Positions 1 to 36,930 of a stretch of DNA of 36,930 bases are shown piece after piece. How positions within the stretch are numbered: position 1 is the stretch's first letter; every line of letters starts with the position of its first letter. Position numbers and translations under genes: made by a program. The notes beneath the pieces are model-generated. The model was not told the origin of the DNA and ran no database searches. It worked only from the letters and a program-made list of their open reading frames with translations. The DNA is from an uncultured Lachnospiraceae bacterium (GTDB taxonomy: Bacteria > Bacillota > Clostridia > Lachnospirales > Lachnospiraceae): positions 1-36,930 of the forward strand of contig CACXCJ010000097.1 of the NCBI GenBank assembly GCA_902766175.1. The letters run 5' to 3'.

Positions 1-14
1 CTCTTTCTGCTCCC

Positions 15-43
15 TTTATACCCCGGAAAATTCTCTGTTTCAA
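15..43 (-). promoter_or_regulatory. Sigma-A promoter reading out of the window to the left
   Basis: On the minus strand a TTGAAA -35 (38-43) is separated by exactly 17 bp from a TATAAA -10 (15-20). It would drive a gene lying left of position 1, divergent from the SIMPL-domain gene. The G run just before the -10 (GGGGTAT) recurs upstream of metK and of the L,D-transpeptidase gene. The assignment rests only on match to consensus and spacing. Confidence 0.5.
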
Positions 44-157
44 GGGTTCTTCCGGGATTCCGCTGTTTATTAAGCAAATTCCTGAGAGAAGGCCCGTTTC
101 GTAAACACAGTCTCCGAAATCCTTAATAAGTTCTTTATGGCCTGCTGTCTCCGCCGA

Positions 158-166
158 TGCTAAAAT
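158..166 (+). promoter_or_regulatory. Extended -10 element for the SIMPL lipoprotein gene
   Basis: TGCTAAAAT is an extended -10 (TGn plus TAAAAT) about 78 bp before the ATG at 244. No good -35 is visible at 16-18 bp, which extended -10 promoters tolerate. The rest of 44-243 shows no gene I can support. Confidence 0.35.
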
Positions 167-243
167 GGCGGTATCCGTGAAAGTTTCCCCGGAAAATGAG
201 CCCGCCCGAAAGCGGGTATCCCCGAAAAGGAGCACCGATACTC

Positions 244-1089
244 ATGAAAGCAAGACTGCGCCAGATTTTTTCCGTCTCTGTCTCCGTCGCCGCCCTGTCC
301 CTTCTTCTCGCTTCCTGCGGCAGCGCCGCCGGTACGTCCGGTACGAGCGCCGCGCCCGAGGCCCCCGCAGCTTCAAGGGAAACCTTCGCTGCCGTCCCGG
401 GAGCCGCGGCGGCGGATCAGCCGGCGCACGTCTCTCCGGACGCGGGAAATGCCGCCGCGCCCGGGGACACCGTCACCGTGAGCGCGAGTGCCACCGCCTC
501 GCTCGTCCCGGACCGCGCACAGTTTTCCGTCGGCGTCACGACGGAAGCGAAGACCGCGGAGAAAGCGCAGGAGGACAACACGACGGACGTCAACAGCATC
601 ATTGATGTCCTGAAGGGCGCAGGGGTGGAGGAAAAGAGCATCCGCACCGGCAGCTACAATCTGTCCCCGCGCTATGACTACTCCGGCGACACGCAGAAAA
701 TCGACGGCTACACCGCGTACTGCATCCTGACGGTCGATGACCGCCCGGTGGATTCTGTCGGATCCCTCATCACGAAGTGCGTCAGCGCCGGCGCAACCGA
801 CGTCCGGGACATCCGCTACTACTGCAGCGGCTACGACGCGGCCTACGCCGGTGCTCTCGAGCAGGCGCTCGCGTCGGCGCACACCAAGGCGCAGGCGCTC
901 GCGGAGGCGGCTGGCCGGGAGCTCGGGGGCGCCGTCACAATCAGTGAGATCCCGGAAGACAGCAGTGCGCGCTGGAACTCCTCAGCGGCCTATTCCGCGA
1001 AGACGGAGGCAGCAGCGGCGGATCTCTCCGTCATGCCCGGGGAGACCGACATCACGGCACAGGTAAGCGTCTCCTACGCGCTGAAATGA
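244..1089 (+). CDS. SIMPL-domain (DUF541) lipoprotein
   Basis: A secreted lipoprotein of 281 aa. I choose the ATG at 244 because AAAAGGAG lies just upstream and the first 25 residues form a lipoprotein signal peptide ending in the lipobox LLASC, giving lipidated Cys25. An upstream in-frame ATG at 196 would bury that signal. A low-complexity Ala/Gly/Ser/Pro linker (about 26-75) leads into a SIMPL domain (about 80-275): the first strand VTVSASATASLVPDRAQFSVGV, a central Tyr-rich section, and the helix with AHTKAQALAEAAG are typical. SIMPL proteins form beta-rich oligomers at the cell envelope and have no agreed biochemical role, so function stays unknown. It is transcribed in the same direction as the LysR gene 28 bp downstream and may be co-transcribed with it. 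Confidence 0.85.
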   Translation: MKARLRQIFSVSVSVAALSLLLASCGSAAGTSGTSAAPEAPAASRETFAAVPGAAAADQPAHVSPDAGNAAAPGDTVTVSASATASLVPDRAQFSVGVTTEAKTAEKAQEDNTTDVNSIIDVLKGAGVEEKSIRTGSYNLSPRYDYSGDTQKIDGYTAYCILTVDDRPVDSVGSLITKCVSAGATDVRDIRYYCSGYDAAYAGALEQALASAHTKAQALAEAAGRELGGAVTISEIPEDSSARWNSSAAYSAKTEAAAADLSVMPGETDITAQVSVSYALK

Positions 1090-1117
1090 CCGGCGCCGGA
1101 TTCCGGAGAGAAATGCC

Positions 1118-2068
1118 ATGCAGATCGGTGAAAAATATTTTCTGACCGTTGTCGAGGAACAGAGCATCTCCAAGGCCGCGCAGAAGCTCTTTATCACACA
1201 GCAGTCTCTCAGCGAACAGATGCAGAAGCTTGAGAAAACCTACGGCGCCAGGCTGTTTCTCAGAAAGCCGAAATTCCGCCTCACGCTCGAGGGCGAGGCG
1301 CTTCTGTCCACACTCCAGAGAATCCATGTTCTGGAGTCCGGTCTCGATGCCCGGCTGCTCGAGATGAAAAACATGCGGGTCGGCCGGCTGAATGTCGGAA
1401 TTCACGCGACGCGCGCCTCCGTCATCCTGCCGGAGGTCATCCCGCGCTTCCGCGCGGAATACCCGAACGTGGCGCTCAATTTCTACAACCATGAGACCAT
1501 CGACCTGGAGCAGATGCTGCTCCGCGGCGACCTGGACCTGTTTTTCGGCATCAACGCGCATCCGCTTCCGGAATTCCAGATGATGCGCATCGCCTCGGAG
1601 AAGACCTATATCGTCGCATCGGCCTCCTATCTCGAAAGGGTGCTCGGGAAAAAAGCGTCGGAAATCACTGGGATCCGAAAGAGGGACCTGCCGAAAATGG
1701 AGCTTCTGCTCAGTCCGCCCAGCTACAACTTCCGCCGCCGGGTGGATCAGTACCTGGAAGGGGTTCCGATTCCGCCGGAGCACATCATCACGATTTACGA
1801 CTACCAGCTGCAGATTGAGCTCGCGGGCAGAGATGTCGGCGTCTGCTTCTGCCCGCAGCAGCTGCTCCGCAGCATCATCCTGCCGCTCAAGGAGAGGAGC
1901 GGGAAAAAGCTTCTGTGCTTCCCGGTCGCCGGAATCGCCGACGCGAACGAGCTCTCCATCGTGACGCACCGCCAGGCCTATCAGTCGGAGTACATGAAGA
2001 AATTTCTCTCGATTCTGCTCGATGAGTGCCGCCGCAGCCTTTCTGATCAGCCAAATATTGAAATTTAA
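1118..2068 (+). CDS. LysR-family transcriptional regulator
   Basis: A 316-aa LysR-type regulator. The N-terminal winged helix-turn-helix spans about residues 1-60 (FLTVVEEQSISKAAQKLF, then QQSLSEQMQKLEK as recognition helix). A linker helix follows, then a periplasmic-binding-protein-like effector domain (about 88-300). GGAGAG precedes the ATG at 1118 by a good distance. The effector domain gives no clear ligand. The gene sits between a SIMPL lipoprotein and a DtxR-type regulator with no catabolic gene beside it, so the target genes are unknown. The last bases of the gene overlap the promoter and operator of the following regulator. Confidence 0.9.
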   Translation: MQIGEKYFLTVVEEQSISKAAQKLFITQQSLSEQMQKLEKTYGARLFLRKPKFRLTLEGEALLSTLQRIHVLESGLDARLLEMKNMRVGRLNVGIHATRASVILPEVIPRFRAEYPNVALNFYNHETIDLEQMLLRGDLDLFFGINAHPLPEFQMMRIASEKTYIVASASYLERVLGKKASEITGIRKRDLPKMELLLSPPSYNFRRRVDQYLEGVPIPPEHIITIYDYQLQIELAGRDVGVCFCPQQLLRSIILPLKERSGKKLLCFPVAGIADANELSIVTHRQAYQSEYMKKFLSILLDECRRSLSDQPNIEI

Positions 2069-2091
2069 ATTAAATAGTGCTAATCTAAATT
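2058..2091 (+). promoter_or_regulatory. Promoter and inverted-repeat operator of the DtxR-like gene
   Basis: A TTGAAA -35 (2058-2063), a 17-bp spacer and an extended -10 TGCTAATCT (-10 hexamer 2081-2086) form a good promoter. Superimposed is an imperfect inverted repeat: AATTTAAATTA (2062-2072), an 8-bp spacer, and TAATCTAAATT (2081-2091), with 10 of 11 positions complementary. An operator covering both hexamers fits autoregulation by the metal-dependent repressor encoded downstream. The binding protein is inferred. Confidence 0.5.
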
Positions 2092-2147
2092 CAAGTATCC
2101 GGCATAAATCCACCGGACTTCAAAAAGCAGAATGGAGAGCGCCGATT

Positions 2148-2678
2148 ATGAGAGTTGAGGAAATGGATGGGGTCAAGAAGACCACCGAGGACTATCTGGA
2201 AGCAATCCTGATGATCCAGGAGCGTCAGGGGTACGTGAGGTCTGTCGATGTCGCGGACCAGCTCGGTGTGACCAAGCCGAGTGTCACTTACACCACCAAG
2301 CGCCTGAAGGAAAAAAACTACATCACAACCGACCACGCCGGAATGCTGGTTCTGACGGAGGAAGGCATGAAGATTGCGAGTCAGACCTACGAGCGCCACA
2401 AGAAGATCACGGTCTTTTTCACGAGCCTCGGCGTAAATCCGGAGCAGGCGAGAACGGACGCCTGCAAGATCGAGCACGATATCAGCGATGAAAGCTTCAA
2501 CGCGCTGTGCCGCTTTGTGGACGAGCAGAGCGCGGAGGAAGGAACCCCGTCCCCTGAAACCGCGAAGGAGGCACAGGCTTCCAGAAGGGAAAGTCCGTCA
2601 AAGAAGGAGGCCTCCGCAAAAAAGAGCTCCTCTTCCAAGAAGGGCTCCGCATCCGGGCGGAAAAAGAGCGGAAAGTAA
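2148..2678 (+). CDS. DtxR/MntR-family metal-dependent transcriptional regulator with Lys/Ser tail
   Basis: A 176-aa regulator. I choose ATG 2148 because GGAGAG lies 8 nt upstream and the MntR-like domain starts right after it; an open frame extends upstream to 2022 but overlaps the LysR gene and the promoter. Residues about 10-70 form the winged helix (YVRSVDVADQLGVTKPSVT); the dimerisation/metal domain runs to about 125. Residues matching MntR metal ligands are visible: Asp and Glu in TEDYLEAI, His in YERHKKI, Glu-His in KIEHDIS. The position of MntR Glu99 is Cys (DACKIEH). Mn or Fe sensing is therefore likely, but the metal is not decided. After residue 130 comes a tail of about 45 residues rich in Lys, Ser, Ala and Glu, absent from typical family members. 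The gene converges on the MFS pseudogene with one base between them. Confidence 0.85.
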   Translation: MRVEEMDGVKKTTEDYLEAILMIQERQGYVRSVDVADQLGVTKPSVTYTTKRLKEKNYITTDHAGMLVLTEEGMKIASQTYERHKKITVFFTSLGVNPEQARTDACKIEHDISDESFNALCRFVDEQSAEEGTPSPETAKEAQASRRESPSKKEASAKKSSSSKKGSASGRKKSGK

Positions 2679-2679
2679 C

Positions 2680-3653
2680 CTACGCTCTCTCTGCCTTCCG
2701 GTACAGGCTCTGAATCAGAAGCAGAAGCAGCACAGTCTCTGCGATAAAAATCACATAGACGGGGACGTAGCTCCCTGTCAGGTCCGCAATCACGCCCGGC
2801 AGGGGCTGAAAGCAGAAATTGCCGAGCGCAAAGAAAAGCTGGGAGTGCTGAACAAGACGGTCAAAGCGCTCCGGCGGAAAGAGATCCTTCGCCCAGATCG
2901 GCGGGGAAATGTTCGTGATCGGAAGTCCTATTCCGAGAAGAATCTGCGAGATCACCGCCAGCCGCATGCTCCCGCCGGCAGCGAGGCAGCAGAACAGCAT
3001 GGAGAGCAGATAAGCGCCGCCGATCAGATAATTGGAGAAGAAGCCGCCGAAATAATCTGCCATTTCCCCGCCGGCAATCTTCCCGGCAATCAGGCTGATC
3101 CCGAGAACCGACATCAGCGCCGCGATCTGCTCCGGGCTGAAGCCGCTGTGGGCGTAGTGAACGGAGAGATGTGAAAATCCCGGCCCGCCCGGACCGGAAA
3201 CCATCAGAAGAATCAGCATCAGAAGCGCTTCATCCCCTCTGCTCCGGAGAGGATGAAGCGGTCTTCGATCAGGTCTTGTCTGTTTTGTCTCTTTTCCGCG
3301 GCAGCTTCCGCCCGCTTCTCTGCAATCCTCTTCCTTTTCTGTGCTGCCGCTTTCCGCCTGGCCCGGGGCGCCTGCGGCCTCCTTCGCCCCATAGGGAAGC
3401 AGTCCCATTTCCTCCGGCGTGTCCCGGAGAAGCAGCATAACGGCAGCGCCCGCGCCGTGTTAATCAGCGAATTCTGCGTGTTTGTGAAGTCGAATGCGCG
3501 CATCAGATACGGCTCGTAGAGGAAAAATGTGTTGGCATTCAGGCCCATGCCCACACACATCATCAGCATACAGAGCGCCGTGATCACCCAGGCGTAGTGC
3601 CTTCCCCAGAATGTGCGGGAATCCGCCTTCTGCCCCGTCATCCGCTGTCCCAT
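2680..3653 (-). pseudogene. MFS transporter pseudogene (internal deletion plus frameshift)
   Basis: Two overlapping minus-strand frames encode parts of one major facilitator transporter. The 5' frame (from 3653) gives an N-terminus with the first helix (WVITALCMLMMCVGMGLNAN) and YEPYLMRAFDFTNTQNSLINTARA. Near 3440-3460 it changes frame. The other frame enters directly at the central cytoplasmic loop (RDTPEEMGLLPYGA) and continues through six helices, TM7 to TM12, ending at 2680. A 12-helix MFS protein needs about 400 aa; the segment for roughly TM2-TM6 (several hundred bases) is missing at the frame break. The product cannot be a normal MFS carrier. It lies 71 bp beyond the V-ATPase D gene on the same strand. 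The substrate cannot be inferred. Confidence 0.75.
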
Positions 3654-3724
3654 CGCAGATCCGTTCCTCTCCGCCTCTTCTGCCTGTTTCTCCCGCTGCT
3701 GCTCCGTCTGCGCGGCTCAGCTCC

Positions 3725-4447
3725 TCAGCTCCGGCCGGCCGGCCCGTTCCCGGCGGCAGCCTCCGCGGCATCCTCCAGGAACTCCTCCTCCGCTTTTTCC
3801 CTGTAATGATGCGTCTCCTCGAGCATCATATCCTTCACCTTCATGAGCCTGGTCTGGGAGGAGCGCTCATTTTCATCCAGCTTCATGGTGATGTAGCGGA
3901 TTGTCTCCTCCATCTCCGGGATCAGAACGTGCTCCAGGGCGTTCACTCTGCGGCGGGTCTTCTCGATCTCCGCCGACATGAGCTGGCAGCTTTTCTCGCA
4001 CTCTGCGAGCTTCAGCATGTCCGGAAGGAGCTCCTGAAGCCCCCTGACTGCATCGTCCAGGTCCGAGGATGTGAACGCGAAGCCGTAGGAATAGATGTCC
4101 GCGGCATTGTCCGTCCTGGTCTGCACGTGGTACTGCGGCACCTCGACGCTCATCACATTTCTGCTGGTCACGTCAAGCGTAACCTCCTGCCGCGGCTTCA
4201 GGAACGCGACCCGCACCGCCTCGTCCGACATGGATGCGGCCGCGATCGCGAAATTGGCGTTTGCCGCCCGGATCCCCGCTTCCACCTTTTCGCGCAGCGC
4301 GTGGTCCTGGCGGGCAAGATCAAGAAACTGGCGCATCAGTTCATCCCGCTTGTCCTTCAGGAGCTTGTGTCCCTTCCTGGCGGTCAGAAGCTTCCGCTTG
4401 GTCCGGGTGAGCTCCATCCGGGTGGGGTTGACGGTTGTTCCTGCCAT
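3725..4447 (-). CDS. ntpD: V-type ATP synthase/ATPase subunit D
   Basis: The central rotor shaft of the V1 part, 240 aa, usual for the family. The N-terminal signature NPTRMELTRTKRKLLTARKG followed by long helices (about 10-75 and 115-215) gives the antiparallel coiled coil that turns inside the A3B3 head. It is last in the operon (after B, 44-bp gap), as in the Enterococcus hirae ntp order. The final 25 residues are Ala/Glu-rich and probably unstructured. No frame defect is seen. Confidence 0.95.
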   Translation of the reverse strand: MAGTTVNPTRMELTRTKRKLLTARKGHKLLKDKRDELMRQFLDLARQDHALREKVEAGIRAANANFAIAAASMSDEAVRVAFLKPRQEVTLDVTSRNVMSVEVPQYHVQTRTDNAADIYSYGFAFTSSDLDDAVRGLQELLPDMLKLAECEKSCQLMSAEIEKTRRRVNALEHVLIPEMEETIRYITMKLDENERSSQTRLMKVKDMMLEETHHYREKAEEEFLEDAAEAAAGNGPAGRS

Positions 4448-4491
4448 TTCTTACCTTCTTTCCTTGAATCCGTTCGCCCGCGGGCGCGGCA

Positions 4492-5868
4492 TCACTTTTT
4501 CTCCTCGTAATACTTGTCGAGATACTCGTCCTTGATCCGCTTCAGCTCTGTCCTCGGCAGAATCCGGAGGAGCTTCCAGCCGAGGTCGAGCGTCTCCTCG
4601 ATGGAGCGGTTCGTGCGGTAGCCCTGATTCACGTACTCGTTCTCAAAGGCATCCGCGAACTTCGCGTAGAGCTTTTCCGTATCGGTCAGGGCGGCATCGC
4701 CCAGGATCACTGCGAGCTCCTTTGCGTCCTTGCCGCGGGAGTACGCCGCGAACAGCTGGTTCATGGTATCCGCGTGGTCCTCTCTCGTCTTTCCCTTTCC
4801 GATTCCCTTGTCCTTGAGTCTCGACAGGCTCGGCAGAACGTCGATCGGCGGCTCGATCCCCTTGCGGTAGAGCTCGCGGCTCAAAATGATCTGTCCCTCG
4901 GTGATGTACCCGGTCAGGTCGGGGATGGGGTGCGTCTTGTCGTCCTCCGGCATGGAGAGAATCGGGATGAGGGTGATGGAGCCCTTCCGCCCCTTCTGGC
5001 GGCCCGCTCTCTCATAGAGCTGCGCGAGATCCGTGTACATGTATCCGGGATAGCCGCGGCGGCCCGGGACTTCCTTTCTCGCTGCGGAAATCTCGCGGAG
5101 CGCGTCCGCATAGTTTGTGATGTCGGTCATGATGACCAGGACATGCATGTCCTTCTCGAACGCCAGGTACTCCGCGGCGGTCAGCGCCATGCGCGGCGTG
5201 GAAATACGCTCGACTGCGGGGTCATTCGCGAGGTTGATGAACAGGACCGCGCGGTCCAGCGCACCGGTCTCCCGGAAGGACTGAATGAAGTAGTTCGACT
5301 CATCAAATGTGATGCCCATGGCGGCGAAGACAACGGCGAACGGCTCATCCGTCCCGACCACCTTTGCCTGGCGGGCGATCTGCGCCGCGAGCTGCGCGTG
5401 CGGAAGGCCGGATCCCGAGAAGATCGGGAGCTTCTGTCCGCGGACCAGGGTGTTCAGCCCGTCGATTGCCGAGACTCCGGTCTGAATGAATTCCGCCGGA
5501 TACTCCCGCGCCGCCGGGTTCATGGCGAGACCGTTGATGTCGCGCCTCTCGTCCGGAAGGATCTCCGGACCGCCGTCAATCGGGCGGCCCATCCCGTCGA
5601 AGACGCGGCTCAGCATGTCCTCCGAGACGCCGAGCTGCATGGAGTGCCCGAGAAAGCGCACCTTGCTCGACTCGAGGTTCAGGCCGGTCGCGTTCTCAAA
5701 GAGCTGCACCAGCGCGTTGCCGTCATCGACCTCCAGGACCTTGCAGCGGCGGCGCTCGCCGTCTGCAAGCTCAATCTCCCCCAGTTCATCATACGCGACC
5801 CCGCTGACACCGCGGACCAGCATCAGAGGACCCGCAACTTCCTGAATTGTTCTGTATTCCTTCGGCAT
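4492..5868 (-). CDS. ntpB: V-type ATP synthase/ATPase subunit B
   Basis: The non-catalytic nucleotide-site subunit of the A3B3 head, 458 aa. The beta-barrel is at about 1-75; the RecA-like core follows with the degenerate P-loop region [19 protein letters not shown], as expected for B rather than A subunits. [19 protein letters not shown] and [24 protein letters not shown] are the family landmarks, and the C-terminal helical domain is complete. GGAGG lies shortly before the ATG at 5868. It follows subunit A by 13 bp. Confidence 0.96.
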
Positions 5869-5881
5869 ACTCCGTCCTCCT

Positions 5882-7651
5882 TCAGACCGCTTCCGCCATC
5901 TGCTGCTTCATCTCCGAGAGAACCACCTCATATTCCTGGTCCAGGCTGTCCTCCGTCACATACTTGAAGCGGCCGATCTTCTCCCGCACGGGCAGGCCCG
6001 CGAGCTTGTTCACATCCGCGCCCTTCCCGAGCGCCTCCCGGCCCTCATCATAATAGGCCAGAATGAGCTTCATGAGCAGGTGCTGCTTCTTCAGGGAGGA
6101 GTAGGTGTCCACCTCATGGAACGCGTTCTGGTGCAGGTAGTCCTCGCGAATGGACCGCGCGGCCTCCATGGTCAGACGATCCGGCGCGCTCAGCGCATCC
6201 ATGCCGACCAGCTGGACCATCTCGTTCAGGGAATCCTCCTCCGAGAGAATCCGCATGAGGCGGCCGCGGAGCTGCATCCAGTCACCGCCCTCGACATTTT
6301 TCTCGAACCACCCGGTCAGATTCTCCAGATACAGGGAATAGGAGGTCAGCCAGTTGATGGCCGGGAAATGTCTCTTGTAGGCGAGGTTTGCGTCCAGGCT
6401 CCAGAAGACCTTCACCACGCGGAGCGTCGCCTGCGTGACCGGCTCGGAGATATCTCCGCCCGCAGGGGAGACCGCGCCGATGACGGACAGGGCGCCCTCC
6501 CGCTCCTCACTGCCGAGCGTCGTGACGCGTCCGGCTCTCTCGTAGAACTGCGCCAGACGGGAGGCGAGGTACGCGGGATAGCCTTCCTCGCCGGGCATCT
6601 CCTCCAGACGGCCGGACATCTCGCGCAGGGCCTCCGCCCAGCGGGAGGTGGAATCCGCCATCAGTGCGACGGAGTAGCCCATGTCGCGGAAGTACTCCGC
6701 AATCGTGATCCCCGTGTAGATACTCGCCTCACGCGCCGCAACCGGCATGTCCGAGGTGTTCGCGATCAGAACCGTCCTCTGCATCAGGGACTCGCCGGTG
6801 CGCGGATCCTTCAGGGCAGGGAACTCGTTCAGGACATCGGTCATCTCGTTGCCGCGCTCCCCGCAGCCGATGTACACGACGATGTCCGCATCCGCCCACT
6901 TCGCGAGCTGGTGCTGCACGACGGTCTTCCCGGAGCCGAACGGGCCCGGAACCGCCGCGACGCCGCCCTTTGCGATCGGGAAGAGCGTGTCGATGACACG
7001 CTGTCCGGTGATCAGCGGCGTGGAGAGGGAGCGCTTCTCCTTGTACGGGCGGCCGCGGCGAACCGGCCACTTCTGAATCAGCGTGATCGAGTGGTCGTTC
7101 CCCGCCTCATCCGTGAGGACCAGCACCTCATCCGTGACCTTGTAATCCCCGGACTGAATGCGCTTCACGGTCAGGGTTCCCTTCAGGTCCGGCGGCACCA
7201 TGATTTTTTCCACGACCGTCGCCGTCTCCTGGACCGTACCGAGAATATCGCCCGCGGCGACCCGGTCCCCGGCCGCCTTCACCGCGTCAAAGTGCCACAC
7301 CTTTTCGCGGTTCAGGGACGGGACCTCGACGCCTCTCTTCAAAAGGTTCCCGCCCGTCACGCGCCGGATTTCATCCAGCGGCCGCTGAATGCCGTCGTAA
7401 ATGCTTCCAATGAGGCCTGGCCCGAGCTCAACGCTCATCGGCGCGCCCGTCGACTCCACCGGTGCCCCGGGGCCCAGTCCGGACGTCTCCTCATAAACCT
7501 GGATGGACGCCTCGTCCCCGTGGATCTCGATGATCTCCCCGATCAGCCGCTGCTCTCCGACGCGGCACACGTCAAACATGTTCGCATCGCGCATGCCTCT
7601 CGCAACCACAAGCGGCCCGGCGACTTTCTTGATGGTTCCTCTGCTGCTCAT
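5882..7651 (-). CDS. ntpA: V-type ATP synthase/ATPase catalytic subunit A
   Basis: The ATP-hydrolysing (or -synthesising) subunit of the V1 head, 589 aa, typical length. The Walker A motif GPFGSGKT lies near residue 235, after the A-specific non-homologous insert (about 115-190). The Walker B/arginine region [21 protein letters not shown] and [25 protein letters not shown] are intact, followed by the C-terminal helical bundle. GGAGG stands 10 nt before the ATG at 7651. It is translated after subunit F (32-bp gap) and before B. Confidence 0.97.
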
Positions 7652-7683
7652 CTGCTGTTATCCTCCAAGCACATTGAAATTGG

Positions 7684-8010
7684 TCAGCTGTTTCCGAAAA
7701 GAATATCGGACCCGACCGCCTGTTCCACCGATCTGCTGACGCCTTTCATTCCTTCTCCCGTGTTGCCGGAAATTCCCGGAATGAGTATCACCGCCGGCAT
7801 GGAAAGCGCGCGCATTCTCTCGACGGTCTCCGGGATCCTCGCGGCGAGCGGCTCCGTGAGATACACAACCGCGTACTTCTGCTCCGCGAGCTTCGAGAGC
7901 TTCTCCGCCGCGCGCTCCGGATCACTCCCGTCCTCGACGACCGTGGAAAGCCCCAGGGCGCCGAACCCGTAGATGGAGTCCCAGTCTCCCATTACTGCGG
8001 CCTTATACAT
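7684..8010 (-). CDS. ntpG: V-type ATP synthase/ATPase subunit F
   Basis: A small (108 aa) Rossmann-like central-stalk subunit that binds subunit D. The frame shows the expected start MYKAAVMGDWDSIYGFGALGL and the alternating beta-alpha pattern with YAVVYLTEPLAARIPETV. It is called NtpG in Enterococcus hirae and subunit F elsewhere. Its start overlaps the last 8 bases of the subunit C gene, so translational coupling is likely. Confidence 0.92.
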   Translation of the reverse strand: MYKAAVMGDWDSIYGFGALGLSTVVEDGSDPERAAEKLSKLAEQKYAVVYLTEPLAARIPETVERMRALSMPAVILIPGISGNTGEGMKGVSRSVEQAVGSDILFGNS

Positions 8011-8971
8011 AGGTCTCCCTCACTCTCTCGCGAATCGCCTGCTCCGGCATCGCGTTTCTCTTTCCGGAGAGGATGATGCGGACCGACCGGATCTCGCTCT
8101 CACGCGCCAGAATGTAGGCCGCGAGCGGTCCCGGTCCGAAGGAGTCGTAGAGCTCCGGGCGGACCCTGCGGATCAGGCTGTCATCGCACCATTTTTCAAA
8201 TGCGGACATGCTCTTCTCAAGCTCCGCCGCAGCGTCCGCGTAGTCCGTGTGGCTCAGGTACGTGCAGATGGCCTCGACGCCGGCGGCCGCCGCATCGATC
8301 AGCTGCTGCCGGCTCAGGGATCTGCAGTCCGCAACCGCGCGCTCAAGGAACGTCCGGTCCTTCCCGGTCCGCGCGCACCGGACAGCGATCCGGATATCGC
8401 CGGAGGCGCAGCGCATCTCACCGTACTCCTCGAGAATTTTTTCGCCGCTCTTCCTTCCCGCCTCGCAGATATCCTCCAGCGCGGCGCGGTCCAGAATGCA
8501 GTCGCAGACCTGTCCGTCCCCGGTCTTCAGGAGGGTGTCCATCGCCTCTTCCCCGGCGGAGGCCATACGCCCCGGGAGGCCTGAAAAATCGTTTCCAGAT
8601 GCCGCCGCCCGGATTCTCTCAAGGGGAACGGTGCCGGCCTCCACATAGATTCCCTCGATCTGCTGATCGGAGCAGGTGCTCTTGACCGCGGCCTTCAGGT
8701 TGTGGTAGTCGTTCTCCAGACGGAACACATCGAAGATTTCCATGTGCCGTCCGGTGAGCTCCGCCATCAGGTCCCAGGTCTTCTTGTGCTCCTCCGACAG
8801 CATGGCGCCCGCGTCCTGGCCCGGGGAGCCCCATCCCTTCTCCGCGAGAAGTCTGAGGCATGCCTCCTCATCCGGAAGCGGAATCATCTGCTCCAGGAAG
8901 GAAGCGGACAGAAGCTTCATTTCCTGCGCGCGGATTCTCGCAACCGCATATACATAATCGTTCTCTGCCAT
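8003..8971 (-). CDS. ntpC: V-type ATP synthase/ATPase subunit C (AC39/d type)
   Basis: A 322-aa helical, funnel-shaped subunit coupling the central stalk to the membrane K ring. It begins YVYAVARIRAQEMKLLSASFLEQM, close to the usual N-terminus of archaeal/bacterial C subunits, and continues as three helical repeats. GGAGAAG precedes the ATG at 8971. It lies between E (23-bp gap) and F (8-bp overlap). Assignment rests on sequence pattern and fixed operon position. Confidence 0.9.
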   Translation of the reverse strand: MAENDYVYAVARIRAQEMKLLSASFLEQMIPLPDEEACLRLLAEKGWGSPGQDAGAMLSEEHKKTWDLMAELTGRHMEIFDVFRLENDYHNLKAAVKSTCSDQQIEGIYVEAGTVPLERIRAAASGNDFSGLPGRMASAGEEAMDTLLKTGDGQVCDCILDRAALEDICEAGRKSGEKILEEYGEMRCASGDIRIAVRCARTGKDRTFLERAVADCRSLSRQQLIDAAAAGVEAICTYLSHTDYADAAAELEKSMSAFEKWCDDSLIRRVRPELYDSFGPGPLAAYILARESEIRSVRIILSGKRNAMPEQAIRERVRETYV

Positions 8972-8994
8972 GTTCTTCTCCAGGTATTCCGCCC

Positions 8995-9585
8995 TCAGAA
9001 CAGGATCCTGTGGATTCTGTCCTGCAGCTCCTCCTTCTTTTCCGCAAAGACCGCATCAAAGGAGCCGTTCTCCTCGACGCCGTCGTAATCCAGAAGAAAT
9101 CCGTCCGCGATCCCGGCTGCCCGGTCGGATACCGACAGAGCAGTTCCGTCCGGGAGCATCGCGGAGAGCTTCTGCTGGAACTCCGCGGGAAGGCGCCCCA
9201 GGTCGGACGCAGAGAAGCGGATCTCTCCCGCCTCCCCCGGATGCGCAGCCTTCACTGCCATCCTCAGCACCAGATCAAAGTACTGGCCGGGGGGAAGCGC
9301 AGCGATTCTCTTCTTCGCCTCGCCGATGACCTCCGCGATCAGCTCCTGCTTCGCCGTGAGAATGCCTCTCCGCCGCTCAAGATCCGCGGCGCTCTTTACC
9401 CGCGCCTCTCCCTCGGCAATTCTTTTCGCTGCGTCCTGCCTGATTTTCTCGCACCGGGAGGCGGCCTCCGCCTCCGCCTTTTTCTTCTGCTCCGCCGCGG
9501 CGGCCTCCGCCTTGTTCAGGACGGCGTCCTGCTCCGCCCTGGACTCCGCGCGGATGTCCTCGATGATTTTTTCCAGTCCAGTCAT
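8995..9585 (-). CDS. ntpE: V-type ATP synthase/ATPase subunit E
   Basis: A peripheral-stalk subunit, 196 aa. The N-terminal half is a long charged coiled coil (about 1-95, rich in Ala, Glu, Lys: EAAAAEQKKKAEAEAASRCE), and the C-terminal globular part (VSDRAAGIADGFLLDYDGVEENGSFD) carries the family's Gly-Gly-like strand motif. It should pair with the small coil subunit encoded first in the operon to form the stator. AAGGAAG precedes the ATG at 9585. Confidence 0.9.
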   Translation of the reverse strand: MTGLEKIIEDIRAESRAEQDAVLNKAEAAAAEQKKKAEAEAASRCEKIRQDAAKRIAEGEARVKSAADLERRRGILTAKQELIAEVIGEAKKRIAALPPGQYFDLVLRMAVKAAHPGEAGEIRFSASDLGRLPAEFQQKLSAMLPDGTALSVSDRAAGIADGFLLDYDGVEENGSFDAVFAEKKEELQDRIHRILF

Positions 9586-9619
9586 AGTCTTCCTTTCCTG
9601 AAAGCACCGGTTCGGCAGA

Positions 9620-12110
<2,491 letters not shown>

Positions 12111-12132
12111 AGACGCAGCTCCTTTCCGGATC

Positions 12133-12444
12133 TCACTCGGTCAGTGATTTCAGGACCGCCTCGACGGCCTCGGGAATCTTTGTCCTGGCGCTGTTCTTCA
12201 GGAGCTGCGCCTCGGCCTCCGCTTCCTTCCGCTTCTCGAGAAGCAGGTCCTTCTGCTTCTCTTCCGCCGCCCTGAGCGTCTGCTCCGCCTCCCGGCGCGC
12301 ATCCGCCTCGGCCTTCCGGATCAGAGCATCCGCTTCCTTCCCGGCCCGGTCCAGAATTTCCTGCGCCTTTCCGGCAGCGCCGGCCTCAGCTGCCTTTGTC
12401 TCCTGTTCCGCGCGGCGGATCGCATCGATTGCCTCTTTCGCCAT
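12133..12444 (-). CDS. ntpF: V-type ATPase small coiled-coil peripheral-stalk subunit (NtpF/H type)
   Basis: A 103-aa almost wholly helical, charged protein (KEAIDAIRRAEQETKAAE onward, Ala/Glu/Lys/Arg heptads to residue 85), typical of the subunit that pairs with E in the stator. It is the first gene of the operon, matching the Enterococcus hirae order F-I-K-E-C-G-A-B-D. ATG 12444 has GAGG 8 nt upstream; the GTG three codons earlier overlaps that ribosome site, so I reject it. Low-complexity sequence makes identification depend partly on position. Confidence 0.8.
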   Translation of the reverse strand: MAKEAIDAIRRAEQETKAAEAGAAGKAQEILDRAGKEADALIRKAEADARREAEQTLRAAEEKQKDLLLEKRKEAEAEAQLLKNSARTKIPEAVEAVLKSLTE

Positions 12445-12490
12445 GTCTCTCACCTCGCTTTCGCTCGCCGGAAGAAAGTCGACAGTTTTT

Positions 12491-12519
12491 ATAATACGCG
12501 TAGATTAATCTGCATTATT
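12491..12519 (-). promoter_or_regulatory. Possible promoter of the V-ATPase operon
   Basis: The 195 bp upstream of the first V-ATPase gene (12445-12639) are AT-rich and contain a minus-strand TATTAT -10 candidate (12491-12496) followed by AAAAAC. The -35 position at 17 bp (12514-12519) reads AATAAT, a poor match. The palindrome AGATTAATCT lies between the two. I see no gene in this stretch; the promoter call is weak. Confidence 0.3.
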
Positions 12520-12639
12520 CAGATAATTTTGTGTAAAAAATATAAACAAACGATGAAAGCTGCCTGCAAGAACTCCCGGCCATATGCAGCATATTTGCAG
12601 AATGTCTTTCTGATTGTACCATGATTGTGCAGAATTGGC

Positions 12640-12671
12640 AACAAATCGGAGAGAATCCTCTCCGATTTGTT
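12640..12671 (-). terminator. Hairpin between radical SAM gene and V-ATPase operon
   Basis: A perfect 14-bp stem (AACAAATCGGAGAG with CTCTCCGATTTGTT) and an AATC loop lie 27 bp beyond the stop of the radical SAM gene. The stem's own outer T-rich arm (GATTTGTT) may serve as the U tract; no long T run follows. A terminator for the upstream minus-strand unit, separating it from the V-ATPase operon, is the simplest reading. Confidence 0.6.
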
Positions 12672-12698
12672 CCTCTTCTTGGTGATTTTGTCTATATT

Positions 12699-14036
12699 TT
12701 AACGTTTGACTTCTTCCCAGAGCTCGTCTGCGACCTTGTCCCACTCCCTCGCGTACGGCGCGGTCTTCGCGTAGAGGTGCTCGGTAGTCTCCGGGGACTG
12801 CAGGTCCGTGGACTTCGCGCCGCTCGCCTTGACCATCGCCGGAAGCTTCTCCGGGTTCTCAAGCATCGGGCAGGGCTTCAGCAGGTTCTTGTTGAACGGC
12901 ATGTTCTTGTGGTACTGCATGAAGAGCGGGCTCTGCAGCGCCTGAAGGAGCGTCTTCTCCCGGATATTGGAATCGGAGTAGTGGACGAATACGCACGGGT
13001 CCACGTCGCCGTTCGCGTTGATGTGCAGATATCTCTTTCCGCCGGCGATACAGCCGTTCACGTACGTGCCGTCGTTCTGGAAGTCGAGGATGAAGAGCGG
13101 ATTGTCCCTCCGATACTCTCTCAGGCGCCGCATCGTCTCCGTGCGTTGCTCCGGCGTCGGCAGAAGCTCCGGCACCGCGTCGTTTCCGACCGGCATGTAG
13201 TGGAAGAACCAGGCGAAGAACACGCCCATATCGCGCAGGCTGTCCAGGTACTCCTTCGAAGTGATGGAGTCGAAGTTTGCGCGCGTGTAGCAGCAGGAGA
13301 TGCCGTAGACCAGTCTCTTCCTGTGGAGCAGGTTCACCGCCTTCACGACCTTCTGGTAGACACCGCTGCCTCTTCTGCCATCCGTCGCCGCCTCAAATCC
13401 CTCGAGCGAGATCGCCGGGACGAAGTTCTTCACGCGGAGCATCTCGTCCGCAAACGCCTCATCGATCAGGGTTCCGTTCGTAAAGCTCAGGAAGACGCAG
13501 TCCGGATGGCGCTCGCAGAGCGTGATGATGTCCTTCTTCCGGACCAGCGGCTCGCCGCCCGTGTAGATGTAGAAGTACACGCCGAGCTCACGGCCCTGGT
13601 TCACGATGCTGTCAATTTCCTCCAGGGAGAGGTTCAGCTTGTTGCCGTACTCGGCTGCCCAGCAGCCGGTGCAGTGCAGGTTGCAGGCACTCGTCGGGTC
13701 AAGAAGAATTGCCCACGGAATGTTGCAGTCAAGCTCCTTCCTGAGCTTCTCCTCTTTCTTCCAGCCCGCGAGTACGGCGTTCAGGAAGAAGTTTCCTCCA
13801 ATCGTCTTCGCGACCTCCGGGTCCACATCCTTTATGATGCGGAGAATGAATTTATGGTACGGGTGGTCCGGGTCCTCGATCACCTGACGGATCACCTTTC
13901 TCGCCGGCGCGAAGTCCTCTCCCGCAAAGCGGTCCGCCCAGTCCATGATCATGCGGAGGTTCTTCTCCGGATCCTTGTAGATCGCGTCGATCGCCTTGTT
14001 CAGGCCGTACTGCTCAAGTGACTTGATCAATTCCAT
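12699..14036 (-). CDS. Radical SAM protein with C-terminal Cys-rich region
   Basis: A 445-aa radical S-adenosylmethionine enzyme. After an N-terminal helical region (about 1-105), the [4Fe-4S] motif CNLHCTGC puts the three ligands at Cys118, Cys122 and Cys125 (CxxxCxxC), followed by a glycine-rich SAM site (FYIYTGGEPLVRKKDI). C-terminal cysteines (CIAGGKRYLHINANGDVDPC and LLKPCPML) look like SPASM-type auxiliary cluster ligands. The substrate is not recognisable. It overlaps the end of the HdeD-like gene by 23 bp, so the two are co-transcribed; GGAGAAAAG precedes ATG 14036. No peptide precursor gene is visible nearby, so I do not call it a RiPP maturase. Confidence 0.88.
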   Translation of the reverse strand: MELIKSLEQYGLNKAIDAIYKDPEKNLRMIMDWADRFAGEDFAPARKVIRQVIEDPDHPYHKFILRIIKDVDPEVAKTIGGNFFLNAVLAGWKKEEKLRKELDCNIPWAILLDPTSACNLHCTGCWAAEYGNKLNLSLEEIDSIVNQGRELGVYFYIYTGGEPLVRKKDIITLCERHPDCVFLSFTNGTLIDEAFADEMLRVKNFVPAISLEGFEAATDGRRGSGVYQKVVKAVNLLHRKRLVYGISCCYTRANFDSITSKEYLDSLRDMGVFFAWFFHYMPVGNDAVPELLPTPEQRTETMRRLREYRRDNPLFILDFQNDGTYVNGCIAGGKRYLHINANGDVDPCVFVHYSDSNIREKTLLQALQSPLFMQYHKNMPFNKNLLKPCPMLENPEKLPAMVKASGAKSTDLQSPETTEHLYAKTAPYAREWDKVADELWEEVKR

Positions 14037-14598
14037 AGCTTTTCTCCTTCCCCACGCCGGCAGACCCCTTGTAGGACTTCACGGCGACAAGCATAACATA
14101 GTGATTCATGATTCCTTCCAGAAGAACCATCAGTCCGAGAACGATGTGTCCGACATTCAGCTTCCCGAACGGGTGGAGCATCATGAAGAACGCCGTCACC
14201 GCGACCAGAATCGACAGGACGAAGATGATGTTCCACGCGACGAGGCCGAACTTCCGCGCGTCGGCCGCGATCTGGATCTTGAACAGGCTGTCCGCCAGCA
14301 CCAGGATGCCGAGCAGAAGAACAACCGTGTTGAGGTCCGGCTCCCTGAGGAGAATGATCGCTCCCACGCAGATGACCAGCACCCCGAGTGCAAAATCATA
14401 CTGAAACGCCAGACAGTAAAAATCCTTCGAAAAATAGCCGATCAGCCGGATAATGCCATATGCAATCAATAGTCCGGCGCAGACCAGGCTGAAAATAGGA
14501 AACGAAAAAATAAAATTAATAAAGCTCAGGACGGCCAGGGCGTACAGAATCAGGGAAATGACGATGTATCCCCGGCGCGCCAGTCTGTTTGCGTCCAC
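14014..14598 (-). CDS. HdeD-like (DUF308) membrane protein
   Basis: A small inner-membrane protein of about 194 aa with roughly six hydrophobic segments in hairpins (IVISLILYALAVLSFINFIF, IFSLVCAGLLIAYGII, YDFALGVLVICVGAIILL, TVVLLLGILVLADSLF, NIIFVLSILVAVTAFFMML, VGHIVLGLMVLLEGIM). This repeat pattern is that of the HdeD/DUF308 family, which in enterobacteria is linked to acid resistance. I prefer GTG 14598 because GGAGG lies 5 nt upstream; a TTG at 14634 lacks a ribosome site and sits too close to the promoter region. It is first in a two-gene unit with the radical SAM gene and divergent from a TetR regulator that probably controls it. Confidence 0.75.
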   Translation of the reverse strand: MDANRLARRGYIVISLILYALAVLSFINFIFSFPIFSLVCAGLLIAYGIIRLIGYFSKDFYCLAFQYDFALGVLVICVGAIILLREPDLNTVVLLLGILVLADSLFKIQIAADARKFGLVAWNIIFVLSILVAVTAFFMMLHPFGKLNVGHIVLGLMVLLEGIMNHYVMLVAVKSYKGSAGVGKEKSYGIDQVT

Positions 14599-14639
14599 GT
14601 GCGCCTCCGCAGATTTTAAAGTCAGATCTTGCAAAAGAG

Positions 14640-14664
14640 AGTATAATAGTTCAGTCAGACTGAA
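14640..14664. promoter_or_regulatory. Divergent promoter region with 15-bp palindromic operator
   Basis: A perfect palindrome TTCAGTCAGACTGAA (14650-14664) lies directly beside a plus-strand TATAAT (14642-14647) and a minus-strand TATACT (14640-14645). It is in the gap between the divergent tetR-like gene and the HdeD-like/radical SAM unit. Neither -10 has a convincing -35 at 17 bp. The location and symmetry suit binding by the adjacent TetR-family dimer, repressing both directions. The ligand and protein assignment are inference. Confidence 0.55.
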
Positions 14665-14714
14665 TTTTCTGTCAGTTCCGCGCGATTTCGTTTCCGGCTC
14701 CAGAGGTTTTACCC

Positions 14715-15281
14715 ATGAACAGAACCGAGCAGCTGATCGAGGATGCCTTCAGTGAGCTCCTTGAGGAAATGCCCTACAACAAAATAACGGTGAAGAGCAT
14801 CATTGAGCGCTGCGGCATCAACCGGAACACCTTCTATTATCATTATGAAGGAATCCCGGAGCTGACCGTCCACATGGTCTCCTCACAGATCGAGAAGATC
14901 ATCCGGAGCCAGGGGCCTGCCGGGGAGCCGCTCGACTACCTTCTTCCGCTCATCGACTACATTCTGGAGAAGAAGAAGGCGCTGCTTCACGTCTACGACT
15001 CCGTGGGCCGCGAGGCCTTTCAGAATGAGCTCCGGAAGCTCTGCCGCTTCAGCTTCACCGCCTATGTCGCTGAATTCGCGAAGGAGCGGAAGCTCTCGGC
15101 GGAGGATGCGAACGTGCTGCTGCTTTTCTGTCAGTCCGCGTTCCTCGGCGTCCTGCTCGACTGGCTTGACCACGATCTGAACTACGATCTCAGATCCGTT
15201 CTGATCCACCTCAACAAGCTGCTCCGCCGGCCATCCGGCTCCGGCAGTCCCGAGGTGGAACGCGGATCATCCTCTCAGTGA
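14715..15281 (+). CDS. TetR/AcrR-family transcriptional regulator
   Basis: A 188-aa regulator. Residues about 5-55 are a TetR helix-turn-helix ([29 protein letters not shown]); the remainder is a helical ligand/dimerisation domain with no recognised ligand. The last ~15 residues are Ser/Gly-rich. It is divergent from the HdeD-like/radical SAM pair, across a perfect palindrome, so autoregulation and control of that pair are likely. Its 3' end overlaps the metK gene by 15 bp in convergent orientation. Confidence 0.88.
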
Positions 15282-16433
15282 CTTAAGAGCCGCGAGCAAT
15301 GCCTCGTCCGGCTCCTCCCACGGTAATCCGGCCTTGCCGAAGTGCCCGTAGACGGAGGTCGCGGAGTAGATCGGCCTCCTTAAATCCAGGCGCCTGATGA
15401 TGGCCGCGGGCCGCAGGTCCAGGTTCTCTGCAATCGCCCTCTCAATCTTCTCCTCCGGCACCTTTGCCGTCCCGTAGGAGTCGACGGAAATGCTCACCGG
15501 CTGCGCGACGCCGATCGCGTATGCGAGCTGCAGCTCGCACCGGTCCGCAAGGCCGGCCATGACGACGTGCTTTGCGATGAAGCGCGCCATGTACGCCGCG
15601 GAGCGGTCCACCTTCGTCGGATCCTTCCCGGAGAATGCGCCGCCGCCGTGCCGCGCATAGCCGCCGTAGGTGTCCGCGATGATCTTCCGTCCGGTGAGTC
15701 CGGTGTCCGCCGCGGGACCGCCGAGCACGAAGCGTCCCGTCGGGTTGATGAAGAATCTCGTATTCTCATCGATGTAGTGCGCCGGAAGCACCGTGAAGAG
15801 GTTCTTCCGGATTGCCGCGCGGATCTCCTCCAGATCCACGTCCGGATCGTGCTGCGCGGAGACCACCAGCGTGTGGATGCGGGTGGGCTTTCCGTCATTG
15901 TACTCCATGGTGACCTGTGTCTTGCCATCCGGCCTGAGCCACGGAAGAGTTCCGTTCTTTCTCAGCTCCGCGAGATGCCTTGCGAGCGTGTTCGCCATCT
16001 GTGCCGCCGCCGGCATCAGCTCCGGCGTCTCATTGCAGGCAAATCCGTACATCATGCCCTGATCGCCCGCGCCGAGATCCAGCGCATCACTGCCGTTCTC
16101 CTTGCTCTCGTAGGAGCGGTCCACGCCCATCGCGATGTCCGGAGACTGCGCGTGGATGGTACTGGTGATCCTGCAGTGATCGGTGAAGCCATAGGACTCG
16201 TCGGTGTATCCGATCTCCCGGATCACCTGCCGCGCGATCTTCTCGTAGTCGACCGAGCCCCGTGTCGTGATCTCCCCCATGATGTGCACCGCACCCGGCT
16301 CCGCCGTCACCTCACACGCGCAGCGGCTCTCCGGATCCTGCTTCAGAAGTTCATCGAGAACGCGGTCTGCGATCTGGTCGCAGACCTTGTCCGGATGTCC
16401 CTCCGTCACCGCCTCCGATGTAAAAAGCTTCAT
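15267..16433 (-). CDS. metK: S-adenosylmethionine synthetase
   Basis: Makes SAM from methionine and ATP in the cytoplasm; 388 aa, normal for MetK. Visible signatures: [18 protein letters not shown] near the N-terminus (ATP/methionine site), [17 protein letters not shown] (family signature 1, about residue 118-134), and [19 protein letters not shown] (signature 2, about 260-280). AAGGA precedes ATG 16433. The leader is only about 50 nt from the predicted start of transcription, too short for a SAM riboswitch. SAM is also the cofactor of the nearby radical SAM enzyme, though the two are in separate units. Confidence 0.97.
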
Positions 16434-16488
16434 TTCCCCTGATTCCTTTCCGAAAATAAGATAAGGTAAGCCCGATTCTTACGACTGC

Positions 16489-16518
16489 ATCATACCCCGG
16501 AAGCGCGCCATGTGAAAA
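16489..16518 (-). promoter_or_regulatory. Putative metK promoter
   Basis: Minus-strand TATGAT (16489-16494) with TTTTCA (16513-16518) 18 bp upstream. The context GGGGTATGATG is shared with the region upstream of the L,D-transpeptidase gene. It starts immediately downstream of the terminator hairpin of the preceding gene, consistent with metK being its own unit. Confidence 0.45.
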
Positions 16519-16523
16519 CAGAC

Positions 16524-16565
16524 AAAGATCCGGGAATGTACGAATTCGAACATTTCCGGATCTTT
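16524..16565. terminator. Terminator hairpin between amidase gene and metK
   Basis: A 16-bp stem (AAAGATCCGGGAATGT pairing with ACATTTCCGGATCTTT, one G-T wobble) surrounds a 10-nt loop containing CGAATTCG. On the minus strand it is followed by TCTGTTTTC, so it can end the cell-wall operon whose last stop is at 16675; on the plus strand GCCTAATTTTT follows. No gene is seen in the rest of 16566-16674. Confidence 0.7.
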
Positions 16566-16674
16566 GCCTAATTTTTCAGACTATTTTCAGCTGTTCAGGA
16601 GCGGGCAGCGCTCCGTGCATTCTGCGCTCCCCGGAGTCCCCGGATTCGCGGAGCACGATGCGGCGGATGCGCCG

Positions 16675-17622
16675 TTATTCAGCGAAATACGCCTCAATTC
16701 CGTCTGCGGCTCCCGCCGCAAACCTTCTGAGGCTCTCGTCCCCGTGGTCCGTCTTCTTGTCCCCAAGCTCGAGGTCAATGCTCGGCATGCTGGAGTAGGC
16801 GGTCTGTGTGAGATCCATGTCCATGCTCCCGCCGGAAAAGATTTTCACATCCCGCTTCTTCAGTCCGTCGATCACGGACGTTCCGAACGCCTCGCTCTTT
16901 TTCCAGGTCGATGCCACCGGCTCCATTCCCTTCATGGCATCCGGCACACTCATGAAAAACGCGCCCTTGTCTGACGACGTCGAGTCAAAGTGGATGGCCA
17001 CGTGGCAGTCCGCATAGCGGTTTGCGAGCACCGTCCGGGCGATGTTGTCCAGCTGCACGTCGCTTCCCTCCCGGATCATGAGCACGCTGTACCCGCGCTT
17101 CAGGAGCTCACGGCGGAGAAGCTGCGCCGTTTTCAGGTTGACGCTGCTCTCCGGCGTCCCATCCGGGAACTCCATCCCGGAGGAGACCGCCGTGCTCTTC
17201 ACCGCGCCCGCCGCAGTAGTTCCTCCCGTCACCTTGGGCGTTCCGTCCGGGTGCGAGAGCGTTTTTGCGCTTCCTCCGCCCTTCGTCCCGTGTCCGGCAT
17301 TGACGCACACCACGGTGCTCCCGTGCGCGCCGTCCCTGTTCCGGTACAGAATTGCGCTCCCGCTCTTGATCGCGGAATTTCCCGCATACTTCATGTCATC
17401 CGTGATCTTCACCTCGGCGGCGGTGACGCCCGCCGGAAGGTCCGAAGCGGAGACCGCGGAGGCCGCACCCGATGCCGCTTTCTGGTCCGCGCCTGTTCCG
17501 GCATAGCCTGTCAGAAAGGTCCCCGGAAGCGCTCCCGCAGCGCCGATCGCTCCCGCAAGAACTGCCGCCGAGAAGACAGCCCGGATTCTTCCCCTGCTCC
17601 CTGTGAAATGAAACACTCCCAT
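16675..17622 (-). CDS. Secreted N-acetylmuramoyl-L-alanine amidase (Amidase_3)
   Basis: Cleaves the amide bond between muramic acid and L-alanine in peptidoglycan. From ATG 17622 (AAAAGGAGGGGT directly upstream) the product is 315 aa with an N-terminal signal/membrane segment (AVFSAAVLAGAIGAAGALPG). The Amidase_3 zinc motifs are present in order: VVCVNAGHGTKGGG (His), the Glu region in PDGTPESSVNLKTAQLLRRE, CHVAIHFDSTSSDKGAFF (His) and SIDLELGDKKTDH (catalytic Glu). A Gly/Thr-rich insertion after the first motif is somewhat unusual. It is third in an operon with a wall-binding-repeat protein and an L,D-transpeptidase. Confidence 0.88.
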   Translation of the reverse strand: MGVFHFTGSRGRIRAVFSAAVLAGAIGAAGALPGTFLTGYAGTGADQKAASGAASAVSASDLPAGVTAAEVKITDDMKYAGNSAIKSGSAILYRNRDGAHGSTVVCVNAGHGTKGGGSAKTLSHPDGTPKVTGGTTAAGAVKSTAVSSGMEFPDGTPESSVNLKTAQLLRRELLKRGYSVLMIREGSDVQLDNIARTVLANRYADCHVAIHFDSTSSDKGAFFMSVPDAMKGMEPVASTWKKSEAFGTSVIDGLKKRDVKIFSGGSMDMDLTQTAYSSMPSIDLELGDKKTDHGDESLRRFAAGAADGIEAYFAE

Positions 17623-17755
17623 ACCCCTCCTTTTCCTGTTCCTGCCGCCGCATCTGCACGCGCATTGCGCTTTCCCCGCGCACCGGGCAGGGCAGCGCGG
17701 TGCAGCCCGCCTGCCCGATCCGTACCTGACTGCGCCTCTCCGTCGCGCGGGCGGG

Positions 17756-18385
17756 TCAGAGCTTTCTAAGAATCGTGATCCGCCTGCCGGCATCCTCCGT
17801 GGCAGTCACCGTCAGCGTTCCGTCGCCGTTGTCCGTCATCACTGTGTAATTGCTGTATGCGCTGATGTCTCTGTAGCGCGGGTCGTCTCCGCGCCGGACC
17901 GGGTAGTACAGCGCGTTGAAGGTGCCGTTTGTGTTCGGGTAATACTCATCGTCCGAGGAGCGCATGACTGCACCGTCTGCGTACGCCCAGACCTGATGCA
18001 GCACGACATGCTCCTCCTGATTCATTTTCAGGCTCACGGAATGAATCACTCCCGCCGTATTGCCCGCCGAGACGTCCTGACCGTCAAGCGTCTCGCTCAC
18101 GATCTCATAGTCCCCGACCAGGCTGTCATACTCCGTCTCATTCCAGACGCCGAAGAGATCCGTGAGATACCCGTCCGGCGTCACCGCATTCTTAAGCGGT
18201 TCCCCGTCCTCATCCAGATAAACCCACTTCCCCTCCTCATTCACTTCCCAGCCTGCGCCCGCAAAGGCCGGGACAGCCGCCAGCGCGGCGAGGATGCACG
18301 AAAGCAGAAGGCCGGCCGCCACCCTGCGGCCCTGCATTCCGTGCCCGGTACCTCCGCTTTTCTTCTTTCTGCCTCTTCTCTGCAC
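17756..18385 (-). CDS. Secreted protein with wall-binding-type repeat, unknown function
   Basis: A 209-aa exported protein. Basic N-terminus, hydrophobic core VAAGLLLSCILAALAAVPAFA with likely cleavage after AFA. Right after it comes one choline/cell-wall-binding-like repeat (GWEVNEEGKWVYLDEDGEPLKN, Trp and aromatic pattern), then a beta-rich domain (about 75-205) with a YPNTNGTFNALYYPVRRGDD segment that I do not recognise. It lies between the L,D-transpeptidase (18 bp) and amidase genes, so a role at the cell wall is likely. An open frame for the amidase gene extends upstream into its 3' end but is not thought to be translated. Confidence 0.7.
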   Translation of the reverse strand: MQRRGRKKKSGGTGHGMQGRRVAAGLLLSCILAALAAVPAFAGAGWEVNEEGKWVYLDEDGEPLKNAVTPDGYLTDLFGVWNETEYDSLVGDYEIVSETLDGQDVSAGNTAGVIHSVSLKMNQEEHVVLHQVWAYADGAVMRSSDDEYYPNTNGTFNALYYPVRRGDDPRYRDISAYSNYTVMTDNGDGTLTVTATEDAGRRITILRKL

Positions 18386-18403
18386 TCTGCCTCTCCTTTC
18401 CCC

Positions 18404-19480
18404 TCACTCAAGGATCACGGTCGGTGTCTCCGGCATTTCCGCTGTCGGCGCGCGGAAGCTTCCGGACGCGCACGCGCCGGTATCGCTGTATGCGGCATAA
18501 ATGCTGTCAAACTGTTCCGCCGGTGCCTGGGCAATGCAGCAGGCGCCTCTGGCGAAGATCCGCAGGATCTCCTTCATGGCCTCCGGATCGATCGCGACGC
18601 ACCCGGCCGTGCTCGGCTTGTCCGCAACCGTGCAGTGCAGAAAGAGCGCCGTGCCTGTTCCCTTCTGCGCATTGTCCTTATTAAAGCCGGAGTTCAGACA
18701 GTAGTCATAGATTCCCTCCGCCCAGTCGGCGTAGAGACGCTCTCCGCTCTGGGAAGCGGCATCCGCGTTTGTCTCGAGACGGTTCGTGTAATCCGACCAG
18801 TACTGACTTCCGGCTGCCGTGTCAATCTTCACGTAATCCGCGGGGAAACCCTCCAGCGCGTCCTTCCGCCCGAAGGGGGTGTCCGCCTTCCACAGGCCGA
18901 TCGGCGTCGTGCCGTCTCCCGTGTGCCGGTGATTCGACATGCCGCCCCATCCGAGGACGCCTGCCGACTGCACCTTCACATGAAGCAGTCCGTCCGAGCC
19001 CCTTTCAAAGACCGTCACGCGCGCGCGGTTCCAGAGAGAGGTGTCCGAGGTTCCTGTCTTGTAGACCTCCTTCCCGCTCTTCACCGCAAACCCCTCCACT
19101 GTGATGAGCGAGTGCGCATCCTCCGGAAGCACGAAGCGGTTCACGTCGAAGGTGAGCGCCGAGGTGATCTCTGCGGCAGTTTTTTCCGCCGTATTCCCCG
19201 CAGTATTTTCCGCAGCATTTCCCACCGAATTTCCCGCCGCGGCAGCCGCAGCTTCCCCGGGGCCGGAGACCACCTGTCCCTGTGCCGTCTGCCCGTAGGC
19301 CCCGCCTGCGAATGCGGGAATGGCTGCCGCGCTCGAAAGAAATGCGGCAGCTGCCCATGCTGCGGCGAGAAGCCGGAGCCTTCCGAAGGCGTGCGCCCTT
19401 TCAGAGCCTCTTTTCACTCTCTCTGTCCGTTTCCGCTGGTTCCGTCTGTCTGTCCGATTCCATCCGTTTTCTTCTGTCAT
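18404..19480 (-). CDS. L,D-transpeptidase (YkuD domain), exported
   Basis: A 358-aa exported peptidoglycan cross-linking enzyme. The N-terminus is basic, followed by a signal segment (LLAAAWAAAAFLSSAAAIPAFA, about 38-58). A low-complexity Ala/Asn/Thr stretch (GNSVGNAAENTAGNTAEKTA, about 83-102) looks like a linker. The catalytic domain runs from about 105 to 325. The active-site signature HCTVADKPSTAGCVAI places His282 and the nucleophile Cys294. SNHRHTGDGTTPIGLW is the usual substrate-side strand. It opens the three-gene wall operon. A minus-strand TATGAT at 19551-19556 may be its -10, but the -35 is poor. Confidence 0.85.
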   Translation of the reverse strand: MTEENGWNRTDRRNQRKRTERVKRGSERAHAFGRLRLLAAAWAAAAFLSSAAAIPAFAGGAYGQTAQGQVVSGPGEAAAAAAGNSVGNAAENTAGNTAEKTAAEITSALTFDVNRFVLPEDAHSLITVEGFAVKSGKEVYKTGTSDTSLWNRARVTVFERGSDGLLHVKVQSAGVLGWGGMSNHRHTGDGTTPIGLWKADTPFGRKDALEGFPADYVKIDTAAGSQYWSDYTNRLETNADAASQSGERLYADWAEGIYDYCLNSGFNKDNAQKGTGTALFLHCTVADKPSTAGCVAIDPEAMKEILRIFARGACCIAQAPAEQFDSIYAAYSDTGACASGSFRAPTAEMPETPTVILE

Positions 19481-19656
19481 CAGTCCGCCTGTCCGAAAGA
19501 AATCCAGGGCCGCATGCAGCTATAGCCCCTCATTGTCAGTGATTGTACTCATCATACCCCAAATTACCTTGAAAGATATGGCGCCTTTCCTTTAAAGTTC
19601 CTGTCAAATTTCTGAATACGCAATCTTCCGGCTTTCCTGTATTTCCGAATGCGCGG

Positions 19657-19694
19657 AATTGTCAACCTGTTGTTCTCATATTCAGTTGACAATT
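19657..19694 (+). promoter_or_regulatory. BirA-type biotin operator
   Basis: A perfect 10-bp inverted repeat: AATTGTCAAC (19657-19666) and GTTGACAATT (19685-19694), separated by 18 bp. The form TTGTCAACC-N16-AGTTGACAA closely resembles the known BirA operator of Firmicutes and proteobacteria (TTGT(A/T)AACC-N14-16-GGTT(A/T)ACAA), with C in place of A/T. The right arm includes the -35 hexamer of the promoter that serves the MaoC-BioY-thiolase-ligase genes. Biotinoyl-AMP-BirA repression is inferred from motif and from bioY downstream; birA itself is not in the window. Confidence 0.75.
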
Positions 19695-19714
19695 GTCTCT
19701 TCTGCCGGTATACT
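19686..19714 (+). promoter_or_regulatory. Consensus sigma-A promoter of the BioY cluster
   Basis: Perfect -35 TTGACA (19686-19691), exactly 17 bp, then TATACT (19709-19714). Predicted transcription start near 19721. The -35 is inside the right arm of the BirA-type operator, so repressor binding would exclude RNA polymerase. It also shows that start codons before about 19721 in the first gene cannot be used. Confidence 0.8.
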
Positions 19715-19747
19715 CACATCTGTGCATTTGAATTTTCTACCGGAAGG

Positions 19748-20443
19748 TTGTGCTGCGCGACGGAAAAGGAAGCTCTGAGACAGAAAATTGACATCGGAAC
19801 GCTCGAAGCCGCGGAGCGCGCGTGCGCAGGAATTGGCGGCTTTGACGGCTGGATGATCGGAATCGTCCGGATCTGGTGGACAGGATGCGGGAAATGCAGC
19901 CCTCTCTGCTCTCCCGCCGGAGCGGACGGGGGACAGGGCACAGCCGCTCCACGCGTCCCCGTCCCTGCCTCCGCCCGCCTCGTGCGCCGCGGGCCGTCCG
20001 TCTCCGTGATCGAGACTGCGGCGGGAGACATCGCCATGCGGATTCTCCTCGTCCGGCCCGCAGAAGAGAGGGCGCCCTCCGCAGAGACCGCCGCGGAAGA
20101 CCTCTCCGGCCGGAAAGCGCTCTTTTCCATCTGCATCTCCCGCGGGGAGGCACAGGCGTTTCTGCATCGGGTAGGAGACGCAAACCCGCTGCACCGGGGA
20201 AACGGCGCGGTACTCCCCGGCTTTCTCATCCTGAACCGCGTTCTAGCACAGATGGCGGGACGCGGCGGCACTGCAGCAGACGGAGAGCCTTCGGGGGAGG
20301 CGTCAGAGAACGCGTATGAGTTTCGTTTTACCGCACCGCTGTTTCCGATGGAGCCCGCGGTGCTCTGCGCCGGGAGGAGCGGATTTTCCCTCACTGCCGG
20401 CGGCCGGGAAATCATGATTATAAGGAGGGTAAAGGTGTCATGA
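19748..20443 (+). CDS. MaoC-like hotdog-fold hydratase/dehydratase-type protein
   Basis: First gene of the predicted biotin-regulated cluster. The C-terminal ~110 aa look like a MaoC/(R)-hydratase domain: AFLHRVGDANPLHRGNGAVLPGFLILNRVL holds the Asp-x-Asn-Pro-x-His catalytic motif and the conserved Pro-Gly, followed by strands FRFTAPLFPMEPAVLCAG. These enzymes hydrate or dehydrate acyl-CoA/ACP thioesters. The N-terminal ~100 residues are Ala/Gly/Pro-rich and unrecognised. No ATG fits after the promoter; I use TTG 19748 (GGAAGG directly before) with low certainty, and a later non-ATG start is possible. The stop overlaps the bioY start (ATGA, 20440-20443), so the genes are translationally coupled. 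Confidence 0.6.
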   Translation: MCCATEKEALRQKIDIGTLEAAERACAGIGGFDGWMIGIVRIWWTGCGKCSPLCSPAGADGGQGTAAPRVPVPASARLVRRGPSVSVIETAAGDIAMRILLVRPAEERAPSAETAAEDLSGRKALFSICISRGEAQAFLHRVGDANPLHRGNGAVLPGFLILNRVLAQMAGRGGTAADGEPSGEASENAYEFRFTAPLFPMEPAVLCAGRSGFSLTAGGREIMIIRRVKVS

Positions 20444-21030
20444 ACAGCACAGCAGGCATGGAAGGCAAGGCAGGAAGCAGCAGAGCAGTGCGGAGCAGCG
20501 GACTCTGGAGCGCGGAGAGCCTCACGAAGATGGCGCTCATGGTGGCACTTCTCTCGGCGTCCTCTTACATTTCGATCCCGATCCCGTTCTCTCAGGCGCG
20601 GATCTCCGCCGGCACGCTCGTGGTGAACGTCATCGGTCTCCTTCTCGCCCCGGCGCAGACCGTCGTCGTGACGCTTGTATGGATTCTCCTGGGCCTCGTC
20701 GGCGTCCCGGTCTTCACAGGCGGCACCGCCGGACCCGCGAAGCTCTTCGGGCCGGTCGGCGGCTACTTTGTCGGATGGGTCGTGGCGGCCTGGCTCATCG
20801 CCGTCTTCTGCAGATTCGTGAAAAATGAGAAGCTGCAGCTCGTGTTCCTGATCGCAGCCGGCATCCCGGTGATCTACCTCTTCGGCGCCGTCTGGTACAA
20901 GTTCGTGACTGCCCAGCCGTGGGGGCCTGTGATCCTGCAGACCGTGGTTCCCTTCATTCCGCTCGATATTGTGAAGTGCATCGCAGCCATGGCGATCGCC
21001 CGGGCGCTCCGCGCGACGCACCTGTTCTGA
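20440..21030 (+). CDS. bioY: Biotin transporter BioY (ECF S component)
   Basis: The membrane substrate-binding subunit of biotin uptake, 196 aa with about six helices. After a ~25-residue polar N-terminus come KMALMVALLSASSYISIPIPFSQARISAGTLVVNVIGLLLAP and GLVGVPVFTGGTAGPAKLFGPVGGYFVGWV, the BioY hallmark segments, the latter with the GGxxGPxxxxGPxGGY-type biotin-site loop. AAGGAGGGTAAAG precedes ATG 20440. No ECF ATPase or T subunit is in the window, so it would use a shared module elsewhere or act alone. Biotin regulation is supported by the operator upstream of the preceding gene. Confidence 0.93.
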   Translation: MNSTAGMEGKAGSSRAVRSSGLWSAESLTKMALMVALLSASSYISIPIPFSQARISAGTLVVNVIGLLLAPAQTVVVTLVWILLGLVGVPVFTGGTAGPAKLFGPVGGYFVGWVVAAWLIAVFCRFVKNEKLQLVFLIAAGIPVIYLFGAVWYKFVTAQPWGPVILQTVVPFIPLDIVKCIAAMAIARALRATHLF

Positions 21031-21150
21031 GCTGCATCAGAGACGGCACCATGGCTTTCCCCGCTCCATTCCGCAGAGGACTGTCCCTGACCGGCTGCAT
21101 TCGCCGGAAGGGGACGGCTCTCTGCGGCTTCCGCTTTGAAAGGGGAATTT

Positions 21151-22383
21151 ATGCTCCAGCACGTATGGATTCTCGGCGGCTTCCGCACCTGCATCGGCGT
21201 GAAGGACAAGCAGTACCGCCGCGTCCCCGCTGAAACGCTCGGCGCGGCGGTCCTCAGGAAAACGGCAGGGACATACTGTCCCGATCCCTCCGCAGTCGAC
21301 CTGATCTGCGGGGGCAACGCCTGTGCCGGGGGAGGAAACATCACCCGCCTCGCGGCGCTTCTTGCCGGCCTTCCGGAGTCCGTCCCCTGCGTGACGTCCG
21401 ACCTGCAGTGTGCCTCGGCACTCGACTGCATCACGTCCGCTGCCGCGCGGATCGAGGCCGGTCTCGCGGATCTCGTCCTCGCGGGCGGTCTCGAGAGCGC
21501 CTCGACGCAGCCTCTCCGGGCGTGGAATCCGAACCACCCCGCCTGCCCGGAGGATCCGGACAGGCGGCGCTACATGACCGCCCGCTTCACTCCGGGCCCT
21601 TACAGCGAACAGGCGATGCTTCTCGGCGCGGAGAGGACCGCCGCCGCGGAACACATCTCGCGGAAGGAAGCCGACTTCTACGCCCTTCGGAGCCACCAGC
21701 TCGCGGCGGATGCCGCAGCACGCGGCATTCTCCGCGATCTTCTGGTGGACCCCCTCTCAGATCCCGCATATCCAGCCTGTTCTCTCTCCGGGGATGCGCC
21801 CTCCGGCCGCGGCACAGGGAGCGGCAGTGCCTGTCACCGCGCCGCCAGGGACGAGGGCATACGCCCGGGGATTTCGCAGCGCTTCCTGGACCGCCTGCCG
21901 TGTCTCCTGCCCGGCGGAGCCTTCCTGACGGCCGGAAATTCCTGCCTTATGAACGACGGCGCCGCGTTTCTCGTCCTCTGCTCGGACCGCTATGCCAGGG
22001 CGCACGGACTTCACCCGGAATTTCGGTTCCGCTGCGCTGCCGCCGCGGGATCTGATCCGGACATGAGCCCGCGGACCGCTGTTCTGGCCGCTCAAAAGCT
22101 CCTGCGCACCGCGGATCTCTCCCCGGACCGGATCTCCGCCTTTGAGGTGAACGAGGCGTTCGCCGTGATCGATGTTCTCTTTCAGCGCGCCTTCCCCGGG
22201 ACGCTGGACCGCTGCTCCATCTACGGCGGCGCGCTCGCCTACGGCCACCCGTACGGCGCGTCCGGCGGAATCCTGGCGCTTCATCTGATGCGCGCGCTGC
22301 AGGAGCGGGACGGCCGCTTCGGGCTCGCCTCGATCGCGGCGGCAGGCGGTATCGGCGAGGCGGTGCTGATCGAGCGGTGCTGA
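21151..22383 (+). CDS. Thiolase-family acyl-CoA acyltransferase homologue (YhfS-like), lacks second catalytic Cys
   Basis: A 410-aa thiolase-fold protein. GGGGA lies just before ATG 21151. The nucleophile region SDLQCASALD gives Cys87; NEAF (Asn334) and GGALAYGHPYGASGG (His366) are conserved. In ordinary thiolases the C-terminal block reads like LCIGGGMG, its Cys being the acid/base; here it reads IAAAGGIG, placing Ala396 there. Also present is a Cys/Gly/Ser-rich insert near 205-232. Reversible Claisen condensation or cleavage of acyl-CoA is the family reaction; with this substitution the chemistry may differ. It follows bioY by 120 bp. In Bacillus subtilis a thiolase (YhfS), ligase (YhfT) and BioY-like YhfU form an analogous biotin-regulated group. 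Confidence 0.85.
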   Translation: MLQHVWILGGFRTCIGVKDKQYRRVPAETLGAAVLRKTAGTYCPDPSAVDLICGGNACAGGGNITRLAALLAGLPESVPCVTSDLQCASALDCITSAAARIEAGLADLVLAGGLESASTQPLRAWNPNHPACPEDPDRRRYMTARFTPGPYSEQAMLLGAERTAAAEHISRKEADFYALRSHQLAADAAARGILRDLLVDPLSDPAYPACSLSGDAPSGRGTGSGSACHRAARDEGIRPGISQRFLDRLPCLLPGGAFLTAGNSCLMNDGAAFLVLCSDRYARAHGLHPEFRFRCAAAAGSDPDMSPRTAVLAAQKLLRTADLSPDRISAFEVNEAFAVIDVLFQRAFPGTLDRCSIYGGALAYGHPYGASGGILALHLMRALQERDGRFGLASIAAAGGIGEAVLIERC

Positions 22384-22547
22384 ACAGACTGTGTGGCGCG
22401 CGATCCGGCCCGCGCTGCGCACACTGCGCCGCCATACCCGCGCGGGGACTGCGCTGAGCACACTAAATCGGTGCGGCGCGCGGGGACTGCGCATACGGAA
22501 AGCCGCGTCCGCGCCGGGGAAATCAGAAGGAAAGGAGCAGCTGCCAG

Positions 22548-23912
22548 ATGGAATCCCGCGGAAAAATCACAGATTATCTCTCCGCCATCGAGCAGTTCCC
22601 GCCGGAGCGGGAGGCTCTTGTGACAGGCAGATGCACCGTCACGTTCGGCACCCTCACAGAGGAGGCGCGCCGGATCCGGGCAGAGGAGAACCTCGTCAGC
22701 GTCTCTCTGCCAGCCGGGTCCTCGTGTACCCCCGGCTCTTCCGCCGCAGGCGCAGCTGCTCCGCAGTATCTTCTCTCTCCTCTGAAGCCGGACGGATCTT
22801 TTTCGGAGCTCGCCCGGTTCATCGCGTACAGCGGCACAAGAAAGGTGCCGCTTTTTCTCCCGCGAGACATCTCCCTGTCTGAGGAATGCCTCTGCACGGC
22901 AGTTCCGGCCCGCACCGCCATGGCAGTCATGACCAGCGGGAGCTCCGGAAGACAGAAGCTCTACTTCCGGACCTTCGAGAGCTGGTACGATTTCTTCCCC
23001 GTGCAGAACAGAATTTTTTCCATGGGCGCGGGAACGCGCTGCTTCTTTGCGGGTAGCCCCGCCTTCACCGGCAGCCTGAATCTGGTTCTCGCGCAGCTCG
23101 CCTCCGGAGGCACCGTGATCTCCGAGGAGCTCTTTGACCCGCGTCTCTGGCTGAAGCGGATCGAGCGAGACAAGGCAGATGTGATTTACCTCATCCCTTC
23201 CAAGCTCCGCGCACTCACGGAGGTGGCGGGACACCCGGCAGGAAGCGCAGCGCACGCTGCCCCGCGGACTTTTCCCGGCGTCCGGTCCATCGTGAGCGGC
23301 TCCCAGAGCCTCGGCAGAAGAGACGCCGGGGCACTTCGGCGGATCTTCCCGCATGCAGCTCTGACTCTTTACTACGGCGCGAGCGAGCTGAGTTACGTGA
23401 CCTATCTCCGCGGGAGCGAGATGGGAGCGGACCCCTCCGTGATCGGCCGCCCGTTCCCCGGTATTTCCGTCCGTGCGGACAATGCGGGCCTTCTTCACGT
23501 CACGACCTCCTTCGGCGTGACGGGCCTTCCGAGGGATGCCGCAATCGGGGACCTGGGCCACCGGAATAAAAACGGACTCTGGTGCTTCGACGGCCGCGCG
23601 GACGATCTCTTGAATCTCCGCGGCCGGAAGGTCTCCGCCCAGAAGGTGCAGAACGCGCTCCTCTCTGTTCCCGGCGTGCGGGACGCAGCTGTCCTTCTTC
23701 TCCCCGCAGCGAAGGACGGTTCCGCCGAGCCCGTCCTCACGGCAGCTCTGGTGCTGGAAAAGGCCGACCCGCTGTCCCTCCGCCGCCTGCTCTCCGCCTC
23801 GCTTCTCCCCTTTGAAATCCCGAGGCGCTTTGTCCTTCTTCCAGAGCTCCCGAAAAACGAGAGCGGAAAGACGGACCGCCAGTCGTTAAAAAAGCAGCTG
23901 CAGACCATGTGA
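22548..23912 (+). CDS. AMP-binding acyl-CoA ligase (YhfT-like)
   Basis: Activates a carboxylic acid to acyl-AMP and probably acyl-CoA; 454 aa, shorter than classic ~520-aa ligases, with a reduced N-terminal domain. Motifs: P-loop AVMTSGSSGRQK (about 125-136), YYGASELSYVTY (about 280), the hinge Asp region GDLGHRNKNGLWCFDGRADDLLNLRG (about 330-355), and catalytic Lys in LPKNESGKTDRQSLKK. AAAGGAG precedes ATG 22548. It follows the thiolase after 164 bp, which contain a short direct repeat (GCGCGGGGACTGCGC twice) but no promoter I can support. Substrate unknown; a dicarboxylic or medium-chain acid is possible given the biotin context. Confidence 0.88.
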   Translation: MESRGKITDYLSAIEQFPPEREALVTGRCTVTFGTLTEEARRIRAEENLVSVSLPAGSSCTPGSSAAGAAAPQYLLSPLKPDGSFSELARFIAYSGTRKVPLFLPRDISLSEECLCTAVPARTAMAVMTSGSSGRQKLYFRTFESWYDFFPVQNRIFSMGAGTRCFFAGSPAFTGSLNLVLAQLASGGTVISEELFDPRLWLKRIERDKADVIYLIPSKLRALTEVAGHPAGSAAHAAPRTFPGVRSIVSGSQSLGRRDAGALRRIFPHAALTLYYGASELSYVTYLRGSEMGADPSVIGRPFPGISVRADNAGLLHVTTSFGVTGLPRDAAIGDLGHRNKNGLWCFDGRADDLLNLRGRKVSAQKVQNALLSVPGVRDAAVLLLPAAKDGSAEPVLTAALVLEKADPLSLRRLLSASLLPFEIPRRFVLLPELPKNESGKTDRQSLKKQLQTM

Positions 23913-23923
23913 TCCGCAGCTGC
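23888..23923 (-). terminator. Terminator of the aminotransferase/oxoproline unit
   Basis: On the minus strand two copies of GCAGCTGC (23916-23923 and 23894-23901) can pair across 14 nt and are followed by TTTTTT (23893-23888). It ends the minus-strand transcript after the aminotransferase stop at 23995 and overlaps the last codons of the convergent ligase gene. Confidence 0.6.
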
Positions 23924-23994
23924 CCTTCCTGATGAAAGATCCTGATGAAAGCTCCTTCTCCCGCCGCGGCCCTTTTCCATGCCGCAGGCAGGTC

Positions 23995-25170
23995 TCACTT
24001 CTTCAGTTCCTTGAACGCCGCCTCGATGCGCTTCATCGCCTCGACGATTCTCTCGTAGCTGCAGGCGTAGGAGAGGCGGATGTAGCCCTCGCCCATCGAG
24101 CCGAACGCAGTGCCCGGAACCGTCGCGACCTTTGCGTGATCAAGCAGGTAATCAGAGATTTCCTTTGAGGTCTTTCCGAAGGACTTCACGTTCACGAAGA
24201 TGTAGAACGCGCCCTCCGGGGTGCGGCAGCTCACGCCGTCCATCGCGTTCAGCGCCTTCACCGCGCAGTCTCTTCTGCGCTCGTACTCCTTCACCATCTT
24301 CTGGACATCCGGCTCCGCTTCCCTCAGCGCCACGACGCCGGCGTCCTGGACAAAGGAAGCCGCGCAGGTGTTCACATACTGGTGGACGCGGACCATTCCG
24401 CTGATGAAATCAACCGGAGCAGCCGCATAGCCGAGTCTCCATCCGGTCATGGAATAGCACTTGGAGAAGCCGTTCAGGGTGATGGTTCTCTCCTTCATGC
24501 CCGGAAGGGAGGCGATGCTCACGTGCTTTACGCCGCCGTAGATCAGCTTCTCATAGATCTCATCCGCGACGACAATCAGGTCATGCTTCTTTGCGATCGC
24601 CGCGAGCTTCTCGAGGGTCTCTCTGCTCTGGACCGTGCCGGTCGGGTTGCCGGGAGTGTTGATGACCATCATCTTCGTGCGGTCCGTGATCTTGTCCTCC
24701 AGCTCCTCCATATCAATCTGGTAGTTGTTCTCTTCCTTCAGATTGTAGGTGACAGGAACCGCGCCGAAGAACTCCGGGACATGCAGGTAGTTGAGCCACA
24801 CCGGGTTCGGAACCAGGACCTCATCGCCCGGATTCAGGAATGCCGCAATCGCGCAGTAGGTTCCCTCACTGGCGCCGATCGTGACCAGGATCTCCTCCGG
24901 CTTGTACTCGACACCGTTCTCCCTTGTGAGCTTCTCCGCGATCGCCGCGCGAAGCTCCGGCGTGCCGTAGTTGGACGTGTAGAAGACGTGGCCCGCCTCA
25001 AGGCTCTTGTAAGCCGCATCCTTGATGACCTGCGGTGTGTCAAAGTCCGGGCGGCCGATCTCCATGTGAATAATATCCTCGCCCTCGCGCTGCATCCTGT
25101 TTGCCCGCTCCATCATCACACGGATTCCGGAAAACGGAAGCGCTTCCATTCTTTTCGAAGTGTCGAACAT
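23995..25170 (-). CDS. Class I/II pyridoxal-phosphate aminotransferase
   Basis: A 391-aa fold-type I aminotransferase of the aspartate/aromatic (PatA-like) group. Landmarks: GRPDFDTPQVIKDAA and YTSNYGTPELRAAIA near the N-terminus, NTPGNPTGT (about 168-176), ADEIYEKLIY, the PLP lysine in LNGFSKCYSMTGWRLGY (about residue 235), and the substrate-carboxylate Arg in YIRLSYACSYE. It lies at the end of the 5-oxoproline operon, 109 bp after the symporter, and may use glutamate released from oxoproline as amino donor. Its specific keto-acid partner cannot be read from sequence. Confidence 0.92.
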   Translation of the reverse strand: MFDTSKRMEALPFSGIRVMMERANRMQREGEDIIHMEIGRPDFDTPQVIKDAAYKSLEAGHVFYTSNYGTPELRAAIAEKLTRENGVEYKPEEILVTIGASEGTYCAIAAFLNPGDEVLVPNPVWLNYLHVPEFFGAVPVTYNLKEENNYQIDMEELEDKITDRTKMMVINTPGNPTGTVQSRETLEKLAAIAKKHDLIVVADEIYEKLIYGGVKHVSIASLPGMKERTITLNGFSKCYSMTGWRLGYAAAPVDFISGMVRVHQYVNTCAASFVQDAGVVALREAEPDVQKMVKEYERRRDCAVKALNAMDGVSCRTPEGAFYIFVNVKSFGKTSKEISDYLLDHAKVATVPGTAFGSMGEGYIRLSYACSYERIVEAMKRIEAAFKELKK

Positions 25171-25279
25171 TTTTACCTCCTGTCATGGGTAGTTACTGCC
25201 GGGGAAGAGCCGCAGTGCGGCAGATCTGAGAGAGATGCCGGCATCCGCGGATCGGGAGACTTCCCTCCTCAGTATAGCA

Positions 25280-26635
25280 TCAGCTGTTGTAAACTTCCTT
25301 ATTAAGTTCGCCCTCTTTTGCATTTACGATGACGTTCACCGCAGCGTCGCCAATCACGTTCAGCGGAAGCAGCGCCATCTCGACCGGGCGGTTAATCGCG
25401 AGCACCAGCGCATAGCCGAGGAGGAACGCATCGCTCGTCCAGCCCATGCCGGAGAGAACCGTGTAGATCATCGTCGTGCCGGCCACCGGAATCGCCGGGG
25501 TCCCTGCAGCGGCGCAGATGGAAAGCAGCGCCATCGTGACCATATTTGCCGGCGTGACATGGACGCCCGCCGCGGTCGCGATGAACGTGACCGCGAACAT
25601 ATGCATCATCGTCGTGCCGTTCATGTTGATCGTCATGCCCGTGGGAAGAACAAAGCTCGTGATCTCCCTGGAGCATCCGAGCTCGTTCAGGTTCGTCTCG
25701 GTGTTGATCGGCAGGGTCGCCGCAGAGGAATTCACAGAGAAGCCGAAGATACCGACCTTGAACATTTTTGTCAGGAACTTGAACGGGTTCAGACCTGTCG
25801 TCAGGAAAATGCCGAGCGGATAAAGCGTGCAGCAGGTGACAAGAAGCGTGATCATCGCGACAACGATGTAAGTCGCGGCCGGCGCCAGGTACTCCGCGCC
25901 GTAGATCGCGAAGGTTCTGACAATCAGGCAGAAGATTGCGAGCGGACCGATCCTGTTGATGAGGAAGCTCAGCCACATGTTCACGATCTCGCTGATGCTC
26001 ATGAAGACCTGCTTCAGCGGCTCCGCCTTCGGTCCGAGCTTCTGCATGCAGATGCCGATGATGATGGCGGTCACGACCACTGCGAGAATGCTGTTGTTCG
26101 TGCTCCAGGAGGCGAAGATGTTGTTCGTGAACGCATTGACGATTACCGCCAGCGGGTTGAACGCGTCGATCTCATTCGCCTTGAGCCCTGTGTCCTGAAT
26201 CGTGACATTGAAGCCGCCGGCATTCCGCACAAGCGCCGCGACAATGCAGGCAATCAGGGCGCCGCAGCAGTAGAACACGAAGAAGCCGATGAGTGTCTTC
26301 CACGCGATGCGTCCAAGCCTTGTGGTCTCCGTGATGCTGCAGAGCGCAAGGCTCAGGGATACGAGGACCAGCGGGACAATCGCCGCCTGCAGGCCCTTCA
26401 TGAAGATCTGGCCGATGATATAGAAGATGCCGACTGCACCTACGCCGTCCGCGCTCGTGATATCCTGAAACAACAGCTTATTGATGGTCTGCCACCCCGC
26501 CTCATTTCCGGAAGCAATCATGCCCTGCCGGATATTCATGAAAATGAGACCGACTGCGATGCCGCCGATGAGAGCGATCAGCATTTTCCGGATGATCGAC
26601 ATCCCTTTCTTCCTGACGCCTGCCTGTTCAGACAT
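25280..26635 (-). CDS. Dicarboxylate/amino acid:cation symporter (DAACS family)
   Basis: A 451-aa inner-membrane symporter of the GltP/SstT fold. The first hairpin carries SSAATLPINTE (serine-rich tip), TM7 carries TGMTINMNGTTMMHMF (the NMDGT position, here NMNGT), and the second hairpin region AAGTPAIPVAGTTM and RPVEMALLPLNVIGDAAVNVIV are all intact. The Asp-to-Asn change in NMDGT alters a residue used for Na+ binding in GltPh, seen also in some family members. Located between pxpA (73 bp) and the aminotransferase, it probably imports 5-oxoproline, glutamate or a related anion; which one is inference. Confidence 0.9.
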   Translation of the reverse strand: MSEQAGVRKKGMSIIRKMLIALIGGIAVGLIFMNIRQGMIASGNEAGWQTINKLLFQDITSADGVGAVGIFYIIGQIFMKGLQAAIVPLVLVSLSLALCSITETTRLGRIAWKTLIGFFVFYCCGALIACIVAALVRNAGGFNVTIQDTGLKANEIDAFNPLAVIVNAFTNNIFASWSTNNSILAVVVTAIIIGICMQKLGPKAEPLKQVFMSISEIVNMWLSFLINRIGPLAIFCLIVRTFAIYGAEYLAPAATYIVVAMITLLVTCCTLYPLGIFLTTGLNPFKFLTKMFKVGIFGFSVNSSAATLPINTETNLNELGCSREITSFVLPTGMTINMNGTTMMHMFAVTFIATAAGVHVTPANMVTMALLSICAAAGTPAIPVAGTTMIYTVLSGMGWTSDAFLLGYALVLAINRPVEMALLPLNVIGDAAVNVIVNAKEGELNKEVYNS

Positions 26636-26708
26636 ATTCCCTCTCCTCTTGTTGAATTGAAGTATCGTTTTCCTGTTCCCTGCCGCCTTCCCGCCGCAGG
26701 ATGCTTTT

Positions 26709-27467
26709 TTACTCGAATGCGCGGATCTCGACGCCCTCCTTCTTTAGCGCCTCCGAGATTCTCTTCGCGAACGCAATCGCCTTCGGCCCGTCTCCGTGCA
26801 CGCACAGCGTGTCTCCCCTGATGTCAAGATCCTTTCCGCTATAGGACCTGACCTTCCCCTCCTTCACCATCCGGAGAACCCGCCTGATCGCCTCGTCCTC
26901 GTCCGTGACCATCGCTCCCTCGAGTTTCCGGGACCGCAGAGAGAGATCGTCCTCGTACGCCCGGTCCGCAAAGATCTCGCACGCCGAGCGGAGTCCGATC
27001 TTCTCCGCCTCTTCCCCGAGCACCGCTCCCGCACAGTAGTAGATGATGATCTCCGGATCCATCTCATACACCGCCTCGCAGACCGCTCTCGCGAGGCCCC
27101 GGTCGTCCTGGCACATGTTTCCCATGGCTCCGTGCGGCGCCACGTGGTGAATCTTCAGTCCGTACGCCGCCGTGAATGCGCTGAGTGCCCCCACCTGGTA
27201 CTTCACGTAGTTCTTCGCCTCCGCGAACGAGAGCTTCATCTGCCGTCTCCCGAATCCCATGAGGTCCGGATATCCCGGATGCGCGCCGACCTTTACGCCG
27301 AGCTCTGCCGCCGTCTTCACGACGCGGTCCATCACGACCGGATCTCCCGCGTGCCACCCGCACGCCACATTGCAAGCGGTGATGTACTTCAGGATCTCCT
27401 CGTCGTTTCCGAGCTTATACGCTCCGAAGCTCTCCCCGATGTCACTGTTGAAATCGATTGCGTACAT
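26709..27467 (-). CDS. pxpA: 5-oxoprolinase subunit PxpA (LamB/YcsF)
   Basis: A component of the three-subunit ATP-dependent enzyme that opens 5-oxoproline (pyroglutamate) to glutamate. 252 aa, standard size. Signatures: DFNSDIGESFGAYKLGND at the N-terminus, ACNVACGWHAGDPVVM, GVKVGAHPGYPDLMGFGRR, and EIFADRAYEDDLSLRSR. It starts one base after pxpC ends, suggesting a stable coupled operon. The B-C-A order differs from the common A-B-C order. Confidence 0.95.
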   Translation of the reverse strand: MYAIDFNSDIGESFGAYKLGNDEEILKYITACNVACGWHAGDPVVMDRVVKTAAELGVKVGAHPGYPDLMGFGRRQMKLSFAEAKNYVKYQVGALSAFTAAYGLKIHHVAPHGAMGNMCQDDRGLARAVCEAVYEMDPEIIIYYCAGAVLGEEAEKIGLRSACEIFADRAYEDDLSLRSRKLEGAMVTDEDEAIRRVLRMVKEGKVRSYSGKDLDIRGDTLCVHGDGPKAIAFAKRISEALKKEGVEIRAFE

Positions 27468-27468
27468 T

Positions 27469-28416
27469 TCAGCCCACCAGCCTTTCCTCCAGTTGATTGA
27501 GTGCCTCCAGTTCCTTTATGCAGAGCATCTGTGCGAGCTCCACGCCGACCCGCACAAAACGCACCTTCATTCCGGGACGCGCCTGCGCAAGCTTCGGCAG
27601 GTCTGCCGAGATCACCGTCGCGATCTTCGTGTACCCGCCGACCGTCTGCCGGTCCGCCATCATCACAATCGGCTGCCCGTCCGTCGGCACCTGCACTGAC
27701 CCGAACGCGATTCCGTCGCTGATGATGTTTCCGTCCCTCAGGTGTTTCAGCGGCTCCTCTCTTTTCAGGCGGATTCCCTGCCGGTCCGACTGGTTCGTGA
27801 TGACCGCGCTGTACCAGAAGAACCGGTTCAGCTCCTCCCTTGAAAACGCGCTGTCCTGCGGCCCCGGGATGGCCCGCACACACACCTCGTCCTTCGGGTA
27901 CACCGGCGCGCTGAGCTTTCTCTCCGCAAAGTGCGGGAGCGCGGTCCGCGGTGCTTTGAGACCGATCCGGTCCCCCTTCCTCAGGATTCTTCCATCGACC
28001 CCGCCGAGTCCCTTCTGCGGAAGCGTCGACTGCGATCCCATGACGAGCGGAACGTCGAGCCCGCCGGCAAACGCGATGTAGGCGCGCATCCCGGTCAGAG
28101 CACTCCTGAGCTTCAGGACATCCCCGCGCTCCGCCCTGACAGCGGCATACATCGGAATCTCCGCCCCGTTCAGCATCGGCCGCATATCTGCGCCGCAGAT
28201 GGCGAAGATCTCCGCCTCCTCAAAGCGGATCTCCGGCCCGGTGAAGGTCACCTCCAGCGCGCCCTCCGTCCTCCTGTTCCCCGCGAGAATGTTCGCGAGA
28301 TGAAAGGAAAGCGTGTCCATGGGGCCGGAGGGCGAGACGCCGTACTGCTGGTACCCGAGCCTTCCCTCGTCCTGTACCGTGGTAAACATGCCCGGTGACT
28401 GAATGAAAACTGCCAT
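27469..28416 (-). CDS. pxpC: 5-oxoprolinase subunit PxpC (KipA, carboxyltransferase-like)
   Basis: A 315-aa protein of the urea amidolyase/KipA carboxyltransferase-fold family, the partner of PxpB in 5-oxoproline hydrolysis. It opens with FIQSPGMFTTVQDEGRLGYQQYGVSPSGPMD, the family signature, and has YAVIRAERGDVLKL-type core strands, MMADRQTVGGYTKIATV near the C-terminus and a full-length fold. It lies 4 bp after pxpB and 1 bp before pxpA. No biotin carboxylase genes lie beside it, which supports Pxp over an acetyl-CoA carboxylase-like role. Confidence 0.93.
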   Translation of the reverse strand: MAVFIQSPGMFTTVQDEGRLGYQQYGVSPSGPMDTLSFHLANILAGNRRTEGALEVTFTGPEIRFEEAEIFAICGADMRPMLNGAEIPMYAAVRAERGDVLKLRSALTGMRAYIAFAGGLDVPLVMGSQSTLPQKGLGGVDGRILRKGDRIGLKAPRTALPHFAERKLSAPVYPKDEVCVRAIPGPQDSAFSREELNRFFWYSAVITNQSDRQGIRLKREEPLKHLRDGNIISDGIAFGSVQVPTDGQPIVMMADRQTVGGYTKIATVISADLPKLAQARPGMKVRFVRVGVELAQMLCIKELEALNQLEERLVG

Positions 28417-28420
28417 ACCT

Positions 28421-29146
28421 TCAACCTTCCCTGTGCACGGTCACCTGATACGTGCCGTCTTCCACCTGGCTGCGTATTCTGTCATACTCATTTCGATCCA
28501 CCGGGATGTAGCGCACCCACTCCCCGGCGCGCACAAGAAACGGATCCTCTCTGTGGTAATCGCAGATGTCAAGCGGCGTCATTCCGATGATGTTCCACCC
28601 GCACGGCTGATCGAACGGAATCAGATCCGAGAGATTCAGCTGCACCACGACGGACCTTCCGGGAATCCTGACGCGGGCGGTCTCCCGGCGCTTGAAGTGA
28701 AACGGCTCCTCAAAGCGCGCGGAGTACGGATGCCCCGGGGCGAATCCCAGCATGAACACGTAGTAGTCATGGCTGGAGTGCATCCGGATGATCTCGTCCG
28801 TGCTCGTGTGCTCCAGCTCCGCACAGACCTCGAGATCCGGTCCCAGATCTCCTCCGTAGCAGATCGGCACTTCCTTGACGATCCTCCCGCCGCTCTGCTG
28901 CTCCGCGCGGAGATCCGCGCAGCGCTCCGCAATCCGCTTTCTGAGCTCCGCAAAGCGGATCACCTCCGGGCGATAGTGGATCATCAGGGCTGCGTAGGTC
29001 GGAACCATCTCCGTGATGCCCTCGATCGGATGCTCCGTGAGCTCCCTTCGGAGCGCCAGGACACGTCCGTTCACCTCGAGACTGATCTCGCTCCCGAGCT
29101 GAACCGAGACGGCACGGTCTCCCGCAGCCAGAATTTCAGCTTCCAT
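28421..29146 (-). CDS. pxpB: 5-oxoprolinase subunit PxpB (KipI-like)
   Basis: A 241-aa PxpB/KipI protein, forming a heterodimer with PxpC. Features: GDRAVSVQLGSEIS at the N-terminus, VPICYGGDLGPDLEVCAELE, and YVFMLGFAPGHPYSARF, the usual Gly-Phe-x-Pro-Gly motif, then PCGWNIIGMTP. I choose ATG 29146: a homologous domain starts at once and GGAGG lies 13 nt upstream. A TTG at 29245 would add 33 residues including a 14-bp tandem repeat (GTTCCTGCTGCTCT twice on the plus strand, about 29191-29218), unlike family members. First gene of the operon. Confidence 0.9.
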   Translation of the reverse strand: MEAEILAAGDRAVSVQLGSEISLEVNGRVLALRRELTEHPIEGITEMVPTYAALMIHYRPEVIRFAELRKRIAERCADLRAEQQSGGRIVKEVPICYGGDLGPDLEVCAELEHTSTDEIIRMHSSHDYYVFMLGFAPGHPYSARFEEPFHFKRRETARVRIPGRSVVVQLNLSDLIPFDQPCGWNIIGMTPLDICDYHREDPFLVRAGEWVRYIPVDRNEYDRIRSQVEDGTYQVTVHREG

Positions 29147-29255
29147 TCCGAACGGCTTTCCTCCTTTTCTGCTTTGCTCTGCGCTGCCCGGTTCCTGCTG
29201 CTCTGTTCCTGCTGCTCTGTTCCGAACAGCCAGTGCTTTTTCCAAAGTCCCGCGC

Positions 29256-29324
29256 TTTCATATGCAGAGGATTTAGAATTGTGCGCTCTTATATTCAGAA
29301 AATAGCATTTTTTCCATATGAAAG
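29256..29324 (-). promoter_or_regulatory. Putative oxoproline-operon promoter with paired CTTTCATATG sites
   Basis: Minus-strand TGGAAA (29311-29316), 17 bp, TATAAG (29288-29293) could be the promoter of pxpBCA. A 10-bp sequence CTTTCATATG occurs at 29256-29265 and as its exact reverse complement CATATGAAAG at 29315-29324. The upstream copy overlaps the -35, the downstream copy lies past the expected transcription start. Such an arrangement fits binding by the adjacent LysR regulator, but this is inference. Confidence 0.4.
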
Positions 29325-29460
29325 AAAATTGATTCTTTTTCTTGAAATTATTAAGAGATATTAATATTTGAATAAGTGTTCTAAATCAGAGGTGTTTATT
29401 TTGTGCACACTGCCGAAATCTGTTTATGCATTTTTTCCAGGAGCCTGCGCCTGGCACCGG

Positions 29461-29579
29461 CACCCGGACGGCCGGGTTTCCCTCGAACGCTTCGAGGACG
29501 CGCGCATCCCGCGAAAGTGCAGGGCACGCATAGAGACGCCCGCCGCGCTTTATGCGCAGCGGGCGTCTCTATGCGTGCC
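29461..29579. repeat. Cluster of GC-rich hairpins, including a 21-bp perfect stem
   Basis: The 492-bp gap between pxpB and the LysR gene (29147-29638) has no gene I can support. Its AT-rich half holds the promoter; its GC-rich half holds three stem-loops in a row: CCCGG/CCGGG (29463-29476), CCTCGAA/TTCGAGG (29481-29497), and a perfect 21-bp inverted repeat with arms 29523-29543 and 29559-29579. The last is extended by GCGC/GCGC around a TTTAT loop. No T run follows on either strand, so simple termination is doubtful. It may end the LysR transcript, encode a structured RNA, or be a small repeat element. Confidence 0.6.
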
Positions 29580-29638
29580 GGCATCAGCCGGTTTCCTCCT
29601 TCGAAGTTCACGGACCCATGCGGACCACTTGAAAATTT

Positions 29639-30541
29639 TTATTCCTCGTACCCCAGCTCACGGAAATAGTTCCGCATCTGCTCGCGGAACAGGGCAATCG
29701 CCTTTTTCCGGGATTCTGAGACATCACTCCGCATGATCATGTACGTCACGCGCTCCGGCGGCTGCCTGCGGTCCGCGATCTGACTCACGTAGATATTCTG
29801 GATTTTCGAGAGCTCATCGACAACGGACCTCGGGGCGATGGTCCATTTTCCCCGGTCCTTCAGGAACTCCGAGAGGAGACTGAAGGTGTCCACCTCGAGA
29901 GAGGCCCGGTTCCCCCCGGAGATCATCTGCTCGTGCCATGTCTGAAAATTCGTCTCCCACGTGAAATAAACCTCGCTGTCCGGATTCATCTCCCGGAGAT
30001 AGAGCTTTTCCTTCCGGATGGCGCCGCCGGCCTCCTGCACGAGGTACATTTTTTCATGGAGCACCGGCTCCGCAACAATATTTTTAAAGTGGAGATAATG
30101 ATAGACAAAGCCTGCATCAACCAGGTAGTTCTGGACATTCTCATAGAGGACATAGGAGTAGTGCGTGGAGATGTTCAGGTGCAGCGGAATGCTCTCGTCC
30201 TGCAGGATCTTCCGGTAGAGGCCCTTGAAAATCGTTGCATTCAGGGTGTCCGTGCACCCGACGCTCAAGTACAGGAGGTCGCTCTTGCTCTTCAGCATCC
30301 TCGTCTCGTCCATCAGGGCAAGCCAGCGCTCCGCGATCGGGACAAACTCCTCCCCCTTCGGGGTGAGTTCAAGCCTCTTGTGCCCCTTCTTCCGAATGAG
30401 AAGCGGAACGCCGAGCTCATCCTCCAGAAGCTTCAGTCTGTGGCTCACCGTCGGCTGCGACACAAAGAGATTCTGCGCCGTCTTCGTGATGTTCTCCGTC
30501 TTGACCAGCATCAGAAAGGTCTCCACATCCACCTGATTCAT
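29639..30541 (-). CDS. LysR-family transcriptional regulator (probable oxoproline-operon regulator)
   Basis: A 300-aa LysR regulator. The N-terminal winged helix (FLMLVKTENITKTAQNLFVSQPTVSHRLKLLEDELGVPL) is complete; the effector domain (about 90-295) is of the usual size but ligand unassigned. It stands on the same strand upstream of pxpBCA and divergent from the RraA-type gene, with a 277-bp AT-rich region between, so it may control either or both. ATG 30541 has GGGAGGAAG upstream. Confidence 0.9.
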   Translation of the reverse strand: MNQVDVETFLMLVKTENITKTAQNLFVSQPTVSHRLKLLEDELGVPLLIRKKGHKRLELTPKGEEFVPIAERWLALMDETRMLKSKSDLLYLSVGCTDTLNATIFKGLYRKILQDESIPLHLNISTHYSYVLYENVQNYLVDAGFVYHYLHFKNIVAEPVLHEKMYLVQEAGGAIRKEKLYLREMNPDSEVYFTWETNFQTWHEQMISGGNRASLEVDTFSLLSEFLKDRGKWTIAPRSVVDELSKIQNIYVSQIADRRQPPERVTYMIMRSDVSESRKKAIALFREQMRNYFRELGYEE

Positions 30542-30656
30542 GCTCTTCCTCCCTCATAAGATCCGGAACGACACACTGAATTCCGCCCTTTCCTCCTCAG
30601 TGTACATCCCCCGATAATCATAAACAAGATTTATATTAAAAAGCGAAATTATTCAT

Positions 30657-30685
30657 TTTAAAGCCGAAAATTGCTGTGCTACACT
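30657..30685 (+). promoter_or_regulatory. Promoter of the RraA-family gene
   Basis: TTTAAA (30657-30662), 17 bp, TACACT (30680-30685) with an extended TGC before the -10. It lies in the AT-rich divergent region between the LysR gene and the RraA gene, about 130 bp before the start codon. Confidence 0.5.
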
Positions 30686-30818
30686 GCTCATGGATTGAAA
30701 GAGCGGCTGATACGGGCGCCATTCCTCCGTTTCTCTGCTCCGGAAAGATCCGGCCGTGAAAATCTGCGGGAATCACAGGTCACGAAATATCGTTCAAATT
30801 CTACAGGAGGAATTCGTC

Positions 30819-31532
30819 ATGGCAGAGAAGACGTTTGATATCATCAGGCACTACGATAAGGTTTCTGCTGAGCTCGTCGAGAAGTACGCCGCACTTGAGG
30901 AGAGCGCCTCGATCTGCGAGTGCATGAACATGAAAAATGCATTCGGCGGCAAGGTGAAGCCCGTGTGGCCCGGCATGAGATGCTGCGGACCGGCCTTCAC
31001 AGTGGACGCGAGACCCGGCGACAACCTGATCCTCCACAAGGCGATCGATATGATCCAGCCCGGCGATGTTCTCGTCGTCTGCTATCACGACAACACCGCG
31101 ACCGGCGGCATGTGGGGCGGCATGATGACCGCGTGTCTGAAGGCAAAGGGTGCCGCAGGAATGGTCACGGACGGCGCGGTCCGCGACACCATGACGATCA
31201 AAAAGCTCGACTTCCCGATCTTCAGCCAGGCGGTGAATGTCCGCGGAACCACGAAGGCGATGCCGGGCAGGATCAATCATCCGGTCGTGATGTGCGGCAC
31301 CGTGGTGAACCCCGGAGACCTTGTCTTCGCAGACAATGACGATGTCGTCATCGTCCCGAAGGAGATCGCGGCGGAGGTCTATGAAAAGGTCAAGGCGAGA
31401 GAGGACAAGGAGGACCGTCTCCTTGACGTGATCTTCGCTCACAAGGGCACGACCTATGACTTGAACGGAAATGACAGGAAGCTCCAGGTCCTGATCGACA
31501 GCGGCCAGGTGACCGAGGAGCCGGCCGACTGA
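30819..31532 (+). CDS. RraA / HMG-CHA aldolase-family protein
   Basis: A 237-aa protein of the RraA-like superfamily, which includes 4-hydroxy-4-methyl-2-oxoglutarate/4-carboxy-4-hydroxy-2-oxoadipate aldolases, oxaloacetate decarboxylases and the RNase E inhibitor RraA. AGGAGG lies 8 nt before ATG 30819. The active-site segment GAAGMVTDGAVRDTMTIKKLDFPIFS contains the Gly-x-x-Arg-Asp pair that binds substrate and divalent metal, and GDVLVVCYHDNTATGGMWGGMMTACLKAKG precedes it. The length (aldolases ~230 aa, RraA ~160) favours an aldolase/decarboxylase. Older annotation as demethylmenaquinone methyltransferase is a known misnomer. The substrate is unknown; oxoacid metabolism near the Pxp operon is plausible. 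Confidence 0.85.
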   Translation: MAEKTFDIIRHYDKVSAELVEKYAALEESASICECMNMKNAFGGKVKPVWPGMRCCGPAFTVDARPGDNLILHKAIDMIQPGDVLVVCYHDNTATGGMWGGMMTACLKAKGAAGMVTDGAVRDTMTIKKLDFPIFSQAVNVRGTTKAMPGRINHPVVMCGTVVNPGDLVFADNDDVVIVPKEIAAEVYEKVKAREDKEDRLLDVIFAHKGTTYDLNGNDRKLQVLIDSGQVTEEPAD

Positions 31533-31685
31533 ATTCCGCCTCGATTTCTGCCGGATTTCTGCTGGATTTCTGCTTGTTTCCGGCAGATTCTTTCTCAGCA
31601 CCTGCTGCGGCGCCGGTTTTTATACTGCCCCCTCCGGAGCCGCAGACATCCCGGGAGTTTCCGGTGTGCGCGCAGGGTGTGCGGA

Positions 31686-31719
31686 GCCTGCTGCAGATTC
31701 TTCTGCAGCGGGCCTTTTT
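31686..31719 (+). terminator. Rho-independent terminator of the RraA-family gene
   Basis: A 12-bp stem (GCCTGCTGCAGA with TCTGCAGCGGGC, one wobble) with TTCT loop, then CTTTTT. It closes the rraA-like unit. In the 479-bp gap 31533-32011 I see otherwise only short repeats of GGATTTCTGC near 31550-31575 and the 17-bp tandem array before truA; no gene. Confidence 0.8.
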
Positions 31720-31908
31720 CGTGTAAAATAAAGACATCCGGAATCGCAGAAGCGCGCGGCGCTGGGCAGTCTTTTTCTCGTCCGGCATCCGGCCTCCTTC
31801 TCTCCGGATTCAGGGAACGGCCGGCCGCTCGCCCTTTTATCTTTGCTCAGCCGGCCGCAGGGCATCGCGATACAAACAGAAGAACGTGCAGGATACACAC
31901 AGAGGAAC

Positions 31909-32010
31909 GAAACAGGCGCAGTACAGAAACAGGAGCAGTACAGAAACAGGCGCAGTACAGAAACAGGAGCAGTACAGAAACAGGCGCAGTACAGAAACAG
32001 GAGCAGTACA
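31909..32010 (+). repeat. Six 17-bp tandem repeats ending at the truA start
   Basis: The unit GAAACAGGCGCAGTACA is repeated six times without gaps. Odd copies have GGCG and even copies GGAG at the variable site, so the true period is 34 bp (three copies). The even copies contain AGGAG. The last copy ends one base before the ATG of truA, so its AGGAG is the gene's ribosome-binding site. No stop codon occurs in the truA frame through the array. Copy-number change by slippage would keep the last ribosome site in place but alter the 5' leader. Confidence 0.9.
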
Positions 32011-32011
32011 G

Positions 32012-32836
32012 ATGGAACGAAACTTCAGACTCATCGTCGCGTACGACGGCACGCGCTACTTCGGCTGGGAGCATCAGAAGACGGAAAAGAATACGATTCA
32101 GGGGAAGCTGGAAAGTGTCCTCGCGCGGATGCTTCTCTCGGGCGGAAGGGATCAGATCCCGGATCCGCTGGATCCTGAAAAGTGCATCTCTCCCTCGGAT
32201 CTGCCGGAAAAATTTCTGCCGGAAGTCACTGTGACTGGCGCCGGACGGACGGATGCCGGCGTTCACGCGCGCGCGCAGACAGCGAACGTGCACCTCGACA
32301 CACCGCTCTCAGAAGAGGAAATCCGCGCGTACTTAAACCGCTACCTCCCGGAGGACATCGGGGTCAGCGAGGTAAAGCAGGTCTCCGACCGCTTCCACGC
32401 GCGCTTTTCGGCAACCGGGAAGACCTACCGCTACACCTTTTACACCGGCCCGCAGAAGCCGGTCTTCGAGCGCCGGTACGTCACGGTGCTGGACCGGACC
32501 CCGGACCTCACGCGGATGCGCGAGGCCGCGGCGCTCCTGACCGGGACGCATGACTTCAAGAGCTTCTGCGGCAACCCGAAGATGAAAAAGTCCACGATCC
32601 GCACTGTGGATTCCATCGAAATCCTGCGTAACGGGCCGTACCTGCGCCTCAACTTTCACGGCGACGGCTTTCTCCAGCACATGGTGCGGATTCTCTCGGG
32701 AACCCTCCTCGAGGCCGGGTACGGAAAGCGGGCGCCGGAGGACATGACCGCAGTGCTCGCCGCAAGGAGCCGCTCCGCGGCGGGATTCACCGCGCCCGCG
32801 CAGGGCCTCTGCCTCATGAAGGTGGACTACCAGTGA
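32012..32836 (+). CDS. truA: tRNA pseudouridine(38-40) synthase TruA
   Basis: Converts uridines 38-40 in the tRNA anticodon arm to pseudouridine. 274 aa from ATG 32012; the domain starts immediately (NFRLIVAYDGTRYFGWEHQ). The catalytic Asp is Asp81 in TGAGRTDAGVHARAQ, about 20 residues later than usual because of an insertion at about 44-68 (GGRDQIPDPLDPEKCISPSD). The C-terminal motifs FHARFSATGKTYRY, GTHDFKSFC and GDGFLQHMVRILSGTLLEAG are intact. An upstream GTG at 31886 would read through the tandem repeats; homology gives no support for it. It converges on the membrane-protein gene with a 15-bp gap. Confidence 0.93.
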   Translation: MERNFRLIVAYDGTRYFGWEHQKTEKNTIQGKLESVLARMLLSGGRDQIPDPLDPEKCISPSDLPEKFLPEVTVTGAGRTDAGVHARAQTANVHLDTPLSEEEIRAYLNRYLPEDIGVSEVKQVSDRFHARFSATGKTYRYTFYTGPQKPVFERRYVTVLDRTPDLTRMREAAALLTGTHDFKSFCGNPKMKKSTIRTVDSIEILRNGPYLRLNFHGDGFLQHMVRILSGTLLEAGYGKRAPEDMTAVLAARSRSAAGFTAPAQGLCLMKVDYQ

Positions 32837-32851
32837 ATCGGCCTGCTCCTT

Positions 32852-33763
32852 CTAGGATTGCTGCTCCCGCTGGTCCTGCTCCCGCCGGTCGTTCTGCTCC
32901 CGCTGATTGTTCTGCTCCCGCTGCTCCTGCTCCTCCCAAGCCGCGTCGGCCGGCCGGATCAGGAACCGCCGCACAATGCGGAAATCCCGCATCTTCCCCT
33001 TGAGCGCGAGATAACCGATCACGCAGAAAACGAGCGCGCCGATAAAGTTCACGATGAGATCCGACATCGTGTCAATGAGGCCGATGTCGAGATACCCGTG
33101 GATTCCGAGGCTCTGCCCGTTCACAGCGGTCTCTGTGATATGTGATATTTTCACCGGCCGCTGCAGCCCCTGGGAATTCAGTGTGATGCTCGAAATCGTG
33201 TGGATCACCGTGTCCTTCTGCATGTCCACCCCGAAGAGACAGTCCATGGAGAACTCGAAGATCTCCCAGATGACTCCGATTGTCATGGAGAAACAGAAGG
33301 CAACGACGCAGAGATAGAAAGGCGAGAGCTCAAAGACCGCCTTGTTCGTCCGGTTTAAAATCAGGGTCAGGGAAAAGCCGACTGCCGCTGCGAGAAAGCC
33401 GTTCAGGGTGTGCAGAATCGTGTCCCACATCGGGATTGCCGTGTAATAGCAGTTCACCTCTCCGAGGATCTCCGCCGCGTAGATAAAGACCAGAAGTGTG
33501 ATCTCCATCTCCTGCGGCAGAACGACCCGGAGCTTCACCTGCAGAAATGCCGGCATGAGAAGAAGAAGGAGCGTCAGCACGCAGAGCAGGACGTTTTCGT
33601 AATTCTGGTGCAGAAACTGGCGGACCAGACAGACGATCACCAGCGTCCGGAGCACCCGGTAGACCGTGAAAACCCTTCTGCTCTCCCGCATTTTCCCGCG
33701 GATCTCCCCGCGGATCTCTTCCTCAGGTCCCTTTTTCCTGTCCTGACCGCCCTCTGTCTGCAT
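32852..33763 (-). CDS. Six-helix membrane protein with Gln/Arg/Glu-repeat tail, unknown function
   Basis: A 303-aa integral membrane protein. Charged N-terminus (about 1-30), then hydrophobic segments around VLRTLVIVCLVRQFL, VLLCVLTLLLLLMPAFL, EITLLVFIYAAEILG, ILHTLNGFLAAAVGFSLTLIL, PFYLCVVAFCFSMTIGVIWEIFEF and MSDLIVNFIGALVFCVIGYLAL. The WDTILHTLNGF and GVIWEIFEFSMD motifs resemble those of the YjdF/DUF2238 family, which I suggest tentatively. The last ~27 residues are a repeated Arg-Glu-Gln-Asn pattern encoded by imperfect GC-rich tandem repeats (about 32865-32935). It lies 90 bp after the TVP38 gene on the same strand and may be co-transcribed. Confidence 0.65.
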   Translation of the reverse strand: MQTEGGQDRKKGPEEEIRGEIRGKMRESRRVFTVYRVLRTLVIVCLVRQFLHQNYENVLLCVLTLLLLLMPAFLQVKLRVVLPQEMEITLLVFIYAAEILGEVNCYYTAIPMWDTILHTLNGFLAAAVGFSLTLILNRTNKAVFELSPFYLCVVAFCFSMTIGVIWEIFEFSMDCLFGVDMQKDTVIHTISSITLNSQGLQRPVKISHITETAVNGQSLGIHGYLDIGLIDTMSDLIVNFIGALVFCVIGYLALKGKMRDFRIVRRFLIRPADAAWEEQEQREQNNQREQNDRREQDQREQQS

Positions 33764-33853
33764 GATCTGCTTCTTCCTCCCGCTCTCCGGTTCTGACAGA
33801 CGGCCCCTTTCTCCGGATCCCCGCAGCCGGTCCCGCCTGCTTCTGCGCTGTCT

Positions 33854-34582
33854 CTATGATTTCTTCCCCATATCCCGTTTCCGCTTTCCAAACGGCGGCT
33901 TCCCCGCCTGATACTGGTGAAGGAGGAAAAAGGTGCCCGCATAGAGCACCCCCGCGGCGAGGATCATGAGGACAACCATTCCCTTGTTCTGGTAGAGAAC
34001 CGCATCCGCAAAGAGTGCAGTCATCACGATGCCCGGAATCCGCCCGAAGAACATGATGAGTGCGAACACGGGGAACTTCATCCTGGTCATGCCGAGAAAA
34101 TACGGGAGAAAGTCCTTCGGCAGCGCCGGAATGACCGTGAACAGAAACACATAGAGCACCTGCCTTTTCCCGCTCTGAAAGAGCTTCTGGAGCTGCGCGA
34201 TCTCCCTGCCGCCGCCGAAAAGGACGGCGATCCGCATTCCGAAGTGCCGCGAGAGGAAGAACGCGATGCTGCTGCCGATCAGCATCGCGGCATCACAGAG
34301 CAGTGTGCCGCGGACCACGCCGAACAGGAATCCGGCCGCAAACTCAAACGGGTCTGCCGGAATCACAGCGGAAATTACCTGCAGAATCACCATACCCATG
34401 TAGATGGGAATGCCAGCCCTTCCCCGCGCGTCCATGTAGGCGCGGAATTCCTCCGGCTGGGCGAGATAGGGAATTGCCGGCACCAGCAGAACAGCAGAGA
34501 CCACCAGAAACACGGCGATCAACAGGATCACCGCGGCCTGTTTCTTTCTGTTCAGATTCTTTTTTCCCTGTTCAGCGCCCAT
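33854..34582 (-). CDS. TVP38/TMEM64 family membrane protein
   Basis: A 242-aa DedA/VTT-type membrane protein. From ATG 34582 (GGAGGG 12 nt upstream): a basic N-terminus, TM1 (AAVILLIAVFLVVSAVLLVP), the re-entrant region VIPADPFEFAAGFLFGVVRGTLLCDAAMLIGSSIAFFLSRHFG with conserved Gly/Pro, FLFTVIPALPKDFLPYFLGMTRMKF, then two terminal helices. The bacterial function of this family is not settled; lipid transbilayer movement is proposed for VTT proteins. An upstream frame to 34672 runs through a terminator and a tRNA-like fragment, so I exclude it. Confidence 0.85.
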   Translation of the reverse strand: MGAEQGKKNLNRKKQAAVILLIAVFLVVSAVLLVPAIPYLAQPEEFRAYMDARGRAGIPIYMGMVILQVISAVIPADPFEFAAGFLFGVVRGTLLCDAAMLIGSSIAFFLSRHFGMRIAVLFGGGREIAQLQKLFQSGKRQVLYVFLFTVIPALPKDFLPYFLGMTRMKFPVFALIMFFGRIPGIVMTALFADAVLYQNKGMVVLMILAAGVLYAGTFFLLHQYQAGKPPFGKRKRDMGKKS

Positions 34583-34609
34583 GGCTGCAGAAAGCCCTCC
34601 AAAAAAGGT

Positions 34610-34640
34610 AAAAAAACAGGAAGCAGGTATTTCTGCTTCC
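34610..34640 (-). terminator. Strong terminator just upstream of the TVP38 gene
   Basis: Minus strand: GGAAGCAG-AAATAC-CTGCTTCC-TG followed by seven T. A perfect 8-bp stem with a long T run. It lies 9 bp after the tRNA 3'-end fragment, as expected for a tRNA gene's own terminator, and before the TVP38 gene. Confidence 0.85.
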
Positions 34641-34648
34641 CCCATCAA

Positions 34649-34670
34649 AGCGATAGACGGGACTCGAACC
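34649..34670 (-). other. tRNA 3'-end fragment, probable attachment-site scar
   Basis: On the minus strand the 22 nt read as T-arm and acceptor 3' half of a tRNA: GG, TTCGAGT loop, CCCGT, CTATCGC, T. The 5' T-stem partner should be ACGGG but is AATGG, and no matching 5' acceptor (GCGATAG) or D-arm is present within 100 bp, so this is not a whole tRNA gene. A terminator follows at once. Sequence on the other side is AT-rich mobile debris. Tyrosine recombinases often leave exactly such a 3' duplicate at one end of an inserted element. Confidence 0.45.
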
Positions 34671-34719
34671 ATTACCTAAGCCCAGCAGATACACGCCTTT
34701 TAAGCAGCTTGATACAAAT

Positions 34720-34750
34720 ATTATACCACTATTTATCTAATCGTTATCAA
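34720..34750 (-). promoter_or_regulatory. Extended -10 promoter reading into the tRNA fragment
   Basis: Minus strand: TTGATA (34745-34750), 19 bp, TGGTATAAT (extended -10, hexamer 34720-34725). A transcript from here to the terminator would be about 100 nt and contain the tRNA-like fragment. Its ends (ATCAAGC and GCTTTGAT) can pair with one bulge. It could be a small RNA or an accidental promoter. Confidence 0.45.
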
Positions 34751-34826
34751 GTCAGCTGCCCGTACTGCGAATCCGGCACTGTGCTGCAGTTTCTGTTCTA
34801 AGCATCAACAGATTACAGTCAGCACC

Positions 34827-34966
34827 ACCTGTTACCTCTTCCTGCACTTTCTACAGCTCGGTCTTGCTTGCCTCCTGAAGCTTGTCATACTCAGCAGCTT
34901 TATTTTTGATCGCGCTGTAATCCTTGTACTTCTTACGCTCTCTCGCAAGACGATCTTTCACGGCTG
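34827..34966 (-). pseudogene. Phage scaffold/DUF4355-like protein remnant
   Basis: The minus strand encodes VKDRLARERKKYKDYSAIKN and KAAEYDKLQEASKTEL, then TAG at 34851-34853, then KVQEEV in the same frame. The pattern (DRLARE-KKY-DY-LK-KA-YD-L) is that of capsid-assembly scaffold proteins of Siphovirus-type prophages, so the TAG probably replaces a Glu codon. It starts where an IS256 transposase fragment breaks off. Only ~45 residues remain, so identification is moderate. Confidence 0.5.
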
Positions 34967-35140
34967 ATAACCGGACCTGCCATCTGAGCGTTCACTCTTG
35001 TCAGCATTCAGCTTCAAAGAAACTTCCGCCTCCATCATCTGCTCGCAGAGCCATTCCAGCATGCTGGGCATGGGATCCGACTGATTCATAAAACTGAATA
35101 GTAAAGTGGAAAGATTTGTGTTACTCTGTTTTTGAGCCAT
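34958..35140 (-). pseudogene. IS256-family transposase, N-terminal fragment
   Basis: From ATG 35140 the minus strand encodes about 55 aa of an IS256-type transposase N-terminus: AQKQSNTNLSTLLFSFMNQ, SMLEWLCEQMMEAEVSLKL and DKSERSDGRSGYQ, after which the family's GYRNGYR continuation is lost and a TGA follows. The 3' side joins the phage scaffold remnant. Its N-terminus differs from that of the neighbouring deleted element, so it comes from a different IS256 copy. Confidence 0.75.
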
Positions 35141-35166
35141 TGAGAGTTCCAATAGTGTTAAGCTTC

Positions 35167-35711
35167 TTTCGCAAATTCATTTTCCAGCCGTCTGGCTGTC
35201 GTGAGCTACATGGCTGATTCCTGCTCAGTCAGTTGCCATTGGAGTTCCAGGGCATAAAGGTGGTCCATATTAAGGTATTTCTTATATCCCCAGTCGGATG
35301 CTGATACATGCCGGAGCCTGGCACAGACCAGTATCTAAGCACTCTATCCGTCAGGTAAGGCACCGATGGAACGGGTCCTGCGTTTTATCTCACGGTTGAC
35401 GCGCTCCATCGTGTTGTTTGTCCGGATCCAGCTCCAATGTTCAGTTGGATAATCCATATATGTCAGTGTTTCGTGAATGCCTTCTTCAACTCTTTTGGCT
35501 GCTCCAGAAAGTTTCATTTTACGCAGCCTTTCAGCAGCAGATCTGGCCTTTTCCATTGCTGACTGTTTGCTTTCCTGCTTATGAGATCTTCGTTCAGTTG
35601 TATAATGTTACCGGACATAGTCATTGCCTCCTCGGTATTTTGGGTGTGGTAACTTAATTTTACCGACGGCAATAGACTATGTCTATTTTATATGAAATTG
35701 AATTTGCGAAA
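35167..35711 (-). mobile_element. Internally deleted IS256-family element with intact terminal repeats
   Basis: A 545-bp element bounded by a perfect 13-bp inverted repeat, TTTCGCAAATTCA (35167-35179) and TGAATTTGCGAAA (35699-35711). Autonomous IS256 elements are about 1.3 kb; this one has lost most of its transposase gene but kept both ends, so it could be moved only in trans. The flanking bases (TAAGCTTC and CTCAGTAT) do not form an obvious target duplication. Confidence 0.75.
35206..35624 (-). pseudogene. IS256-family transposase with internal deletion, frameshift and stops
   Basis: GAGGAGG lies just before ATG 35624, which begins MTMSGNIIQLNEDLISRK, a typical IS256 transposase start. About 20 codons later the sequence jumps, in another frame, to the C-terminal part: KQSAMEKARSAAERLRKMKL, then HWSWIRTNNTMERVNREIKRR, whose TNNxxER holds the last Glu of the DDE triad. 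Two TAG codons interrupt the tail (first at 35344-35346), but homology continues (ILVCARLRHVSASDWGYKKY) to TAG 35206-35208. The two catalytic Asp residues fall in the deleted part. Confidence 0.8.
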
Positions 35712-35778
35712 CTCAGTATACGTTATCCATTTCCGCCGCCAAGCTGCTTAAGCTATTAGACAGAGAAAAGGAATGGCA

Positions 35779-35806
35779 AGAAAAAAGAGACCAGCCGGAG
35801 CTGGTC
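35779..35806 (-). terminator. Terminator after the M20 peptidase genes
   Basis: Minus strand GACCAGC-TCCG-GCTGGTC followed by TCTTTTTTC. It would end the minus-strand transcript of the M20 peptidase pair. The surrounding 35712-35900 shows no gene. Confidence 0.75.
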
Positions 35807-35904
35807 CCTTTGTAAGCCGGAATGCAACCTACCGGCAGGTATTCACTTAACAGCAACTATGATCTTAGACCAGAACGAGAGAGGTTGCTTCTCGTTTTAC
35901 AGTT

Positions 35905-36256
35905 GAGGAAAACAATATTTCGAAACGCAGTCAGTCCGCAGGGCAACACTGACTTCATATCGCAGAATCTGCGCCCATACATCCGATTCTAGCGAATTTC
36001 TTCCCCCAGTGTATCAATATCTGAATCCCATTCTTCGCCTATAGGGACCGTATCCATATGGCAGATAAACACTAATCTGTGAATGTCGTCTCCGTCTGTC
36101 ACTTTTGCAATGATATTATCTCTTCTGGGATCTACTTCATCTCAATATAAGATATCTGCAGACAAAATCGCCAATTTCTTTTTCATAAGCACCAGGATTG
36201 GAGCTGGCGATCCTGACCAATTTCTGAGTGAGCAATATTGCTTTATTTTCGATCAT
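35905..36256 (-). pseudogene. M20-family peptidase, broken N-terminal half
   Basis: AAGGAG lies 10 nt before ATG 36256 and the first 37 codons read MIENKAILLTQKLVRIASSN then PGAYEKEIGDFVCRYLI, a typical M20 N-terminus, ending at TGA. In another frame the sequence goes on through DNIIAKV and HRLVFICHMDTVPIGEEWD (metal-ligand His and Asp) to TAG. A third frame gives CDMKSVLP and GLTAFRNI, matching the family's next metal motif region. At least two frameshifts and two stops show decay. The C-terminal half is gone. It follows the other M20 gene directly, so the pair arose as tandem copies or paralogues. Confidence 0.75.
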
Positions 36257-36270
36257 AATGTTAAATCTCC

Positions 36271-36930
36271 TTAAAGTGTCAACGCACCGGACGGTAAGGT
36301 TACAAGTTTTTCGAAAATAGCCACGTTCCCAACAAGAGCTCTCTCCATGAAATCAATTCTGACTTTATCGACCGGCCGATGGCAATACAGTTCCTGCATA
36401 GGGGAATATCCGACAGCAGGAATATGTTTATCAGCGCACACATAATCCAAATCGGTCCCAAAATACCAATATCCATAATTTACCGGTTCGCCGAGTTCTC
36501 GTAGAGCTTCGGCACACGCTTTAACAAACGGATGTTCCGTGCTGATCTTCCATCCCTTTTTGGTACTGGGGCGTATTTCGGTAATTCCGGTGTACGTTGT
36601 TCTTGGAACAGTGCCCTCGTGCACCTCAGCTCTAAATTCTGGATCTTCCTGCTGAAGCTCCTTAATAATACTTCTAATCTGATTCAAAGCTTCTTCAGGT
36701 GTTTCTCCCGGAATAATTCTACGATCATATGTCAATTCACATCTGTCAGGAACGACACAATTATTCGCGGGAGAACAGGAGATAATAGTCAAAGCGTTAG
36801 AAGATGGGCCTAGCTCCGAATCGGTCAACTGATAGTTCGCATAATATTTATCGACTTTTCGAATCAACGCGGCCGCTTTGCTGACTGCATTTACCCCAAG
36901 CCATGGAGTGCTTCCATGAGAAGTAATTCC
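36271..36930 (-). CDS. M20-family metallopeptidase (ArgE/DapE-like), 5' end outside the window
   Basis: The frame is open from the right window edge to the stop at 36271, giving the last ~219 residues of an M20 zinc peptidase/deacylase. It enters at the dimerisation (lid) domain, GITSHGSTPWLGVNAVSKAA, continues with CVVPDRCELTYDRRIIPGET (typical lid strand) and ends in the catalytic domain with GTDLDYVCADKHIPAVGYSP and LYCHRPVDKVRID, whose His is the usual C-terminal metal ligand. The substrate cannot be assigned. AT-rich codon use differs from the rest of the window and suggests transfer. A degraded second M20 gene follows 14 bp downstream. Confidence 0.8.
   Translation of the reverse strand, partial: GITSHGSTPWLGVNAVSKAAALIRKVDKYYANYQLTDSELGPSSNALTIISCSPANNCVVPDRCELTYDRRIIPGETPEEALNQIRSIIKELQQEDPEFRAEVHEGTVPRTTYTGITEIRPSTKKGWKISTEHPFVKACAEALRELGEPVNYGYWYFGTDLDYVCADKHIPAVGYSPMQELYCHRPVDKVRIDFMERALVGNVAIFEKLVTLPSGALTL

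What the first reader, a model, noticed from the sequence alone, without database searches (positions are those of the whole stretch)
19657..23912. Biotin-regulated acyl-CoA module: MaoC-like hydratase, BioY, thiolase homologue and acyl-CoA ligase
Seen: a BirA-type operator and consensus promoter precede four same-strand genes, the first two overlapping (ATGA). Known: B. subtilis yhfS (thiolase), yhfT (ligase) and yhfU (BioY-type) form a biotin-regulated group whose enzymes were proposed to make a biotin precursor. Inferred: adding a MaoC-like hydratase gives activation, condensation/cleavage and hydration steps on acyl-CoA, i.e. a possible route to or from pimeloyl-CoA, coupled to biotin uptake. 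No bioF/A/D/B gene is in the window. The complete four-part set appears little described.
Basis: partly seen in the sequence, partly recalled or inferred. Interest (0 to 1): 0.75.

Follow-up and report, generated by a model that had tools for sequence, protein, structure and literature searches.

The report
Biotin-repressed acyl-CoA and biotin-uptake operon
A gut-type bacterium that seems unable to make the vitamin biotin carries an operon, probably switched off by biotin, that pairs the biotin importer with three enzymes of acyl-chain chemistry, one of which lacks a standard catalytic residue; this suggests salvage of biotin-like molecules rather than synthesis of a biotin precursor.

Summary
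A BirA-type operator overlaps the -35 box of an 11/12 promoter before orf1 (MaoC-like), bioY, a thiolase homologue and a YhfT-related ligase. It is the genome's only exact match to the pattern, and the genome has a repressor-type BirA. The set recurs: of 80 named loci found through the ligase, 34 have all four genes in this order and 68 have bioY within 2.1 kb. Operator-like sites (at most 1 mismatch) precede 39 of 68 such operons, against 1 of 1115 control segments.

The pimeloyl-CoA reading is not supported here: bioB, bioD and bioF were not found in the window's genome. Of 52 carriers tested for all three, 19 have none and 15 bioB only. Three carriers with bioF that I checked have bioW already.

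The "thiolase" keeps its nucleophilic Cys, Asn and His, but the second catalytic Cys is missing in 77 of 77 sequences. Orf1 resembles double-hotdog hydratases, with the catalytic Asp and His kept.

Best reading: a biotin-starvation operon of an auxotroph that imports biotin-like molecules and extends an acyl side chain by two carbons. The substrate is inferred. It is a new variant of the BirA-regulated YhfS/YhfT/BioY group.

The parts
19659..19692 (+). BirA-type operator TTGTCAACC-N16-AGTTGACAA
   Evidence: operator-like sites upstream of relatives
19686..19714 (+). sigma-70-type promoter TTGACA-17-TATACT; its -35 box lies inside the operator
19775..20443 (+). orf1, MaoC-like hydratase/dehydratase; start codon uncertain (19775 is one of four candidates)
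20440..21030 (+). bioY, substrate-binding biotin transporter; overlaps orf1 by ATGA
   Evidence: PF02632, 112.5 bits against a cut-off of 25; only BioY match in the genome
21151..22383 (+). thiolase-fold enzyme without the second catalytic Cys (TTG start 21136 also possible)
22548..23912 (+). acyl-CoA ligase, distantly related to YhfT (PRK07638)

Best explanation
This is a biotin-starvation operon of a biotin auxotroph. When biotin is scarce, BirA leaves the operator and the promoter fires. BioY imports biotin and probably biotin-like molecules. The ligase turns an imported acid into its CoA ester. The thiolase-fold enzyme, which keeps the acyl-accepting Cys and the Asn/His oxyanion hole but lacks the proton-abstracting Cys, adds two carbons by decarboxylative condensation, as a beta-ketoacyl synthase does. 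After reduction by a general ketoreductase, orf1 dehydrates the 3-hydroxyacyl thioester, and an enoyl reductase finishes the cycle. The most likely substrate is a biotin vitamer with a shortened side chain, such as bisnorbiotin, which would be rebuilt to biotin. Shown by computation: gene set, operator sequence, conservation, bio genes not found, active-site residues, predicted fold. Inferred: repression itself, direction, decarboxylative chemistry, substrate.
For: Own genome: no bioB, bioD or bioF over the cut-off, two biotinyl/lipoyl-type domains, a repressor-type BirA and one BioY, in this operon. Its only exact operator is here; the genus-mate G072, in which neither orf1 nor the ligase was found, has its only one between bioB and bioY. 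bioY lies within 2.1 kb of the thiolase or ligase in 68 of 80 loci. bioB is inside the operon in six loci, L065, L066, L069, L082, L090, L108, and their genomes have neither bioD nor bioF over the cut-off. FabV enoyl reductase follows the ligase in five of 80 loci (three confirmed), which suits synthesis. Second Cys absent in 77 of 77; nucleophile, Asn and His kept in 77 of 77. Met288, a pocket residue of classical thiolases, is Ser in 72 and Pro in 5 of 77. Orf1 resembles hydratase-2 enzymes.
Against: No call names the substrate. FabV is beside only 5 of 80 modules, and among 40 of 46 neighbour clusters of three or more loci that I looked at by eye there is no ketoreductase. Orf1 was not found in 24 of 80 loci, among them four bioB-thiolase-ligase loci. 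Eight of 52 carriers have bioB, bioD and bioF, so the function must also make sense in probable prototrophs. Carriers do not lack bioB more often than the family: 34 of 54 have it, against 95 of 299. Nineteen of 68 operons have no operator-like site, and the exact pattern is absent from 7 of 17 genomes searched. G097 has the four genes but gave no BirA match, no exact operator, and Gly for the thiolase Asn. A malonyl donor itself needs biotin.
Confidence: 0.38

Rival explanations
1. Biotin-sparing lipid metabolism. When acetyl-CoA carboxylase is short of biotin, the ligase activates scavenged fatty acids and the thiolase-like enzyme and orf1 remodel or extend them, lowering the need for biotin.
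For: Works in auxotrophs and prototrophs alike. The ligase and FabV belong to fatty-acid families. S. [quoted passage not shown]
Against: To bypass malonyl-CoA the enzyme must condense acetyl-CoA, which normally needs the Cys that is missing in 77 of 77. The linkage is to bioY and sometimes bioB; among the neighbour clusters that I looked at, fabV is the only fatty-acid synthesis gene recognised by eye.
Confidence: 0.27
2. Route to pimelate or pimeloyl-CoA for biotin synthesis.
For: The known yhfS/yhfT group shares BirA control (PMC6391492, passages). Eight of 52 carriers have bioB, bioD and bioF.
Against: No bioB, bioD or bioF over the cut-off in the window's genome; 19 of 52 carriers have none of them. 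The three checked carriers with bioF (L252, L257, L259; in L257 bioF is about one bit below its cut-off) have bioW. Cys378 is missing.
Confidence: 0.08
3. Trapping: the ligase makes biotinyl-CoA from imported biotin to keep it in the cell, and the other two enzymes transfer or release it.
For: Frequent pairing of bioY and ligase; the thiolase keeps the acyl-accepting Cys that a transacylase needs.
Against: A hydratase has no clear role in this, yet its Asp and His are kept in 57 of 57.
Confidence: 0.1
4. Degradation of a side chain: beta-oxidation of an imported acid by hydration and thiolysis.
For: Orf1 resembles hydratases.
Against: No acyl-CoA dehydrogenase was recognised among the neighbour clusters that I looked at; FabV works in the synthetic direction (recalled); the residue that should protonate the leaving enolate is missing.
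Confidence: 0.1

Closest known systems
BirA-regulated yhfS-yhfT and bioY of S. aureus and B. subtilis
   Same: Thiolase homologue, acyl-CoA ligase and bioY under BirA control; binding and biotin-dependent repression are reported for S. aureus BirA (PMC6391492, passages)
   Different: Orf1 is added. In S. aureus bioY is a separate unit (passages). The window proteins score far below the cut-offs of PRK06690 and PRK07638, models that I equate with YhfS and YhfT from recall
BioZ (KAS III type 3-oxopimeloyl synthase; recalled, no call)
   Same: A condensing enzyme of biotin metabolism that adds two carbons to an acyl thioester
   Different: Different branch of the superfamily (thiolase, not KAS III); bioB, bioD and bioF not found here
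Hydratase 2 / HtdX double-hotdog enzymes
   Same: Fold and Asp-x-Asn-x-x-His motif
   Different: 11-18% identity and TM about 0.5 in the 32 best fold hits; no Pfam match for the window protein
Biotin auxotroph classes A and A1 (BirA only; BioB only) of gut bacteria, PMC6593275
   Same: Biotin gene states like those of 34 of 52 carriers, as far as bioB, bioD and bioF tell; the paper suggests wider BioY specificity for vitamers (passages)
   Different: The passages I saw do not mention this enzyme set

Membership tests
BirA regulon | Operator at the promoter | tested here: met
BirA regulon | Repressor-type BirA with HTH in the genome | tested here: met
   HTH_11 54.6 bits, BPL domain 72.2 bits
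BirA regulon | Repression by biotin | not testable with these tools
   needs RNA measurement
BioY | PF02632 above cut-off | tested here: met
   112.5 bits, cut-off 25
Thiolase (acetyl-CoA C-acyltransferase) | Family model above cut-off | tested here: met
   TIGR01930 306.7 bits, cut-off 240.55
Thiolase (acetyl-CoA C-acyltransferase) | Second catalytic Cys (CXG motif; role from PMC3406046 passages) | tested here: not met
   Ala 71, Pro 4, Ser 2 of 77; Ala in the window; a paralogue in L077 has it
YhfS (PRK06690; equation recalled) | Equivalog cut-off | tested here: not met
   210.3 bits, cut-off 498
YhfT (PRK07638; equation recalled) | Equivalog cut-off | tested here: not met
   117.3 bits, cut-off 518, though the best of all NCBIfam models
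MaoC-like hydratase | PF01575 above cut-off | tested here: not met
   no match for the window; 3 of 4 relatives at 12.9-17.8 bits, cut-off 27
MaoC-like hydratase | Catalytic Asp and His | tested here: met
   57 of 57; found with a profile that holds the motif
MaoC-like hydratase | Hotdog fold of hydratase 2 | tested here: met
   pLDDT 85.9; HtdX E 4.3e-8, TM 0.52 and 0.48, rmsd 6.5; weaker hits include thioesterases
Biotin synthesis pathway | bioF, bioD, bioB in the genome | tested here: not met
   none over the cut-off in G000, 95% complete
Vitamer side-chain salvage | Activity on shortened biotin | not testable with these tools
   biochemistry needed

The most novel reading that the evidence does not exclude
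Bacteria have a biotin side-chain repair pathway. Bisnorbiotin or similar, lost by hosts and other microbes, is imported by BioY, activated, extended by two carbons by a thiolase-fold enzyme that has become a decarboxylative condensing enzyme, dehydrated by a dedicated double-hotdog enzyme and reduced to biotin. In lineages with bioB in the operon, dethio forms would be mended as well.
Probability: 0.22. Interest if true: 0.85.

Novelty: new variant of a known kind. Interest (0 to 1): 0.56.

Why it matters
In the papers I saw, yhfS and yhfT are biotin-regulated genes with only putative roles. Their relatives here sit, in a third or more of the genomes tested, where bioB, bioD and bioF were not found, and include a thiolase without its second catalytic Cys. 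Both facts narrow the possible functions and make them testable. If salvage of altered biotin is right, it adds a vitamer to the exchange of vitamins among gut microbes and gives a function to a catalytic change within a large enzyme family.

Tried and rejected
Pimeloyl-CoA reading: rejected for this genome because bioB, bioD and bioF were not found. BioF-like hits below the cut-off in G700, G406 and G378 were not counted. Of those five hits I checked three by family model: that of G700 scores above the glycine C-acetyltransferase cut-off; one each of G406 and G378 stay below every listed cut-off.

An association of the module with loss of bioB was sought and not found: 34 of 54 carriers have bioB, and 95 of 299 genomes of the family; among the five carriers of the family sample one has it.

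An Ltp2-type aldolase reading of the thiolase (recalled) was dropped because Cys, Asn and His are all kept.

Orf1 alone was followed at class level: 7 of 391 genomes besides the own one match. Two have the whole set (L052, L053), one has three genes before the contig ends (L051), and four (L049, L050, L054, L055) show no module beside the match; orf1-like or plain MaoC-like proteins therefore also occur outside it.

B. subtilis YhfS itself could not be read; only a more distant relative (L246) was seen, which also lacks the Cys. Searches for bisnorbiotin salvage by bacteria gave listings only; nothing relevant seen in titles or abstract beginnings.

ECF type is confirmed for L064 and by eye likely in L061 and L062.

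Full report
What is there. The window holds a BirA-type operator (19659-19692) whose right half overlaps the -35 box of a strong promoter (19686-19714), followed by orf1, bioY, a thiolase homologue and an acyl-CoA ligase on the same strand. Orf1 and bioY overlap by ATGA. The operator pattern matches the window's genome once, here; of 17 genomes searched 10 have it, and the reversed control pattern matches 3 of 17, not the own one. The own genome has one BioY match, one BirA with a DNA-binding domain and two biotinyl/lipoyl-type domains, so it probably needs biotin and can sense it.

The family of the window.

Conservation. A ligase search of 299 family genomes gave five with more than 180 bits, the own one included; the other 53 that matched at all have at most 60. 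In G222 and G097 the order is as in the window; in G192 bioY is divergent; in G029 orf1-thiolase and bioY/ligase lie on two contigs. A profile of ligases then found 492 relatives in named genomes, of which the tool kept the best 80. These 80 were chosen by ligase similarity, so the counts that follow describe that set. In one search, 34 of 80 have orf1-bioY-thiolase-ligase (one of them near a contig end), 68 have bioY, 56 orf1 and 76 the thiolase. In the 68, bioY is within 2.1 kb of the thiolase or ligase. Of the 12 without bioY, 10 have their first detected module gene within 500 bases of the stretch's start; L121 and L129 have room and still lack it. By record title the 80 include Lachnospiraceae, Phascolarctobacterium, Selenomonas, Dialister and a spirochaete MAG. 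A thiolase profile over 398 genomes of the phylum matched 12 at E up to 1e-90, the own one included; eight of the other 11 have bioY beside it in the 4-kb stretches read.

Operators. Sixty-eight of 80 loci have at least 500 bases before the first gene. Within that stretch 20 have an exact site, 39 a site with at most one mismatch and 49 with at most two; among 1115 random segments of the same loci the numbers are 0, 1 and 24. Nineteen of 68 have no site at this level, and G097 has no exact operator and no BirA match, so control by BirA is not shown for all.

Orf1. It has no family match by itself, but it matches its relatives (E 5.8e-18 in the G222 stretch). A profile of ten members finds human HTD2 (E 1.1e-6) and, weakly, an (R)-specific enoyl-CoA hydratase (E 0.03) among solved structures. 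The predicted structure (pLDDT 85.9) best matches hydratases such as HtdX, MFE-2 hydratase 2 and itaconyl-CoA hydratase, at TM about 0.5 with large rmsd; thioesterases follow lower down. Asp and His of the motif are kept in 57 of 57 and Asn in 56 of 57, in sequences that a profile holding the motif had found. In hydratase 2 the double hotdog is known to make room for bulky substrates (recalled).

The thiolase. It passes the general thiolase model and folds as a thiolase. According to PMC3406046 (passages), the nucleophile is Cys89, Asn316 and His348 form the oxyanion hole, and Cys378 is the base that takes the proton; PMC4595758 (abstract and passages) names both Cys as catalytic. In 77 module sequences (76 loci and the window) Cys89, Asn316 and His348 are invariant, while the position of Cys378 is Ala in 71, Pro in 4 and Ser in 2. 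G097, which is not among the 77, has Gly in place of the Asn. The phylum sample agrees on the missing Cys, 12 of 12, the own one included; one paralogue in L077, the single control, keeps CIGGG. Met288 is Ser in 72 and Pro in 5 of 77, while Met157 is kept in 77 (positions read off the alignment). Cys with Asn/His but no base is what a decarboxylating condensing enzyme needs; that this one works so is inference.

Biotin genes. bioB was sought in 56 genomes, bioD and bioF in 55 each. Leaving out the genus-mate G072 and, for bioB, one duplicate (G689 = G029), bioB is over the cut-off in 34 of 54 carriers, bioD in 18 of 54 and bioF in 8 of 54. For the 52 carriers present in all three searches: 19 have none, 15 bioB only, 9 bioB and bioD, 8 all three, 1 bioD only. 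The last, G717, has a bioF hit just below the cut-off, as has G720. Many of these genomes are drafts or MAGs, so single absences are weak. The window's genome has none of the three. In the three genomes with bioF that I checked by family model (L252 in G691, L257 in G720, L259 in G714) bioW is present, fused to bioF or directly before it; the others were not tested. A pimelate-activating role for the module's ligase would be redundant there. The genus-mate G072 gave no match to orf1 or the ligase, but has bioB and bioY with the operator between.

Neighbours. In six loci bioB lies inside the operon (two confirmed by model), four of them without orf1. FabV follows the ligase in L065, L066, L086, L089 and L106 and was found in no other of the 80 loci (L065, L089 and L106 confirmed by model). 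I looked by eye at 40 of the 46 neighbour clusters that span three or more loci; no ketoreductase or acyl-CoA dehydrogenase was recognised.

Reading. Frequent company of bioY, frequent BirA-type sites and presence in likely auxotrophs say biotin acquisition. The enzymes say two-carbon chain building on an acyl thioester. The simplest union is repair of a shortened biotin side chain. Bisnorbiotin makes up 13-23% of the total biotin in human 24-h urine (PMC9106636, passages), so such molecules exist in hosts. Lipid sparing is the strongest rival, weakened by the missing Cys.

Print. S. [quoted passage not shown] PMC11089781 states BirA repression of bioY, yhfS and yhfT for B. subtilis and S. aureus (passage). 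PMC6593275 classifies gut biotin auxotrophs and proposes wider BioY specificity (passages). In the held library no paper has both 'bioY' and 'MaoC'; subscription journals are mostly not covered.

Noticed in passing
L174 6139-10127 (Dialister succinatiphilus, by way of L125): Three bioB genes in a row on one strand.
   Followed up: no
L252 4394-6289 (-), and similar long frames in L253-L256: BioW fused to BioF in one protein; confirmed by family models for L252 only.
   Followed up: partly
L065, L066, L086, L089, L106, after the ligase: FabV-type enoyl reductase downstream of the module; three of five confirmed by model.
   Followed up: partly
L064 4564-6438: Two ECF transporter ATPases fused in one 624-aa protein beside the module; similar long frames in L061 and L062.
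   Followed up: partly
L109, L110, L113, L115, L118, L130, about 2.7 kb from the module: A gene that looks by eye like methylmalonyl-CoA mutase.
   Followed up: no
window 31909-32012: Perfect tandem repeat, 34-base unit, 3.1 copies, inside the frame that runs into a probable tRNA pseudouridine synthase (by eye).
   Followed up: no
window 25280-29245 (-): Genes that look by eye like 5-oxoprolinase subunits (pxpA, pxpB, pxpC) beside a sodium:dicarboxylate-type symporter.
   Followed up: no
L049, L050: Orf1-like proteins with the GDxNxxH motif and no module nearby.
   Followed up: no
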